Translations under genes and position numbers: made by a program
The notes under the pieces: model-generated
Told to the model about the DNA's origin: nothing
The model's database searches: none
The model's input: the letters and a program-made list of their open reading frames with translations, nothing else
In this document: in pieces, positions 1 to 64,000 of the stretch
Layout: each line of letters opens with the position of its first letter
Numbering within the stretch: position 1 is the first letter of the stretch
Source of the DNA: Actinomycetota bacterium
GTDB lineage: Bacteria; Actinomycetota; Actinomycetes; Streptosporangiales; Streptosporangiaceae
Direction of reading: 5' to 3'
Assembly (NCBI GenBank): GCA_027313705.1
Contig: DAHVDE010000115.1
Span: 62,001 to 126,000, forward strand
DNA: 64,000 nt

Positions 1-1
1 T

Positions 2-2383
2 TCGGTCGAGTTGCTTGATCACCTGGTGCGGCATCCGCCTCGTGGCCGGGTGCTCATCGCGATCGCCTACCGCCCGGCGCAGGCCTGCGCTCGCCTCGCG
101 GCCTTGCTCGGCTTCGCGGGCAGCCGAGGCCGCGAGGTGCCGGTCGGGCCGCTCACCCTGGATGAGGCCGGGGAGCTGCTCGGCCCGCACCTGAGCAGGA
201 CACGCTGCCAGGCGCTTTACCAGGCCAGCGGCGGTAACCCGTTCTACCTGGAGGCGCTGGCCAGAATGGACCCTGGGCCGCAGCTCACGCTCGATGACGC
301 AGAAGGGACACAACTACCCCCTGAACTGCCGCCCGCGGTGCGAGCCGCGCTGCGACTCGAACTAGCTGGCCTGGCTCCGGTCTCGCTCCGGGTGGCGCAG
401 GCCGCCGCAGTGGTCGCGGACGAGTTCGAGCCGAAACTGGCCGCGATCGCGGCCGAGGTCACCCAAGATGAGGCACTGACCGCCTTGAACGACATGGCCG
501 CACGTGACATCGTCAGGCCCGCGTCGCCAGGGTGGCTGAGGTTCAGGCACCCGCTGGTGCGCCGCGCCGCCTACGATAGCGCCGCGCCTGGCTGGCGGTT
601 TGGTGCCCATGCACGGATCGCGGCGCACCTGGCGCTGACCGGCGCGCCGGCGGCGCGCCGGGCGCATCACGTCGAGCGCTCGGCACCTTTCGGTGACCAG
701 GCAGCCATCGCCACGCTGGTCGAGGCGGCCAGCGACGCGGCCGCGCAGGCTCCGGCGACCGCGGCGCACTGGCTTGAGGCGGCGCTGAAGATCATGCCGG
801 TCGAGGCCGATGGCCGTGACCGCCAGCTTGATCTGCTGCTCGAGATCGCCAAGCTGCGGGCGGTCAGCGGCCAGCTGGTAGAGGGCCGTGAGGCGGCCCG
901 TGAGGCGCTGCGGCGCCTGCCGTCAGGGGACTACGCCAGGCGCGCGCTGGCGGCCAGGTTCTGCGCGCTCGTCGAACGTCAGCTCGATCGCCCGCACGAG
1001 GCCAGGGCGATCTTGCTCAGTGAGCTGCGCCGTATCCCTGACCCGCAATCAGCGGTAGCCGTGCCGTTGCGGACCAGGCTGGTGGCCGAGAGCCTGATGC
1101 GCGGTGACGTGCGCGCGGCGCAGGCAGTGCTTGACCTCATGCCGGAAGGTCCCGATGCCGCCGAGTCCAGCGTCGCGGTCGCGATCGCGGCGCTCAGGCC
1201 ACTGCCGGCCTATGCCCTCGGGCAGATAGCCGACGCGGCCCGTTTCATCGAGTCTGCTGGCCAGCTTGTTGCCGCCGCCTCCGATGACGAGCTTGCCGAC
1301 TGGCTTGACGCCATAGCCTGGCTTTGCTGGACAGAAACGGTGATGGGCCGGTGCGGCAGCGCGCTAGCGCATTTCGACCGCGCGGTCGCCATCGCCCGCG
1401 CCACCGGACAGGGCTATATCATCAGCAATCTGCTGGCTGGTCAGGCTCAGGTACAGACCATGTTCGGCCGCCTGGCTGAGGCGTCTTCGGCCGCAGAAGA
1501 AGCCACCGAGGTGGCCAGGCTTCTCGGGTCCGGCCATCAGCTAGTCTTCGCGCTCGCTCAGCAGTGCCTGGTGCAGAGCTGGTCGGGTGCGGATCAGCTT
1601 GCCGTGCGGCTGGGCGAGGAGGCTGTCCGAACCGGGGAAGGCAACGGGGAATGGTCCGGCGCACAGGCGCATTATGCGCTGGCCGTAGCCCTGATCAACG
1701 CGGGCCGCTCCGAGGCGGGCCGTGCTGCCATGGCACGGGCCTGTGAGAGTTCTAACCGGCAGCGGCTCGACCGGCGCAGCCTGCTTTCCGCGTGCGAGAT
1801 CATGGCCGGCCTTGAGGCAGCCAGCGGCGACTATGGCGAAGCCAGCCGCTGGGCCGGCCGTGCCGCCAAGGTGGCCTACCCTGGCCAAGAGGCGACCGCA
1901 GGCCTCGCGCGTGCCCACGCCCTGCGCGGCAGTCGGCCCAGGGACGCTGCCGAGGTGGCCGTCGAAGCCGCGCAGTTGTTCGACGTGGCCGGCCTGCTCA
2001 TAGACTCCGGACGGGCACGGCTTTGCGCGGGCCTGGCCTGCGTTGCGGCCGACGATGGCGGGCGAGCACGGGCGGAACTCGCTGCGGCCGCGCAGACATT
2101 CGCCGAGTGCGGCGCCCGCTCGCTGCATGCGATCGCCGTAAGCCAGCAGCGCAAGCTCGGCGTCAAGGTGTCCGCGCCGCGACGTCGCGGACGTGCGAAT
2201 GGCCTCACCCAGCGTGAACTTGAGGTCGTCAAGCTGGTCGGCGAGGGTTACACCAACCAGCAGATCGCCGAGTCGCTGTTCGTCAGCATCAGGACCGTGG
2301 AAACCCACTTGTCGCACATCTTCGCCAAGCTCGGGGTGACAACGCGGACCGGCATACTGAAGGCGATCAGCGAGCGCCAATAA
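2..2383 (+). CDS. LuxR-family ATPase transcriptional regulator, 5' end missing
   Basis: The frame is open to the left edge, so the N terminus, including the Walker A loop, lies outside the window. The first visible residues look like the stretch after Walker B in LuxR/MalT-type STAND regulators, followed by the winged-helix and a long helical TPR-like middle region. The last 65 residues or so form a clear LuxR helix-turn-helix (LTQRELEVVKLV, then TNQQIAESLFVS and VETHLSHIFAKLGV). These proteins usually bind ATP plus an inducer and activate nearby operons. It lies 44 bp upstream of the hydrolase/oxidoreductase pair on the same strand, so it may control them; that is inference from position only. 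Confidence 0.9.
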   Translation, partial: SVELLDHLVRHPPRGRVLIAIAYRPAQACARLAALLGFAGSRGREVPVGPLTLDEAGELLGPHLSRTRCQALYQASGGNPFYLEALARMDPGPQLTLDDAEGTQLPPELPPAVRAALRLELAGLAPVSLRVAQAAAVVADEFEPKLAAIAAEVTQDEALTALNDMAARDIVRPASPGWLRFRHPLVRRAAYDSAAPGWRFGAHARIAAHLALTGAPAARRAHHVERSAPFGDQAAIATLVEAASDAAAQAPATAAHWLEAALKIMPVEADGRDRQLDLLLEIAKLRAVSGQLVEGREAAREALRRLPSGDYARRALAARFCALVERQLDRPHEARAILLSELRRIPDPQSAVAVPLRTRLVAESLMRGDVRAAQAVLDLMPEGPDAAESSVAVAIAALRPLPAYALGQIADAARFIESAGQLVAAASDDELADWLDAIAWLCWTETVMGRCGSALAHFDRAVAIARATGQGYIISNLLAGQAQVQTMFGRLAEASSAAEEATEVARLLGSGHQLVFALAQQCLVQSWSGADQLAVRLGEEAVRTGEGNGEWSGAQAHYALAVALINAGRSEAGRAAMARACESSNRQRLDRRSLLSACEIMAGLEAASGDYGEASRWAGRAAKVAYPGQEATAGLARAHALRGSRPRDAAEVAVEAAQLFDVAGLLIDSGRARLCAGLACVAADDGGRARAELAAAAQTFAECGARSLHAIAVSQQRKLGVKVSAPRRRGRANGLTQRELEVVKLVGEGYTNQQIAESLFVSIRTVETHLSHIFAKLGVTTRTGILKAISERQ

Positions 2384-2427
2384 GTCAGTGTTTACCACGA
2401 TGCGCCGGGGCGTCCCTAGCCTGCACT

Positions 2428-3570
2428 GTGGATAGCAGCAACAGGCCAGTGAGCGAACAGGGAGCGCAGGGGCAGATGGCGAGCCGCATTCCTCGGTACA
2501 CGCTTGACGGCGTCAGGGACGCAGCGGTGTCGACGCACCCGTTCGCGACCGAAGACGGCCTGGGACTTAACCTGACGCGGTTCCGCCGCGCGGAGTGCGA
2601 TGACATCGTCCTGCTTGTCCACGGACTGACGTCCTCCAGCGACTTGTTCATCATGCCAGAGCAGCGCAACCTGGTCAGTTACCTGCTTGACGACGGATTC
2701 ACCGATGTGTGGGCGCTTGACTTCCGCATGAGCTGCCGGTTCCCCTATGACTGCGAAACGCACAGGTACACCCTGGATGACATCGCCGGCTACGATCACC
2801 CGGCCGCGCTGCGCGAGTTGCGGCGGCACATCGGCGACCGCCGGGTGCATGTCGTCGCTCATTGCCTGGGCTCGCTGTCATTCATGATGAGCCTTTTCGC
2901 CGGCCTGCTGCCCGGCATCGCCAGCGTGACCTGTAACAGCGTCGCGCTGACCCCGCGAGTGCCCGCGTGGTCGCGGGTGAAGCTCAGCTACGGTCCGCCG
3001 GTGTTCGAGTACCTCTTCGGCATAACCTCGCTCGACCCGCGTTTCTACCGTAGTCCGATGCTGACCAGGAACTGGATGCTCGGGCGCCTGGTGTCGATGG
3101 TCCACCGCGAGTGCCGGGTGAACGAATGCCACATGCTCAGCTTCATGTGGGGCAGCGGCCGCCCGGCCATGTACGAGCACGACAACCTGCTGCCGGTCAC
3201 GCACGAGCGGATAGCCGACCTCTGCAGTGCGTGCAGGCTGTATTACGACAGGCACGTCGCGAAGATGGTCGCAGCCGGGCACGCGGTGCGATACAACCGA
3301 GACGATGGGCGCCACAGTGACCTGCCGGATAACTACCTGGCCGGGGCAGGCGAGGTCACGACGCCGATCCTGCTGCTGACCGGCGACCACAACCGCGTGT
3401 TCACCGACTCGAACATCGTCTGTCACCGGGTGCTTTCAAAGCTCATGCCAGGTCCGTGCGAACTTGAGATCCTGCCGGGCTACGGTCACCTTGACCCGGT
3501 CATCGGCAAGGATGCTCACCTCGACGTGTTCCCCAGGATCGGCCAGTTCATCAAGCGAGGGGCGACCTGA
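2428..3570 (+). CDS. alpha/beta hydrolase with Cys nucleophile
   Basis: The 380-residue protein has an alpha/beta-hydrolase core: an oxyanion region LLVHGLTSS (residues 62-70), a nucleophile elbow AHCLGS with Cys146 where most relatives have Ser, a late acidic residue in LLTGDHNRVF and a C-terminal His in GYGHLDP. A Cys nucleophile is known from dienelactone hydrolase. The GTG at 2428 gives the longest form; an ATG at 2476 is an alternative. The stop at 3570 is followed one base later by the GTG of the GMC oxidoreductase, so the two are translationally coupled. In some actinobacteria similar hydrolase and oxidoreductase domains are, to my knowledge, fused in one chain. The substrate is unknown; a sterol or other lipid ester is possible. 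Confidence 0.85.
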   Translation: MDSSNRPVSEQGAQGQMASRIPRYTLDGVRDAAVSTHPFATEDGLGLNLTRFRRAECDDIVLLVHGLTSSSDLFIMPEQRNLVSYLLDDGFTDVWALDFRMSCRFPYDCETHRYTLDDIAGYDHPAALRELRRHIGDRRVHVVAHCLGSLSFMMSLFAGLLPGIASVTCNSVALTPRVPAWSRVKLSYGPPVFEYLFGITSLDPRFYRSPMLTRNWMLGRLVSMVHRECRVNECHMLSFMWGSGRPAMYEHDNLLPVTHERIADLCSACRLYYDRHVAKMVAAGHAVRYNRDDGRHSDLPDNYLAGAGEVTTPILLLTGDHNRVFTDSNIVCHRVLSKLMPGPCELEILPGYGHLDPVIGKDAHLDVFPRIGQFIKRGAT

Positions 3571-3571
3571 C

Positions 3572-5977
3572 GTGACGCGCGGACCAAATGCCCCGGTAAC
3601 CGAGCATGCTGACGTGGTCATCGTCGGATCTGGTTTCGGCGGCTCGGTCGCTGCCTTCCGGCTTGCGCAGGGCGGTCTTTCCGTCGTGCTGCTCGAGCGC
3701 GGCCGGGCGTACCCGCCGGACAGCTTCCCGCGTACGCCCGCGCAGCTGAGCCGGGCATTCTGGAACCCAGCCGCCGGACTGTACGGCATGTTCGACGTCT
3801 GGCGGTTCACCGGCTGCGATTCCGTCGTGTCGAGCGGCCTCGGCGGCGGTTCCCTGATCTACGCCAACGTCCTGCTGCGCAAGGACGAGCACTGGTTCGT
3901 CAACGACGACCCGCTCCCTGGCGGCGGATACGAGTCCTGGCCGGTAACCCGTGCCGACCTCGACCCGCACTACGACGAGGTCGAGCGGATGCTCGGCGCG
4001 ACGCCCTACCCGCTTGAACTGCCCGGGTACGCGGCGACGCCCAAGACGCACGCGATGCGGGATGCGGCGGCGGAACTCGGCCTGAGCTGCCAGCTACCGC
4101 CGCTCGCGGTCAGCTTCGCGCCCAAGCCAGGTGCCGCACCAGGTCTCGGCCTGCCGATCGTGGAACCCCCCTACGGCAACCTGCATGAGCGACAGCGCAG
4201 CACCTGCCGTTTGTGCGGCGAGTGCAACATCGGCTGCAATTTCGGCGCGAAGAACTCACTCGACCACAACTACCTCTCGGCGGCGCGGCACCACGGCGCG
4301 GACCTGCGCACCGGTCATGAGGTACAGGCCATCAGGCCCAGGCCGGGCGGTGGCTACGAGGTGGACTACCTCTGGCACGACCCGCAGGACCGGGACGGTG
4401 CGCCAGCCACCGCCCCGGCGCAGGCACGGGTAATCACCTGTGACCGGCTGGTGCTCGCTGCCGGTACCTTCGGCACCTCCTACCTGCTCTTGCGCAACCG
4501 CCCGCACTTCCGCGGCCTGAGCGCGGCGCTCGGCAGCCGCTTCAGCACCAACGGCGATGTGCTCAGCTTCCTGGTGGACGCCAAGAATCATCGCCGCGCC
4601 AGACCGCTCGAGGCCAGTCGCGGGCCCGTGATCACGAGCGCTATCCGGCTGAGTGACGAGCATGACGGCAATGGCGCGACGGGCAGGGGCGCTTACATCG
4701 AGGATGGCGGCTACCCGGCCTTTATCGACTGGCTGGTAGCGGCCGCCAACGTACCCGGCGATACCAGGCGCATGGCGCGTTTCGCGCTTGAACGCCTGCA
4801 TTCCATCGTGGCCCGGGTACACGAAACCGATATCTCCGGAGAGATATCTGAGCTCATCGGTCCTGGCCGGCTCTCGGTCAGTTCCCTGCCGCTGCTCGGG
4901 ATGGGCAGGGACGTCCCTGACGGCCTGCTGTGGCTGCGTGGCAGCCAGCTTGACCTTGCCTGGACGACTGCGGCCAGCGACGGCTACTTCGACCGGGTGC
5001 TGGCAACCATGCGCCGCATCGCGGCCGTGCTCGGCGCGCGGTACGTGGATAACCCCATGTGGCTAAGCAAGCGGATAATTACCGTGCATCCGGTCGGCGG
5101 CGCCCCGATGGGGCGCGACCGCGCCGCCGGGGTGTGCGATTCCTACGGCGAGGTATTCGGGTATCCAGGGCTTTACATAGCCGATGGCGCCGCGATGCCA
5201 GGACCGGTCGGCCCCAACCCGTCTCTGACAATCGCCGCGCTAGCTGACCGGATGTCAACGCGGCTGCTTGAGCAGCCGCCGCCCAGATCGGCCGGCGGGG
5301 ACCGGTCGGGCGGCGGCAATCGGGCGCCAGGCAAGGAGCAGCGCTCGCCGGCGCTCCGCCAGGCCGGGCCTGGCCAAGAACAGACGTCGCTGTCGTTCAC
5401 CGAGGAAATGAGCGGGATGTGCTCGCCGAAGGCGCGTGCCTTGAACGCGGCAGGCAGGGCAGGGCAGGAGCCGATCGCCTTCCGGCTTACGATCACGGCA
5501 GGCGACGTCGAGCGCTTCCTCGATGACCCCGAGCATTGCGCCCGGGCTGAGGGATGGATTGAGGCCGCAAGTCTCGGGGGCCGGCGTCATGTCCAGCAGG
5601 GCTGGTTCAACCTTTTCGCGCCCGACGGTGCGGCTGACCTCAGGCTGATGAGGTACCGGCTGCAATTCGCCGACGCTGGTGGCCAGCCCTGCACCGTCAT
5701 CGGCCATAAGGACATCTGGCATGGCCCGCCTAGCCGGATCTGGCCGGATACTTCCACCCTGTATATCCGGCTGCTTGAAGGTCTCGTGGCCGAGGGTGAA
5801 GATGATGAGGCTCGCGTCCTCGCGACAGGAACCATGCACTTGCGCCTCACCGCGTTCGCGCGCGAACTCACCAGCATAAGAACCAGCGGACCGCACGGCG
5901 CGGAAGCACTTGAGCGTTTCGGCCGGTTCTTCGCCGGCCAGCTCTGGGAGGTCTACGGACCGCGCAGTGATGCATGA
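3572..5977 (+). CDS. GMC-family FAD oxidoreductase with extra C-terminal domain
   Basis: The protein is 801 residues. An N-terminal FAD dinucleotide fold has GSGFGG at residues 19-24. A Cys-rich motif (CRLCGECNIGC, then GAKNSLD) is typical of the cholesterol-oxidase-like branch. The C-terminal GMC signature has the catalytic His in VHPVGG and Asn in GPNPSLTI. After a Gly/Arg/Gln-rich linker, a separate domain of about 190 residues (roughly 610-800) follows, which I know only as a companion of such oxidoreductases. The GTG at 3572 starts one base after the hydrolase stop. It probably oxidises a hydroxyl group of a steroid or alicyclic substrate; the exact substrate cannot be read from sequence. 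Confidence 0.88.
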   Translation: MTRGPNAPVTEHADVVIVGSGFGGSVAAFRLAQGGLSVVLLERGRAYPPDSFPRTPAQLSRAFWNPAAGLYGMFDVWRFTGCDSVVSSGLGGGSLIYANVLLRKDEHWFVNDDPLPGGGYESWPVTRADLDPHYDEVERMLGATPYPLELPGYAATPKTHAMRDAAAELGLSCQLPPLAVSFAPKPGAAPGLGLPIVEPPYGNLHERQRSTCRLCGECNIGCNFGAKNSLDHNYLSAARHHGADLRTGHEVQAIRPRPGGGYEVDYLWHDPQDRDGAPATAPAQARVITCDRLVLAAGTFGTSYLLLRNRPHFRGLSAALGSRFSTNGDVLSFLVDAKNHRRARPLEASRGPVITSAIRLSDEHDGNGATGRGAYIEDGGYPAFIDWLVAAANVPGDTRRMARFALERLHSIVARVHETDISGEISELIGPGRLSVSSLPLLGMGRDVPDGLLWLRGSQLDLAWTTAASDGYFDRVLATMRRIAAVLGARYVDNPMWLSKRIITVHPVGGAPMGRDRAAGVCDSYGEVFGYPGLYIADGAAMPGPVGPNPSLTIAALADRMSTRLLEQPPPRSAGGDRSGGGNRAPGKEQRSPALRQAGPGQEQTSLSFTEEMSGMCSPKARALNAAGRAGQEPIAFRLTITAGDVERFLDDPEHCARAEGWIEAASLGGRRHVQQGWFNLFAPDGAADLRLMRYRLQFADAGGQPCTVIGHKDIWHGPPSRIWPDTSTLYIRLLEGLVAEGEDDEARVLATGTMHLRLTAFARELTSIRTSGPHGAEALERFGRFFAGQLWEVYGPRSDA

Positions 5978-5979
5978 CC

Positions 5980-5995
5980 GGCCGGGCGCCCGGCC
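5980..5995. terminator. GC-rich palindrome after the GMC gene
   Basis: A perfect 16-bp palindrome (GGCCGGGCGCCCGGCC) begins two bases after the oxidoreductase stop. Its 14-bp inner part recurs perfectly at 6023-6036. A stem this GC-rich could end transcription, though there is no T tract. The rest of the 188-bp gap holds one further inverted repeat (ATGGCGG/CCGCCAT near 6090-6120). Confidence 0.4.
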
Positions 5996-6164
5996 CGACC
6001 GGTCTGCGCCGGCCGTCCCGCCGCCGGGCGCCCGGCCCCCTTTCGGCCACGCCGCCCGCAGGCTCGCCCTGGATCGGCCGCGTCAGGCAATGGCGGTATC
6101 TCGGGCAGCGGTCCGCCATACTCATCTTTGTGTTCGCCGGGCTCTATCGGATAAGGCTGACCTC

Positions 6165-7535
6165 ATGAACACCTGTGACCTGGTGATCCGCGGTGGCACC
6201 GTCGTCACGGAAGGCGCCGTCGCCGATTGTGACGTGAGCATAAGCGGCGGGGTCATCGTCCAGCTAGGCGGCTCGATGCAAGGCGCGGCAGAACTTGACG
6301 CCCGCGGTGCCCTCGTCCTGCCAGGCGGCATCGACCCGCACGTGCACCTGTCCTATCCTGATCCGCAGCCAGCAGAGCCCGGCTGGGCAGACGACTTCGC
6401 CTCGGGTTCGGCGGCCGCCATCGCCGGCGGCGTGACCACGATCGGCAACATGACCTTCCCTGCCGAGGGAGACTCGCTGCACCAGGCGCTGGCCAGGGAC
6501 CTGGCGGCGGCACGGGATTCGGCGGCGGTGGACTACCTGCTGCACCCGGTCATGCTCGGGCACATGACCGGCGCGCTCGCCGAGTTGCCCGGGCTGGCCA
6601 GGGAGGGCCACCGCAGCGTCAAGCTGTTCATGACCTCCGCCGCTTTCGACCAGCACGCCGACACGATGGTCGAGGCCGTCAGGGTGGCCGGGGAATCCGG
6701 CCTGCTCACCTTGATCCACTGCGAGGACGGGGCCCTGATCAGGTTCGCCGGCCAGCAGTTGCTCGCCGCGGGCCGCGGCGGCCTGTCTGACTGGGCCGCG
6801 AGCCGGCCGGTGGCGGCCGAGCGTGCCGCGGTACAGCGAGCGGTCGCGATCTGCGAGGCCACCGGCTCGCCCGTCTACATCGTGCACGTGTCTTCGGCGC
6901 AGGCGCTCGACGCGGCTCGTGCGGGCCGGGCACGCGGCCTGCCGGTCTTCGTGGAGACCCGCCCGCTTTACCTGTACCTGACTAGCTCGGCGCTGGCCGG
7001 GCCGCAAGGCGGCCGGTTCATCGGCGCCCCGCCGCTGCGCGAGGACAGCGACATCGCCGCCCTGTGGGCGGGTCTTGGTGACGGGTCGATCGACACGCTT
7101 GGCAGTGACCACGCGCCCTGGCGGCTTCACCACAAGATCGACGCGACGCTCGACGTCACCACCGCAAGGCAAGGCGTCGCCGACCTTGAGACGATGCTGC
7201 CGATGTTGTACTCAGCGGGCGTGCGCACCGGCCGGATCTCGCTTGGCAGGTTCGTCGCGCTCACGGCGGCCAACGCGGCGCGCCTGCTTGGCCTGTACCC
7301 GCGCAAGGGCACCATCGCCGTCGGGAGCGATGCCGACATTCTTATTTTGGATCCGCAAATAAGGCAAACCATCGACGGCCGGTCTATGTATTCGAAGGCT
7401 GGCTATTCCGCTTACGACGGTCATGAGGTACACGGCTGGCCGAGATTCACCGTCAGCCGGGGCGAGGTGGTTCTTGCTGACGGCCAGGTGCTCGCCCAGC
7501 CTGGCCGGGGCAAGTGGCTGCCGCGCGGTGTATGA
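6165..7535 (+). CDS. dihydropyrimidinase/hydantoinase-type cyclic amidohydrolase
   Basis: A 456-residue member of the amidohydrolase superfamily that hydrolyses cyclic amides. Metal-site residues are in place: GGIDPHVHL (His59 and His61), the likely carbamylated Lys in SVKLFMTS, His in IHCEDG, His in YIVHVSS and Asp in LGSDHAPW. Length and motif order fit D-hydantoinase/dihydropyrimidinase better than dihydroorotase; allantoinase is not excluded. The ATG at 6165 begins MNTCDLVIRGG, the expected family start; the upstream open frame is GC-driven. A degraded copy of its 3' end lies at 10771-10821 in the opposite orientation. Confidence 0.88.
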   Translation: MNTCDLVIRGGTVVTEGAVADCDVSISGGVIVQLGGSMQGAAELDARGALVLPGGIDPHVHLSYPDPQPAEPGWADDFASGSAAAIAGGVTTIGNMTFPAEGDSLHQALARDLAAARDSAAVDYLLHPVMLGHMTGALAELPGLAREGHRSVKLFMTSAAFDQHADTMVEAVRVAGESGLLTLIHCEDGALIRFAGQQLLAAGRGGLSDWAASRPVAAERAAVQRAVAICEATGSPVYIVHVSSAQALDAARAGRARGLPVFVETRPLYLYLTSSALAGPQGGRFIGAPPLREDSDIAALWAGLGDGSIDTLGSDHAPWRLHHKIDATLDVTTARQGVADLETMLPMLYSAGVRTGRISLGRFVALTAANAARLLGLYPRKGTIAVGSDADILILDPQIRQTIDGRSMYSKAGYSAYDGHEVHGWPRFTVSRGEVVLADGQVLAQPGRGKWLPRGV

Positions 7536-7625
7536 GGAAGCGCTCGTGGCGTCAGGGACGGTGGCATCGCCAACGCGGCGGGGAAGGGGGCGGCGGAGGC
7601 CGGCGGGCATAACCCGCTCGGCCCG

Positions 7626-8615
7626 ATGACCACGCCGGTTGACCGAGGCAACGACTATAGTTTTTCGGTGGTAAGCAACGAGGTCAGCCGCTGGTACGTC
7701 GGACCACCCGCGGATGAGCCGGGCCGCGACGCGGCACGACTGGAGTTGCTAGCTTTTGACCTGCTCAGTGATTCACCAGCGCCGTACTCATGGTTCCATG
7801 AGGTCATGGAGGCGGCGCCCAGTCCTGCGGAGGCCGTGGACATCTGGCCGCCTGCGTACCGGGGCAAGGCATTGGTGACGCTGCTCGCTTGGCTTGCCAC
7901 CGAGAAGCTGACTAGCCCAGACGCCTGTGTCACCTGGCACATGGATAAGCAGCAGGGACCCGACTCGATCGGCCGCATGCTCGCAGCGCTCGGTTGGACG
8001 CAATTCTCGCGGCAGCGTAAGGGCCGCCTGACGCACCTGCGTTGCCGACCGCCCGCGCGGGCGGAGTTCCCGCAGGCTGATGAGTTCTGCGCCCGCATCG
8101 GCGAGGCGAGCCTGGACTTCGAAGCGGACTACGGCGTCTTCTCGCCCAGGCGCATCGACGACGGCACCGCTTTGCTCGCCGAGGTAGCTCTGGCCGAAAA
8201 GCCGGTCGGCACCGTTGCCGATATTGGCGTCGGCTACGGCCCGCTCGCGATCGCCCTGGTCCGCAACGGCATCGCGGCCAGCGCCGTCGCCACCGACACC
8301 GACTCAGTGGCATTGTGGCTGGCCCGCCGCAATGCTGTACGCAACGGCGTCGCCATTAGCGTCACATGCGATCCTAATCCCCTGGCCGTGCCGCCGACTC
8401 CGCTGACGGTATGCAACGTTCCGACGCACATCGACGCCGCGCAGAGCCGGCAGTTGATGGCTGGGCTTATCTCCCGCAGCCGGGCTGGACGACTGCTGAT
8501 CGTCGTGCACCGCAGCCTTGAGGAACGTTATGCCAGGTATCTCAGGAATGCCTGCCTGAAGGCGGGGCGCCACCCAGGGCCGGCGCACACGGTGCTCGCC
8601 GTGACTGGCGGATGA
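7626..8615 (+). CDS. class I SAM-dependent methyltransferase, RsmC-like
   Basis: The 329-residue protein has two halves, as in RsmC/RlmG-type rRNA methyltransferases. The N-terminal part lacks a recognisable SAM motif. The C-terminal part has a SAM-binding loop (TVADIGVGYGPLAIAL). At the position of the catalytic NPP(F/Y) motif it reads CNVPTH, so the usual tetrapeptide is altered and the target base or activity may differ. The start at ATG 7626 has no clear Shine-Dalgarno sequence, so its N terminus is uncertain. It sits 90 bp after the amidohydrolase gene on the same strand. Confidence 0.75.
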   Translation: MTTPVDRGNDYSFSVVSNEVSRWYVGPPADEPGRDAARLELLAFDLLSDSPAPYSWFHEVMEAAPSPAEAVDIWPPAYRGKALVTLLAWLATEKLTSPDACVTWHMDKQQGPDSIGRMLAALGWTQFSRQRKGRLTHLRCRPPARAEFPQADEFCARIGEASLDFEADYGVFSPRRIDDGTALLAEVALAEKPVGTVADIGVGYGPLAIALVRNGIAASAVATDTDSVALWLARRNAVRNGVAISVTCDPNPLAVPPTPLTVCNVPTHIDAAQSRQLMAGLISRSRAGRLLIVVHRSLEERYARYLRNACLKAGRHPGPAHTVLAVTGG

Positions 8616-8705
8616 GTGAGCCGCGGCTACTACTCATTTCAGGCACGTTGTCCCGGCCGCTGCTCGAATTAGCCAGGCGTCGGGCGCGGTGTCCTGAGCG
8701 CCGAT

Positions 8706-8775
8706 TTGCCACGCGAGAGCGTGACGGCCCACCCGTACCCCCTCGCTCAGGTACCGTGCTATCGCGACCGCGCGC
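8706..8775 (+). pseudogene. fragment of a sulfotransferase gene
   Basis: These 70 bases match the sense strand of the intact sulfotransferase gene (complement of 11251-11320) with three substitutions and one inserted C, which breaks the frame. They correspond to the part encoding PRENVTAHPHPSLRYRAIAT. Weaker similarity may continue upstream towards 8640. The fragment is followed at 8787 by the duplicated 3' end of the propeller gene. The 196-bp gap after the methyltransferase therefore consists largely of gene debris. Confidence 0.75.
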
Positions 8776-8786
8776 AGCAGGACGCC

Positions 8787-8882
8787 AATTACCTCGCCAG
8801 CCGAAGCTGGTCACCCACCGCGCAACTCGGTGACCAGGTCGTGGGAACCGCTCGCGTTAGTGAGCTCGTAGTACAGCCGCTC
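8787..8882. repeat. duplicated segment, copy 1 (propeller gene 3' end)
   Basis: This 96-bp segment covers the last codons, the stop and 24 bases beyond the stop of the propeller gene. It recurs in inverted orientation at 10864-10959, with 92 of 96 bases identical by direct comparison. Confidence 0.85.
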
Positions 8883-9746
8883 CCTGCCGTCGCCGAGATC
8901 GAGGATGGTCAGGTAACGCAAGCCGAGTCCTTGAGCCGGGGACTCGGCGACCGGACGGTCGCCGAGTGCGGTAAGCGCGCCTGGCGTGGCGCCGAACGCG
9001 ATGCCGGTACGTTCCTCGCAGTCCTGCGCCGCCGTCGCACGGCCGTCGTAGTAGGCGGTGACGCCTTGGCGGCCAAAGCGCACGGCGGAGACCCGCGCGC
9101 CGCGCGCATCCCACTCCCCTGGCCTGCACGCCAGGGCGGTGCCCTGCCAGGTCCAGGCGATGCCATCAGGGCTGGTCGCGTACTGGGTCGTCATCCGGTC
9201 CTCTTCGCCCCGCTCGGTCAGCGGATGCACCGACGCCCATAGGTGCCACTGGCCGCCCTGCCAGGCGATTACCGGATCCTTCACCGCGCTCGCGGCATCG
9301 CCGGGCAGCAGTACCCGCCGGGTCGCGGAATCGAAGCCGTCAGGGGTGCCCGCCTCGAGCAGTTCCACTCGCCAGTGCTTGGTTCCCCAGGTGGCACAGC
9401 TCAGGTAGAGCCGCCAGGTACCTTCCCTGGTGCGGACGAGCGCGGGCCGCTCAAGCGACTCGGCGTCCATGTCCTGTTTGCCGATGGAGACCAGCGGCTC
9501 GAAGCTGACTCCGTCCGCAGACCTGGCAACCTGGACGACTTGTCCGCGCCTGTCGGCCGTGCGCAGCCGGTAAGCCAGGTAAATCTCGCCGTCGGCGAGC
9601 ACGGCGCTCGGCGAGCCTGCCCAGGCTCCAAGGCCGCCCCCTGGCGCGGGAAGCACGAGGGTCGCTGCAGCCGGATCTGGCGGCAGCAAGGCAGCGTCGG
9701 ATACCTCAAGTGGCTCATTAACGATCACATATGAATAATACGTCAT
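8811..9746 (-). CDS. five-bladed beta-propeller protein, glycosidase-like
   Basis: The 311-residue protein consists of repeated blade-like units with Asp/Trp/Tyr-rich strands (GEIYLAYRLRT, GTWRLYLSCATWG, GQWHLWASVHP, QGVTAYYDGRA), the usual look of GH43/GH32/GH130-type five-bladed propellers. Conserved acids typical of catalysis (Glu in SLERPALV, Asp in VKDPVIAW, Asp in YYDGRA) are candidates, but I cannot assign a glycosidase family. There is no signal peptide, so it probably acts in the cytoplasm. It starts 18 bp after the PPK2 stop and may be co-transcribed. Its 3' end has a truncated second copy at 10864-10959. Confidence 0.75.
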   Translation of the reverse strand: MTYYSYVIVNEPLEVSDAALLPPDPAAATLVLPAPGGGLGAWAGSPSAVLADGEIYLAYRLRTADRRGQVVQVARSADGVSFEPLVSIGKQDMDAESLERPALVRTREGTWRLYLSCATWGTKHWRVELLEAGTPDGFDSATRRVLLPGDAASAVKDPVIAWQGGQWHLWASVHPLTERGEEDRMTTQYATSPDGIAWTWQGTALACRPGEWDARGARVSAVRFGRQGVTAYYDGRATAAQDCEERTGIAFGATPGALTALGDRPVAESPAQGLGLRYLTILDLGDGRERLYYELTNASGSHDLVTELRGG

Positions 9747-9764
9747 ATTTCCGGTTCAGCAGAA

Positions 9765-10670
9765 TCAGTGATCGCCTTCGCCCTCCAGCGCCTTCCTCGC
9801 GACTGCTAGCTCCTGGCGCGCGGCCTTGCTGAGCTTAGGAAACTGCGGGTCAAGCTCGCTCAGCGCGGCGACGATGACGGCGGACGCGCAAATGCGGGCG
9901 AACCACTTGTGGTCGGCGGGTATGACGTACCAAGGTGCCCAGCTCGTGCTCGTGTGGCTGAGCATCTGGGAGAAGGCGCTCTGATAGTCGTCCCAGTACT
10001 GCCGTTCCTTGATGTCGGCGGCCGAGAACTTCCAGTTCTTGTCCGGCCGGTCAAGGCGTTTCATGAACCGGCGCAGTTGCTCGTCCTTGGAGATGTTGAG
10101 CAGCATCTTGACCACGCGGAACCCGTTGTCGGTGAGGTAGCGCTCCCAGTCGTTGATCTCGTGGAAGCGCCGGCGCCAGATGCCACCGTCCCTGGCACCT
10201 GCGGGCAGTCGCTGGCGGTCGAGGTTTTCCGGATGGACCCGCACCACGAGCACTTCCTCGTAATGCGACCGGTTGAAGATGCCGATCTCACCCCGGCCAG
10301 GCAAGTTGCACGCGTACCGCCATAGGTAGTCATGGCCAAGCTCGGCCGCCGAAGGCACCTTGAAGCTGTGCACGGTGACGCCCTGCGGGTTGACGCCGCT
10401 CATCACGTGCTTGATCGTCCCGTCCTTCCCTCCCGCGTCAAGCGCCTGGAGCACCACGAGCAGGCCGTGGCACTGCTGCGCGGCCAGCCTGGCCTGATAC
10501 TCGCTGAGCAGCTCAACCCCTCGGTGCAGCAACGCCTCGCCATCACGCTTCCGCACGAATCCCGCCCGGTAGCCGGGATCGAAGTCGTGCGCCAGCCGGA
10601 CGCTCGCGCCAGGCGTCACCCGCAGCGGTGCGATCAACTGCGCTATCTCCTTGATCCGCAGATCCGCCAC
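9765..10670 (-). CDS. ppk2: PPK2-family polyphosphate kinase
   Basis: The 301-residue protein transfers phosphate between polyphosphate and nucleotides. It shows a Walker A-like loop (DAGGKDGTIKHV), a Walker B region (GEIGIFNRSHYEEV) and a lid region around DRPDKNWKF, at the usual length for single-domain PPK2. The open frame extends further upstream, but GTG 10670 is the right start: a strong AAGGGGGG Shine-Dalgarno sequence sits about 8 bases ahead, and the translated sequence beyond it is debris from another gene. Whether it prefers ADP, GDP or AMP (class I to III) cannot be told here. Confidence 0.93.
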   Translation of the reverse strand: MADLRIKEIAQLIAPLRVTPGASVRLAHDFDPGYRAGFVRKRDGEALLHRGVELLSEYQARLAAQQCHGLLVVLQALDAGGKDGTIKHVMSGVNPQGVTVHSFKVPSAAELGHDYLWRYACNLPGRGEIGIFNRSHYEEVLVVRVHPENLDRQRLPAGARDGGIWRRRFHEINDWERYLTDNGFRVVKMLLNISKDEQLRRFMKRLDRPDKNWKFSAADIKERQYWDDYQSAFSQMLSHTSTSWAPWYVIPADHKWFARICASAVIVAALSELDPQFPKLSKAARQELAVARKALEGEGDH

Positions 10671-10770
10671 CCGCGATCCCCCCCTTAGACAGTCCTTTGC
10701 AATGCTCCCTACCCAGGCACAAGCATTCTCTAGAGGTGAGCGCCAACCTCGCCAGTCGCGGCACCCGCTT

Positions 10771-10821
10771 GCCCCGGCTGACCGTGAATCTCGGCCAGCC
10801 GTGTACCCCATGACCGTCGTA
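10771..10821 (-). pseudogene. fragment of the amidohydrolase 3' end
   Basis: The complement of these 51 bases matches 7413-7463 of the amidohydrolase gene at 49 of 51 positions. Similarity then resumes with 7504-7525, as if about 45 bp had been lost between two GCCGGGGC direct repeats of the source gene. The fragment lies in the 5' region of ppk2, upstream of its start. Confidence 0.8.
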
Positions 10822-10863
10822 ACCGGGGACAGCCCGCACGGCATTCGGCGACCGTCCGGTCGT

Positions 10864-10959
10864 GAGCGGCTGTGCTACGCGCTCACCAACGCGAGCGGTT
10901 CCCGCGACCTGGTCACCGAGTTGCGCGGTGGGTGACCAGCTTCGGCTGGCGAGGTAATT
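10864..10959 (+). pseudogene. duplicated segment, copy 2 (propeller gene 3' end fragment)
   Basis: On the plus strand this reads LTNASGSRDLVTELRGG followed by a stop, the same as the C terminus of the propeller protein, with 92 of 96 bases identical to 8787-8882 in inverted orientation. No upstream part of the gene remains. The sulfotransferase gene reads into it from the other side. Confidence 0.85.
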
Positions 10960-11968
10960 TTGGCGAAAAATCTCGTGGTCTCCCGTTCCTTGCCTGCCGC
11001 TGGCCCGATGGCCGGGCGCCGACCAGCCCGCCGGATTCGCCGCGCGGCAGCAGCCACTCGCCGCAGTCCGCACCGGTCACGAGTTCGAGCAGCCTGATAT
11101 CGGCCTCGAAAGCGGGAATGAGGGCCTTGCGCTGCTCCCAGGTGAGCGGGCGGCGTGGTGTGGCGTCCTGCTGCAGCAGATGCTCAAGTCGATCGTTCAG
11201 GCGAGCCCCGGCGTGGCCAGGCAAGAGCGCGGACACCGCTGAACTGGCACGGCGCGCGGTCGCGATGGCACGGTACCTGAGCGAGGGGTGCGGGTGGGCC
11301 GTCACGTTCTCGCGTGGCAACTCGGCGAGCACGCCCGGCTCGACGCCGAGGAATGAACAGGCCAGGTCCAGGCTCCTGGCCGGCTCGGCCACAAGAGAGT
11401 GGTACCTGAGCAAAAGCACGTTCTCGCGCGGGAAGAGCGAGTACAGGTGCTCCAGTTGCCCGCCGTATCGGCCAAGGTCGACATAACGCCAGAAATCGGC
11501 CCAGCCGGCGGCGACTCGGTCTGGCTCCCGCGCGCAGGCCTCGACGAAGTCACCGATCGGGTCAAGTCCGGCCGACCACAGATGCGCCCAGTTGGAGTGC
11601 GCCCGCTCGATGGGATCGCGAAGCACGACTATGAACTTCGCGTCGGGAACGAGATGCTTTATCCGGAATTGAGCATCACGACGGTAGAGGTAGAACGGCG
11701 TCGACTCGCCCTTGAGCACGCCTGCAGGCGCGCGATCGAAGAGCGCCTCGTAGTCGGCCTGGCGCCAGATGTGCTCGCGATAGGTCTTGGCGTCGCCGGG
11801 ACCGCCCTCGGCGGGTGGCGGGCCAGCGGTGAGAAAGAACTTCGGTTCCTTCACCGGTGTCAGGCAGAGCCCAGGGTGCTTGGCCAAGGCCGAGTGCAAG
11901 GCCGTCGTCCCCGCCTTGGGCGCGCCCGCGACAAAGAAGTCTGGCAGAGTCAAAAAGTCCCCCAGCAT
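10913..11968 (-). CDS. PAPS-dependent sulfotransferase
   Basis: The 351-residue protein has the 5'-phosphosulfate-binding loop of sulfotransferases near the N terminus (GAPKAGTTAL) and the 3'-phosphate region with Arg and Ser (VVLRDPIERAHSNW). It would transfer sulfate from PAPS to an alcohol or amine acceptor, which is unknown. Homology seems to end near EWLLPRGE. The last 35 residues or so are an unusual basic tail, and the final 15 come from the duplicated segment 10864-10959. The start may be ATG 11968, or TTG 11953 preceded by GGGGGA. Confidence 0.85.
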   Translation of the reverse strand: MLGDFLTLPDFFVAGAPKAGTTALHSALAKHPGLCLTPVKEPKFFLTAGPPPAEGGPGDAKTYREHIWRQADYEALFDRAPAGVLKGESTPFYLYRRDAQFRIKHLVPDAKFIVVLRDPIERAHSNWAHLWSAGLDPIGDFVEACAREPDRVAAGWADFWRYVDLGRYGGQLEHLYSLFPRENVLLLRYHSLVAEPARSLDLACSFLGVEPGVLAELPRENVTAHPHPSLRYRAIATARRASSAVSALLPGHAGARLNDRLEHLLQQDATPRRPLTWEQRKALIPAFEADIRLLELVTGADCGEWLLPRGESGGLVGARPSGQRQARNGRPRDFSPKLPRQPKLVTHRATR

Positions 11969-12082
11969 TCGGCAGTCCGCCGGCGTTCCGTGTTCGGCGC
12001 GCCGGCGGAGAGTTGTCGCCTGGCGGAGACTTGCCCTCCTGCGGCGCGCTCAACCTTCCGCGCGGCAACAACCCGGGCCCGG

Positions 12083-13489
12083 CTAGCCGACCAGTGTCTT
12101 CACCGAGGCGGTCAGCTCGGCTAGCCCCTTCTTAGCGTCGGCGAAGAACATCGAGGTCTTCGGGTTGGCGTAAAGCTCGTTGTCGATGCCCGCGTAGCCG
12201 TGGCCCATGGATCGCTTGATCACGATGATCGACTTGGCCTGGTCGACGTCGAGGATCGGCATGCCGGAGATCGCGGTGCCCGGCCGTCGCGCGGCCGGGT
12301 TCGTCACGTCGTTCGCGCCGATGACCAGGGCAACGTCGGTGCGCGCGAACTCGGGGTTGACCTCGTCCATTTCCTTCAGCAGCGGGTAAGGCACGTTAGC
12401 CTCTGCGAGCAGCACGTTCATGTGGCCAGGCATCCGGCCAGCCACCGGGTGGATCGCGTAGCTGACGTCGACGCCGCGAGCTTCCAGCAGGTCAGCGAGC
12501 GCGGCAACCTCATGCTGAGCCTGGGCGGCGGCGAGGCCGTAACCGGGAACGATGATCACCTTAGCGGCGTAGGCAAGCTGAATGGCCGCGTCGTCCGCCG
12601 CGATCGACTGGACACCCGCGCCGGCCGGGCCAGCGATGGCGGCGGCGGTGTCACCCGAGCCGAAACCGCCGATCATGATGTTACCGATGGACCGGTTCAT
12701 GGCGTCGGCCATGAGCTTGGTCAAGATGCCTCCTGAGGCACCGACCAGGGCGCCGGCGATGATCAGCCCGGTGTTGTGGATCACGAAGCCCGCCATCGCC
12801 ACGGCGGTGCCGGTAAATGCGTTGAGTAGCGAGATCACGACCGGCATGTCGGCACCGCCGATCGGCATGACCATCGAAACCCCGAAGACCAGGGCCGCCG
12901 CGATCACCACGCCAAGCGCGGCCAGGCTCGGTGACGCGATCATGTAGCCGCCGAAGCCGAGAGTCACTGCCGCAAGCAGCATGTTCACGATCCTGGCACC
13001 AGGGAACGTGACCGGCGCGGTGGTGATGATGCCCTGCAGCTTGCCTGCCGCGATGACCGACCCTGAGAAGGTGACCGAGCCGATGATCACGTCGAGCAAG
13101 GTCGTCACCGAGGTCGCGGCGGCGACGTGAGAGCCGAGCGTGGAATAGTCGCGGATGCCGACCAGGGCCGCCGCCCCGCCGCCGACCGCGTTGAACACGC
13201 TGACCAGTTGCGGCATCGCGGTCATCTTGACCGTCCTGGCCGTGTAGAGGCCAAGTCCGCTGCCGACGCCGATACCAGCAAGCAGCACGATCCAGCCGGT
13301 CGTAGTGATCAGGCCGTCGTGGATGACGATCGCGCCGGTGGCCAGGATCGCCGCGATCATCCCTGCGATCGAGACCTGATTGCCCCGGCGAGCCGTGGCC
13401 GGGTTGTTCATCAGGTGCAGGCCGAGAATGAAACAGGAGGCGGCAGCGAGATAGATGATCTGGATGACGTCGTTGAAGGTGCCGCTCAT
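12083..13489 (-). CDS. pntB: NAD(P) transhydrogenase subunit beta
   Basis: The 468-residue protein forms the membrane domain plus NADP-binding domain III of the proton-translocating transhydrogenase, which moves hydride between NADH and NADP+ at the cost of proton motive force. Many hydrophobic segments fill residues 1-270. The C-terminal NADP site includes VPGYGLAAAQAQHEV and the conserved GRMPGHMNVLLAEA. Its ATG overlaps the pntA2 stop by four bases, so the two are coupled. It is the last gene of the three-gene operon. The 114-bp gap to the sulfotransferase holds two imperfect 18-bp direct repeats (GGCGGAGAGTTGTCGCCT and a variant). Confidence 0.96.
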   Translation of the reverse strand: MSGTFNDVIQIIYLAAASCFILGLHLMNNPATARRGNQVSIAGMIAAILATGAIVIHDGLITTTGWIVLLAGIGVGSGLGLYTARTVKMTAMPQLVSVFNAVGGGAAALVGIRDYSTLGSHVAAATSVTTLLDVIIGSVTFSGSVIAAGKLQGIITTAPVTFPGARIVNMLLAAVTLGFGGYMIASPSLAALGVVIAAALVFGVSMVMPIGGADMPVVISLLNAFTGTAVAMAGFVIHNTGLIIAGALVGASGGILTKLMADAMNRSIGNIMIGGFGSGDTAAAIAGPAGAGVQSIAADDAAIQLAYAAKVIIVPGYGLAAAQAQHEVAALADLLEARGVDVSYAIHPVAGRMPGHMNVLLAEANVPYPLLKEMDEVNPEFARTDVALVIGANDVTNPAARRPGTAISGMPILDVDQAKSIIVIKRSMGHGYAGIDNELYANPKTSMFFADAKKGLAELTASVKTLVG

Positions 13490-13824
13490 GCCGACTTTCC
13501 GCCATTCTGGCCGGCGTTGACCGCCGGTGCCTGCGCGCTCGCGGGGACAGTCCTGCGCTTGAACATTTTCAGCATCCGGCCGGTTACCACATAACCGCCG
13601 ACCACGTTCATGGCGGCGAAGGCGGCCGCCAGAAACGCGAGAATGTAACCGATAAGGCTGTTGGCGCTGGCCGCGATCAAGATCGCCCCGGCCAGCACGA
13701 TCCCGTGAATGGAGTTGGCGGCCGACATCAGCGGGGTATGCAGCGTCGCCGGCACTTTGCTGATGACTTCGAAACCCACCCAGAGGCTCAGGACGAAAAT
13801 AATGAAGTCGGTCAGGAGCGTCAA
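13486..13824 (-). CDS. pntAB: NAD(P) transhydrogenase subunit alpha, membrane part
   Basis: This small membrane subunit (112 residues) corresponds to the C-terminal membrane domain of PntA in bacteria with a split alpha subunit. Three hydrophobic helices are visible (FIIFVLSLWVGFEVI, GIVLAGAILIAA and LAFLAAAFAAMNVVGGY). The TTG at 13824 is chosen because GGAGG lies seven bases upstream and the frame beyond it is within pntA1. It starts 13 bp after the pntA1 stop. Confidence 0.92.
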   Translation of the reverse strand: MTLLTDFIIFVLSLWVGFEVISKVPATLHTPLMSAANSIHGIVLAGAILIAASANSLIGYILAFLAAAFAAMNVVGGYVVTGRMLKMFKRRTVPASAQAPAVNAGQNGGKSA

Positions 13825-13837
13825 AGGATCCTCCAGG

Positions 13838-14971
13838 TCAGTTGGCCGGCGGCTTCGCCAGCGCCGGATGAATGACCGCGCCATCGCGCGTGATCACGAC
13901 GCCGGCGACGAGTTCGTCGTCCAGATCAACGGTGAACGCGCCGTCCTTGATCAGGTAGGTGAGCAGCGAACTAACGTTGCGGGCATACATGGCAGAGGCA
14001 GCCGCTGCCATCGAGGAAGGCAGGTTGTCCGCCCCGATGATCGTGACTCCGTTGTCGGTCACGACCGTCTCGCCCGCGACCGAGGACTCGACGTTGCCGC
14101 CAAGCTCGCTGGCACCCATGTCCACCAGGACAGAGCCGGGTGCCATGGCCTTGATAGCCGTGCTGGTGACCAGCATCGGAGGTCGCCGGCCTGGCACCTG
14201 AGCCGTGGTGATCACCACGTCATGCCTGGCGATATGGTCGGCTAGCTCGGCCTGCTGCGCGGCTCGCTCGGCGTCAGTGAGAGCGCGGGCATAGCCGCCA
14301 GCACCCGCGGCATCCTGCACGGAGGCCAGTTCGATGAACGTGGCGCCGAGCGACTGCGCCTCTGTCTTAGTCTCAGGCCGGACGTCGTAGGCGCTCACGA
14401 CCGCGCCGAGTCGCCTCGCCGTGCCGATCGCCTGAAGGCCGGCCACGCCGGTACCTAGCACGAGCACCTTGGCCGGCCGCGCGGTTCCCGCCGCCGTGAT
14501 CAGGAGAGGAAAGAACCTTCCGAAGGCCGCCGCCGCTATCAGGGCCGCCTTATACCCGGCGATATTGGCCTGTGAGGTAAGTGCATCCATCGGCTGGGCA
14601 CGGGAAAGCGTGCGCGGTATCAGGTCGAGGCTGACCGCGGTCACCCCGGTGGCAGCCAGCTGCTCGACGAAATCGGGATCGGTGAGCGGGGCAAACAGGC
14701 CGAGCACGGCCTGGCCAGCACGGAGGCGACCGAGCAGTCCGCTGTCCGGCCTGGCCACCATGAGAACGGCGTCTGCGGTCGGGATCTCGGCGGCGGAGAC
14801 AACTGTCGCCCCGGCCTCCGTATAGGCCTCGTCGGCGAAGAAAGCCCCGGTCCCCGCATCTCGTTCTACAAGTACTTCATGACCAGCTGATCTCAGCTTG
14901 GCTACCGCTTCAGGTACGAGCGCCACCCGGCGCTCCGCGGGCCAGGTCTCTTTGACCACGGCGACCTTCAT
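13838..14971 (-). CDS. pntAA: NAD(P) transhydrogenase subunit alpha, NAD-binding part
   Basis: The 377-residue soluble domain I of the transhydrogenase binds NAD(H). It is related to alanine dehydrogenase: the N terminus MKVAVVKETWPAERRVALVPE is followed by a Rossmann loop (VLVLGTGVAGLQAIGTARRLGA) and the later conserved VLVDMGASELGGNVE. The ATG at 14971 has a GAGG sequence about 8 bases upstream; the longer frame reading from 15064 is unlikely. It is the first gene of the operon, whose promoter must lie in the region shared with the repeat array. Confidence 0.95.
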   Translation of the reverse strand: MKVAVVKETWPAERRVALVPEAVAKLRSAGHEVLVERDAGTGAFFADEAYTEAGATVVSAAEIPTADAVLMVARPDSGLLGRLRAGQAVLGLFAPLTDPDFVEQLAATGVTAVSLDLIPRTLSRAQPMDALTSQANIAGYKAALIAAAAFGRFFPLLITAAGTARPAKVLVLGTGVAGLQAIGTARRLGAVVSAYDVRPETKTEAQSLGATFIELASVQDAAGAGGYARALTDAERAAQQAELADHIARHDVVITTAQVPGRRPPMLVTSTAIKAMAPGSVLVDMGASELGGNVESSVAGETVVTDNGVTIIGADNLPSSMAAAASAMYARNVSSLLTYLIKDGAFTVDLDDELVAGVVITRDGAVIHPALAKPPAN

Positions 14972-15064
14972 AGAGGCGACCTCACTCTGGCGGATCAGGC
15001 AACGCTGCATCTCAGGTTCACCCTGGCTGCACGCTGGCGGGGATTGGCAGCGATGGTCTCCCAA

Positions 15065-15077
15065 GTATGGACCATAC
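15065..15077. promoter_or_regulatory. 13-bp perfect palindrome upstream of pntAA
   Basis: GTATGG-A-CCATAC lies 94 bp before the pntAA start, between the operon and the repeat array. It is the only such dyad in the leader and could be an operator. No regulator can be named. Confidence 0.3.
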
Positions 15078-15135
15078 CCCTTGCCTCCCCGCCGCCGGCT
15101 TGACGCCCCAACTCGGCCGCCCCCGCCGCCCCCGG

Positions 15136-15580
15136 CGGCTACCCCAGCCGGCTACCCCAGCCGGCTACCCCAGCTCCGTCACAACGTGGGGTCCGGGGCA
15201 CCTGCTCCGTCACAACGTGGGGTCCGTGCCCTGGCCGGCCGGGGCCGGCTACCCCAGCTCCGTCACAACGTGGGGTCCGGGGCACCTGCTCCGTCACAAC
15301 GTGGGGTCCGTGGCCTGGCCGGCCGGGGCCGGCTACCCCAGCTCCGCCACAACGTGGGGTCCGGGGCCTGGCCGGCCGGGGCCGGCTACCCCAGCTCCGT
15401 CACAACGTGGGGTCCGGGGCACCTGCTCCGCCACAACGTGGGGTCCGGGCCTGGCCGGCCGGGGCCGGCTACCCCAGCTCCGCCACAGCGTGGGGTCCGG
15501 GGCACCTGTTCCGTCACAACGTTGGCGCTTGGTCCGGTTGGTCAGGAGTAGCTCCGTTACAACCTTGGCGCTGGGCTCTG
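15136..15580. repeat. tandem repeat array 1 (CACAACGTGGGG family)
   Basis: The array begins with three 13-bp units of GCCGGCTACCCCA and continues with ten copies of the core CTCCGYCACAACGTGGGGTCC, eight well preserved (near 15174, 15204, 15258, 15288, 15341, 15394, 15424, 15477) and two degenerate at the end (15508, 15550). A CCGGCCGGGGCCGGCTACCC segment alternates with single or paired cores, giving a higher-order period of 83-84 bp. ACCCCA and TGGGGT flank each full unit and could form short stems. The whole 697-bp gap between pntAA and the gene at 15669 is this array plus about 160 bp of leader and a G-rich tail; no gene is seen. Confidence 0.95.
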
Positions 15581-15668
15581 GCCGTGGGGGAGGGGCGGGA
15601 GTGCTTGAGGGGTACTGCTGCTGGGGTGGGCGTTGAGAGCGCGGCCGGGGTTTGGGAGAGTGGGGTGG

Positions 15669-15917
15669 ATGAGCGAGCCTGATGCTCGGGCGGGGGACGA
15701 GTCCGACGAATTGGCGGCGCGACTACTGAGCGCGTACCGGCTGCTAGCTGGGCTTCGCGTGCCCGTCGAGGAGCGAATACGCTTGAATCTCCGTTTTGTG
15801 GCTATCTGTACGTCGCTGAAGATGCCCGGATCGAGCAGAGACAGTTGCGCGCTCAGACTTGACCAGCTCATGGCGGAAGCCGGGCAGGCGGAGGCTAACT
15901 GCGCCGAAAGGGTTTGA
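15669..15917 (+). CDS. small hypothetical protein
   Basis: An 82-residue acidic, helical protein beginning MSEPDARAGDESDELAARLL, with amphipathic segments (LSAYRLLAGLRVPVEERIRL) and two Cys residues. I do not recognise the family. Codon choice and the Ala/Leu/Arg/Glu pattern look like a real actinobacterial small protein, and the ATG at 15669 has G-rich sequence upstream but no ideal Shine-Dalgarno sequence. It is transcribed towards the HU gene, away from the repeat array. Confidence 0.55.
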   Translation: MSEPDARAGDESDELAARLLSAYRLLAGLRVPVEERIRLNLRFVAICTSLKMPGSSRDSCALRLDQLMAEAGQAEANCAERV

Positions 15918-16021
15918 TCAGGTGGTTCGCGGGTCAGCGAAGGCGCTATAAGCACATAGCCCAGCGGGCGCGGCCGACGCGAGCGCGGATTTGAATTCTC
16001 ATGACGACTGGTCCACTTTTA

Positions 16022-16048
16022 TTACTGAATGGCACCCACTTTCAGTAA
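16022..16048. promoter_or_regulatory. inverted repeat in the hup leader region
   Basis: TTACTGAA and TTCAGTAA form a perfect 8-bp dyad separated by 11 bases, in a locally AT-rich stretch about 30 bp upstream of the proposed hup -35 box. It could be an operator for hup or a terminator for the small upstream gene. Confidence 0.4.
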
Positions 16049-16076
16049 CGACACGCCTCGCTTATTGCAGAGATGA

Positions 16077-16105
16077 TTGTGTGGCGCCGCTGCATCGCCT
16101 AATTT
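16077..16105 (+). promoter_or_regulatory. putative sigma-70-type promoter of hup
   Basis: TTGTGT (16077-16082), a 17-bp spacer and TAATTT (16100-16105) match the actinobacterial TTGNNN/TANNNT pattern. The expected start of transcription is about 75-80 bases before the HU start codon. Confidence 0.4.
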
Positions 16106-16189
16106 CAGGCAGGTCAGAGGTCGTGGCGTCCGGCCGCAAAGGACATCCGGACCCGGACTTCCCGTTGGGGGACCCGCAGGAGTGAGGAA

Positions 16190-16492
16190 ATGAACAAGCG
16201 TGACCTGATCGATGCGATTTCGGGCCGGTTGGGGGACAAAAAGACCGCAACTGAGGCCGTTAACGCCGTCCTCGATACTATCCAGCACGCCGTTGCCAAG
16301 GGCGACAAGGTAGCAATTACCGGGTTCGGGGTATTCGAAAAGACGGAACGGCCTGCCCGGACCGCGCGTAATCCAGCTACCGGCGCCTCCATCAAGGTCC
16401 CTAAGTCTTCGGTACCCAAGTTCCGTGCCGGTGCCGATTTCAAGGCCTTGGTGAACGGCGACAAGAAGAGGGTCACGGCCGGCAAGAAGTAG
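16190..16492 (+). CDS. hup: HU-family nucleoid protein
   Basis: A 100-residue DNA-bending protein. The sequence runs from [11 protein letters not shown] through the body helices to the conserved [18 protein letters not shown] and the DNA-binding arm ([10 protein letters not shown]), ending in a short Lys-rich tail. This is the short actinobacterial form without the long PAKKA tail of mycobacterial HupB. A GAGGAAATG context supports the ATG at 16190. It converges on ddl, close to where HU lies relative to ddl and gpsA in mycobacteria. Confidence 0.96.
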
Positions 16493-16517
16493 CTGCTACG
16501 GTCGCGTCACCGTCGAG

Positions 16518-16555
16518 GCGGGCGCGACGGGACACGCGCGGTTGAACGCGCCCGC
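16518..16555. terminator. hairpin between hup and ddl
   Basis: GCGGGCGCG (16518-16526) and CGCGCCCGC (16547-16555) form a perfect 9-bp stem with a 20-base loop, 26 bases after the hup stop and between two convergent genes. A second dyad made from the duplicated GGTGACCGTTCTTC (16562-16592) follows, just before the ddl stop. Both lack T tracts. Confidence 0.55.
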
Positions 16556-16592
16556 CGCGCCCGGTGACCGTTCTTCGGTGACCGTTCTTCGG

Positions 16593-17732
16593 TCAGCGCA
16601 ATCCCGGCCGCTTGGCGAGCGCGTTTTCCAGCAGCCGGTCAAGCAAGTCGACGAACGGCACTCCGCTTGCCTCCCACATTTTCTGGAAATATGAGGTGGG
16701 GGACATGCCAGGAAAGGTGTTGATCTCGTTCACCAGCATCTGGCCGCCTGGCTGGTAGAAGAAGTCGACCCTGGCCAGGCCTTCACATGCAACGGCGTCG
16801 AAGGCCAGCCTGGCAAGCTCGCGTATCTTGTCGATGTCCGCAGCCGGTATCGGTGCGGGAATGAGCATGCCGCTTGATGAATCCAGGTACTTGGCTTCGA
16901 AGTCATAGAACTCTTCTCCGCCGTCGAGTCGCAGCTCTCCTGGCAGGCTGACGTCCGCCGCGTCGCCGCCGCGCCCTTCTAGCACCGCGACCTCGATTTC
17001 CCTGGCCGTGATGGCCTTCTCGACCAGGACCTTCGGATCGAACTCGCGGGCCAGCGCGATGGCGCGGGCGAGTTCGGCTTCGTCGGCGGCTTTGGAGGTT
17101 CCAAGGCTGGAGCCACCCCTGGCCGGCTTGACGAACAAGGGCCAGCCAAGGGCGTCCAGTTCGGTGGCGAGCTTTCGCTGGCCTGCGGTCGGCTCCTGGT
17201 TGGCTGGCCAGTCGCGCTCGCGCACTACCGCATAAGGGCCTACCGGCAGGCCGCGCGCGGCGAAGATCAGCTTCATGTACTCCTTGTCCATGCTGACCGC
17301 GCTGGCCAGCACGCCCGCGCCTACGTAGGGAACGCCTACGAGCTCAAGCAGGCCCTGGATGGTGCCGTCTTCACCGAAAGGGCCGTGCAGCACAGGCAGC
17401 ACCACATCGACGCCGCCGAGCACGTGCGGTATGTGACCTGGCGCGCTGGCCACGATCGCCGAGTCGCCCTGATAGGCCCAGGGCACCACGTGTGCGTCTG
17501 GCTTGGCTACGGACTCGACGCTAGGCAGTTCGCCACCTGAGATCGCGAGCTTGGCCGGATCGTCGGGTACCTCAAGCCAGCTGCCTTCCGTGGTAATGCC
17601 GATCGGCAGGACTTCGTACCGTTCTCTGTCGATGGCGCTGAGCACGTTACCGGCGCCTAGGCAGGACACCGCGTGCTCAGGTCCTTTGCCGCCGAAGACC
17701 ACCGCGACCCGTATCTTGCGCTTGCCCTCCAC
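16593..17732 (-). CDS. ddl: D-alanine--D-alanine ligase
   Basis: The 379-residue ATP-grasp enzyme joins two D-Ala for peptidoglycan precursors. Visible features are the N-terminal VAVVFGGKGPEHAVS, the ATP-grasp LGWPLFVKPARGGSSLG and the metal-binding region near the C terminus (ARVDFFYQPG, LVNEINTFPGMSPTS). The GTG at 17732 has GGAGGG a few bases upstream and gives the normal length; the longer frame adds an unlikely Ser/Gly-rich leader. It lies downstream of the PLP enzyme gene, on the same strand, 58 bp away. Confidence 0.95.
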   Translation of the reverse strand: MEGKRKIRVAVVFGGKGPEHAVSCLGAGNVLSAIDRERYEVLPIGITTEGSWLEVPDDPAKLAISGGELPSVESVAKPDAHVVPWAYQGDSAIVASAPGHIPHVLGGVDVVLPVLHGPFGEDGTIQGLLELVGVPYVGAGVLASAVSMDKEYMKLIFAARGLPVGPYAVVRERDWPANQEPTAGQRKLATELDALGWPLFVKPARGGSSLGTSKAADEAELARAIALAREFDPKVLVEKAITAREIEVAVLEGRGGDAADVSLPGELRLDGGEEFYDFEAKYLDSSSGMLIPAPIPAADIDKIRELARLAFDAVACEGLARVDFFYQPGGQMLVNEINTFPGMSPTSYFQKMWEASGVPFVDLLDRLLENALAKRPGLR

Positions 17733-17790
17733 GAACCCTCCGTTGCTCCGACGACTGCTCCCCGATCCGCTGAGCTGTAGGCCCGGCAGC

Positions 17791-20625
17791 TTACCTCCTG
17801 CCCAGCGAGTCAAGTGCGGCCATCGCGTCGGCCAGAAGGTCCTCGGCGTCCTCGAGCCCGATCGAGAATCGCACTGAACCTGGGTCTATGCCCGCCGACT
17901 TGAGCGCGGCCTGATCTAGCTGGCGGTGAGTGGTAGAGGCGACGTGGCTGACCTTAGTGTGCGTACCGCCCAGGGAAGCGGCGACCTTGGCCAGCCGCAG
18001 CTGGTCGGCGAACGCCATGCCTGCCTGCGCACCCCCGTAGGGTGCCACGGTCACGATCGCGCCGAACCTGGTGCCTTCCGGGCCTGCGTCGAACTGCCTG
18101 CGCGCCAGTTCATGTCCTGAGTGCGCGGTCAGGCCAGGGTAGTAGACGTGGCTCACCGCCGGGTGCCTGGCCAGGCCAGCCGCGACGACCTGCGCGGTCG
18201 CGCATTGCCTGCGCACCCGGAGCGGCAGCGTCTCAAGTCCGCGGCGCAGCGTGTAGGCGTCGTCAGGGGCGAGTGATCCGCCGAGGTCGATCCTGAGTTT
18301 GCGCACTTGCGCGATGACATCAGGCCGGCCGGTGACCACGCCTCCGGTCACATCTGAATGACCGCAGAAATACTTGGTGGCCGAGTGCAGCACCAGATCG
18401 GCGCCGTGCTCGAGCGGACGGCAAACCACCGGAGGCGCCAGCGTGGAGTCGACGATGAGCAGCGCCCCGGCGCTGTGCGCGAGCCCGGCCAGGGCGGCGA
18501 GGTCGGCGACCGCAACGGTCGGGTTCGCGAGTGTCTCTACGTATAGGATCGAAGTGCCAGGACGCAGCGCCGCCTGGACCTGGCCAAGGTCGGTTACGTC
18601 AACGAAGTTGGTCTGCACGCCGAAATTGGCGGCCACATTACGCAGGAAGCCGTAGGTGCCGCCGTACACGGCAGAAGAAGCTACGACATGCGCTCCGGCT
18701 CTGGTGAAGGCCAGGAAGATGGTGGAGATCGCGGCCATCCCCGATGCGAAGGCCTGCGAGGTCACCTGGTAGCCGAGATTGACCCCCTCGAGAGCGGCGA
18801 CCGCCGAGCAGAAGGCGGTCACCGTCGGGTTGTCGATCCTGCTGTAACTGAAGCCAGGCGCGGCGTCGGCGAGTACCGCGGCGTACTCGGAGCTTGTCGT
18901 GAAGGCGAACGTCGAGCTTCGGTAGACCGGGGTGGCGAGGGGTTGCTGCGGCACGGCAGGCGGCGGGGGCAGGTGCACCGCGCGAGTGTTCTCACCAGGC
19001 CGCCGCTGTCCCTGCGCGGTGGCTCCCTGATCCGCAGCTCGCGGCGCCTCGATGGCCAGCAGCCTATTTGAGGTTCCCGCCGCCTGCGGCGGCATCTGGC
19101 TGGCACCAAGCTGGCCGGCCGGTGTGGAGAACAACCTGGGATCGGTCACCTGGCCGGGATCGTAGCCGGCGCCGATGGCGCCCGCCATCGGCGGCAGCGC
19201 CGCGGCGGACGAGGCAATCGTCGCCGACCCTGACGGCAGGGATCCTGGCGGTACGGATGCTGGCGGCAGCGATCCTGGCGGCGGCAGCGGCGCAAGCGGA
19301 GGCTGGGCGGCCGGGAATGGCTGGCCAGGCGGCGTGGAGTTACCAGGGTGGGCGGCCGGGCCTGCCAGGGACGCAGGGCCAGGGTGGGCGGTCGGGCCGG
19401 CCAGGGGGGCAGGGCCAGGCGGGGGGGCCGGGTTAGCCAGCGCGGCGGGGTTTGCTAGGGAGGCGGGGCCAGCCGGGAGCGAACGCTGTGCGGGCGGGCC
19501 TGAGTACCGTGGGTCGCTTCTGGCGCCTTGGTCTGGGTACTGCGGGCCTGGTGCTGCCGATGGGTACCTGGGATCGGGCGAGCTGCTCGGGTAGCGGGAA
19601 TCGGCTAGCAGGCCAGGAGGGACTCGCTGCTCATAGCCTGGCGGTCGCTGGGCCGGCTGCCTGGCCTGATAACCGGGCTCTGGCTGCTGGTTGCCATAGC
19701 GCGGATCCTGGCCTGTCCTGGTCGATGGCTGGCCCGCAGCGACAACCTGCCCTGCCGGGGGCAGCGCAGCCTGCGGCGGAACCGATGGTGCCTGCTGGCC
19801 GGAAGAATGAGAGTTTGAAGGCATCGGCCCGGCAGCAGGGCGCCTGCTGGCGGGCGGCGGTTCGGCGTACCTGGAGTTGGCGCGCGGCGGTCCAGAATCA
19901 CTGCGCCTTCCTGTGGCAACCGGCCGGCCGGGCGGCGGGTTACGCCTGGGGTCTTCAGATTCGCCTTTCGGCCAGCCATTAGCAGGCCAGGCGGGCTGGC
20001 GCGGCTCGCCGCGCGCTCCAGCACCGTAAGCGGGCTCCTCGTAGGGCGTATCGCCGAATCCGCCCGTATCGTAAGGCGGCCTGTCATGGGACCCAGCGCT
20101 GTAGGTCCTTCTGTCGTAATCTTCGTCGTAGCCGCCGTTGTTTTGGCCGCCGCCTTCGCGAGCCTGCCTGTCGTAACGGCCGGCGTAGCCGCCGCTGTCA
20201 AAGCCGCCGCTGTCAAAGACACCGCTGTCGTAGCCGGCCTTGTCGTAGCCGGCCTTGTCGTAGCCTGCGCCGTCAAAGACGCCGCTGTCGTAGTCGGCGC
20301 TGTCGAACACGCCGCTGTCGTAGCCAGGCCCGGCAAAGACGCCACTGTCGTCTGAGTCTGGATCGTAGGAGTACGACCTCGTGCTTTCTGAGCCTGCAGG
20401 GTCAGCCGGCCAGTTGCCGGTGTCGTAAGGGCGACCGCGTCGAGCGGTACTGGCCTTGGGCGCTGGCCCGCGTGTCTGGCTCATCGACCTGGCATCTCCG
20501 TAACGGGGGTCGGGGTCTTGGCGGGACGGGCCTGGCTGCGGCTGACCCTGGCGCCTTGAGCGGGGCGGCGCACCCTGGTCGTCGCGGGCGTCGGGAGCGG
20601 GCCTTGGCCACTTCTCAGATGCCAT
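17791..20625 (-). CDS. transsulfuration-type PLP enzyme with long disordered N-terminal extension
   Basis: The last 399 residues (546-944) are a complete cystathionine gamma-synthase/methionine gamma-lyase-family enzyme: YSRIDNPTV near the front, substrate and PLP loops ([17 protein letters not shown]), Asp in [12 protein letters not shown] Lys751 in [11 protein letters not shown] and Arg in [11 protein letters not shown]. The first 545 residues are low complexity: Pro/Gln/Gly/Ser/Arg-rich with a cluster of YDSGVFD- and GYDKA-type repeats (about 20170-20350) and later GPASLA-type repeats. No enzyme of this family normally carries such an extension. The frame is open throughout, and the ATG at 20625 overlaps the gpsA 3' end by 11 bases, which supports one long gene. 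An internal start near residue 540 is the main alternative. Confidence 0.82.
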
Positions 20626-21619
20626 AGCGTTCCGGTTTCGCTGACCGGCTCGCAAGCATTACCGCTGCCTGCCCGACATCGAGCCCTTCGTACACGACAG
20701 CGGCGACTACTTCGGTGATCGGCATTTCGACTGAGTGTGCTCGCGCGAGCCCGAGCACAGGCTTGGACGACTTCACGCCCTCGGCCACCTGCGTGGTGGT
20801 CGCGACGATCTCGGCCAGCGGGATGCCGCGGCCGAGCTTTTCCCCGAACGTCCGATTACGCGACAACGGGGACGAACAGGTGGTCACAAGGTCGCCCATG
20901 CCCGCCAGCCCGGCGAAAGTATGCTGGTCGGCACCGAGCGCGGCACCGAGCCTGGCGATCTCGGCCAGGCCCCTGGTGATCAGCATGGCCCTGGTGTTAT
21001 CGCCCAGGCCCATGCCGACGGCGATACCGACCGCGAGCGCGATCACGTTCTTGACCGCTCCGGCTAGCTCGCAGCCGATCACGTCAGGGTTGGTGTATGG
21101 CCTGAAGTAGGGGGTGTGGCAGGCCTTTTGCAGGTTCTCCGCCGTTTGCTGATCGGCGCAGGCGATCACGGTCGCGGCATACTGGCGCTCGGCGATCTCG
21201 TGGGCCAGGTTCGGGCCGGTGATTACCGCGATCTGCTCCTTTGGCCAGCCGGTGACCTCGGCGATGACCTCGGTCATCCGCTTTCCTGTGTCGAGTTCGA
21301 TGCCCTTCATCAGGCTGACAAGCACCGCGCCTTTGGGTATGAGGTCAACCCAGCCGATCAGGTTCTCCCTGAGCACCTGCGAGGTGACAGCCAGGACGAC
21401 GAGGTCCGCGCCGCCCAGCGCCTCCGCCGGATCCGCGGTCGCCCGCAGTGAGTCAGGCAGTCTGAGTTCTGGCAGGTAGTCGCGATTGGTCCTGGTCGAG
21501 TTGATCATGTCGGCGACTTCTGGCCTGCGGCACCAGAGCACGGTCTCGGTCCCCGCGTCGCAGAGAACCTGGGCGAACGTGGTTCCCCAGCTACCTGCCC
21601 CCATGACGGCGGCGGTCAC
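20615..21619 (-). CDS. gpsA: glycerol-3-phosphate dehydrogenase [NAD(P)+]
   Basis: The 334-residue enzyme makes sn-glycerol 3-phosphate for phospholipids. The Rossmann loop ([13 protein letters not shown]) is at the N terminus, with [11 protein letters not shown] and the catalytic Lys in [12 protein letters not shown] following. The GTG at 21619 overlaps the plsC stop (GTGA), so it is translated with the acyltransferase that uses its product. Length is normal. Confidence 0.96.
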
Positions 21620-22419
21620 TGGCCGTGCACCTCGGTTGTGTCTTCTTGCTCTGGTGCGTCCTGGTCTTCGGCCAGCTTGCGCAGGTCGGCGCGGAGCTGG
21701 CGGCGGGCCTTGGCCGGGTGATAAGGCTCGGCGGGAGGTTCTTCCGCCCTGAGCTTGGCTAGCAGCGCCGCCACGTCGGCCATGATCTTGTCGGTGGCCG
21801 CCCGCATGGTCTTGCTGTCGATCGGCAGCCCATCGAACTCCGACAGGTCTACCGGCGGTCCCGCGATGATCCGCACCGTCTTGCGCGGGATCAGGCGGGG
21901 CTTGAAGCTGCCGTATGGCAGCACGTTCTGGGCGCCCCAGTGCGCCACGGGGACGACAGGTGCGCCGGTAGCCAGGGCGAGCCTGGCGACGCCGGTCTTG
22001 GCTACCATAGGCCAGAGGTCAGGATCGCGGGTCACAGTCGACTCCGGGTAGAACAGCACGCACGCGCCGTTCTTGACGCCAAGCTCGGCATCCCTGAGCA
22101 CCAGGGCGGCGTCGGCCTGGCCGCGGTATACGGGAAGCTGGCCGAGTCTGACCATGATCGGACCGAGTATTTTGATCTTGAACAGGTCGGACTTAGCGAG
22201 AAAGGTCGGGTATCGCCCGGCCTGATCGCAGAACAGCGCGACGGCGAGGACGTCCGCGTAGGAGAGGTGATTGGCCGCGACGATGGCTCCGCCCTCGCGA
22301 GGGATGTTTTCTTGTCCCTGCCAGTCGTGTTTCATCAAGGCTCGGATGGTCGGCCGGAGTATTACCTTGGACACCCCGCGCCATGCATTGGAGTAGCTAC
22401 CGTCCGCACGTCTGGTCAT
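21616..22419 (-). CDS. plsC: 1-acylglycerol-3-phosphate acyltransferase
   Basis: The 267-residue membrane-associated acyltransferase carries the NHxxxxD catalytic motif (NHLSYADVL) and the substrate-binding [12 protein letters not shown], which corresponds to the usual FPEGTRS block. It would acylate the 2-position of lysophosphatidate. It is the first gene of a plsC-gpsA pair. The last 40 residues are charged and probably disordered. Confidence 0.93.
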
Positions 22420-22498
22420 CTATCTAATCCACTCTCCCGCACCCATGGTGCCAGTCTTCCCGCTACCGCGACCCCAAGTCGAGCCAAGATCGGATGCT

Positions 22499-23143
22499 AT
22501 GGCAGTTGATACCCAGCTGACCTGGTCAGTGGTGATCCCCGTCAAGGTACTCGCACAGGCCAAATCCCGGCTTGCCGGTCTAGCCGACGCTGACCGGCGT
22601 GCGCTCGCGCTCGCGATGGCGGTCGATACCGTCGCTGCAGCGGTGGCCTGCCGCCTCGCCGGCGCTGTCGTGGTCGTAACCGATGACCGGGCGGTGGCAG
22701 GCGAAGTTAGGGCACTCGGCGCTGAAGTGATCGCTGACGATCCGGGCGCCGGCCTTAACCAGGCACTGACCGGTGGCGCGGAATACGCCGCTGGCCGGTG
22801 GCCTGGGTACGGTTGCGCGGCATTGCTCGCCGACCTGCCTGCTCTGCGTCCTGGTGAGCTTGCCGCCGCGCTTCGCGCGGCGGCAAGCGTGCCGTCGGCA
22901 TTCGTCGCTGACGCGGCGGGGACGGGCACGACGCTGTATACGGCGCGCGCCGGCAGTCCCTTCCTGCCCAGGTTCGGGCCGGGTTCGCGCGGCAAGCACC
23001 GGCTGGCGGGCGTTACCGAACTCGACCTGCCTCAGGTCGCCGGGCTCAGGCAGGACGTGGACACGGTCGCCGACCTGCGCGCGGCCGAGACGTTCGGGCT
23101 CGGGCGCAGGTCGGCCGCGCTGACGATGGCCGGCCGGGTCTAG
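22499..23143 (+). CDS. fbiD: 2-phospholactate/phosphoenolpyruvate guanylyltransferase
   Basis: The 214-residue nucleotidyltransferase (CofC/FbiD) activates PEP or phospholactate with GTP for coenzyme F420 side-chain synthesis. The N terminus SVVIPVKVLAQAKSRL, then LADLPALRPGELAAAL and FLPRFGPGSRGKH are characteristic. The ATG at 22499 is taken because the family starts just before the WSVVIPVK strand. Its place beside gpsA and ddl matches mycobacteria (Rv2983 next to Rv2982c). In actinobacteria the substrate is probably PEP. Confidence 0.93.
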   Translation: MAVDTQLTWSVVIPVKVLAQAKSRLAGLADADRRALALAMAVDTVAAAVACRLAGAVVVVTDDRAVAGEVRALGAEVIADDPGAGLNQALTGGAEYAAGRWPGYGCAALLADLPALRPGELAAALRAAASVPSAFVADAAGTGTTLYTARAGSPFLPRFGPGSRGKHRLAGVTELDLPQVAGLRQDVDTVADLRAAETFGLGRRSAALTMAGRV

Positions 23144-23199
23144 GTAGTTCTTTGCCCGGCGACGGGCGCTCCGGCGGCGGGCGACTGAGCCCGTGCCGT

Positions 23200-23433
23200 T
23201 CAGATGTGCACGATGGGGCAGGTCAGCGTCCTGGTGATGCCAGGCACTCCCTGGATCTGCGCCACCACGAGTCGTCCCAGGTCGTCTACGTTGTCCGCTT
23301 CCGCGCGAACGATCACGTCGTAAGGACCGGTGACGTCGTCTGCCTGGGTTACGCCAGTGATGACACCGATAGCCGAAGCTACCTCGGCAGCCTTACCGAC
23401 CTCGGTCTGAACGAGGATATAAGCCTGGACCAT
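23200..23433 (-). CDS. stand-alone Lrp/AsnC ligand-binding domain protein
   Basis: This 77-residue protein has only the C-terminal RAM domain of Lrp/AsnC regulators (MVQAYILVQTEVGKAAEV, then GPYDVIVRAEADNVDDLG), with no helix-turn-helix. Such proteins are common in actinobacteria and may bind amino acids or modulate full Lrp regulators. The ATG at 23433 has GGAGG about 8 bases upstream. It is divergent from thiL, whose start region is only about 20-90 bp away. Confidence 0.9.
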   Translation of the reverse strand: MVQAYILVQTEVGKAAEVASAIGVITGVTQADDVTGPYDVIVRAEADNVDDLGRLVVAQIQGVPGITRTLTCPIVHI

Positions 23434-23455
23434 TTTCGGCCTCCCGGGTATCAGT

Positions 23456-24619
23456 GTGTTCGACACGCTACCGCAGGCTCGTGCCGCAGACTCTAAGGGG
23501 CCAGGTAACTACGGGGAGGTTGTCATAACCATTGCTGAGCTAGGCGAATTTGGCCTGATCGCCGCGATCGCGACAAAGTTCGGCGATGACCTCGCCGGGC
23601 TCGAGGTCGGCGTCGGTGACGACGCGGCAGTAGTTCTGGCACCTGACGGCCGGGTGGTCGCGACAACCGACATGCTGATCGAAGGCAGGCACTTCCGCAG
23701 GGACTGGTCGTCTGCCGCCGACATCGGCCACAAGGCGGCAGCCAGGAACCTGGCCGACATCGCGGCAATGGGCGCGGTGCCTACCGCTCTGCTTGTCGGG
23801 TTCGCCGGGCCAGGCCAGCTCGCTGCGGAGTGGGTGCTCGACCTCGCGGCCGGGATCGCCGCCGAGTGCTCGGTGGTCGGCGCGAAGGTCGCCGGCGGCG
23901 ACACGAGCCGCGCCGATCTGGTGATCCTCTCGATCACCGCACTTGGCGACCTGGGTGGCGCCGCGCCGGTCAGGAGGAGTGGTGCCAGGCCTGGCGATGT
24001 CGTGGCTATCGCGGTCGCGGGAGCTTCACCGGCTGGCTCGGAGATGGCGTTGTCAGGGTCCTGGCCGCAGGGAATGGGGGAGGAGCCGGGGTCGCTTGGA
24101 GCGGGCGCGGGGTCGCTCGGGGCTGCGGCGGCCGGATTGGCGCTGCTCAGGAGCGGCACGCTGGCTGGGGGAGCGGGGGCCAGCCTGGCGGCTTCGCCTG
24201 AGCTACTCGAGCTGGTGAATTCCCACCGGCGGCCGCGGCCGCCCTACGCGGCAGGCCCTGAGGCGGTGCGGCTTGGTGCCACTTCGATGATCGACGTGAG
24301 CGACGGCCTGATCGCTGATCTTGGTCATGTCGCGGACGCCAGTGGGGTGCTGATCGACTTGACGGCCAGCAAGCTGGCCGTCAAGCCAGTCGCCCGCCCG
24401 GCCGCCCTGCGACTGGCGGCCAGCGAGGTCGGGGCGAGCGACTGGCTGACCTGGGTTCTCACCGGCGGGGACGACCATGTACTCGTGGCGACATTTCCCT
24501 CGGATGTCGCATTGCCTGCGTCATGGAGCGAAGTCGGAATAGTAATGAAAGGCCATGGCGTAGCTCTCGACGGCAAAATATGGTCCGATGCGGGCGGCTG
24601 GGATCATTTCCGGTCGTAA
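23456..24619 (+). CDS. thiL: thiamine-monophosphate kinase
   Basis: The enzyme phosphorylates thiamine monophosphate to the cofactor TPP. It shows VGVGDDAAVVLAPDG, TTDMLIEGRHF, KAAARNLADIAAMGA and the C-terminal STSMIDVSDGLIADLGH-like block. A Gly/Ala/Ser-rich insertion of about 40 residues (nucleotides 24070-24200) interrupts the fold. The start is uncertain: family alignment places it at ITIAELGEFGLIA, where a GGGGAGG Shine-Dalgarno sequence precedes only ATA (23525) or ATT (23531). The GTG at 23456 gives a 387-residue form but has no Shine-Dalgarno sequence. Confidence 0.9.
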   Translation: MFDTLPQARAADSKGPGNYGEVVITIAELGEFGLIAAIATKFGDDLAGLEVGVGDDAAVVLAPDGRVVATTDMLIEGRHFRRDWSSAADIGHKAAARNLADIAAMGAVPTALLVGFAGPGQLAAEWVLDLAAGIAAECSVVGAKVAGGDTSRADLVILSITALGDLGGAAPVRRSGARPGDVVAIAVAGASPAGSEMALSGSWPQGMGEEPGSLGAGAGSLGAAAAGLALLRSGTLAGGAGASLAASPELLELVNSHRRPRPPYAAGPEAVRLGATSMIDVSDGLIADLGHVADASGVLIDLTASKLAVKPVARPAALRLAASEVGASDWLTWVLTGGDDHVLVATFPSDVALPASWSEVGIVMKGHGVALDGKIWSDAGGWDHFRS

Positions 24620-24800
24620 TAGAGTCGGATGCCCACCTGATTTCTCGGTGTTACGGAGCGCGGGCAAAGTGCGGCAAGCGCGGACCGCCCGGCTGCGTTG
24701 CTGCCCGGCATGACCAGGCGGCGGGCGGAGTATCAGGGTTGCCGTCACTGTCACGGCAGGTGGATCGCGGCGCTGTCGCTTTGACCCCATGGATGAGCTG

Positions 24801-24836
24801 CCCAGGAAGCAAACCCGTACAGAGTGGCTTCCTGGG
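24801..24836. terminator. 10-bp perfect hairpin between thiL and thiD
   Basis: CCCAGGAAGC and GCTTCCTGGG pair perfectly around a 16-base loop, ending 38 bases before the thiD start. There is no T tract, so it may be a terminator for thiL or a leader structure for thiD. Nothing else is seen in the 255-bp gap, and no TPP riboswitch motif. Confidence 0.45.
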
Positions 24837-24874
24837 GCGTACTCGGGTGGGCCGCGTAGCCTAGCCTTACGATC

Positions 24875-25729
24875 ATGAATGCGACTCCGCCGCGGGTGCT
24901 TGCGATCGCCGGGTCAGATTCCGGCGGCGGCGCTGGCATCCAGGCCGATCTGAAGACGATGCTCGCGCTTGGCGTGCATGGGATGACCGCGATCACGGCA
25001 GTGACGGCGCAGAACTCCCTCGGCGTCCAGGGCTACTGGGAGTTGCCGGCGCAGGCGGTTCTTGCTCAGCTTGATTCGGTGCTTAGTGACATCGGAGTCC
25101 AGGCGGTCAAGACCGGAATGCTCGCCTCGGCTGAACTCGTCGGCGTTATCGCGGACTCGCTCGCCCAGGTCGCGGTACCTGTGGTCGTCGATCCCGTCGC
25201 GGTTTCCAAGCACGGCGACAGCCTGCTGGCCGGAGGGACGCTCGATGCGGTGAAGAGCAGGTTGCTTCCGCTGGCGACCGTGGTGACGCCAAACCTGTAC
25301 GAGGCGAACCTGCTGACAGGCCTGACGATCACCGACGAAAACGACATGCTGACTGCGGCAAAGCAGATCGCCGCGTTCGGGCCAGAGTGGGTCCTCGTCA
25401 AAGGCGGGCACCTGCCAGGTAACCCGGTCGACCTCCTGTACCACGCGGGCGAGGAGCGGGGTGCGGGCGGAGGAGGGGGTGCCGGTGCCGGGGTTCGCTC
25501 CGGCGCGGTCATTCGGTTCCCTGGGCGCCGGATAGTAAGCAGGCACACGCACGGCACTGGTTGCACCTTGGCCTCGGCGATCGCTTCTTACCTGGCCATG
25601 GGCGCAACGGTGCCGGCGGCAGTCGAGGCGGCCAAAGAGTACGTCACTGGTGCGATCGACGGCGGATTCCCGCTTGGTGCCGGGATCGGCCCCGTTGATC
25701 ATGGCTGGCGACTGCGCCAGCTTGTGTGA
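24875..25729 (+). CDS. thiD: hydroxymethylpyrimidine/phosphomethylpyrimidine kinase
   Basis: A 284-residue ribokinase-fold enzyme that phosphorylates HMP and HMP-P for thiamine synthesis. It begins with [20 protein letters not shown], and has [12 protein letters not shown], the [11 protein letters not shown] block and the anion hole near the C terminus ([14 protein letters not shown]). A Gly-rich insert near residues 190-205 ([18 protein letters not shown]) is extra. It follows thiL, so two thiamine steps are neighbours. Confidence 0.95.
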
Positions 25730-25843
25730 GCGTTGGTGCGAACTGGCGGGCGATCCGCACAGCTCGACGGTGCCCTTGGCTAGCCTTTGCGGTGGCGGCA
25801 CACACACGGCCAGGGGAACGCCAAGGGAGGTGAATTCGCGCGG

Positions 25844-28126
25844 ATGGCGAAGCTAACCGACGGACTCAGGTCGGTAGTAGGCGACAAGGCGGCGAAGCGG
25901 CTTGCTGCCCTTGGTCAGGACGGGCTGCACACGATCGGTGACCTTCTGACCTATTACCCGCGCAGGTACGAGACGCGGGGCGACCTCACCGACATCGCTT
26001 CCTTGTGTGAGGGCGAGTACGTGACGGTGCAGGCGAGGATCGAGTCGGTCGGAAACCGTCCGATGCGCAACAGACAAGGCTCCATCTTCGAGGCGGTCGT
26101 CACCGACGGCCGTGGCAGGCTGACGCTTACGTTTTTCGGACGTGGCAGGCAGGACTGGCGGCAGCGTGCCCTCGCACCTGGCCGTACCGGCCTATTCTCC
26201 GGGCAGGTGTCCAGCTTTCGCGGCAAGCGCCAGTTGTCCCATCCCGAGTTCGAGATGCTGGAAGGCGACGACTCGACCGAAGCCAGGGCCGAGCAGTTCG
26301 CCAGCGAGATCATCCCGATCTATTCGGCAAGCAAGGACATTTTTTCCTGGCAGATAGCGGAATCGGTGAAGCTGGCGCTGAACGCGGCCGATCTGGACGC
26401 CGATCCGCTGCCCGCGTCGATCAGGGCGCGTTACCAGCTCTATGACTACTCCCGCGCGCTGCACGCCATTCACTGTCCCGCGACGGATGCCGACTGGCGG
26501 CGGGCCGCTGACCGGCTGAAGTGGGACGAGGCGTTCATGCTTCAGGTCGTGCTAGCCCAGCGCAGGCGGGTGTCGACCGAGTTCATCGCTCAGCCGCGCC
26601 CGCCGGTCGCCGGCGGCCTGCTTGACGAGTTCGACCAGCGCCTGCCTTTTGACCTGACCGCTGGACAGCAGGTGGCTGGCCAGGTCATCGCGGCTGATCT
26701 CGCTGGCGGTCATCCGATGCACCGGCTGCTGCAGGGCGAGGTCGGCTCAGGCAAGACCGTCGTGGCTCTGCGGGCGATGCTGCAAGTGATCGACGCCGCG
26801 GGCCAGGCTGCGCTGCTCGCGCCGACCGAGGTGCTCGCACAGCAGCATTACCGGTCGATCAGCCAGATGCTCGGCCCGTTCGCGATGGCTGGCCAGCTTG
26901 GCGGTGCCGACCAGGCAACCACGCTCACGTTGCTGACCGGCTCGCAAGGCGCAGCCGCCCGCAGGAAGGCACTGCTCGAGGCGGCCAGCGGCGCGGCGGG
27001 GATCGTCGTCGGCACGCACGCACTGCTGGAGGAGAATGTGCAGTTCGCCGACCTTGGCCTGGTCGTGATCGACGAACAGCACAGGTTTGGCGTCGAGCAG
27101 CGCGAGGCATTGCGGGCTAAGTCAGTGAGCGGCCGCCCGCACGTGCTCGTGATGACCGCGACTCCGATCCCGCGCACGGTCGCCATTACCGTCTTCGGCG
27201 ATCTCGAGGTCACCGAGTTGACCGAGTTGCCTGCCGGCCGGTCACCGATCGCGACCCATGTGGTACCGGTCGAGGAAAAGCCGCACTATCTGGCCAGGAC
27301 CTGGGAGCGGGTCAGGGAGGAAGTCGCGGCCGGGCGGCAGGTCTACATCGTGTGCCCGAGGATCGGCCTTGACTCAGAAGGCGAGCCGGGTACCAGCGGC
27401 CGGGGGGCTGGGCCTAGCCGGGAAGAAGCTGGGCCTAGCCGGGACGAACTTGCCGATGACGGCGGCTTCGACTTCGCCGATCTTGATGGGGTTGACCAGC
27501 CAGAACGGCGCCCGGCGCTGGCGGTGCTCGACGTGGCGGCCGACTTGTCCGCCGGGGCTCTGGCTGGGCTCAGGCTGGCGGTACTGCATGGCAGACTGCC
27601 GGCCGAGGAGAAAGACAAGATCATGCTGGCTTTTGCCGACGGTCAGCTTGACGTGCTTGTCACCACGACGGTGGTCGAAGTCGGCGTTGACGTGCCCAAT
27701 GCCACCGCGATGGTGATCATGGATGCGGACCGGTTCGGTGTCTCCCAGTTGCACCAGCTGCGCGGCCGCGTCGGCCGCGGTGGCCACCAGGGCCTGTGCT
27801 TGCTGGTTACGGCCGCGCCTGCCGGGCCGTCCCGTGACCGCCTCGACGCGGTTGCCTCGACTACCGACGGGTTCGAGTTGTCAGAACTCGACCTCGAGCA
27901 GCGCAGGGAAGGCGACGTACTTGGCGCAGCCCAAGCCGGGCGCCGTTCTAGTTTGAAACTTCTCAGGCTTACCAAAAAGGCCGACAAGGAGATTATTGGT
28001 CTGGCCAGGCAGGAGGCTATTGACCTGGTCGGAGCCGATCCCGCTCTGGCCGGCCAGCCGGCCCTGGCGGCCGCGATCGCCGCGCAACTCGACGCCGAGC
28101 GAACCGAGTACCTGCAGAAAGCCTGA
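25844..28126 (+). CDS. recG: ATP-dependent DNA helicase RecG
   Basis: The 760-residue helicase remodels stalled forks and Holliday junctions. An N-terminal OB/wedge domain is followed by helicase motifs: Walker A LLQGEVGSGKTVVAL, DEQHRFG box, MTATPIPRT, and the C-terminal VVEVGVDVPNA and HQLRGRVGRG. Between the helicase lobes is an acidic insert with a duplicated GPSREEA/GPSRDEL unit, encoded by a near-perfect 19-bp tandem repeat around 27408-27450. The ATG at 25844 has GGGAGG upstream at slightly long spacing. DAK-kinase and rpmB genes, often found just upstream in actinobacteria, are absent. Confidence 0.95.
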   Translation: MAKLTDGLRSVVGDKAAKRLAALGQDGLHTIGDLLTYYPRRYETRGDLTDIASLCEGEYVTVQARIESVGNRPMRNRQGSIFEAVVTDGRGRLTLTFFGRGRQDWRQRALAPGRTGLFSGQVSSFRGKRQLSHPEFEMLEGDDSTEARAEQFASEIIPIYSASKDIFSWQIAESVKLALNAADLDADPLPASIRARYQLYDYSRALHAIHCPATDADWRRAADRLKWDEAFMLQVVLAQRRRVSTEFIAQPRPPVAGGLLDEFDQRLPFDLTAGQQVAGQVIAADLAGGHPMHRLLQGEVGSGKTVVALRAMLQVIDAAGQAALLAPTEVLAQQHYRSISQMLGPFAMAGQLGGADQATTLTLLTGSQGAAARRKALLEAASGAAGIVVGTHALLEENVQFADLGLVVIDEQHRFGVEQREALRAKSVSGRPHVLVMTATPIPRTVAITVFGDLEVTELTELPAGRSPIATHVVPVEEKPHYLARTWERVREEVAAGRQVYIVCPRIGLDSEGEPGTSGRGAGPSREEAGPSRDELADDGGFDFADLDGVDQPERRPALAVLDVAADLSAGALAGLRLAVLHGRLPAEEKDKIMLAFADGQLDVLVTTTVVEVGVDVPNATAMVIMDADRFGVSQLHQLRGRVGRGGHQGLCLLVTAAPAGPSRDRLDAVASTTDGFELSELDLEQRREGDVLGAAQAGRRSSLKLLRLTKKADKEIIGLARQEAIDLVGADPALAGQPALAAAIAAQLDAERTEYLQKA

Positions 28127-28220
28127 CCGAACCATGACGCGTGATCTCGCCTGCGGCCCGGCGCTGAGCGGCGGGTTCTTCTGATGCCGGAGATGGCCCG
28201 AGCGAGGTAGCTGATCAGAA

Positions 28221-28811
28221 GTGACGAGGATTATCGCGGGGGAAGCCGGCGGTCGCAGGCTCGCCGTTCCTTCCGGGCGAGTGACCAGGCCCACGAGTGA
28301 TCGGGTACGCGAGAGCCTATTTGCTGCCCTGATCTCCTTTCTCGGAAGCCTGGCCGGAGTGACAGTGCTTGATCTTTATGCGGGATCAGGTGCGGTCGGG
28401 CTTGAGGCGCTTTCGCGGGGCGCGGCTGACGTACTGCTTGTCGAGTCCGACCATGGTGCCGCCCGTGTCATCAAGCGGAACATCGCGACAGTTGGCCTGC
28501 CTGGGGCGCGACTGGTCAACGACCGGGTCGAGCGGATGCTGCGGCGCGGGCCAGGCGAGGTGGCGCCGAGGGACCTGGTTTTCGCTGATCCGCCCTATTC
28601 AGCGGGCGAAGCCGAGCTTGGCGGGATGCTCGCCGCGCTGGCAGGGACGGGCTGGCTGGCGCCGGGCGCGGTCATTGTGGTCGAAAGGGACAGCCGGTCT
28701 GGACCGCCGCCGTGGCCAGACGGGTATCGCGAAGACCGGTCCCGCCGCTACGGCGAGACCGTCCTCTGGTACGGTCGCGCGGCAGGCGCAGCTTCGACAA
28801 CGGGAGGGTGA
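28221..28811 (+). CDS. rsmD: 16S rRNA (guanine-966-N2)-methyltransferase
   Basis: The 196-residue RsmD-type enzyme starts MTRIIAGEAGGRRLAVPSG, with a SAM loop in VLDLYAGSGAVGLEALSRGA and the catalytic FADPPYSAGE. The GTG at 28221 gives the typical family N terminus. It lies directly before coaD (6 bp gap), as in most bacteria. Confidence 0.95.
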   Translation: MTRIIAGEAGGRRLAVPSGRVTRPTSDRVRESLFAALISFLGSLAGVTVLDLYAGSGAVGLEALSRGAADVLLVESDHGAARVIKRNIATVGLPGARLVNDRVERMLRRGPGEVAPRDLVFADPPYSAGEAELGGMLAALAGTGWLAPGAVIVVERDSRSGPPPWPDGYREDRSRRYGETVLWYGRAAGAASTTGG

Positions 28812-28817
28812 CTCCGC

Positions 28818-29297
28818 ATGATTCGCGTGGTCTGCCCAGGGTCATTCGACCCGGTTACCAATGGTCATCTGGACATCATCAGCCGTGCGGCGAAACTTCA
28901 CGACGAGGTTGTCGTCGCCGTGCTGCGCAATCCGTCCAAGTCTTCGCTGTTCACGGCCGACGAGCGGGTCGAGATTCTGGCCGAGGTGACCAAGGGGATT
29001 TCCAACGTCAAGGTGGCCAAGTTCGATGGCCTGATCGTGGATTTCTGCCGCGCCAACGACATCTCAGCCATCGTCAAGGGCCTGCGAGCGGTCAGCGACT
29101 TCGACTACGAGATGCAGATGGCGCAGATGAACTACAACCAGGCCGGGGTGGAAACCCTCTTCATGACCACCAACCCGCTCTACGCGTTCCTGTCTTCCAG
29201 CCTGGTCAAGGAATTCGCCAGGTTCGGCGGCGACGTGGCCGGCCTGGCGCCCGATCCGGTGCTGCGACGGCTGACCGAGCGGCTGGTCGCCGGGTAG
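28818..29297 (+). CDS. coaD: phosphopantetheine adenylyltransferase
   Basis: A 159-residue nucleotidyltransferase for the fourth step of CoA synthesis. The family N terminus CPGSFDPVTNGHLDII contains the T/HxGH-type ATP site. ISAIVKGLRAVSDFDYEMQMA and SSSLVKEFARFGGDV are also characteristic. Length is normal, and a GGAGG-type sequence ends in the rsmD stop region. Confidence 0.97.
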   Translation: MIRVVCPGSFDPVTNGHLDIISRAAKLHDEVVVAVLRNPSKSSLFTADERVEILAEVTKGISNVKVAKFDGLIVDFCRANDISAIVKGLRAVSDFDYEMQMAQMNYNQAGVETLFMTTNPLYAFLSSSLVKEFARFGGDVAGLAPDPVLRRLTERLVAG

Positions 29298-29366
29298 GCA
29301 AGTTGGGGATTGCCTGGATGGCCAGGTAAGCTTGCGGGCTGGTATCAAACGAAACTTGCTTCAGTC

Positions 29367-29984
29367 ATGCCAAACGCGAAACTCAAGAAATCTGCCAAGC
29401 TAGACCCGAAGGGTCCGTTGATCTTCGACATCGGGACACTCGGGTCGGCGTCAGCGCGCCTTGAGGAGCGGGAAGTCTCCGCTCCCGCCGACCTGGGAAC
29501 CGGTCTGGTGCGAGTTCCCGAGGGCGAGCCGATTGCACTTGAAGTTCAGCTTGAGGATGTAAGCGACGGCGTGCTTGTCACCGTCTCGGCGGCGGCTCCC
29601 CTGGCCGGCGAGTGCGCGAGGTGCCTCGACGAGTTCACCTCGTCGGTGCAAGTCAGGTTCGTCGAGCTTTTCACCGGACGGGCGCAGGAGTCTGAGGATG
29701 ATGGCTACCGGCTCGATGGTGATCTGCTAGACCTTGAACCGGCGCTCAGGGACGCGCTTGTGCTTGAGTTGCCGCTGGCGCCGCTGTGCGCCGATGGCTG
29801 TAAGGGGCTTTGCTCGGTATGCGGCGTGAAGCTAGCGGAGGCCGAGCCCGGGCACGAGCACCTGGGCGACGGGGGAGTGTTCGCGGTACTTAAGGACTTG
29901 TTCCCGGCTGATGATCAGGCGGGAAAGGACGATGGGACGACCGGTCCCGCTGGTTCGAAGGAGCATGAAGGTGGCAGTACCTAA
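29367..29984 (+). CDS. DUF177/YceD-family protein
   Basis: A 205-residue protein of the YceD family, widely linked to 23S rRNA or ribosome accumulation and nearly always encoded before rpmF. The pattern LIFDIGTLG, then [12 protein letters not shown] and the C-terminal [12 protein letters not shown] with its four-Cys layout fit the family. The ATG at 29367 lacks a Shine-Dalgarno sequence, and starts a little up- or downstream are possible. Its 3' end overlaps rpmF by 14 bases. The last 30 residues are an acidic/Gly-rich tail. Confidence 0.9.
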
Positions 29985-30147
29985 GCGGAAGATGTCGCGC
30001 AGCAACACCAGGTCGCGCCGTGCGCAGTGGAAGGCCTCGGCCCCGAGCCTGGTGGCTTGCCCGCAGTGCCGCGACCTGAAGCTGCCGCACACGGCATGCC
30101 CGACCTGCGGCACCTACAACCGGCGTCAGGTAGTAACACCTTCCTGA
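29971..30147 (+). CDS. rpmF: 50S ribosomal protein L32
   Basis: A 58-residue ribosomal protein with the invariant N terminus [16 protein letters not shown] and a zinc-ribbon pair of Cys motifs ([18 protein letters not shown]). The GTG at 29971 is chosen over the ATG at 29965 because AAGGAG lies seven bases ahead of the GTG but only one base ahead of the ATG, and mature L32 begins Ala-Val-Pro-Lys. It overlaps the end of the DUF177 gene, which suggests coupled translation. Confidence 0.97.
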
Positions 30148-30191
30148 TGCTGGCTGGTCGCGGTATACCGTGATCGCGGGAGGGAGGAACT

Positions 30192-30965
30192 GTGAGCACG
30201 CCAGCTGACGGGCGGGCGCAGGACGCCGACGCCGCGGTCCTACTTCGCGAAATGCAGGTGCGGGTCAGCGATGACCTGCTTGAGCGGGCGCTCACGCACC
30301 GGTCGTTCGCCTACGAGAACGGCGGGCTGCCGACTAACGAGCGGCTTGAGTTCCTCGGTGATTCTGTGCTCGGGCTCATCGTCACCGACACGCTGTTTCG
30401 CGCGCATCCTGACCTTCCCGAGGGCAACCTTGCGAAACTGAGAGCCGCAGTGGTGAACAGCCGTGCGCTCGCCGCTGTCGCCCGCGGGCTCGGCCTGGGC
30501 GGATACGTCAGGCTCGGCAAGGGCGAGGAGGCCACTGGCGGGCGCGATAAGTCCTCGATCCTGGCCGACACGCTCGAGGCCGTAATCGGTGCCGTGTACC
30601 TGGACGGCGGACTTGACGCGGCTGACGCGCTCGTGCACCGGCTGTTCGACCCGGTGATCGCTAAGTCGGCGCGGCTTGGCGCAGGGCTTGACTGGAAGAC
30701 GTCGTTGCAGGAACTGACGGCCGCGCAGGAGCTTGGCGGGCCCGAGTACCTGGTTGACGAGAGCGGACCTGACCATCAGAAGTCTTTCCGCGCGGTGGCG
30801 AAGATCGGCGGGCACGTGTACGGGCGGGGTGAGGGCAGGTCAAAGAAGGAGGCCGAGCAGCAAGCGGCGGAGCTAGCCTGGACGGCGATCAAAGCACTCA
30901 CCGCTAGCGGCCAGAAGGACAACGGCGATCGGTCCGGCGGTGCGGCGGACGCGGGCAGTGCCTGA
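30192..30965 (+). CDS. rnc: ribonuclease III
   Basis: The 257-residue double-strand RNase has the catalytic signature [13 protein letters not shown], the later [15 protein letters not shown] with the second acidic pair, and a C-terminal double-stranded RNA-binding domain (residues about 165-235). The GTG at 30192 has GGGAGGAAC a few bases upstream. The C-terminal 20 residues are Gly/Asp-rich. It overlaps the start of mutM. Confidence 0.96.
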
Positions 30966-31809
30966 GCTACCGGAAGTCGAGAGCGTCAGGGCCGGCCTTG
31001 AGCGGCATGTCACCGGCCGTACCTTCGCAGAGGCTGAGATTTTTCATCCGCGGGCGGTCAGGCGCCACCAGGCCGGGCCGGCCGACCTGACCGCTGCCTT
31101 GACAGGCGGCTTGGTTACCGGTGTTCGGCGCCGGGGCAAGTACCTCTGGCTGACGGTTGGCGACGATGCCCTGCTCGCCCACCTCGGGATGAGCGGGCAG
31201 CTTCTGGTCGGCGATCGGCTCGCGGCCTGCGAGCCGCACCTGCGGGCCAGGTTCACGTTCACCGACGGAGGGCCGGACCTGCGATTTGTTGACCAGCGAA
31301 CCTTCGGAAACCTGTCTTACTGGCCAGGAGGCGCCGACCTGCCAGCGGCGATCGCTCATATCGCCCCTGATCCGCTAGAGCCTGCCTTCTCGCAGGAAAG
31401 GTTCACCACCAGGCTGCTGGCCCGCAGGACCGGGATCAAGCGCGCCCTGCTCGACCAGTCACTCATCAGCGGGGTCGGCAATATTTACGCCGACGAGTCG
31501 CTCTGGCGGGCCGGGCTGCACTGGGCACGCGGCACGGACGCACTGCGGCGCTCCGACGTGGCCAGGCTGCTCGCCTGCGTGCGGGAAGTCTTCGCCGAGG
31601 CGATCACTGCCGGAGGCACCTCGTTCGACCGGCTCTATGTCAACGTAAACGGGCAAAGCGGTTATTTCGATCGGTCGCTTGCTGTCTATGGTCGGGCTGA
31701 CCGGCCATGTCCCCGATGCGGAACGCCCGTGATCAGGGAAAAGTTCATGAACCGCTCCTCCTACAGTTGCCCGGAATGCCAGCGGCGGCCGCGGCAAGGC
31801 CGCTGGTGA
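30958..31809 (+). CDS. mutM: formamidopyrimidine-DNA glycosylase
   Basis: The 283-residue base-excision repair enzyme removes oxidised purines. The start is fixed by biochemistry: the catalytic residue is Pro2, then Glu3, so the protein must begin M-PELPEVE at GTG 30958, which overlaps the rnc stop. Other features are [11 protein letters not shown] with the conserved Lys ahead of it (RRRGKYLW), [13 protein letters not shown] for the H2TH region and a C-terminal zinc finger ([10 protein letters not shown], then SYSCPECQR). Confidence 0.97.
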
Positions 31810-32189
31810 ACTGGCCAGGTGATCCGGTTGACTGGCCGGAAGAGGACCTCGATGGCGAAGCCGATCAGGGCAAGCCGGGGTGGCTTGGCGATATGCTCGC
31901 GAGTGGTCAGCCCGGCCAGCCTGCCAGGCTGACCGCTTGGGTGCGAGGGCGAGTGCAGGGCGTCGGCTTCCGCTGGTGGGTGCGCAAGAACGCACTCGAA
32001 CTCGGTCTCGTCGGCTTTGCCGAGAACCTGGTGGACGGCAGGGTCAAGGTGATCGCGGAAGGTACCGGCGAAGCGCTGACCGAGTTGCTCGGGCGACTTG
32101 AAGGGTTGCAGGCTCCAGGTCAGGTGACGCAGGTCACGCATCGCTGGGACGAGGTCAGGGGCGGGCTCACCGGGTTTGCCGAGCGGTAG
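31806..32189 (+). CDS. acyP: acylphosphatase
   Basis: A 127-residue protein whose last 95 residues are an acylphosphatase: [15 protein letters not shown] carries the phosphate-binding loop and catalytic Arg, and [13 protein letters not shown] carries the catalytic Asn. The GTG at 31806 overlaps the mutM stop (GTGA) and suggests coupling, giving a 30-residue acidic leader; the ATG at 31893 gives the canonical short form. The order mutM-acyP-smc is conserved in actinobacteria. Confidence 0.88.
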
Positions 32190-32422
32190 CATGCGCTGCG
32201 GTCACCCGGCGGGGTGCAAACGGGAGGTCAACAGGGCGCAGGCGGCGTGCCCTCGTTAAGGCAGATCCGGTTTGACCGGCTGTGAACTGCGGAAACGTCA
32301 ACTTGACCGGATGGCACTTCAGATGGGACGATGGATGCGTTACCTGCGCGCAGCCTGGCGCGATTTTCCGCGAATCCACGTGCGCGCCCACTCTGGTCAC
32401 TCAGTGTGGAGGACCTCAAGCA

Positions 32423-32611
32423 ATGGCGAAGGCTCTGCTTGGCCATGTTGGCGGGCCTGATCCCCGCATGGTTTCTGAAGTACGCCGTCTCCAGCGGCGA
32501 GTACGCGATCTTGAAGCCGAGCTTGCCCGGCTTCAGGAAGTCAACGACGTGCTCGCGGCCGGCGTCGGCCATGAAATGCTGCTTGACGACCGCGAGCCGG
32601 TTCTGACCTAG
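32423..32611 (+). CDS. small conserved coiled-coil protein upstream of smc
   Basis: A 62-residue protein starting MAKALLGHVGGPDPRMV and continuing as a predicted coiled coil with heptad-like Leu/Val spacing (VRRLQRRVRDLEAELARLQE). Similar small proteins starting MAKALLG(Y/H)VGG occur next to smc in other actinobacteria as far as I know; the function is unknown. GGAGG lies about 12 bases before the ATG. Another annotator may miss it because the open frame runs in from 32282. Confidence 0.75.
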   Translation: MAKALLGHVGGPDPRMVSEVRRLQRRVRDLEAELARLQEVNDVLAAGVGHEMLLDDREPVLT

Positions 32612-32683
32612 CAGTCCGGCTTCTTCCGGGCTGGTCAGGTGTGTGACCGGTTGAGTGTGCGGGCGGCCGTCAGGTCTGCTGGT

Positions 32684-32788
32684 GTGGCTGCCTTTTGCGG
32701 CAGCGCACTCTTGCGCGCTGCGCAGTTAGCTGCGGGCGCTTGCTGTCCGCCTGTACTGGCTTCGTGCCCGTGCAGGCGGCAGGCAGCA
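32684..32788. ncRNA. candidate structured RNA between the small gene and smc
   Basis: The 345-bp gap before smc holds two strong hairpins. One is GTG+GCTGCC/GGCAGC (32684-32708, one bulged G, loop TTTTGC). The other pairs CCGCCTGTAC (32747-32756) with GTGCAGGCGG (32770-32779), closed outside by TGCTG (32741) and CAGCA (32784). An AATCATGATT palindrome lies at 32840-32849. This could be a small RNA, a long leader or a double terminator. It lacks the SRP RNA core, and no gene is seen. Confidence 0.35.
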
Positions 32789-32956
32789 TGCCTGTGTTGC
32801 GGGCATTTATTGGGGCAGGTGCGGATTGGCGCTGCCCAAAATCATGATTGACCTGGTTCCGCCGTCGTGCCGATCCACCTGGAAGCGGCTATGCGCGCAG
32901 GTGCGCCGGGTAGGGTGTGGCGGGACCACGCGCGAACTGGTGAGGAGATACAGGCG

Positions 32957-35900
32957 ATGTACCTCAAGAGCCTCACCCTGCGCGGGTTCAAGTCTTTCGC
33001 CTCGGCGACGACGCTGCGTTTCGAGCCTGGAATCACCTGCGTGGTCGGCCCGAACGGCTCAGGCAAGTCCAACGTGGTCGACGCCTTCACCTGGGTAATG
33101 GGCCAGCAGGGTGTCAAGTCGCTGCGCGGTGGCAAGATGGAAGATGTCGTCTTCGCCGGTACCGCAGCGCGCCAGGCCCTTGGCCGTGCCGAGGTCACGC
33201 TGACCATCGACAACAGCGACGGCGCGCTGCCGATCGACTATGCGGAAGTGACGATCAGCCGCCTGCTGTTCCGTACCGGGCAGAGCGAGTACGCGATCAA
33301 CGGCAGCCAGTGCCGCCTGCTTGATGTCCAGGAACTGCTGTCAGACAGCGGCCTCGGCCGCGAGATGCATGTCATCGTCGGCCAGGGTCACCTTGACGAC
33401 ATCTTGAACTCAGGGCCTGAGGCCCGTCGCGCGCTGATCGAAGAGGCCGCGGGGGTGCTCAAGCACCGCAGGCGCAAAGAAAAGGCGCTACGCAAGCTTG
33501 ACGCGATGCAGGCCAACCTGACCAGGCTCGTCGACCTGACCACGGAACTCGGCCGCCAGCTTAAGCCGCTCGGCCGTCAGGCGCAGCTAGCGCGCAAGGC
33601 CGCCGTGATCCAGGCTGACCTGCGGGACGCCAGGCTGCGCCTGCTCGCGGACGACTACGTCACGCTGTCAGCCGAGCTTGACAGGGACGAGGCAGACGAG
33701 GCGGCTGCGACGGCAATGCGAGCCGAGCTTGAGACGGTGCTGCGCATTGCCAGGGAGCAGGAAGCCGAACTTGAGTCAGCCGCCGCGCTGCACGCGCCCC
33801 GGCTGGCCGCCGCTCAGGAGACTTACTTTTCGCTCAGTTCGCTGAGCGAGCGGCTTCGCGCGGTCGCCGACCTCGCGGTCGAGCGGTACAGGCACTTGTC
33901 CGCGCAGGCCGAGCCGGCTCGGCCAGGCCGCGACCCAGACGAGCTCGAACGGGAGGCGGCCGAGTTCCGCGAGCAGGAACTTGAGCTTGACGCCCGGCTG
34001 GCAGTGGCCAGGGAGCAGCTTGACTTCGCGGTCTCGTCGCGGACGGCGGCCGAGTCCGCGCTGGCGGAATCAGAACGGCAGCTTGCCAGCCGGGCGAGAG
34101 CAGCGGCCGAGAGCGCGGAACGACTGGCCAGGATGCGCGGTCAGGCTGACGGCGCGCGCAGCAGGCTGGCCGCCGCGCAGGAGGAAGCCGGGCGGCTGGC
34201 GTCGGCACTCGATGCGGCCAGGGCCAGAGCTGCCATGGCCAGCCAGGAATATGCCGAACTTCACGACAACTCGGGCGGCAGCGACGAGGACCGCGCCGAG
34301 CTCGCGGCGCAGATCGAGCAGGCATCGTCCGGCCTGAGGACGGCGTCCGCGCTTGTCGCCGAGTTGCGCAAGGCCGAGCACAGGTTCAGCGAGCAGCGCG
34401 CCGGCCTGCGGGCCAGGGTAACCACGCTCGGAGAGGCCGTCAGGCGCGGCGCGGACGCGTCCGCCGTGCTGCTTGCCGACGGCGAGGCCTTCCCCGGCGT
34501 GCTCGGACCACTGGCCGACCTGATCACGGTGGCCGACGGCGCGGCCGAGGCCGTGGCCGCCGCGCTCGGCGCGTCGGCGAGCGCAATCGCGGTCAGCGAC
34601 CTCGAGGCGGCGGCCTCGATCCTGCGCAAGCTGCGCGACCGGCAGGCCGGCCGGGCGGATCTGGTTATCGCGAACGGACCTGGCGCCACCACGGCCGGAG
34701 GTGCTCCGCAAGCACGATTTGGCGGCGGGGTAACGCTCGCCGCTGATCTCGTCAAGGTGCCTGACGAGCTGGCGGCAGCGATCGGCAGGCTGCTGTCCGG
34801 GGTTGTCGTGGCTCCTGACCTCGCCACCGGTCTCGATGTCATCGCCGCCGACCCCGCGGTCGCCGTTGTCACCGCCGACGGTGACCTGATCGGCGCTCAT
34901 TGGGCCAAAGGCGGCTCGGCAGGCGGGCAGAGCCTGCTCGGCCTGCGCGCGGCCGCCAGGCACGCCGCCGATCAGCTCGCCGAGGCGGAGATGCTCGCAC
35001 TGCGCGCGGAAGACGAGCTGACCGAGGCGGTGGCCAGCGAGGAGAGTGCCAGGCAGGTCGTGGCGCAGGCGCAGGCCAAGATGGCCGAGGTTGACGCCGC
35101 GACGGCGGCGGTGTCCGGGCGCCTCGGGGCACTGGCAGGCGCGGCGAAGGCGGCCAAGGACGAAGCTGACCGGCTGGCGGCGTCGATAACCGCGGCGGAG
35201 GTTGCCGCGGAAAAGACGCGCGGTCAGCTTGCCGAGATCGAGCAGCGAATCGCGGCGGAGGCCGACGAAGACGTGGCAGCGCAAGAGGCTGTCGCGACAA
35301 CGCGGGCCGCAGACCATGACGACTCGGCGATGGCCGGGCAGGTGCTCGCCGACACCGCGGCTGATGCCAGGGGCGCCGAGATGGATGCGCGGCTCGAGGT
35401 GCGCACCCTGGAGGAGCGGCTGCGGGCAATCAGCGGCCGAGCCGACCAGCTAACAGCGTCAGCGCAGGCCGAGCGGCAGGCGGCGGTCAGGGCGGCCGAC
35501 CTGGCCAGCCGGCGTGCGGCGCAAGCCCAGGTGGCCGGCGCCGTCGCGGACGGCGCCAAGATAGCGCTGACCGCGATCCGCAGGTCCCTGCTGCTCGCCG
35601 ACGCCGAGCGACAGCAGGCAGAGACTTCCCACCAGGGACGAGACGAACAGCTTAAGGCGGTCAGGAGCCGGATCAGGGAAGCTTCAGGCCAGCTCGACAA
35701 GGTGGTAAGCACGGCCCACGGCGCCGAGGTGTCCAGGGCGAGCAGGCGGCTCAAGCTCGAGCAGGTCGAGGCCAGGGCGGCGGAGGAATTCGCCATCGAG
35801 GTAGCGGCGCTGATGGCCGAGTACGGGCCGGATGTCCCGATTCCCTCGGCCGATCCTGATCAGCCGCCTGCGGAGTACGACCGGCAGGCGCAGCGCAAGC

Positions 35901-36544
35901 GGGCGGACGCCGCGCAGCGCCAGCTTGACCAGCTAGGCAAGGTCAACCCGCTGGCGCTCGAGGAGTTCGCCGCGCTCGAGGAGCGGCATGCCTTCCTGCA
36001 GACCCAGCTTGACGACTTGCGGAAGACCAGGCGCGACCTGCTCACCGTCGTCAAGGAGGTCGATGACCGGGTGCAGCAGGTGTTCGCTGACGCTTTCGCC
36101 GATACGGCCAGGGAGTTCGGGCACGTATTCGCCACGCTGTTTCCTGGCGGTGAGGGGCGGCTGATCCTCACCGAGCCTGACGACATGCTCGCGACCGGCA
36201 TCGAGTTCGAGGCGCGGCCGCCAGGCAAGAAGGTGAAGCGGCTGTCGCTGCTCTCAGGCGGCGAGCGCTCGCTTACCGCGATCGCCTTCCTGGTCTCGAT
36301 CTTCAAGGCGCGACCTTCACCGTTTTACGTAATGGACGAGGTCGAGGCGGCACTCGATGACACCAACGTGCAGCGGCTGCTCGACATCTTCGAAGAACTG
36401 CGGGCAAGTTCCCAGCTCATCATCGTCACGCACCAGAAGCGGACAATGGAGATCGCGGACTCGCTTTACGGCGTTAGCATGCGGTCGGATGGCGTGTCCG
36501 CCGTGATCAGCCAGCGCCTGCGCGAGCCCGCCGCGGCGTCGTAG
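32957..36544 (+). CDS. smc: chromosome segregation protein SMC
   Basis: The 1195-residue condensin ATPase has an N-terminal head (MYLKSLTLRGFKSFAS, Walker A GPNGSGKSNVVDAF), a long Ala/Glu/Arg-rich coiled coil, a hinge around residues 540-660 (FPGVLGPLADLI to VPDELAAAIG), a second coiled coil, and the C-terminal head with signature LLSGGERSLTAIAFL and Walker B PFYVMDEVEAALDD. The ATG at 32957 has GAGGAG upstream and matches the family start. It is followed by ftsY and ffh, as usual. Confidence 0.97.
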   Translation: MYLKSLTLRGFKSFASATTLRFEPGITCVVGPNGSGKSNVVDAFTWVMGQQGVKSLRGGKMEDVVFAGTAARQALGRAEVTLTIDNSDGALPIDYAEVTISRLLFRTGQSEYAINGSQCRLLDVQELLSDSGLGREMHVIVGQGHLDDILNSGPEARRALIEEAAGVLKHRRRKEKALRKLDAMQANLTRLVDLTTELGRQLKPLGRQAQLARKAAVIQADLRDARLRLLADDYVTLSAELDRDEADEAAATAMRAELETVLRIAREQEAELESAAALHAPRLAAAQETYFSLSSLSERLRAVADLAVERYRHLSAQAEPARPGRDPDELEREAAEFREQELELDARLAVAREQLDFAVSSRTAAESALAESERQLASRARAAAESAERLARMRGQADGARSRLAAAQEEAGRLASALDAARARAAMASQEYAELHDNSGGSDEDRAELAAQIEQASSGLRTASALVAELRKAEHRFSEQRAGLRARVTTLGEAVRRGADASAVLLADGEAFPGVLGPLADLITVADGAAEAVAAALGASASAIAVSDLEAAASILRKLRDRQAGRADLVIANGPGATTAGGAPQARFGGGVTLAADLVKVPDELAAAIGRLLSGVVVAPDLATGLDVIAADPAVAVVTADGDLIGAHWAKGGSAGGQSLLGLRAAARHAADQLAEAEMLALRAEDELTEAVASEESARQVVAQAQAKMAEVDAATAAVSGRLGALAGAAKAAKDEADRLAASITAAEVAAEKTRGQLAEIEQRIAAEADEDVAAQEAVATTRAADHDDSAMAGQVLADTAADARGAEMDARLEVRTLEERLRAISGRADQLTASAQAERQAAVRAADLASRRAAQAQVAGAVADGAKIALTAIRRSLLLADAERQQAETSHQGRDEQLKAVRSRIREASGQLDKVVSTAHGAEVSRASRRLKLEQVEARAAEEFAIEVAALMAEYGPDVPIPSADPDQPPAEYDRQAQRKRADAAQRQLDQLGKVNPLALEEFAALEERHAFLQTQLDDLRKTRRDLLTVVKEVDDRVQQVFADAFADTAREFGHVFATLFPGGEGRLILTEPDDMLATGIEFEARPPGKKVKRLSLLSGGERSLTAIAFLVSIFKARPSPFYVMDEVEAALDDTNVQRLLDIFEELRASSQLIIVTHQKRTMEIADSLYGVSMRSDGVSAVISQRLREPAAAS

Positions 36545-36621
36545 CGCGGCCGCCGGCTGGCTGCCTCCCGCCTGGCATCATGGTCCGGCTGGTCGCGTGC
36601 TTCTGCCAGACTGGATTAGTC

Positions 36622-37785
36622 ATGGAAACTTTGCTCATCATCATCGCCGTCGTTGTGGTCCTCGTGCTTGCGGGCGGCGGCGCGCTGCTCGTGCCCCGCA
36701 GGCGACGCCTGCGGGGCCAGGTCAAGGAGCAGCTTGGCGATGGCGCGACAGGTACGGCCACCGCTGCGCTGCCCAGGTCAGGTGCGACCGCAGCCGAGGT
36801 TGCGCCGCCGCTTGAAGCGGCGGTGCCCGCCAAGGCCGCGCCGCCTGCGCTTGAAAAGCCGCCGCCTTCGGCCGGCCGGATGGTACGGCTGCGCAACAGG
36901 CTGGCCAGGTCGCAGACGGCCTTCGGCTCGGCGCTGCTCAGCTTGCTTTCTTCCGGCAAGCTAGACGACGATACCTGGGACGAGGTCGAAGCGATCCTGA
37001 TCACGGCTGATATGGGCGCGGGCCCGGCGCTCGCGCTGGTCAGTCAGTTGCGCACCGAGGTCAAGGTGGAGGGCACCCGCGACGTCGATCAGCTGAAAGC
37101 CATGCTTCGTGCCGACCTGCTCACCGAGGTCAACCCCGGTCTGGACAGGACCTTGCATACCGAGCCGCACGGCGACCGGCCAGCGGTAGTGCTAGTCGTC
37201 GGCGTCAACGGCACGGGGAAGACCACGACCTGCGCCAAGCTGGCCAGGGTGCTGATCGGTGATGGGCAGACCGTGCTGCTCGGCGCGGCAGACACCTTCC
37301 GCGCGGCTGCCGCCGACCAGCTCCAGACCTGGGGCTCGCGGGTCGGCGCGAGGGTCGTGCGGGCCGACCGCGAGGGAGCCGATCCGGCGAGCGTTGCCTT
37401 CGACGCGGTCAGCGAGGGCATTGCTGACGGAGTGGACACGGTGATCGTGGATACGGCGGGCCGGCTGCACACCAAGACCGGGCTGATGGATGAGCTCGGC
37501 AAGATCAAGCGAGTGCTTTCCAAGCACGGCACCGTTGACGAGGTGCTGCTGGTGCTCGACGCCACGACCGGTCAGAACGGGCTGCGCCAGGCGCGCGTCT
37601 TCGCCGAGGTGGTCGATATCACCGGCATCGTGCTGACCAAGCTTGACGGCACGGCCAAGGGCGGCATCGTGATAGCCGTGCAGCGGGAACTCGGCGTTCC
37701 CGTGAAGCTGGTCGGCCTTGGCGAGGGTCCAGACGACCTGGCGCCCTTTGACCCGGCGGCGTTTGTCGACGCGCTGATCGGCTAG
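36622..37785 (+). CDS. ftsY: signal recognition particle receptor FtsY
   Basis: A 387-residue SRP receptor GTPase. It begins with a hydrophobic membrane anchor (METLLIIIAVVVVLVLAG), as in actinobacterial FtsY, then a short Pro/Ala-rich linker and the NG domain: GVNGTGKTTTCAKLA, ADTFRAAAADQL, IVDTAGRLH, LTKLDGTAKGG. The ATG at 36622 gives the anchor a clean N terminus. With ffh just downstream it forms the co-translational targeting pair. Confidence 0.97.
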   Translation: METLLIIIAVVVVLVLAGGGALLVPRRRRLRGQVKEQLGDGATGTATAALPRSGATAAEVAPPLEAAVPAKAAPPALEKPPPSAGRMVRLRNRLARSQTAFGSALLSLLSSGKLDDDTWDEVEAILITADMGAGPALALVSQLRTEVKVEGTRDVDQLKAMLRADLLTEVNPGLDRTLHTEPHGDRPAVVLVVGVNGTGKTTTCAKLARVLIGDGQTVLLGAADTFRAAAADQLQTWGSRVGARVVRADREGADPASVAFDAVSEGIADGVDTVIVDTAGRLHTKTGLMDELGKIKRVLSKHGTVDEVLLVLDATTGQNGLRQARVFAEVVDITGIVLTKLDGTAKGGIVIAVQRELGVPVKLVGLGEGPDDLAPFDPAAFVDALIG

Positions 37786-37807
37786 GCAGGCAAGGAGTAC
37801 AACGCAG

Positions 37808-39484
37808 GTGTTCGAGACACTCTCTGATCGGCTAACCCAGGTATTTTCTTCGCTGCGCAGCCGCGGGCGGCTGTCGCCTGCCGACGTCGAAGCCACCACC
37901 CGCGAGATCAGGATCGCGCTGCTCGAGGCCGATGTCGCGCTGCCCGTGGTGCGGACCTTTATCGCGAACGTCAAGGAACGCGCCCTGTCGGCCGATGTGC
38001 TTGCCGCGCTCAACCCGGCGCAGCAGGTTATCAAGATCGTCAACGAAGAGCTGATAGAAATACTCGGCGGTGAGGCGAGGCGGCTGAGCTTCGCCAAGGT
38101 GCCGCCTACCGTGATTATGCTGGCCGGCCTGCAGGGCTCGGGCAAGACCACGCTTGCCGCCAAGCTCGCGCTCTGGCTGAAGCGGCAGGGCAATACGCCG
38201 ATGCTGGTAGCCGCCGACCTTCAGCGCCCCAATGCCGTACAGCAGCTTCAGGTGCTCGGCGAGCGGGCCGGTATTCCCGTGTACGCGCCTGCGCCTGGCA
38301 ACGGAACCGGCGACCCGGTTAAGGTGGCCCGCGATTCCATCGAGGAATCCAAGCGCAGGCTCCAGAACATCGTGATCATCGACACGGCCGGCCGCCTCGG
38401 CGTGGACGCCGAGATGATGGTGCAGGCAGCGTCGATCAGGGACGCGGTCGATCCTGACGAGATCTTGTTCGTGGTCGACGCGATGATCGGCCAGGACGCC
38501 GTGGCGACGGCGCAAGCGTTCCTTGACGGGGTTGGCTACGACGGCGTCGTGCTCACCAAGCTTGACGGCGACGCCCGCGGCGGTGCCGCGCTTTCTATCG
38601 CGCAGCTGACCGGGCGCCCGATCATGTTCGCCTCGAACGGCGAGAAACTCGAGGACTTCGATCTGTTCCATCCCGACCGGATGGCGTCGCGGATCCTTGA
38701 CCTCGGAGACATCCTGACGCTGATCGAGCAGGCCGAGCGCACCTTCGATCAGCAGCAGGCCGCCGACATGGCCGGCAAGCTCGCCTCAGGCGAGGGGTTC
38801 ACGCTCCAGGATTTCGTCGAACAGCTAGCGATGGTGCGCAAGCTCGGCCCGATCGGCAACCTGCTCGGGATGCTGCCAGGCGCCGCCCAGAACCGTGAAC
38901 TGCTCAGCCAGATCAGCGACAAGGACCTGGACCGCGCGGCCGCGATCGTGAACTCGATGACGCCGCAGGAGCGCACGAACCCGAAGATGCTCAATGGCTC
39001 GCGGCGGCTCAGGATCGCGAAGGGGTCAGGTGTCACTGTCGGTGAGGTCAACTCGCTCGTCGTGCGGTTCCTTGAAGCTCAGAAAATGATGAAGCACATG
39101 ATGGGTGGCATGCGTGGCATGCCTGGTATGCCGCCGATGCCGGGAAGCAGGCGCGGCACCCAGAAAGTCAAGAACAAGAAGAAGGGCAAGGGCGGTGGCC
39201 GCCCGGCCGGTGCCGCCCGGTCAGGCGCCAGGCAGGACAAGGACGCCGCATCCGGTCTCGCCGGGCTTGGCGCAGCCGCCGGACTGCAAGCCGGCGGCCG
39301 CGGCGGGGGGAATTTTGGCGGAATGGACTTGTCTTCCCTGGAATCGTCCGGACTCGACTTGGCCAACCTGCCTGCTGGCCTGCGTAAGGTGGCCGGATCG
39401 AGCCCCGTTGCTGATGGCAAGCAGCAAGAGGACGGCCAGCTTCCGCCTGGTCTGCGCGGTCGAAACGGCAAGAAGGGACGGTAG
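37808..39484 (+). CDS. ffh: signal recognition particle protein Ffh
   Basis: The 558-residue SRP54 GTPase has an NG domain with GLQGSGKTTLAAKLA, ADLQRPNAVQQL, IDTAGRLGVD and LTKLDGDARGG. It is followed by a Met-rich M domain (KMMKHMMGG, then GMPGMPPMPG) that binds SRP RNA and signal sequences. A Gly/Lys/Pro-rich tail of about 110 residues extends past the usual end. The GTG at 37808 follows a GGAG sequence and begins MFETLSDRL, the family start. The 4.5S RNA gene is not in the window as far as I can see. Confidence 0.97.
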   Translation: MFETLSDRLTQVFSSLRSRGRLSPADVEATTREIRIALLEADVALPVVRTFIANVKERALSADVLAALNPAQQVIKIVNEELIEILGGEARRLSFAKVPPTVIMLAGLQGSGKTTLAAKLALWLKRQGNTPMLVAADLQRPNAVQQLQVLGERAGIPVYAPAPGNGTGDPVKVARDSIEESKRRLQNIVIIDTAGRLGVDAEMMVQAASIRDAVDPDEILFVVDAMIGQDAVATAQAFLDGVGYDGVVLTKLDGDARGGAALSIAQLTGRPIMFASNGEKLEDFDLFHPDRMASRILDLGDILTLIEQAERTFDQQQAADMAGKLASGEGFTLQDFVEQLAMVRKLGPIGNLLGMLPGAAQNRELLSQISDKDLDRAAAIVNSMTPQERTNPKMLNGSRRLRIAKGSGVTVGEVNSLVVRFLEAQKMMKHMMGGMRGMPGMPPMPGSRRGTQKVKNKKKGKGGGRPAGAARSGARQDKDAASGLAGLGAAAGLQAGGRGGGNFGGMDLSSLESSGLDLANLPAGLRKVAGSSPVADGKQQEDGQLPPGLRGRNGKKGR

Positions 39485-39646
39485 GCCGCCGCACAGTGAG
39501 ATGTCTGGCAGAATGTGTTGGCAACCTTCGGCTCCGCGAGGCCCTCTCTAACTCGTCGTCGCCGTAACCTGCGTCGGACGGTAGGCCGGAATCCTCACTT
39601 CGGCTACCGCTGTCCGCACCTATTTCGCTGGGAGAAGACCACAGCC

Positions 39647-40213
39647 GTGGCTGTAAAGATCAAGCTAAAGCGCATGGGCAAGATCCGGGAGCCCTACTAC
39701 CGGATCATCGTCGCCGACGCCCGCACTAAGCGGGATGGGCGCGCGATCGAGGAGATCGGCAAGTACCACCCGAAGGCAGACCCGTCGTTCATCGAGGTTA
39801 ACTCGGAGCGGGCACAGCACTGGCTGTCAGTCGGCGCGCAGCCGACCGATCCGGTGAAGAAGATACTTGAGGTGACCGGGGACTGGCAGAAGTTCAAGGG
39901 CCTGCCAGGCGCCGAGGGCACGCTCAGGACCGCGGCTGCGCGGGCGGACAAGAAGGATGCCTTCGCCGCCGCCCTGGCCGAGACGCTCGCGGACGCCGCC
40001 GCGGCGCCGAAGGGCAGGGCCAGGTCGGGCGGCGCGGCCAAGTCGGGTGACGCCAAGTCGGGTGACGCCAAGTCGGACAAGCAGCCGAAGGGCGCCAAGC
40101 AGAAGGCCGACGCCGCGCCGGCCGAGAGCGCCGCGCCGGCCGAGAGCAGCGAGCCGGCAGCGGCGGGCGAGACCACGTCCGGTGATGCCTCCGCGCCTGG
40201 CAGCGGAGACTGA
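39647..40213 (+). CDS. rpsP: 30S ribosomal protein S16
   Basis: The first 85 residues or so are S16 ([29 protein letters not shown]-like [14 protein letters not shown]). The remaining 100 residues are an Ala/Lys/Gly-rich tail with a SGDAK repeat, longer than in most actinobacteria. The GTG at 39647 follows GGGAG. It is the first gene of the rpsP-KH-rimM-trmD ribosome maturation group; the 162-bp upstream gap probably holds its promoter, but I cannot place it. Confidence 0.96.
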
Positions 40214-40214
40214 G

Positions 40215-40457
40215 GTGCTCGAAGAGGCACTCGAGCACCTGGTGAGGGGCATCGTTGACTACCCTGACGACGTGCGGGTCTCAAGCCGCAACTTGCGCAG
40301 AGGCCGAGTGCTTCAGGTCCGGGTACACCCCGATGACCTGGGCAAAGTTATCGGCCGTGGCGGGCGCACCGCTCGGGCGCTTCGAACCGTCATCGGCTCG
40401 CTTGCAGGCGAATCCTACGTCAGGGTTGACCTGCTCGACGCCGACGAGGTGCGCTAA
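40215..40457 (+). CDS. KH-domain RNA-binding protein
   Basis: An 80-residue protein of the KhpA/YlqC type. The start MLEEALEHLVRGIVD, the KH loop GKVIGRGGRTARALR and length match the family encoded between rpsP and rimM. The GTG at 40215 starts one base after the rpsP stop. It probably binds RNA with a KhpB partner; its exact targets are unknown. Confidence 0.95.
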   Translation: MLEEALEHLVRGIVDYPDDVRVSSRNLRRGRVLQVRVHPDDLGKVIGRGGRTARALRTVIGSLAGESYVRVDLLDADEVR

Positions 40458-40462
40458 CTCGA

Positions 40463-40990
40463 ATGCGGCTAGTCGTTGGCCGGGTCGGCAGACCGCACGG
40501 GCTGCGCGGTGAAGTCACCGTGGAGGTGCGGACCGACGACCCGGCCGATCGCTTCAGGCCCGGTGCGGTGCTGCTCACAGAACCGGCCGAGCGCGGTCCG
40601 TTGACCGTGGCCGGGGTCAGATGGCACTCGGGTCGGCTCTTGCTGGTGTTCGACGGCTATGACGAAAGGGAATCGGCGGAGGAGTTGCGGGACACGCTGC
40701 TTGAGGTCGAGTCATCGTCCTTGCGGCCGCTGTCTGATCCCGAGGAGTTCTACGATCACGACCTGATCGGGTTGCGGGTGGTGACCGCAGCCGGCGAGGA
40801 AGTCGGGGTCGTGGCCGATGTGCTGCACCACGGCCAGGACCTGCTCGTGGTTTCCGGCAGCGCGGCTCGTTCTGGAGCACAGATCCTGATCCCGTTCGTG
40901 GCGGCGATCGTGCCCGAGGTTGATGTCGCCGGAGGAAGACTAGTCGTCGATCCGCCCGTCGGCCTGCTCGACCCGCAGGCCGCGCTCTAG
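40463..40990 (+). CDS. rimM: 16S rRNA processing protein RimM
   Basis: The 175-residue 30S assembly factor has VGRVGRPHGLRGEVTVE at the N terminus and the PRC-barrel region (EEFYDHDLIGLRVVTAAG) in the second half, ending IPFVAAIVPEVDV. It starts 5 bp after the KH gene and precedes trmD, the classical arrangement. Confidence 0.96.
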   Translation: MRLVVGRVGRPHGLRGEVTVEVRTDDPADRFRPGAVLLTEPAERGPLTVAGVRWHSGRLLLVFDGYDERESAEELRDTLLEVESSSLRPLSDPEEFYDHDLIGLRVVTAAGEEVGVVADVLHHGQDLLVVSGSAARSGAQILIPFVAAIVPEVDVAGGRLVVDPPVGLLDPQAAL

Positions 40991-41065
40991 GTACGGCTCG
41001 GCATCAGCCACCGGCCGGTGGCCGGTCAGCGCGACGCCGGCCCAGCGGAACAAAGGAGCGATCAG

Positions 41066-41869
41066 ACGAAAATTGATATTATTACTATATTTCCAGAATA
41101 CTTTTCGCCGCTGGATGTTTCGCTGATCGGCAAGGCCGTCCAGCGCGGTGACATCGATGTGACCGTGCATGACCTGCGCCAATGGGCACATGACGTACAC
41201 AGGACCGTTGACGACGCGCCGTTCGGCGGCGGCCCGGGAATGGTGATGAAGCCGGAACCGTGGGGTGAAGGCCTCGACGCCGTACTGGCCGGCCATCAGC
41301 CGGCGGCCGATTCGCAGCCGCAACTGATACTCCCCACCCCATCGGGCGCGCTGTTCACCCAGGCCACAGCGACCGCTCTGGCTACTGCCGGGCACCTGAT
41401 CTTCGCGTGCGGCCGCTACGAGGGCATCGACGACCGGGTGGCTGCGGACGCGCGCCGCCGCATGAAGGTACATGAGTTGTCGATCGGCGATTACGTACTG
41501 GCCGGAGGCGAGCCCGCCGTCCTGGTCATGATCGAGGCCATCTGCCGGCTTATTCCAGGCGTGCTGGGAAACTCCCTGTCCGCGCCCGATGACTCGTTCG
41601 GCGCGGGCGGAGGCCCGATGTCGGGCCTTGTGGAGGGCCCCGCCTACACGCGGCCACGCTCCTGGCGCGACCTTGACGTTCCTGACGTGCTGCTATCCGG
41701 CGATCATGGCGCGATCGCCCGCTGGCGAAGGGACCAGGCGCTGGTCAGGACTGCCGTCAACCGTCCCGATCTCGCGGCCAGGATCCCGGCAGAAAGCCTG
41801 GAATTCCGCGATCGGGAGACCCTTTCTGGGGCCGGTTTCGCAGTTGACGGCAAAGATGTGGCACACTAA
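41066..41869 (+). CDS. trmD: tRNA (guanine-37-N1)-methyltransferase
   Basis: The SPOUT-fold enzyme methylates G37 of tRNAs. IDIITIFPEYFSPL, FGGGPGMVMKPEP, CGRYEGIDDRV and the knot region IGDYVLAGGEPAVLVMIEA are all present. Family alignment places the start at codon 41066, which is ACG, preceded by AAAGGAG at 7-base spacing; no ATG, GTG or TTG is there. The only in-frame alternative upstream is GTG 41018, without a Shine-Dalgarno sequence. The first dozen codons are strikingly AT-rich for this genome. Either a rare ACG start or a sequencing error is possible. Confidence 0.9.
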   Translation, partial: TKIDIITIFPEYFSPLDVSLIGKAVQRGDIDVTVHDLRQWAHDVHRTVDDAPFGGGPGMVMKPEPWGEGLDAVLAGHQPAADSQPQLILPTPSGALFTQATATALATAGHLIFACGRYEGIDDRVAADARRRMKVHELSIGDYVLAGGEPAVLVMIEAICRLIPGVLGNSLSAPDDSFGAGGGPMSGLVEGPAYTRPRSWRDLDVPDVLLSGDHGAIARWRRDQALVRTAVNRPDLAARIPAESLEFRDRETLSGAGFAVDGKDVAH

Positions 41870-41872
41870 AAA
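41844..41872 (+). promoter_or_regulatory. possible rplS promoter inside the trmD 3' end
   Basis: TTGACG, a 17-bp spacer and TAAAAA overlap the last codons and stop of trmD. The -10 lacks the final T, so support is weak. A separate rplS promoter would fit the 140-bp gap and the terminator behind rplS. Confidence 0.25.
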
Positions 41873-42008
41873 CCGCTGCCCCCGCACGGTCGTGCCTCGC
41901 GCCCGGCCGCTGACCGGTCGGGCAGCCAGTCGCATGCCTTCGCTGCGACAAGACCACTTCAGCGCGTTCGCAGGCGTGCGCGTGATGAATAACTGAGGAC
42001 GACGAGCG

Positions 42009-42365
42009 ATGCACACCGCGATTGCCGAGCTTGAGCAGGCACAGATCCGGTCGGACATTCCGGCCTTCCGCCCTGGCGACACCTTGAAGGTTCACGTCAG
42101 GGTGACCGAGGGCAACAGGTCAAGGATCCAGATCTTCCAGGGCATCGTGATCCGCCGCCAGGGTGGCGGCGCGCGCGAGACCTTCACCGTCCGCAAGATC
42201 AGCTATGGCGTGGGCGTCGAACGTACCTTCCCGCTGCACACTCCGGCGATCGAGCAGATCGAGGTGGTGACCAGGGGCGATGTGCGCCGCGCCAAGCTGT
42301 ACTACCTGCGGTCGCTGCGTGGCAAGGCCGCCCGGATCAAGGAGCGCAGGGAACCCGTCCGCTAG
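42009..42365 (+). CDS. rplS: 50S ribosomal protein L19
   Basis: A 118-residue ribosomal protein at the 30S-50S interface with the typical [32 protein letters not shown] and the C-terminal [18 protein letters not shown]. The ATG at 42009 has GAGGACGACGAGCG upstream. It is followed by a strong hairpin. Confidence 0.97.
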
Positions 42366-42378
42366 GTGGGGGTTACTA

Positions 42379-42408
42379 GCGTGCCCGACATCTTGACGTC
42401 GGGCACGC
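42379..42408 (+). terminator. 11-bp perfect hairpin after rplS
   Basis: GCGTGCCCGAC (42379-42389) and GTCGGGCACGC (42398-42408) pair perfectly with an 8-base loop, 14 bases past the rplS stop. It is the clearest terminator-like structure of the window, though without a T tract, as is common in actinobacteria. Confidence 0.7.
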
Positions 42409-42455
42409 GCTGTACTGGCCAATACTCCGTGCTGACGGGATGGTGCTGAAGGTCG

Positions 42456-43538
42456 ATGACGAAATCTGAGACACCGCCGTCGAAGACTCCGAATCCGGCC
42501 GATAGTAAGGAAGACCAGGCAGCCGGCGAGCATGCAGGCGGCGCCCAGGCCGGGAGCGAGCCGGAGGCGAGCGAGGAGGAGAAGCCGCAGGAGCGGCGCG
42601 GCCGGTCGTTCCTTACCGAGATCGCCGTGCTGTTCGTCATCGCGCTGACGATCGCGCTGCTGATCAAGAGTTTCGTGGTGCAGCCGTTCTTCATCCCGTC
42701 AGGATCGATGGAGAACACGCTGCTGGTCGGCGACAAGGTCCTGGTCAACAAGCTGGTCTACGACGTCAGGCCGATTCAGCGCGGTGACATCATCGTGTTC
42801 AACGGCGACGGCTCGTGGAACCCTCCGGCTTCTTCGCAGGGCGGACACCAGAGCGTGATCGCCCGCGTCTACGACGACACGCTAGGCGCGTTGTTCAGCA
42901 ATATCGGCGGCCTGTTCGGCACGCCTACCGATCAGATCGACTACATCAAGCGAGTGATCGGACTGCCAGGCGACCACGTAATCTGCTGCAACGCCAAGGG
43001 CCAAATCACGGTCAACGGCGTTGCGCTGAACGAATCGTCCTATCTGCATCCTGGCAACCGTCCGTCGCAGTACCCGTTCAACGTGGTCGTGCCTGCCGGG
43101 CAGTTGTGGGTCATGGGTGATCACCGCGGCGATTCCGCGGATTCCAGGTACCACGACTGCGCGTACTCGCAGCGAGAGTTCTGCGTCCCGTATGACCGGC
43201 TGGGGACCGTGCCGGAAAGTAAGGTAATCGGCCGTGCCTTCATGATCATCTGGCCGCCTAGCCGGTTCAGGATCCTGCCGATTCCCGCGACGTTCGAGCA
43301 GGCCAAGCTGCTCGAGTCGGCTACGCGTACCTCGGCTGCCGGTGATCGCGCCGCGCAGCGGCTAGCCAGGCTGGTCAGCTACGGTGCCGGGCTTCCCGTC
43401 AAGCCTTCTGCGCCTTACCTGCCGCTTGCGCTCGGGTTCGGCCTCGCCTTCCCGCTGACCGCGGCGGAACGCCTGATGAGGATCAGATTCCTGGCCAGGC
43501 GCCGCAGGCACCGGACACGTTCGCGCACCAGGGTCTGA
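42456..43538 (+). CDS. lepB: signal peptidase I (first copy)
   Basis: A 360-residue membrane serine protease that removes signal peptides. After an acidic cytoplasmic leader, a transmembrane helix (residues about 53-71) precedes the catalytic Ser84 in PSGSMENTL. The general-base Lys is in YIKRVIGLPGD, and MGDHRGDSADSR is the later conserved box. A C-terminal hydrophobic stretch (LPLALGFGLAFPL) suggests a second membrane helix. A 95-bp stretch is almost identical to the second copy. Confidence 0.95.
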   Translation: MTKSETPPSKTPNPADSKEDQAAGEHAGGAQAGSEPEASEEEKPQERRGRSFLTEIAVLFVIALTIALLIKSFVVQPFFIPSGSMENTLLVGDKVLVNKLVYDVRPIQRGDIIVFNGDGSWNPPASSQGGHQSVIARVYDDTLGALFSNIGGLFGTPTDQIDYIKRVIGLPGDHVICCNAKGQITVNGVALNESSYLHPGNRPSQYPFNVVVPAGQLWVMGDHRGDSADSRYHDCAYSQREFCVPYDRLGTVPESKVIGRAFMIIWPPSRFRILPIPATFEQAKLLESATRTSAAGDRAAQRLARLVSYGAGLPVKPSAPYLPLALGFGLAFPLTAAERLMRIRFLARRRRHRTRSRTRV

Positions 43539-43609
43539 GGGGGCAGCGTGGCCGTGCCAGCGGGCAGCGGCCATCTGCCCCGTGCGGCTCGGGCGGGCCA
43601 TTAGGCTGG

Positions 43610-44644
43610 ATGGTGATGATGAACGACGATCAGCGCGCCGCGGTAGAGCAAGCTCCTGCCGACGAAGCCAGCGCCGAGGAGGCCAGGGCCGACGAGCAGT
43701 CGGTGCCGGAGCCACGCAGGCGCTGGTCCTTCCTCACCGAGATGGTCGTGCTCTTCGTCGTCGCGCTCACTGTCGCCTTGCTGATCAAGAGTTTCGTGGT
43801 GCAGCCGTTCTTCATCCCGTCAGGATCGATGGAGAACACGCTGCTCGTCGGCGACAAGGTCCTGGTCAACAAGGTTGTCTACCACCTGCGCCCGATCGAG
43901 CGCGGTGACATCGTCGTGTTCAACGGCAGCGGCTCATGGGATGCGCCCGCAGTGGCCGCGCCTGCATCGCACAATTTCCTGGTACGGGCCTACGACGACA
44001 CCGCGGGTGCGCTGATCCATTCCATCGCCGGGTTGTTCGGCACCGCTCCTGGCCAGACCGACTACATCAAGCGCGTCATCGGCGTGCCTGGTGACCACGT
44101 GGTGTGCTGCAACGCCAGGCATCAGATCCTGGTGAACGGCGTGCCACTGCAAGAACAGTCCTATCTCTACCCTGGCGCGCTGCCCTCGGCCGAGCCGTTC
44201 AATGTCGTGGTTCCGCCTGGCCGCCTTTGGGTTATGGGCGACAACCGCGCCGAGTCGGCCGACTCTCGCCTGCACGACTGCGCTTACTCAGATCCCGAGC
44301 GGACTTGCTATCCGTTTGACCGGAATGGCACTATTCCGGAAAGCAAGGTTATCGGCCGGGCGTTCCTGATTGTCTGGCCGCCGAGCCAGTTTAAAGTCCT
44401 TTCCATCCCCGCTACATTCAGCCAGCCTGGGCTAGCGGCCAAGGCAGGCGGGCACAACTCGGCCCTCGCGGTGCGCGGTCAAAGCGCGGCGGTGCCGCTC
44501 GCGCCTTCGGGTCCCTACCTCCCGCTCGGGATCGGTCTCGCCGCTGCTCTGCCGCTGACGCTCGCCGAGCGGCGACTCAGGCTGCACCTGCGGCGCAAGG
44601 GTTTCCGCCGCGGCCTTTGGCGACGTGGACCACGGTCGGGGTGA
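43610..44644 (+). CDS. lepB: signal peptidase I (second copy)
   Basis: A 344-residue paralogue of the preceding gene with the same layout: acidic leader, membrane helix, Ser73 in PSGSMENTL, Lys in YIKRVIGVPGD, MGDNRAESADSR and a C-terminal hydrophobic segment. Tandem sip genes are also known in streptomycetes. Its stop lies 4 bp before the rnhB ATG. Confidence 0.95.
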   Translation: MVMMNDDQRAAVEQAPADEASAEEARADEQSVPEPRRRWSFLTEMVVLFVVALTVALLIKSFVVQPFFIPSGSMENTLLVGDKVLVNKVVYHLRPIERGDIVVFNGSGSWDAPAVAAPASHNFLVRAYDDTAGALIHSIAGLFGTAPGQTDYIKRVIGVPGDHVVCCNARHQILVNGVPLQEQSYLYPGALPSAEPFNVVVPPGRLWVMGDNRAESADSRLHDCAYSDPERTCYPFDRNGTIPESKVIGRAFLIVWPPSQFKVLSIPATFSQPGLAAKAGGHNSALAVRGQSAAVPLAPSGPYLPLGIGLAAALPLTLAERRLRLHLRRKGFRRGLWRRGPRSG

Positions 44645-44648
44645 CCGG

Positions 44649-45530
44649 ATGGCAAGGGTATCTGGAGCCAAGGCGGCAAAAGCCAAGCCAGGTTTCGGCA
44701 AGAAAGCACCAGGGTCGACGGTCGGCCGGCGCCGCCGGCCCGCCTGGCCGGCGATGGAGCCGGTACGAAGGCCTGCGGGCTACACGCCAAGGCGCGGGAC
44801 CGGGCTTGCCGGATATGAGCGGGTCCTGGTCAGAGCCGGCCTTGGACCTGTGGCCGGCGTCGACGAAGCCGGCCGGGGCGCTTGTGCCGGGCCGCTCGTG
44901 GTCGCCGCGGTGACGCTCGACCGGCTCGACGGCACCCGCTGGGAGCAGATCGCGGACTCCAAGTCACTCACGGTCAACGCCAGGCAGGCCGCCTACCAGC
45001 AGATAACTCGGTCGGCACTTGCCTGGCACGTGGTGGTGATCGAGCCAGGCGACATCGACCGGTTTGGCCTGCATGTGTGCAATGTCGCTGGCATGCGCCT
45101 GGCGCTGGCGGGCCTGTCCGTCGTCCCTGGATACGCGCTGACCGACGGCTTCGCGGTGCCTGGCATCGCCGTTCCCGCGCTGGCAATGTGGAAGGGTGAC
45201 CAGGTCGCGGTATGCGTGGCCGCCGCCTCTATAGTCGCCAAGGTAACCAGAGACCGCATCATGTCGGATTTGCATGCAGAGTATCCGGAATATGGTTTTT
45301 CACGGCATAAAGGATATTCGACACCCGGTCATATGACTGCGCTCGAGGCGCACGGGCCGAGTCCGGTCCACCGCCGCTCGTTCGTGAACGTGTCAAGCCG
45401 CCTGCCTTCAGACGAGGAACTGCTTGTCGAGGAGGCTGAACTCGCGCCGGTCTGGGCGTGCGGACCCGATGGTCCTATCGTTGAGTTGGAGCACGCCCTG
45501 GCGCCCGCCTCATCGGAGGGGAGAACATGA
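44649..45530 (+). CDS. rnhB: ribonuclease HII
   Basis: The 293-residue enzyme cleaves RNA in RNA-DNA hybrids and single ribonucleotides. Active-site acids are visible in GVDEAGRGACAGPLVVAA (Asp, Glu), ALTDGFAVPG (Asp) and SIVAKVTRDRIM (Asp). A basic, Ala/Lys/Arg-rich leader of about 70 residues precedes the catalytic domain; the ATG near 44753 (MEPVRRPAG) is an alternative start. A short AT-rich stretch at 45280-45320 stands out from its surroundings. Confidence 0.94.
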   Translation: MARVSGAKAAKAKPGFGKKAPGSTVGRRRRPAWPAMEPVRRPAGYTPRRGTGLAGYERVLVRAGLGPVAGVDEAGRGACAGPLVVAAVTLDRLDGTRWEQIADSKSLTVNARQAAYQQITRSALAWHVVVIEPGDIDRFGLHVCNVAGMRLALAGLSVVPGYALTDGFAVPGIAVPALAMWKGDQVAVCVAAASIVAKVTRDRIMSDLHAEYPEYGFSRHKGYSTPGHMTALEAHGPSPVHRRSFVNVSSRLPSDEELLVEEAELAPVWACGPDGPIVELEHALAPASSEGRT

Positions 45531-45841
45531 GCGCGGAGGATCTCGAGAAGTACGAGACCGAGATGGAGTTGCAGCTCTATCGCGAGTACCGGGACGTCGT
45601 GGGGCTGTTCTCGCACGTGGTAGAGACCGAGCGCCGCTTCTACCTGACCAACGACGTCGACCTGCAGGTGAGGACCGCCGACAACGGCGAAGTATTCTTC
45701 GAGGTCACCATGCGCGACGCCTGGGTGTGGGACATGTACAGGCCGGCCAGGTTCGTGAAGAACGTCAGGGTCGTGACCTTCAAGGACGTCAACATAGAGG
45801 AACTCGCGAAGAGCGACCTTCAGCTCCCTGACGAATCCTGA
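45527..45841 (+). CDS. DUF2469 protein
   Basis: A 104-residue acidic protein of a family restricted to actinobacteria and always found by rnhB (Rv2901c in M. tuberculosis). MSAEDLEKYETEMELQLYRE and VWDMYRPARFVKNVRVVTF are diagnostic. The ATG overlaps the rnhB stop (ATGA). Function unknown. Confidence 0.95.
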   Translation: MSAEDLEKYETEMELQLYREYRDVVGLFSHVVETERRFYLTNDVDLQVRTADNGEVFFEVTMRDAWVWDMYRPARFVKNVRVVTFKDVNIEELAKSDLQLPDES

Positions 45842-45947
45842 TATCCCCGGCCATTACATCAGGTCCTGCCGACACTCAAGCGCCGCCAGATGCGGCCGGT
45901 CCACAGCCGCTCAGCCGACGTGGCGGCTAGCCAACAGCCAGGCAATC

Positions 45948-45961
45948 CCCGCACGTGCGGG
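45948..45961. terminator. 14-bp perfect palindrome in the DUF2469-yraN gap
   Basis: CCCGCACGTGCGGG lies about 105 bases after the DUF2469 stop and 40 before yraN. A nearby GCCGC/GCGGC stem (45908-45927) adds to the structure. It could be a terminator or an operator. Confidence 0.35.
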
Positions 45962-46001
45962 CCTCGATTTCACGGCACCCTCGATTCCGGAGGTGGTGCC
46001 G

Positions 46002-46358
46002 GTGCGCCAGAAGGATGTACTTGGCCGGCGCGGCGAGCAACTCGCCGCTGATCATTTGAAAGAGCGGGGTTTCCGTATTCTCGACCGTAATTACCGGTGC
46101 TCGGAGGGTGAGCTTGACATTGTCGCGGCTGAGCACAGGACGCTGGTCGCGGTGGAGGTGAAGACCCGCTCCGGGTTGCGTTACGGCACGCCGCTTGAGG
46201 CGGTGACCGAGCAGAAGCGCAGGCGGTTGCGGCGGCTGGCGGTGCACTGGGTTGTCTCGCACGGGGTGATCTTCGATGACCTGCGGGTGGACGTGGTCGG
46301 GGTTGTGACGTCGCCGTCTGGCGGTTTCACGGTCGAGCATGTCAGGGGGATTGGGTAG
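46002..46358 (+). CDS. YraN-family (UPF0102) nuclease-like protein
   Basis: A 118-residue protein with the restriction-endonuclease-like fold of the YraN family: LGRRGEQLAADHLKERGF, then YRCSEGELDIVA and LVAVEVKTRSG, which hold the Glu/Asp/Glu-x-Lys metal site. Three GTG codons are in frame (45993, 45996, 46002); the GGAGGT at 45989-45994 fits only 46002. It lies before comM and dprA, as usual, hinting at a role in DNA uptake or recombination. Confidence 0.93.
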   Translation: MRQKDVLGRRGEQLAADHLKERGFRILDRNYRCSEGELDIVAAEHRTLVAVEVKTRSGLRYGTPLEAVTEQKRRRLRRLAVHWVVSHGVIFDDLRVDVVGVVTSPSGGFTVEHVRGIG

Positions 46359-46580
46359 CCGGGGTACCCGGGCTGTGCCGCTGGGCTGTGCTGGTGCCGT
46401 TTTCCACAGGTTCCGGGGTTTCGCGGTCCGGCTCGGCGGAGTTGTCCCCAGGTGAAGCGGGCTCGCTCGCGCCTGCGCGGCAGGGCGGGCATTGTCGAGC
46501 CGGAGGTGGTGCGGGATGCGGTTTGCTAGCTGCGCGAGTCAGGTGCGCTCGCCGGGTGAGCGGATGGCGGGGTGGGCGGC

Positions 46581-48143
46581 ATGACGCTTGCCAGGGCGCA
46601 TGCGGTCGCGCTTGTCGGAGTGCAAGGTCATCTGGTCGAGATCGAGGCCGACATCGAGAACGGGCTGGTTGCCTTGCTGCTGGTTGGGCTGCCTGACACG
46701 GCGCTGCGCGAGGCGCGTGACCGGATCCGGTCGGCGGTGGTGAACTCGGGAGAGGCCTGGCCGAATCGCAGGATCACGGTCGGGTTGTCGCCGGCGAGCT
46801 TGCCGAAGCGAGGGTCTGGCTTCGACCTTGGCATCGCGTGCGCGATCATGGCGGCGTCTGAGGCGGTGCGGGCTTCCAGCCTTGACGGGTTCGTGTTCGT
46901 CGGCGAGCTCGGGCTTGACGGCAAGATCAGGCCGGTGCCGGGGGTGCTGCCCGCCGCCGCCTGCGCGGTCGCCGCCGGTTTCGCCGGGATCGTGGTATCG
47001 GCGGACAACGCCGAGGAGGCGGCGCTGGTGCCTGAGCTCAAGGTGGTCGCGGCGCCGACGCTGAGCGCGGTGCTCGCCTGGCTGCGCGCGGGCGGGCAGT
47101 TTCCCGTCGGCGACGTGACGGTGCTCGAGCCCGGCAGGGACGTGCGGTTCACGTATCCGCCCGGCCGGCCGGAGCGGCAGGCAGGCAAGGACCTGGCCGA
47201 CATCGTCGGGCAGCCCGCGGCCAGGCGCGGTGCGGAGATCTGCGCCGCCGGCGGGCATCACATCATGCTGCTCGGGCCCCCTGGCGTCGGCAAGACAATG
47301 CTCGCTGAGCGGATTCCCAGCGTCATGCCAAGGCTCGAGCCGCAGGCGGCGCTCGAGGTCAGCGCCATCCATTCGGTAGCGGGTACCTTGCCGCCCGGCC
47401 GTCCGCTGATCGTCGATCCGCCCTTTTGCGCGCCGCACCACACCGCGTCGCGTGCCGCCATCGTCGGTGGCGGCAGCGGCGTGGTCAGGCCAGGAGCGGC
47501 ATCGCTCGCCCATCACGGATGCTTGTTTCTCGATGAAGCGCCGGAATTCGGGCGGGACGTGCTCGATGGTCTCCGTCAGCCGCTTGAGTCTGGCGAGGTC
47601 GTGATCGCCAGGGCCGCGGTGACCGCCCGCTTTCCTGCCAGGTTCACGCTCGTGCTGGCCGCGAATCCGTGTCCTTGCGCCAGCGCGAACACCATGGCAG
47701 GCAGTTGCACGTGCACACCGCTGGTGCGCAGGCGGTACCTGTCGCGGCTGTCTGGACCCTTGCTTGACCGGATAGACGCCAAGATCGAGTTCCTGCCGGT
47801 GAGCCGCAGGGAGCTGCTCAGCGACCGGGCGTTCACAGAACCGAGCGCAATCGTCGCAGAACGGGTCAGCCTGGCGCGAGAACGTGCGGCGGCCAGGCTG
47901 GCGGGGACGCCATGGCGGCTGAACGCTCAGGTGCCGGGAAGCGAACTGCGGCGCAGGTTCGCGCCCTGCGCCGGTGCGCTCGGGCCGCTTGAGCGCGCGA
48001 TGGACCTCGGGCGGATCAGCGCTCGGGGTGCCGACCGGGTGATCAGGCTGTCGTGGACGATCGCTGACCTGGCCGGTCTCAACCGGCCGGGTGCCGCCGA
48101 GATCGGGTACGCGCTGAGCTTGTGGTCAGGGGTGGCGACGTGA
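46581..48143 (+). CDS. comM: YifB/ComM-type Mg-chelatase-like AAA+ ATPase
   Basis: The 520-residue protein has an N-terminal Lon-protease-like domain (MTLARAHAVALVGVQG, FVGELGLDGKIRPVPGVL), the AAA+ module with Walker A GPPGVGKTMLAERI and Walker B CLFLDEAPEF, and a C-terminal Mg-chelatase domain. In Vibrio ComM is a branch-migration helicase in transformation; the actinobacterial role is not established. The ATG at 46581 fits the family. The 222-bp upstream gap holds nothing recognisable. It overlaps dprA (GTGA). Confidence 0.94.
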   Translation: MTLARAHAVALVGVQGHLVEIEADIENGLVALLLVGLPDTALREARDRIRSAVVNSGEAWPNRRITVGLSPASLPKRGSGFDLGIACAIMAASEAVRASSLDGFVFVGELGLDGKIRPVPGVLPAAACAVAAGFAGIVVSADNAEEAALVPELKVVAAPTLSAVLAWLRAGGQFPVGDVTVLEPGRDVRFTYPPGRPERQAGKDLADIVGQPAARRGAEICAAGGHHIMLLGPPGVGKTMLAERIPSVMPRLEPQAALEVSAIHSVAGTLPPGRPLIVDPPFCAPHHTASRAAIVGGGSGVVRPGAASLAHHGCLFLDEAPEFGRDVLDGLRQPLESGEVVIARAAVTARFPARFTLVLAANPCPCASANTMAGSCTCTPLVRRRYLSRLSGPLLDRIDAKIEFLPVSRRELLSDRAFTEPSAIVAERVSLARERAAARLAGTPWRLNAQVPGSELRRRFAPCAGALGPLERAMDLGRISARGADRVIRLSWTIADLAGLNRPGAAEIGYALSLWSGVAT

Positions 48144-49348
48144 CGGCGTGGCGGGCAGGCGAGGCGTGGCGGGCAGGCGAGGCGTGGCTGGCAGGAGAGC
48201 GTCAGGCCAGGGCGGCGCTGAGTTTCCTGGCCGAGCCTGGTGACCCGTTGCTCGGCGGGCTGCTCAGGTCGATGCCGGCCTGCGCCGTGCTGGCCCGGCT
48301 GGCCGACGGCATGATCCCTGAGCTGGCGGCGCTTTTCCCTGTGGCTGCGCAGTCGGCACCGCCAGAACCTGGTCAGGTGCAGCGCTCGCTCAAGCGGATG
48401 CGGTCGCGGCTTGAAGAACTGCCCTCGCCAGGGTCGCTGGATGCCTGGGAGAGCGATGGAATCCGCCTGGCGTGTCCCGGCGAACCAGAGTGGCCGACTC
48501 AGCTCGACGATCTCGGTGACCGCCAGCCGGTGGCCTTGTGGATACGGGGAAAAGCCGACCTGCGCTTCGCCTGCCTGCGCTCCGTCGCGGTGGTCGGATC
48601 ACGGGCGGCGACCGCCTACGGCGCGCTGGTGGCGTCCGAGCTCGGTGCCGATCTCGCGGACCGCGCCATGGCGGTGATCTCCGGTGGCGCCTACGGCATC
48701 GACGCCGCCGCGCACCGGGGTGCGCTTGCCGCCGGCGGGCCGACGATCGCGGTCATGGCCTGCGGTCTGGCCTTCTGCTATCCCAGAGGCCATGCCGAGT
48801 TGTTCACGGCTATCGGCGAGACCGGCGTGCTCGTCAGCGAGAGCCCGCCAGATGGCGCGCCGACCAGGCCGGGTTTCTTGATCAGGAACAGGCTGATCGC
48901 CGCGCTAAGCCGCGGCACCGTGGTCGTCGAGGCAGCGTTGCGCAGCGGCGCGCTCAATACCGCTAAGCACGCCAGGGACCTTAACCGCCCGGTTATGGCG
49001 GTGCCAGGGCCGGTCACCTCCGCGCAGTCAGCCGGTTGCCATGACCTGATCATGAACATGGGGGCCTACTGCGTCACCGGGTCCGCCGACGTTCTCGAGC
49101 TGATCGCGCCGGCCGGCCGGGCTGACGGTGACCTGGCTCATGGTCCTGTTTTGCCTGCCGATCAACTGGACGAGGTCACGGCCTCGGTCCTGCGGACGAT
49201 GAACACCAAGGCCGGCCGCGGCCCTGCCACCATCGCCACGCTGGCCGGCGTCGACCTCGACACGGCGATGCGGTGCCTTGGCCTGCTATCGGCAGCGGGC
49301 CTGGCGGAGCGATGCGATCAGGGCTGGCGCGTCAGGAAGGTCAGCTGA
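48140..49348 (+). CDS. dprA: DNA-processing protein DprA
   Basis: The 402-residue RecA loader binds single-stranded DNA. The Rossmann core has SVAVVGSRAATAYGALVASEL, ISGGAYGIDAAAHRGAL and FLIRNRLIAALSRGTVVVEA, and a C-terminal winged-helix remnant follows. The GTG at 48140 overlaps the comM stop. The N terminus carries a triplicated AWRAGE unit (AWRAGEAWRAGEAWLAGE) from a 18-bp tandem repeat at about 48145-48195, a recent expansion. An upstream GTG at 48122 is less likely. Confidence 0.94.
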   Translation: MTAWRAGEAWRAGEAWLAGERQARAALSFLAEPGDPLLGGLLRSMPACAVLARLADGMIPELAALFPVAAQSAPPEPGQVQRSLKRMRSRLEELPSPGSLDAWESDGIRLACPGEPEWPTQLDDLGDRQPVALWIRGKADLRFACLRSVAVVGSRAATAYGALVASELGADLADRAMAVISGGAYGIDAAAHRGALAAGGPTIAVMACGLAFCYPRGHAELFTAIGETGVLVSESPPDGAPTRPGFLIRNRLIAALSRGTVVVEAALRSGALNTAKHARDLNRPVMAVPGPVTSAQSAGCHDLIMNMGAYCVTGSADVLELIAPAGRADGDLAHGPVLPADQLDEVTASVLRTMNTKAGRGPATIATLAGVDLDTAMRCLGLLSAAGLAERCDQGWRVRKVS

Positions 49349-49426
49349 CGCTACTTTCGCCGTAGCGTCCGCGACTGCCGCGTGGCGGGCTTCTCCATGA
49401 TCGGCCTTTAGCGCACACTGGCAGAT

Positions 49427-50407
49427 GTGCCCAAGGAGCCGCCGGCGCAAGAACCGCTTTCCGCTTCGCTGGCTGCCACACTGGCTGCCTTCGAGCGGTA
49501 TCTGAAGTCCGAGCGCGGCTTGTCGCCCCACACGGTCCGCGCGTACAGCGGTGACCTTCGCGCGTTGTTCTGGCACCTGATGAGATGCGGCATCACCGAG
49601 ATCACCGAGCTTGATCTTGCTGTCCTGCGAGCATGGCTGGCCGCGCAGCACGGAGCCGGCCACGCCAGGACGACGCTCGCCAGGCGAGCGGCGGCGACAC
49701 GAACCTTCACCGCCTTCGCGTATGAGCGCGGCATGCTCGAGCAGGATGCGGGAGCCCGGCTGGCTAGCCAGAAGACCAGACGCCGGCTGCCGGAAGTGCT
49801 GTCCGTCGATGAAATGGCCGCGGTGCTCGACCAGATGCCGGCCACGCCCCGCAGGCCGGCCGTCGCGCCGGGCAACGGCGAGGTCCTACCTCCCGTCGAT
49901 CCGGTTGAACTGCGGGACCTTGCCATCATGGAGTTGTTTTACGCGACCGGGATCAGAGTCAGCGAGCTGTGCGGGCTCGACGTCGGAGACTCCGACGATG
50001 CCAGGCGCACTATCCGGGTCCTTGGCAAAGGCGCTAAGGAACGGGTCGTCCCCGTAGGGATTCCGGCTAGCCGGGCCGTGGACCGCTGGCGGGAGGCCGG
50101 GAGGCCGCAACTCGTTGCCGCCCACTCGGGGGCGGCGCTGTTTCTCGGTGCGCGCGGCGGGCGCCTGGACCCGCGAACCGCTCGCCGGGTCGTGCACGCA
50201 CGCCTCGCGGCTGCTCGGTCAGTTCCTGACACCGGCCCGCACGGATTGCGGCACACCGCCGCCACTCACCTGCTAGAAGGCGGCGCCGACCTGCGCAGCG
50301 TTCAGGAACTGCTTGGCCACGCATCGCTTGCCACCACGCAGATCTACACTCACGTCTCGATCGAGCGCCTGGTCGCTGCCTACCAGCAAGCCCACCCGAG
50401 AGCCTGA
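49427..50407 (+). CDS. xerC: tyrosine recombinase XerC
   Basis: The 326-residue recombinase resolves chromosome dimers at dif. An N-terminal SAM-like domain (FERYLKSERGLSPHTVRAYS) precedes the catalytic domain with Arg in TGIRVSELCG, Lys in GKGAKERVVPV, His-Leu-Arg in PHGLRHTAATHLL, His in LGHASLATTQ and Tyr in QIYTHVS. The start is GTG 49427. An extra Pro-rich loop of about 15 residues follows MPATPRRP. whiG and the M23 peptidase gene that streptomycetes have nearby are absent. Confidence 0.95.
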   Translation: MPKEPPAQEPLSASLAATLAAFERYLKSERGLSPHTVRAYSGDLRALFWHLMRCGITEITELDLAVLRAWLAAQHGAGHARTTLARRAAATRTFTAFAYERGMLEQDAGARLASQKTRRRLPEVLSVDEMAAVLDQMPATPRRPAVAPGNGEVLPPVDPVELRDLAIMELFYATGIRVSELCGLDVGDSDDARRTIRVLGKGAKERVVPVGIPASRAVDRWREAGRPQLVAAHSGAALFLGARGGRLDPRTARRVVHARLAAARSVPDTGPHGLRHTAATHLLEGGADLRSVQELLGHASLATTQIYTHVSIERLVAAYQQAHPRA

Positions 50408-50684
50408 AGCCAGATCACGGGCCGCCGCGCCGGCGGGCCGTCCTCCACCGCGCCACTGCGCCGCCGGTGAGGGTCGCGCAGGGACTGGCTGCGGTGCGGG
50501 GGCGGCCGCGGTCGGTGTGGTGCTTGCCGGGCGCGGAACCGGCAGGTAGATGTAGACTTTCTTTACAGGCCGGGGTGTTCGGTGGCTTTTGCCAGTGTGA
50601 ACTGGTTTTAGTCAGCGTGCGCCAAGGCCAATTCGCGCGTCCGCTTGCCGTTCGCGAGTGCCGTCGGCATTCGCACTGGAACGC

Positions 50685-50720
50685 ACCTCATCGGTCCGCG
50701 GGAAACTCCCGTGGTGAGGT
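50685..50720 (+). promoter_or_regulatory. rpsB leader hairpin
   Basis: ACCTCA (50685-50690) pairs with TGAGGT (50715-50720), and inside it GCGGGA (50698-50703) pairs with TCCCGT (50707-50712) around an AAC loop, 71 bases before the rpsB start. Ribosomal protein operons are often autoregulated through such leaders; here this is inference. The rest of the 384-bp gap after xerC contains the promoter region, where AT-rich GTAGATGTAGACTTTC at about 50547-50562 is the best candidate, and no gene. Confidence 0.4.
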
Positions 50721-50791
50721 ACGTACGGACGCCAGGGCGAACCGACCGCGCCGACGCCTGATGGCGGGCGCACGACAGGAAGGACACCGGC

Positions 50792-51781
50792 ATGGCCCCG
50801 GTCGTCACCATGCGGCAGCTGCTGGAAAGCGGCGTACATTTCGGGCATCAGACCCGGCGCTGGAACCCGAAGATGAAGCGGTTCATCTTTACCGAGCGTA
50901 ACGGGATCTACATCATCGACTTGCAGCAGTCGCTTCAGTTCATCGACCGCGCGTACGAATTCATCAAGGAGACAGTCGCCCACGGCGGCTCCGTGCTCTA
51001 CGTCGGCACCAAGAAGCAGGCACAGGAGGCGATCGCCGAGCAGGCGCGCCGGGTGGGCATGCCGTTCGTGAACCAGCGCTGGCTGGGCGGGATGCTGACC
51101 AACTTCTCGACCGTTTACAAGCGGCTTCAGCGACTCAAGGAACTCGAGGAACTCAACTTCGACGACGTTGCGGGCTCCAATATGACCAAGAAGGAGCTAC
51201 TCCAGCTTCGCCGCGAGCGCGACAAGCTCGAGAGGTCGCTTGGCGGTATCAGGGACATGGCGCGGGTGCCGAGCGCGATCTGGGTCGTAGACACCAAGAA
51301 GGAACACATCGCCATCAGCGAGGCCCGCAAGCTCGGCATTCCGGTCATCGCGATTCTTGACACCAACTGTGACCCTGACGAGGTCAACTTCCCGATACCC
51401 GGCAATGACGACGCGATCCGCAGCGTCGCGCTGCTGACGCGGGTAGTGGCCGATGCGGTGGCTGAAGGCCTGATCGCACGGGCCGGCCGGGCCACAGCTG
51501 AGGAGAAGCCGCAGGGCGAGGGACAGATCGGCGCCGAGGAGCCGCTGGCCGAGTGGGAACGAGAACTGCTCGAAGGCAGGGCGGTCGACGGGGCCGCTGG
51601 CGACAAGGCCGCAGGGACGACCGCGACAGCGGATGTTGCCGAGGCGTCCACGGGCGCGACCGGCGTGCACGCGGACGCGGCCACCGCGGCCGACGAAAAA
51701 GAGGCGGAGAAGACCGAGGTCGGGGACACCTCGCCTGCCGAGGCGGCGGCCGCAGCCGAGGTGACCGCTGAGCAGGCCTGA
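50792..51781 (+). CDS. rpsB: 30S ribosomal protein S2
   Basis: The 329-residue protein has a complete S2 body ([58 protein letters not shown]). After residue 250 an Ala/Glu/Thr-rich tail of about 75 residues makes it longer than the usual 240-300. The ATG at 50792 has AGGAAGGACACCGGC upstream. It starts the rpsB-tsf-pyrH-frr-cdsA group. Confidence 0.97.
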
Positions 51782-51822
51782 CCCGCACCCAAGCGAAGTA
51801 ACAGACTGCGAGAGATGAGGAC

Positions 51823-52662
51823 ATGGCGAATTACAGCGCCGCAGACGTAAAGCGGTTGCGGGACATCACCGGTGCAGGGATGCTCGACTGCAAGAATGCC
51901 CTGGTCGAGGCGGATGGCAACGTGGAAGCGGCCATCGAGGCCCTGCGCATCAAGGGCGCCAAGGATGTAGGCAAGCGCGCCGGGCGGACGGCAGCCAACG
52001 GGTTGGTCACCGCCGCGATGGACGCGAATTCGGCCGGAGTGCTCGTCGAGCTCAACTGCGAGACAGACTTCGTTGCCAAGACGGACATTTTCCAGCAGGT
52101 CGCGAGCGACATCGCGGCCGCCGCGCTCAAGTCGGACGTCACCGACAGGCTGGCCGTGCTCGGGCTCGTCGTCAGGGACGATAAGACGGCGGCTGAACTG
52201 ATCGAAGAGGCCGCGGCCGAGCTGAAGGAGAAGCTCGAGCTCGGCCGCTTCGCGGCCTACCGGGACGGCTATGTGGTCAGCTACCTGCATAAGTCCGATC
52301 CTGGCCTGCCGCCGACCCTTGGCGTGCTTGTGGACATCGACGCGGCGGGTTCAGACGTCGCGATGGACGTGGCGCATCAGATCGCAGCCATGCGGCCGCA
52401 GTACGTCACAAGGGAAAGCGTGCCCGAGGAGGTAGTGGCGAACGAGCGCAGGATCGCCGAGCAGGTGACGCGCGAAGAAGGCAAGCCAGAGCAGGCGATA
52501 CCGAAGATCGCCGAGGGTCGCCTGAACGCGTTCTTCAAGGACGTAGTGCTGATCGAGCAACCCTCGGTCAAGGATCAGAAGGCCACGATCAAGCAGGTGC
52601 TCGCCAGTTCGGGCGCTGCGGTGCACGGCTTCGCCAGGTTCCAGATCGGGCAGGCTAGTTGA
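51823..52662 (+). CDS. tsf: elongation factor Ts
   Basis: The 279-residue nucleotide-exchange factor for EF-Tu has the UBA-like N terminus (VKRLRDITGAGMLDCKNAL) and the EF-Tu-contacting block VELNCETDFVAKTD. The two core subdomains follow at normal length. It is 41 bp downstream of rpsB with GAGATGAGGAC upstream. Confidence 0.97.
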   Translation: MANYSAADVKRLRDITGAGMLDCKNALVEADGNVEAAIEALRIKGAKDVGKRAGRTAANGLVTAAMDANSAGVLVELNCETDFVAKTDIFQQVASDIAAAALKSDVTDRLAVLGLVVRDDKTAAELIEEAAAELKEKLELGRFAAYRDGYVVSYLHKSDPGLPPTLGVLVDIDAAGSDVAMDVAHQIAAMRPQYVTRESVPEEVVANERRIAEQVTREEGKPEQAIPKIAEGRLNAFFKDVVLIEQPSVKDQKATIKQVLASSGAAVHGFARFQIGQAS

Positions 52663-54158
<1,496 letters not shown>

Positions 54159-54242
54159 CCGGCCTCAAGGTATAGCCTTTGCGTCTCGACGGGAGTAACC
54201 CGTGCTATCCGGGGTGATGTGATCGACGGAAGGCAAGCCTAG

Positions 54243-55070
54243 GTGAGCGAGCGTAAAACGATCCAGACCGGTCGTAACCTGCCGGTGGCCCTGGGCGTCG
54301 GGCTTGGCTTGGGCGCGCTCGCCCTCGGCACGCTGCTCTTCCTCAGCATCGGCTTCCTGGTCATGGTCGCGATACTCGTCGTGGTCGCCTTCTGGGAGCT
54401 TAACCACGTGCTCCGCGCCCATCAGATCACGCTGATGGTGATTCCGATCGGAGCCGGCGGCGCCGTCATGTACGCAGTCGCCTACTGGCATGGAGCGGAC
54501 GCGGCCCTGGTAACCCTGGGGCTCACTTTTGGCCTCGTACTTGCCTGGCGGCTTCCCGGCGGGGCAAGCGGCTATGTGCGTGATGTCACCGCGAGCATCT
54601 TCGGTCTTGTCTACCTGCCGGTCATGGCGACCTTCGTGCCGCTTATGCTGGCGCAAGCCCACGGCGCACATCGCGTGCTGCTCTTCTTGATCCTCGTCGT
54701 CTGCAGCGACAGCGGAGCGTACTTCGCCGGGATACTATTCGGCCGTCATCTCATGGCTCCCTCCATCAGTCCTAAGAAGACCTGGGAGGGCCTGGCCGGT
54801 TCGGTAGCGGCGTCCCTCGCGGCCGGGGCGCTCGGGATGGTCTACTTGCTGCAAGGAGCCGTGTGGAAGGGCCTGGTGCTCGGTGCTGCCGCAGCAGCCG
54901 CGGCCACACTCGGCGATCTGGTGGAATCCATGATCAAGCGTGACCTGGACACCAAGGACATGTCGTCGATTTTGCCTGGCCACGGCGGCGTGCTTGACCG
55001 GATCGACGCCATGCTGCTTGTGGCACCAGTGGCCTGGCTGCTCATGACGATATTCCTCGGCGGCCGCTGA
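54243..55070 (+). CDS. cdsA: phosphatidate cytidylyltransferase
   Basis: The 275-residue integral membrane enzyme makes CDP-diacylglycerol. Several hydrophobic helices are followed by the signature SPKKTWEGLAGS and, near the end, LGDLVESMIKRDLDTKDMSS, with DRIDAMLLVAP. The GTG at 54243 has GGAAGG upstream. It converges on the minus-strand suppressor-of-fused gene with 22 bp between stops. Confidence 0.96.
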   Translation: MSERKTIQTGRNLPVALGVGLGLGALALGTLLFLSIGFLVMVAILVVVAFWELNHVLRAHQITLMVIPIGAGGAVMYAVAYWHGADAALVTLGLTFGLVLAWRLPGGASGYVRDVTASIFGLVYLPVMATFVPLMLAQAHGAHRVLLFLILVVCSDSGAYFAGILFGRHLMAPSISPKKTWEGLAGSVAASLAAGALGMVYLLQGAVWKGLVLGAAAAAAATLGDLVESMIKRDLDTKDMSSILPGHGGVLDRIDAMLLVAPVAWLLMTIFLGGR

Positions 55071-55092
55071 ACCTGACGGCCGGCCCGCCTGA

Positions 55093-56235
55093 CTAGCCGA
55101 CGACCCAGCTTCTGGACTGGGACGCGAGCTGGTTGACCAGGCTAGAAGACCCGCGCCCTTGGGCGAGCAGCCGCTCCCTGTTGGTGATCGGTACCAGCCA
55201 CAGCCACTTCACCGGGTCCCCGGCAACCGCGAATCCCGACAGGTCTGGCACCTCAGGTCCGAGCAGCACGCTGGGGTTGTCGAGGAAGAGCACAGCTTCG
55301 TTGCCGTGACCGAGCGGGAACGAAGAAGGTTCGTGGTACCAGCGAATCGCCTGGCCATTGCCGATCCAGCTGATCTCGCGCCACGGGTACTGCGCGAGCC
55401 AGAGGAAGATCCTGGCCGCCTCGTTGCTCGGCAGCGTGGTGGCGACCGCCAGTTCGATCCTCGCCTTGGCGGCGTAGTCCCTGCCAGTCTGCTCGACTAC
55501 CGGCATCCGCTGGCAGCTCATGCCGACCGTGGTGAGCACCGTGTAAGTGCGGCGGCCAGCCGGAGGCCGCTCAGAAACGCCGACGGTCGGCGGCTTGCTG
55601 CCAGAGACGTCCCAGTACCTGGCGCCTGGTCCGAGCCGGTCGAGCAGGTGCCCGAGCATGCTCTGCTGGAACTGCGCCCAGGCATCGCCGTCAAGGCGCC
55701 ACCGCCAGAAGTCGGCCGCTTCGGAGACCCTCGGCCCCAGGCCTTCCATCGCCTCGTCGAGCGACCAGCCGAACGGCGTCTGACCGATCACGTCCCTGCT
55801 GTAGCCCGGCATTCCCTTCGACATATCTGACCAGCCGGGAATGGCGGCGAGCAGCTCGCTGCCCTCGTATATGGCGACTCCGTCGCCTTCCTCGAACCAC
55901 ACGGCGCGCAGCGATGCCTGACTCAGCGGCGCCCGGCCATCCGGGTGCTTGGTGTGGCCTTCCGGCATCTCGGGCGCGTGGCCCGCGTCGAGCAGCGCAA
56001 GGTCGATATCGGCTGGTGCCTTGCGATGGTTGGCCAGCCAGGTCGCGGCGATCGGGTCCGAGCGGTCATGCATGTACGCCGCGGTTGTCCAGCCGTCGAA
56101 CTCGACGACCACGCGTCTGCTGCCATATGGACTTTCGCTGTCAAGCAGCGTGACTGGTCGGCTGGGTTCGGCAGATACCCTTGACTGACCGGAACGAGAG
56201 CGCGTGGTCGACATAACAAAGGAATCTATCGACAT
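55093..56235 (-). CDS. suppressor-of-fused (SUFU) domain protein
   Basis: The C-terminal half of this 380-residue protein is a SUFU domain: YTVLTTVGMSCQRMPV, ARIELAVATTL, YPWREISWIGNGQAI, FLDNPSVLLGPE and VKWLWLVPITNRERLLA. The N-terminal half is an unassigned Trp-rich region that may bind a partner (FDGWTTAAYMHDRSD). The start at ATG 56235 has AGGAG seven bases upstream; ATG 56214 is an alternative. Bacterial SUFU proteins are of unknown function and often lie near toxin or immunity genes. It is the only minus-strand gene in the core block, and its start is 45 bp from that of rlmN. Confidence 0.85.
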   Translation of the reverse strand: MSIDSFVMSTTRSRSGQSRVSAEPSRPVTLLDSESPYGSRRVVVEFDGWTTAAYMHDRSDPIAATWLANHRKAPADIDLALLDAGHAPEMPEGHTKHPDGRAPLSQASLRAVWFEEGDGVAIYEGSELLAAIPGWSDMSKGMPGYSRDVIGQTPFGWSLDEAMEGLGPRVSEAADFWRWRLDGDAWAQFQQSMLGHLLDRLGPGARYWDVSGSKPPTVGVSERPPAGRRTYTVLTTVGMSCQRMPVVEQTGRDYAAKARIELAVATTLPSNEAARIFLWLAQYPWREISWIGNGQAIRWYHEPSSFPLGHGNEAVLFLDNPSVLLGPEVPDLSGFAVAGDPVKWLWLVPITNRERLLAQGRGSSSLVNQLASQSRSWVVG

Positions 56236-56280
56236 TCCGCTGCTCCTGTGGCACAGGCGCGGATACTGTGAGGGGTTTGG

Positions 56281-57402
56281 TTGGAGTTGGTTCAGGTTAA
56301 GCCGCTCCGGGCTGGCCGTATGCGGCCTTTGCGGCACTTGGCCGATCTCGACCAGGACGGCCGTCGTGCCGCCGTCGCCGAGCTTGGCCTGCCCGGTTAC
56401 CGCGCGGACCAGTTGTCCAGGCACTACTTTGGTCGCCTGGCCGATTCGCCAGCCGACATGACCGATCTGCCGGCCAGCCTTCGGCAGACCCTCACCAAGG
56501 CGCTGCTTCCCGAGTTGCTGACCGCCACTCGCGAACTGACCTGTGACCAGGGCATGACCAGGAAGACGCTCTGGCGCGCCGCTGACGGCTCGCTGGTCGA
56601 ATCCGTGCTTATGCGTTACCCGAACCGGGTGACCTTGTGCGTGTCATCGCAGGCAGGCTGCGGAATGGCCTGCCCGTTCTGTGCCACCGGCCAGGCTGGC
56701 CTGACCCGCAACCTCTCTGCGGGGGAGATTATTACCCAGATCTTCAAGGGGGCACAGGCGCTGGCCGCCGGCCAGCTTAGCGGCGGCCAAGGCCGGGTGT
56801 CGAACATTGTCTTCATGGGCATGGGCGAGCCCTTGGCCAACTACGGTCCAGTGCTGACCGCTATCCGTCGCCTCAGCGATCCGGTGCCTTCGGGATTCGG
56901 GATCTCACAGCGCTCGATCACGTTGTCGACTGTCGGGCTGGTGCCCGCGATCCGCAAGCTGGCAGGCGAAGGGCTGACGGCGAGGCTGGCGGTATCGCTC
57001 CACGCTCCTGACGACGAGCTACGCGACGAGCTCGTGCCTGTCAACCGTCGCTGGCGGGTCGCCGAGGTGCTCGACGCCGCCTGGGACTACGCGGCCGCGA
57101 GCAGCCGTCGCGTGTCGATCGAGTACGCGATGATCCGCGACGTCAACGACCAGTCCTGGCGCGCGCGGGCACTAGTCAGCCTGCTTGCTGGCCGTCCCGC
57201 TCACGTGAACCTGATACCACTCAATCCGACACCTGGCTCGAGGTGGACAGCCTCAGACCGTGCCGTGGCGGCTGAGTTCGAGGAAACCCTGTCCAGGGGC
57301 AATATTCCGGTCACCGTGCGGGACACCAGAGGCAGGGAAATCGACGGCGCCTGCGGCCAGCTAGCCGCCGCCCACAACCCCGCCCCTAACCCCCGCCCCT
57401 AA
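56281..57402 (+). CDS. rlmN: dual-specificity rRNA/tRNA adenine-C2 methyltransferase RlmN
   Basis: The 373-residue radical-SAM enzyme methylates A2503 of 23S rRNA and A37 of some tRNAs. The cluster motif [14 protein letters not shown] holds the three Cys ligands. Also seen are [13 protein letters not shown], the two further catalytic Cys ([10 protein letters not shown] region, GACGQ-type end) and [12 protein letters not shown]. The TTG at 56281 begins [12 protein letters not shown]; the ATG at 56320 is an alternative. Its last ten residues and stop are encoded by the 13-bp tandem repeat, so the C terminus has been replaced by repeat sequence. Confidence 0.95.
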
Positions 57403-57429
57403 CCCCCGCCCCTAACCCCCGCCCCTAAC
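57378..57429. repeat. four 13-bp tandem units at the rlmN stop
   Basis: CCCCGCCCCTAAC is repeated four times without change. Each unit contains TAA, and because 13 is not a multiple of three the stops fall in all three frames. A CCCCCGCC/GGGGGCGG dyad follows at once and may act as a terminator. Confidence 0.9.
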
Positions 57430-57464
57430 CCCCGCCGGGGGCGGGGCGGGGCGGGGCGGGGGCG

Positions 57465-57690
57465 CATGTTGTGGCGGCGCATGTTGTGGGGGTTGGCGGC
57501 TGGGGCGGGGCGGGGGCGGGGGCGCACGTTGTGGCGGTGTGGGGGTTCTGGTCCCCGCGTTGTGGCGGTGTGGGGGTTGGCGGCTGGGGCGGGGCGGGGG
57601 CGCACGTTGTGGCGGCGCATGTTGTGGCGGTGTGGGGGTTCTGGTCCCCGCGTTGTGGCGGTGTGGGGGTTGGCGGCTGCGGCTGCGGCT
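57465..57690. repeat. repeat array 2 (same core family as array 1, inverted)
   Basis: Seven copies of YGTTGTGG(C/G)GG are interspersed with TGTGGGGGTT and GGGGCGGGGCGGGGGCGC blocks. An 88-bp unit around 57526-57613 repeats with small changes. Two copies read GGTCCCCGCGTTGTGGCGG, whose complement matches the array-1 core at 17 of 19 positions. The plus strand is rich in G runs that could form G-quadruplexes. The 407-bp gap between rlmN and the acyltransferase is the 13-bp repeat, this array and about 120 bp of G-rich leader; no gene is credible. Confidence 0.92.
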
Positions 57691-57809
57691 GGGGCGGGGC
57701 GGGGCGGGTGACGGGTGGGGTGGGGTAGGTTGGGGGGCTGGTTGGCGGGTGAAGGTCCAGGTCGGCGTGGGATTCGTGATGCTTGCGTAGTGCGCTACTG
57801 TGGCGGTCG

Positions 57810-58472
57810 ATGTCTGGAATGCCGTCCTTGGTTCGGTGGCGCCGCCGGGTTGCCACCCGGCTAGTGCATGCTGCCTGGCGTAGGGCCAGGGATGCGGGCA
57901 TGATCACGGCGGATACAGATGCTGGCCGGCGGTTTTCCCGGTTCGGCCGGGGTTCGCTGATGGCGTTTCCTACCGGGTCCGTGTACGGGGAGCCCTGGAT
58001 CGAGGTCGGCGAGGACACCATGATCGCCGAGTGGACGTCGGTATGCGCGGGCATGATGCCCGGTCATGACCTCGGGCCGGAGCCCGTGCTGCGAATCGGT
58101 GACCGGTGCGTGATCGGGCGCGGCAGCCACATCGTGGCGCACAGTTCCATCGACATCGGTGACGACGTGTATACCGGGCCATACGTCTACATCACCGACC
58201 AGAATCACGGCTATACCGATCCTGACCTGCCGATCGGGCGTCAGTGGCCGGTGAACTTGCCGGTCAGGATCGGGGCGGGCACCTGGCTTGGCACCGGGGT
58301 GATCGTGCTGCCAGGGGCGGTGATCGGCAGGAACGTGGTCGTCGCGGCCGGGTCGGTGGTGCGGGGTGAGATTCCCGACCTTTGCGTGGTCGCGGGCGTG
58401 CCGGCCCGCGTGATCAAGGGGTTCAGCCCTGAGGCTGGCTGGTCGAGGCTGACGAGCCAGGTGCCTGACTAG
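57810..58472 (+). CDS. hexapeptide-repeat (LbH) acyltransferase
   Basis: A 220-residue protein whose second half has left-handed beta-helix hexapeptide repeats (VLRIGDRCVIGRGSHIVA, IGAGTWLGTGVIVLPGAVIG, then VVVAAGSVVRGEIPDLCVVAGVPARVI), with an acceptor loop ITDQNHGYTDPD containing the likely catalytic His. It belongs to the xenobiotic/sugar O-acetyltransferase class. The N-terminal 45 residues are basic. The ATG at 57810 is preferred over 57783. The acceptor is unknown; a cell-envelope sugar is plausible. Its stop overlaps the end of the convergent gene by 4 bases. Confidence 0.88.
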   Translation: MSGMPSLVRWRRRVATRLVHAAWRRARDAGMITADTDAGRRFSRFGRGSLMAFPTGSVYGEPWIEVGEDTMIAEWTSVCAGMMPGHDLGPEPVLRIGDRCVIGRGSHIVAHSSIDIGDDVYTGPYVYITDQNHGYTDPDLPIGRQWPVNLPVRIGAGTWLGTGVIVLPGAVIGRNVVVAAGSVVRGEIPDLCVVAGVPARVIKGFSPEAGWSRLTSQVPD

Positions 58473-58906
58473 GGCGGCGCGGCTGGGCGGCGCGGCTGGG
58501 CGGCGCGGGCGCCGCCGGTTGCCTGGCGCACGAAGACCTCACCGTGCAGTGCCCGTCCGATCAGGTCAGCGGCCTTCGCGGCGGCGGCCAGTCGCTGGCC
58601 TTCGTTGCGGTATGCGGCAAGTACCGCCTCGATCGCGCCGGGCGGCAGGTGCGGCCCGAGTTCGGTGCGTGCCGTTCGGTAGCCATCCCTGGCACCATCG
58701 ACACAGGCGCTCAGGTGGTGCCTTGCGAGGGTCGCCAGCGCGATCGGGTGGCGCCTGAGCACACCGTGCAGCAGATAGTCGGACGGCACGACCTCAAGCA
58801 GCCAGGCGATAGCCGATCGTTCGAACTCCTGGCTGCCCGGCGGGTGCACGCCCGCAGGCCAGCCAGGCGGTACATAAGATGTCACTCGCCTAGCATAATC
58901 AAACAT
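58469..58906 (-). CDS. small hypothetical protein divergent from typA
   Basis: A 145-residue helical protein starting [19 protein letters not shown]. Later blocks [39 protein letters not shown] and [19 protein letters not shown] look like a compact helical domain. I believe similar proteins occur in other actinobacteria but know no function. The ATG at 58906 immediately follows a perfect palindrome, so it may regulate itself. The longer upstream frame runs into typA leader sequence. Confidence 0.75.
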
Positions 58907-58908
58907 AT

Positions 58909-58924
58909 GTTCTAGGACTAGAAC
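58909..58924. promoter_or_regulatory. perfect palindrome at the divergent promoter
   Basis: GTTCTAG-GA-CTAGAAC is a perfect 7-bp dyad with a 2-base centre, two bases upstream of the small gene's ATG and 126 bases before typA. CTAG is rare in such genomes, so two copies here are notable. It is probably an operator or overlaps a promoter. Confidence 0.5.
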
Positions 58925-59049
58925 AAGGTGTCGAACGAAGGTCTGGTCTGGTTGGCGCGGGGCTTCCCGACTATACCTGCGGGTACACTGAAAGTGCCGC
59001 CAGCCATAGTCCGTGCGGCGTTCCCAAGTTCGCATCGGAGTCTTCGCGC

Positions 59050-60993
59050 ATGCCCACGCCCGCCGCACCGTCCGCCCACCGTCCGGGCGCCGGCCCCGCC
59101 ACGGAGTTCGCTACCCGCGACGACCTTCGTAACGTGGCCATCGTCGCGCACGTCGACCACGGCAAGACCACGCTGGTTGACGCCATGCTCTGGCAGTCGG
59201 GAGCGTTTCGCGCCAACGCGCAAGTGGCCGAGCGGGTGCTCGACTCCGGCGACCTAGAGCGCGAGAAGGGCATCACCATTCTCGCCAAGAACACTGCGGT
59301 GAATCACGGCGGCCTGACCATCAACATCATCGACACGCCAGGTCACGCCGACTTCGGCGGAGAGGTGGAGCGCGGCCTTTCGATGGTCGACGGGGTTCTG
59401 CTGCTCGTGGACGCCAGTGAAGGCCCGCTGCCGCAGACCAGGTTCGTGCTGCGCAAGGCGCTTGAGGCCAAGATGCCGGTGATCTTGGTGATCAACAAGG
59501 TCGACCGGCCCGACGCGCGGATCGCCGAAGTCGTCGACGCGACCTATGAGCTGTTCCTCGATCTCGACGCGACCGAGGACCAGATCGAGTTTCCTATCGT
59601 CTACGCGTCGGCTAAAGCCGGCCGGGCGTCACTGAACCGGCCAGAAGACGGGACACTGCCAGACTCGACGGACCTCGAACCGTTGTTCGAGGTCATCAAG
59701 CAGCACGTGCCTGCCCCTTCCTACGACCCGCGCGCGCCGCTGCGCGCGCACGTGACTAACCTGGACGCCTCGGCTTACCTGGGCAGGATCGCGCTTTGCC
59801 GTGTGGTCTCCGGTGAGATCACCCGCGGCCAGCAGGCCGCCTGGTGCCGCGGCGACGGGTCGATCGAGCGGGTGAAGATCTCGGAGTTGTTCCGTACTCA
59901 GGCGCTTGAGCGCGTACCCGCGCAGAGCGCGAGTGCCGGTGACATCATCGCCGTGGCCGGCATCGGAGAGATCATGATCGGCGAGACCCTGGCCGATCCA
60001 GATGATCCCCGCCCGTTGCCGTTGATCGTCGTGGACGAGCCTGCTATATCCATGACGATCGGGGTCAACACCTCGCCGCTGGTAGGCAAAGGCGGCGGCG
60101 AGGGGCCGCGACGCGGCCCGGCCGGCCGGGGCAGCACCAAGGTAACCGCCCGCATGGTCAAGGACAGGCTTGACACCGAACTCGTCGGCAACGTGTCTAT
60201 CAGGGTGCTGCCCAGCGAGCGTCCTGACACCTGGGAGGTGCAGGGCCGGGGCGAACTGGCCCTGGCCGTGCTGGTGGAGATGATGCGCCGCGAGGGCTAC
60301 GAACTGACCGTAGGACGGCCCACCGTGGTGACCCGCGAGATCGACGGCAAGCTGCACGAACCGGCCGAGCGCCTCACCATCGACGTGCCTGAGGAGTACC
60401 TGGGCGTGGTGACCACTTTGCTCGCGCTGCGCAAGGGCAGGCTCGAGCAGATGACCAATCACGGCACCGGCTGGATCAGGCTCGACTTCATCGTCCCGGC
60501 ACGTGGTCTCATCGGGTTCCGCACCCAGTTCCTCACCGACACCAGGGGCACCGGAATCGCGCACCACGTGTTCGAGCGCTACGAGCCATGGGCCGGACCG
60601 ATGCGGGTCAGGGCTTCTGGCTCGCTGGTGGCCGACCGGACAGGAAGCGCGACTACGTACGCCATGTTCTCGCTCCAGGAGCGCGGCACCTTGTTCGTTG
60701 AGCCGGGCACCGAGGTCTACGAGGGCATGATCGTCGGAGAGAACTCGCGGTCCGACGACATGGACGTCAATATCACCCGCGAGCGCAAGCTCACCAACGT
60801 GCGCAGTTCCACGGCGGAAGAGCTTGAGCGGCTGATCCCGCCCCGGCTGCTCAGCCTGGAGCAGGCGCTCGAATTCTGCGCCGACGACGAGTGCGTTGAG
60901 GTGACGCCGACCGTCGTCAGGCTGCGCAAGACCGTGCTCGACGCCAAGGAGAGGGCGCGGACGAGAGCCCGCAGGACTCGCGAGGGGGAGTAA
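59050..60993 (+). CDS. typA: ribosome-associated GTPase TypA/BipA
   Basis: The 647-residue translational GTPase acts in ribosome assembly and stress adaptation. G motifs are [24 protein letters not shown] and [10 protein letters not shown], followed by EF-G-like domains and the BipA-specific C-terminal domain ([32 protein letters not shown]). A Gly-rich loop [17 protein letters not shown] (about residues 350-366) is inserted in the middle. The ATG at 59050 gives a short Ala/Pro-rich leader. Confidence 0.96.
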
Positions 60994-61035
60994 CCCCAAG
61001 CCCCGCGAAGGTTAGCCGCCCGCGCGGGACGCCAG

Positions 61036-61081
61036 CTTGTGCCTACTTGATTTGTGCGTACCTGGTTTGTGCCTACCTACT
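61036..61081. repeat. three imperfect 15-bp direct repeats after typA
   Basis: Units TTGTGCCTACTTGAT, TTGTGCGTACCTGGT and TTGTGCCTACCTACT stand in tandem between the convergent typA and uppP genes and end at the uppP stop codon. Confidence 0.7.
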
Positions 61082-62075
61082 TGATGAAGGCCAGGTAGAC
61101 GAAGCAGGCGAGGCCGATGATCACGCTGTAGATGGCGAACGGCGTCAGGGTCCTGGTGCGGAAGTACTTCATCAAGAACCTGACCGACAGGTAAGCGCCG
61201 ACGCCAGACAGGACGCTGCCGACCAGGATCTGGCCCTCGATCCCCCTTCCGAGCGGCCCGAACAAGGTAGGCACCTTGAGCAGCCCAGCGGCGAAGATGA
61301 CAGGCGTCGCGAGCAGGAAAGCGAACCGCGCCGCGTCTTCCCTGGAAAGGCCGCGGAACATGCCACCCGCCATGGTCACGCCGTCCCGGCTGATCCCGGC
61401 GAGCAGCGCGAGGATCTGAGCGCATCCGATGATCAGCGCTTCCAGGTAGCCGTAAGAGACGATCCGCCGATCGGACTGGATGGCGGAAATTAGTTCCTCA
61501 TGTCGTTCCACCCGGTGTCCTGAGGCATGCGCGCCCACCGGTGCCCCGGCGCCCACCAGCTCAGGCTCAGGTTTCCGCTGGCGCTCGGCCATGACCTCCC
61601 GATCGGCGGCCATCGACCTGCGCGTCCTGAACTTCTCCGCCGCGAACAAGATCAGTCCGTTAGCCACCAGGAACAGCGCGGCGCGGCTCGGCACTCCGAA
61701 GATGATCCTGAACGTCTTCTCGAAGATCACGCCGGTCAGCCCGACAGGGATCGTCGCGAAGATGATCATCCAGGCCAGCTTCTGGTCGGGCGTCTCGATC
61801 TCCATGTGCCGCAGCGAACTGAAGAAGCCCACGATGATCCGCACCCAGTCCCGCCAGAAGTAGGCGGTGATCCCGATCGCGGTGGCCACGTGCAGGCCGA
61901 CGATGAAGGCCAGGTATGGAGACGAGGCCTTCGCCACGTTCAGGTCAGTGGCCCAGCTACCGCCGACCATAGCCGGGATCAGCACGTTGTGACCAAGGCT
62001 GGACAAGGGGAACAGCTCGGTGACGCCCTGGACGAAGCCAACGATCAAGGCCTCAGGGTAGGTGAGGTGTGACAT
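61077..62075 (-). CDS. uppP: undecaprenyl-diphosphatase (BacA/UppP family)
   Basis: The 332-residue multi-pass membrane enzyme recycles the undecaprenyl carrier of cell-wall synthesis. The first signature is normal (QGVTELFPLSSLGHN, with Q-xxx-E). The second signature PGxSRSxxT reads AGISRDGVT, with Pro and the second Ser replaced. A polar cytoplasmic loop of about 30 residues (RQRKPEPELVGAG and on) is inserted. The ATG at 62075 has GAGAGG five bases upstream. It may be a divergent paralogue with another lipid substrate. Confidence 0.88.
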   Translation of the reverse strand: MSHLTYPEALIVGFVQGVTELFPLSSLGHNVLIPAMVGGSWATDLNVAKASSPYLAFIVGLHVATAIGITAYFWRDWVRIIVGFFSSLRHMEIETPDQKLAWMIIFATIPVGLTGVIFEKTFRIIFGVPSRAALFLVANGLILFAAEKFRTRRSMAADREVMAERQRKPEPELVGAGAPVGAHASGHRVERHEELISAIQSDRRIVSYGYLEALIIGCAQILALLAGISRDGVTMAGGMFRGLSREDAARFAFLLATPVIFAAGLLKVPTLFGPLGRGIEGQILVGSVLSGVGAYLSVRFLMKYFRTRTLTPFAIYSVIIGLACFVYLAFIK

Positions 62076-62232
62076 CAAAGCCTCTCGCTCCGTGGGCTAA
62101 CGCAGGCCGCCCAGCAAGGATATTCATGCTCAGCCGGCTTTGCGGCCAACTCACCGTAGTCGTAACCAACTCGATTGTCGTCCTCGGGTGGTCGTGCCCC
62201 GCCGCCGATGCGCCGTGATATGTAATGAAAAG

Positions 62233-63837
62233 TCATTGCGAAGCGACAGCCGCGTCGGCGAGCCCGCTGTAACGCTCCGGATCGCCCGCAGCCAGGCGCC
62301 GCCTGACGCCTGCTGCTTCCTCGGTGGCCAGCACCGCGTCGTCGGTGCGGCGCAGGCCTGCGTACTGGATGGCGAGGTAACTCAGGGACACGGCGAGGCT
62401 GGCGAGGTAGCGGTCAGGCTCCATGGCCGCGAGTTCGCGGCGCAGGCCGACCGCCTCTTCCGCGGCGCCGACCGCTTCGAGTTGCCTGCCCGCCAGCCAC
62501 AGTCGCGCGCTGAGGCTGTTGAGCCAGTACGCACGGGTTCCCTGGTCGGCCTGCGGTGGTAGCTGGCTGACGATCAGACCGCAGATCGCCGCTCCGGCGG
62601 CGGCCCAGGTCGCGTCCGGGTACGGCAGCGAGTCGATGATCGGGATCAGCTCAAAGTTCGGCGCCTTGAGGTGCAAGAGCTGCCCGGCGACCAGGGCAAG
62701 TACCGACTGCGGCACCTCGGCCCGCCGCCCGCCGCCTTCCGCCGCGGCCGGGCCGGTGAGCAGCGGCATGACTCGCCTGAACCCGGCCGGGCTCAGGTCA
62801 CTCAGGCACCGGAGCGCGAACTGCGGCGAGGCGTCGAGTTCGCTGGCAACCAGAAGCCTCGCGAGCGCGCCAGGCCAGCATGCGCTCCGCTCGCTGGCGA
62901 GGACGTCACGCAGCCAGCCGCCAAGCACGGAAGCTCCGGCCTCGCCCGCGACCACGGCAGCCACCGAGACGGCGTCTTCCGCTGTGCCAGCACCGAGCAG
63001 CCAGCCAGCAGCGACGAGCTGACGAAGCAGGCCGGGCTCGGCCTCCAGGCCGGCTCGCCCGGCCATGTTGTCCCAGTATCGCTGCTCAAGGTCGAGCAAC
63101 GCGGCCGGCGCCGAGTTCGGGGCCGGCGGATCTGGCGGCTCGCCCGCGCACCCGACCAGCGCGGCGATGTGCAGGTCGAGCACCAGGTACCTGCCAGCTT
63201 CTCCGGCACCCGCCAGCTTGAAGCCAGGACCGGGCAATTCGAGTACGGCGGCGAACGCGGCCGCCGCCTGCCCGGCGACTTCCTGGTCGGTCAACTCGGC
63301 GTCGGCCAGGCCGGCCAGGTCTATCAGCGCGGACCTGGCGATCGTGATGAGTGCGTGCGCGATCGGCCCGGCCAGTTCCGCCTGATCGCACCACCGGCCA
63401 GCCTCTCGGGCGAGCAAGAGGATTCTTGCTTCCGGCCGGGTACGCACCAGCCCAGTCAGAAGCTCGGCGAGCCCGTCGTGACGGTCGGCGTCGTCGATTA
63501 TCAGCAGCGACTTCCGCTGCGCTACCGAACCCGTCGAACCCGCCGCGTCCGGCGGCTTGAGCCACTCTGTCCGCCAGCCGCGGGCCCGCATCCGGTGCGC
63601 GAACTCCACCGCGAGCCTGGTCTTGCCGGCACCGGCGGGTCCGGTGATCAACCGGACCGGCGTGTCCTGGCCGTCCGCGCACCAGGCAAGCAGTTCGCCG
63701 AGTTCGGCGCTGCGACCGAGAAAAGGCGCGACTTCCAGATGCGGGTCGAGCATGCCGATCAGGCCGGTTTCAGGCCAATTTCGGATAGGTGATGATGCGT
63801 CCCGCAGCACTTCCTGCGGGGCGGCAGCCTGGCGCAT
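62233..63837 (-). CDS. STAND-like P-loop ATPase with helical repeats
   Basis: A protein of about 534 residues with an AAA/STAND module: FLGRSAELGELLAW, Walker A ITGPAGAGKTRLAVEF and Walker B SLLIIDDADRH, then a helical region that ends in two TPR-like repeats (LEAVGAAEEAVGLRRELAA, DDAVLATEEAAGVRRRLAA). It lacks any recognised effector or DNA-binding domain, and it stops in mid-repeat style (GLADAAVASQ), so it may be truncated. The start is unclear: ATG 63837, TTG 63855 and an internal ATG are all without a good Shine-Dalgarno sequence. The function is unknown; regulation or defence are both possible. Confidence 0.75.
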   Translation of the reverse strand: MRQAAAPQEVLRDASSPIRNWPETGLIGMLDPHLEVAPFLGRSAELGELLAWCADGQDTPVRLITGPAGAGKTRLAVEFAHRMRARGWRTEWLKPPDAAGSTGSVAQRKSLLIIDDADRHDGLAELLTGLVRTRPEARILLLAREAGRWCDQAELAGPIAHALITIARSALIDLAGLADAELTDQEVAGQAAAAFAAVLELPGPGFKLAGAGEAGRYLVLDLHIAALVGCAGEPPDPPAPNSAPAALLDLEQRYWDNMAGRAGLEAEPGLLRQLVAAGWLLGAGTAEDAVSVAAVVAGEAGASVLGGWLRDVLASERSACWPGALARLLVASELDASPQFALRCLSDLSPAGFRRVMPLLTGPAAAEGGGRRAEVPQSVLALVAGQLLHLKAPNFELIPIIDSLPYPDATWAAAGAAICGLIVSQLPPQADQGTRAYWLNSLSARLWLAGRQLEAVGAAEEAVGLRRELAAMEPDRYLASLAVSLSYLAIQYAGLRRTDDAVLATEEAAGVRRRLAAGDPERYSGLADAAVASQ

Positions 63838-64000
63838 ACCGAGATATTTGCACAAAAACTATGGGCGCGTGCGATAACGGTTCGAACGCGACCAGGTACG
63901 GCGTCTCAATGTGCGGCGGGCTGGCCAGACGCGGCTGGTACGGGAACGGGCGACGTCAGGCTCAGCGTTGGTGCCGTCCCCGACCGGGTTTCGCACGGGA

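Follow-up and report, generated by a model that had tools for sequence, protein, structure and literature searches.

The proteobacteria, with their RAYT transposases, are the best-known hosts of REP-like repeats. In mycobacteria, whose genomes are high in GC, the MIRU/VNTR loci are intergenic arrays of units in head-to-tail order. In the proteobacterial REP/BIME system, the repeats carry a GT(A/G)G head, the RAYT gene is flanked by two inverted REPs, and neighbouring elements alternate in orientation; the roles that have been proposed include protein binding and transcription termination (PMC2817692). A broader class is formed by the intergenic stem-loop sequence (SLS) families, which the sections cited here describe as repeated, intergenic and species-specific elements with a common predicted stem-loop (PMC2267715, PMC1590033). 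A further arrangement is represented by the DUS of Neisseria and the USS of Haemophilus, short cores found genome-wide, whose inverted pairs form terminator hairpins behind genes according to the relevant sections of PMC1852404 and PMC2267715.

This article examines a repeat family of an actinomycete of the Streptosporangiaceae, starting from two arrays in a window of 64,000 nucleotides (the whole stretch of DNA that was analysed; contig DAHVDE010000115.1, assembly GCA_027313705.1). Like REP/BIME, the family consists of imperfect palindromes that are intergenic, clustered, present in tens to hundreds of copies and species-specific in sequence (PMC2817692). It differs in lacking the GT(A/G)G head, as checked in the consensus of the family weight matrix and in the sister alignment (PMC2817692), in lacking a RAYT/Y1 gene in five genomes of the genus, in the single rather than alternating orientation of units within its arrays, and in its longer stems (20–26 bp). 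The features given above for the SLS families all recur here, but their cited descriptions differ from the present case, with its tandem arrays of half-elements and its related-looking sister hairpins with swapped stems; the family is not among the lineages named in the cited section of the SLS survey (PMC2267715). With DUS and USS it shares a short core that is repeated genome-wide and whose inverted pairs give hairpins behind genes. Those systems, as the cited sections describe them, comprise hundreds to thousands of invariant 9–12-mers that also occur in genes, and go with a competence system; the copies found here are far fewer, few are genic, and no fixed short core is common to hairpins with different stems (PMC1852404, PMC2267715).

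The arrays resemble MIRU/VNTR loci in being head-to-tail and intergenic in a high-GC genome, but the unit is only about 31 nt long and palindrome-derived, and many loci are dispersed single copies. An intrinsic terminator shares with the intact copies a GC-rich hairpin closely behind a stop codon; the tested stretch of array 2 lacks such a fold, and the U tract of a terminator is absent, with no T run following the hairpins in the loci read by eye. We would place the family in the broad class of intergenic stem-loop repeats, as a new member. The sequence-only reading knew of no named family with this core, and Rfam likewise gave no match above the gathering score for the window and two sister loci. 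A literature search, with most subscription papers outside its reach, did not turn up an account of a family like this one from the group.

Two arrays of one unit

Array 2 (57465–57690) lies between rlmN, which encodes a radical SAM rRNA methyltransferase (56281–57402, + strand), and a gene for a hexapeptide acyltransferase (57810–58472, +) whose start, MSGMPS, is common to the sister species. The seven YGTTGTGG(C/G)GG copies that had been reported here were all located, at 57467, 57482, 57527, 57558, 57605, 57620 and 57651. When the window was scanned with the array-1 core CCGCCACAACGTGGGGTCC, allowing at most three mismatches, 12 matches were obtained against 0.04 expected from shuffled sequences: eight on the + strand in array 1 (15176–15498) and four on the − strand in array 2. 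Two of the latter, 57550–57568 and 57643–57661, have two mismatches each, in agreement with the earlier claim of 17 of 19 matching positions on the opposite strand. The accompanying statement that the spacers differ completely was too strong; the aligned 27-nt units of the arrays, CCCCCACACCGCCACAACGCGGGGACC and CCCCAGCTCCGTCACAACGTGGGGTCC, are identical at about 21 of 27 positions, and the unit that the arrays share is therefore longer than the core.

Six units of array 2 were listed with the family weight matrix, which gave no match in the reversed control; all are on the − strand. A weak one (19 bits) marks the left edge at 57459–57485, and is followed by CCCCCACACCGCCACAACGTGCGCCCC at 57519–57545 (46 bits), by CCCCCACACCGCCACAACGCGGGGACC at 57550–57576 and again at 57643–57669 (the two units with 17/19 matches to the array-1 core), by a unit with a degenerate left part at 57597–57623, and by CCCCCACACCGCCACAACATGCGCCGC at 57612–57638. 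Both copies of CCCCCACACCGCCACAACGCGGGGACC and the degenerate unit were also found by the core scan. At a higher level, the array is composed of two repeats of about 93 bp (57495–57680, −). Repetitive DNA reaches further left than 57465, by way of a 13-bp tandem repeat, CCCCGCCCCTAAC, in 4.5 copies (57378–57436, +), which spans the rlmN stop codon and abuts the array. The C-terminus of RlmN, ...HNPAPNPRP*, is encoded by this C-rich repeat; in the congener G004, the protein ends in ...HSTRIA*. The tandem repeat, with its telomere-like C-rich look, has rewritten the end of the protein. About 60 nt separate the rlmN stop codon from the weak unit at the left edge, and array 2 fits a stop-proximal placement.

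In array 1 (15168–15529, +), nine units of this family follow one another head to tail, starting at 15168, 15199, 15252, 15283, 15336, 15389, 15420, 15472 and 15503. A pntAA-like gene (AlaDh/PNT; 13838–14971, −) diverges from it on the left, and a small ORF of 82 amino acids (15669–15917, +), for which no Pfam match was found, lies on the right. This ORF, which has an HU-type gene on its other side, is conserved in the congeners G001 and G004 in the same position. Two further tandem repeats in the window, at 20187–20351 (30-bp period) and 48145–48199 (18-bp period), are unrelated to the core.

Of the four congeners (G001–G004), G001 and G004 could be read across the orthologous gaps of both arrays and were compared. 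The array-2 gap is short and core-free in G004. In G001 (locus L277) it is also without the core, and holds another private tandem, GGCTGATGCGGGCGT, in four copies; the rlmN–acyltransferase gap thus gains private arrays in different species. The core is absent from the array-1 gap of both genomes. Since both gaps are core-free in both species, the two arrays are additions of this lineage; the sisters carry similar hairpins elsewhere, not at these gaps.

A dispersed, species-private family

In 1.17 Mb of the genome, no intergenic 8-mer exceeds its expected count as strongly as CACAACGT, with 66 intergenic occurrences (82 in total, both strands counted) against 2.4 expected from trinucleotide frequencies. 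A 44-column weight matrix for the family, with the reversed sequence as control, identified 121 units in this first sample, of which 114 lie between genes; the control had none. In 2.54 Mb, about half of the genome and made up of contigs selected partly for having matches, 172 units were found at 51 loci, again with none in the control. Chance or low complexity as the source of the cores is rejected by these controls and by the 0.04 matches expected in the window.

The dispersed family that had been proposed from the two arrays is borne out, with the same core recurring in different contexts. This genome has 48 occurrences of the 16-mer YCACAACGTGSGSNCC, and none of 150 other genomes of the family, including four congeners, has more than three; a scan of 85,000 species with a 19-mer gave 48 scattered single matches. 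The exact core form is private to this species. The sequence-only reading had named confinement to two loci, unconserved in sister strains, as evidence against a repeat family. The loci number in the dozens, and that part of the concern falls away; the arrays themselves are indeed missing from the corresponding gaps of G001 and G004.

The intact element and its derivatives

Three forms can be distinguished among the loci, namely intact palindromes, direct dimers of a half-element (often a single copy behind a gene), and head-to-tail arrays of half-elements with a period of about 31 nt and higher-order periods of 84–93 nt. Both arrays in the window belong to the last form. An intact copy is some 56 nt long and forms an imperfect palindrome, CCCCCACGATGTCRCAACGTGGGYGC-TATA-GCACCYGCAAYGTGACATCGTGGGGG; an example on contig C115 near 89.8 kb reads CCCCCACGATGTCGCAACGTGGGTGC-TATA-GCACCTGCAATGTGACATCGTGGGGCC, and others are found on C26 and C71. 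They fold into long hairpins, with z scores of −6.7, −7.1 and −7.5 relative to shuffled sequences. The core is one arm of a palindromic element of about 56 nt and not a free-standing 19-mer; of the earlier suggestion that a core element spreads, the spread in this lineage holds, and the independence of the core does not.

The arrays behave differently. Those with at least four units are almost all in one orientation, although a few inverted dimers exist. In the 141-nt stretch of array 2 that was tested, the C-rich strand had a z score of +0.88 relative to shuffles, and the G-rich strand was marginal (−2.0). A hairpin within the single 25-nt unit was considered and rejected; no covariation of pairing was found inside it, and the C at position +9 breaks the pairing in about 28% of units. 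The poor folding of the array-2 stretch and the lack of covariation argue that the arrays are not terminators by virtue of a hairpin. They look like derivatives, in which a half-element has been multiplied and the hairpin lost, as judged by folding of the array-2 stretch.

Placement relative to genes

Genes were called with a home-made dicodon caller, which missed rlmN. An element is present in 15 of 267 convergent gaps and in 31 of 1383 other gaps, a 2.6-fold enrichment (p = 0.007; with the comparison limited to gaps of 100 bp or more, p = 7e-5). In co-directional gaps, the element is nearer the upstream stop codon in 20 of 21 cases, at a median distance of about 40 nt (p = 2e-5). A hand count in the relatives, which leaves out six G004 loci (L095–L104), found the hairpin nearer the stop in 9 of 10 co-directional cases. 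About 10 loci, array 1 included, lie between genes called as divergent and have no adjacent 3′ end, so that a position next to a 3′ end is a tendency with exceptions. Among the 21 co-directional gaps, 10 have the C-rich strand in the sense direction and 11 have it in the antisense direction; such a random orientation of the core suits a palindrome that works both ways.

Genes that end beside an element use a TAA stop in 24 of 53 cases, compared with 282 of 2078 others (p = 4e-8), and these TAA codons often directly precede CCCCCG, as at 57378–57436 in the window.

Similar hairpins in sister species

Long hairpins whose arm begins with the same CACAACGTGGGG occur in G004. A covariance model built from six of these matched 137 times in G004, 54 times in G001 and once each in G002 and G003; since most sister elements match on both strands, these counts correspond to roughly 70 elements in G004 and 27 in G001. 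In the genome studied here, the model gave one insignificant match (E = 0.8). The stem sequence differs between sister species, and one congener has several stem subfamilies. What recurs in G001, in G004 and in the intact copies of this genome is the stem base ACANCG and the apex GCTATAGC; the resemblance of base and apex suggests that the family and the sister hairpins may share common descent. The apex alone was rejected as a dispersed motif, GCTGTYGYNNNRGCARCAGC being no commoner than its control across the family. Similar dispersed hairpins with stems of their own occur in a few other genera, for example CACGTGGGGAAGATTACTG... in G023 and GTCGTGGACTCCGCGCTGTT... in G040.

In the aligned G001 and G004 stems, 18 of 26 pairs have two-sided changes. 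The covariation score is 0.361, compared with 0.179 in shuffled and at most 0.10 in slid alignments, and it leans towards structure, since the stems were aligned by fitting them to the model. The presence of similar hairpins on private stems in sister species makes the family look like a new lineage, of REP-like repeats or of gene-end hairpins, and not a one-off.

Possible function and origin

We consider it reasonably probable that these repeats are an undescribed REP-like family of gene-end hairpins, with arrays that represent amplified halves and with a putative function at mRNA 3′ ends. Transcribed from either side, the intact element of about 56 nt would give one long GC-rich hairpin. Copies come to rest or persist directly after stop codons, and there the hairpin would most likely form an orientation-independent mRNA 3′ end, as a putative terminator or a block to 3′ exonucleases that works without a U tract. 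In this species, one half-element was further multiplied into head-to-tail arrays, with replication slippage as the probable mechanism, and these arrays may do without the putative function.

The main rival explanation holds that the palindromes are selfish or neutral, of REP or MITE type, copied by a transposase and without host function; the bias towards 3′ ends would then reflect only counter-selection in promoters and genes. Species-private amplification, presence or absence at orthologous gaps, the stem subfamilies of one congener and the copies in divergent gaps all agree with this, and it is a possible explanation, though an unlikely one. The REP-associated tyrosine transposase that the sequence-only reading had proposed to look for is missing; Y1_Tnp (PF01797) is absent from this genome and four congeners (G000–G004, 77–99% complete), in a search validated by matches in control genomes such as E. 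coli, and mobilisation by RAYT or IS200 was rejected on this basis. No autonomous partner was seen between close pairs of elements except for one transposase-like fragment. The stems also keep their pairing through two-sided changes, suggesting that the hairpin is under some constraint, although the same pattern could arise when a palindrome is copied. The fragment, recognised by eye, lies at C115:90970–91528 between elements at about 89.8 and 92.9 kb.

Two explanations based on the core strand itself appear far less probable. It is very unlikely that the elements are rut-like RNA tracts, rich in C and poor in G, that favour termination by Rho. The core strand does have much C and CA and little G, it is unstructured over the tested array stretch, and the loci lie behind stop codons. 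Such a site needs one particular strand, however; the C-rich strand has the sense direction at no more than 10 of the 21 co-directional gaps, and at array 2 it is antisense to both rlmN and the acyltransferase gene. Equally improbable are polar protein-binding sites for chromosome organisation (KOPS-like, parS-like or for a nucleoid protein) in which CACAACG would be the sequence recognised. Within units, the core sequence is better conserved than the pairing, and the C-rich core is on the C-excess strand at 27 of 38 loci (p = 0.014); this GC-skew bias is weak, however, array 1 violates it, the stems of the sisters differ in sequence, and a core that is private to one species is unlike known segregation sites.

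A wider form of the gene-end hairpin reading would extend it to a system across species of the family, in which many copies of one private stem sit on the common base (ACANCG) and apex (GCTATAGC), and are kept uniform within a genome and swapped between species by a copying machinery other than Y1 or by a co-evolving stem-binding protein; this we regard as rather doubtful. In a high-GC lineage without RAYT, long hairpins at gene ends whose stems are private to each species raise the questions of what copies or homogenises them, and of whether transcripts end there.

The arrays are also of practical interest, for assembly and as possible typing markers. Contigs C49, C76, C78 and C96 each stop inside an array of the family or no more than about 0.4 kb away from one, which suggests that the arrays break the assembly.
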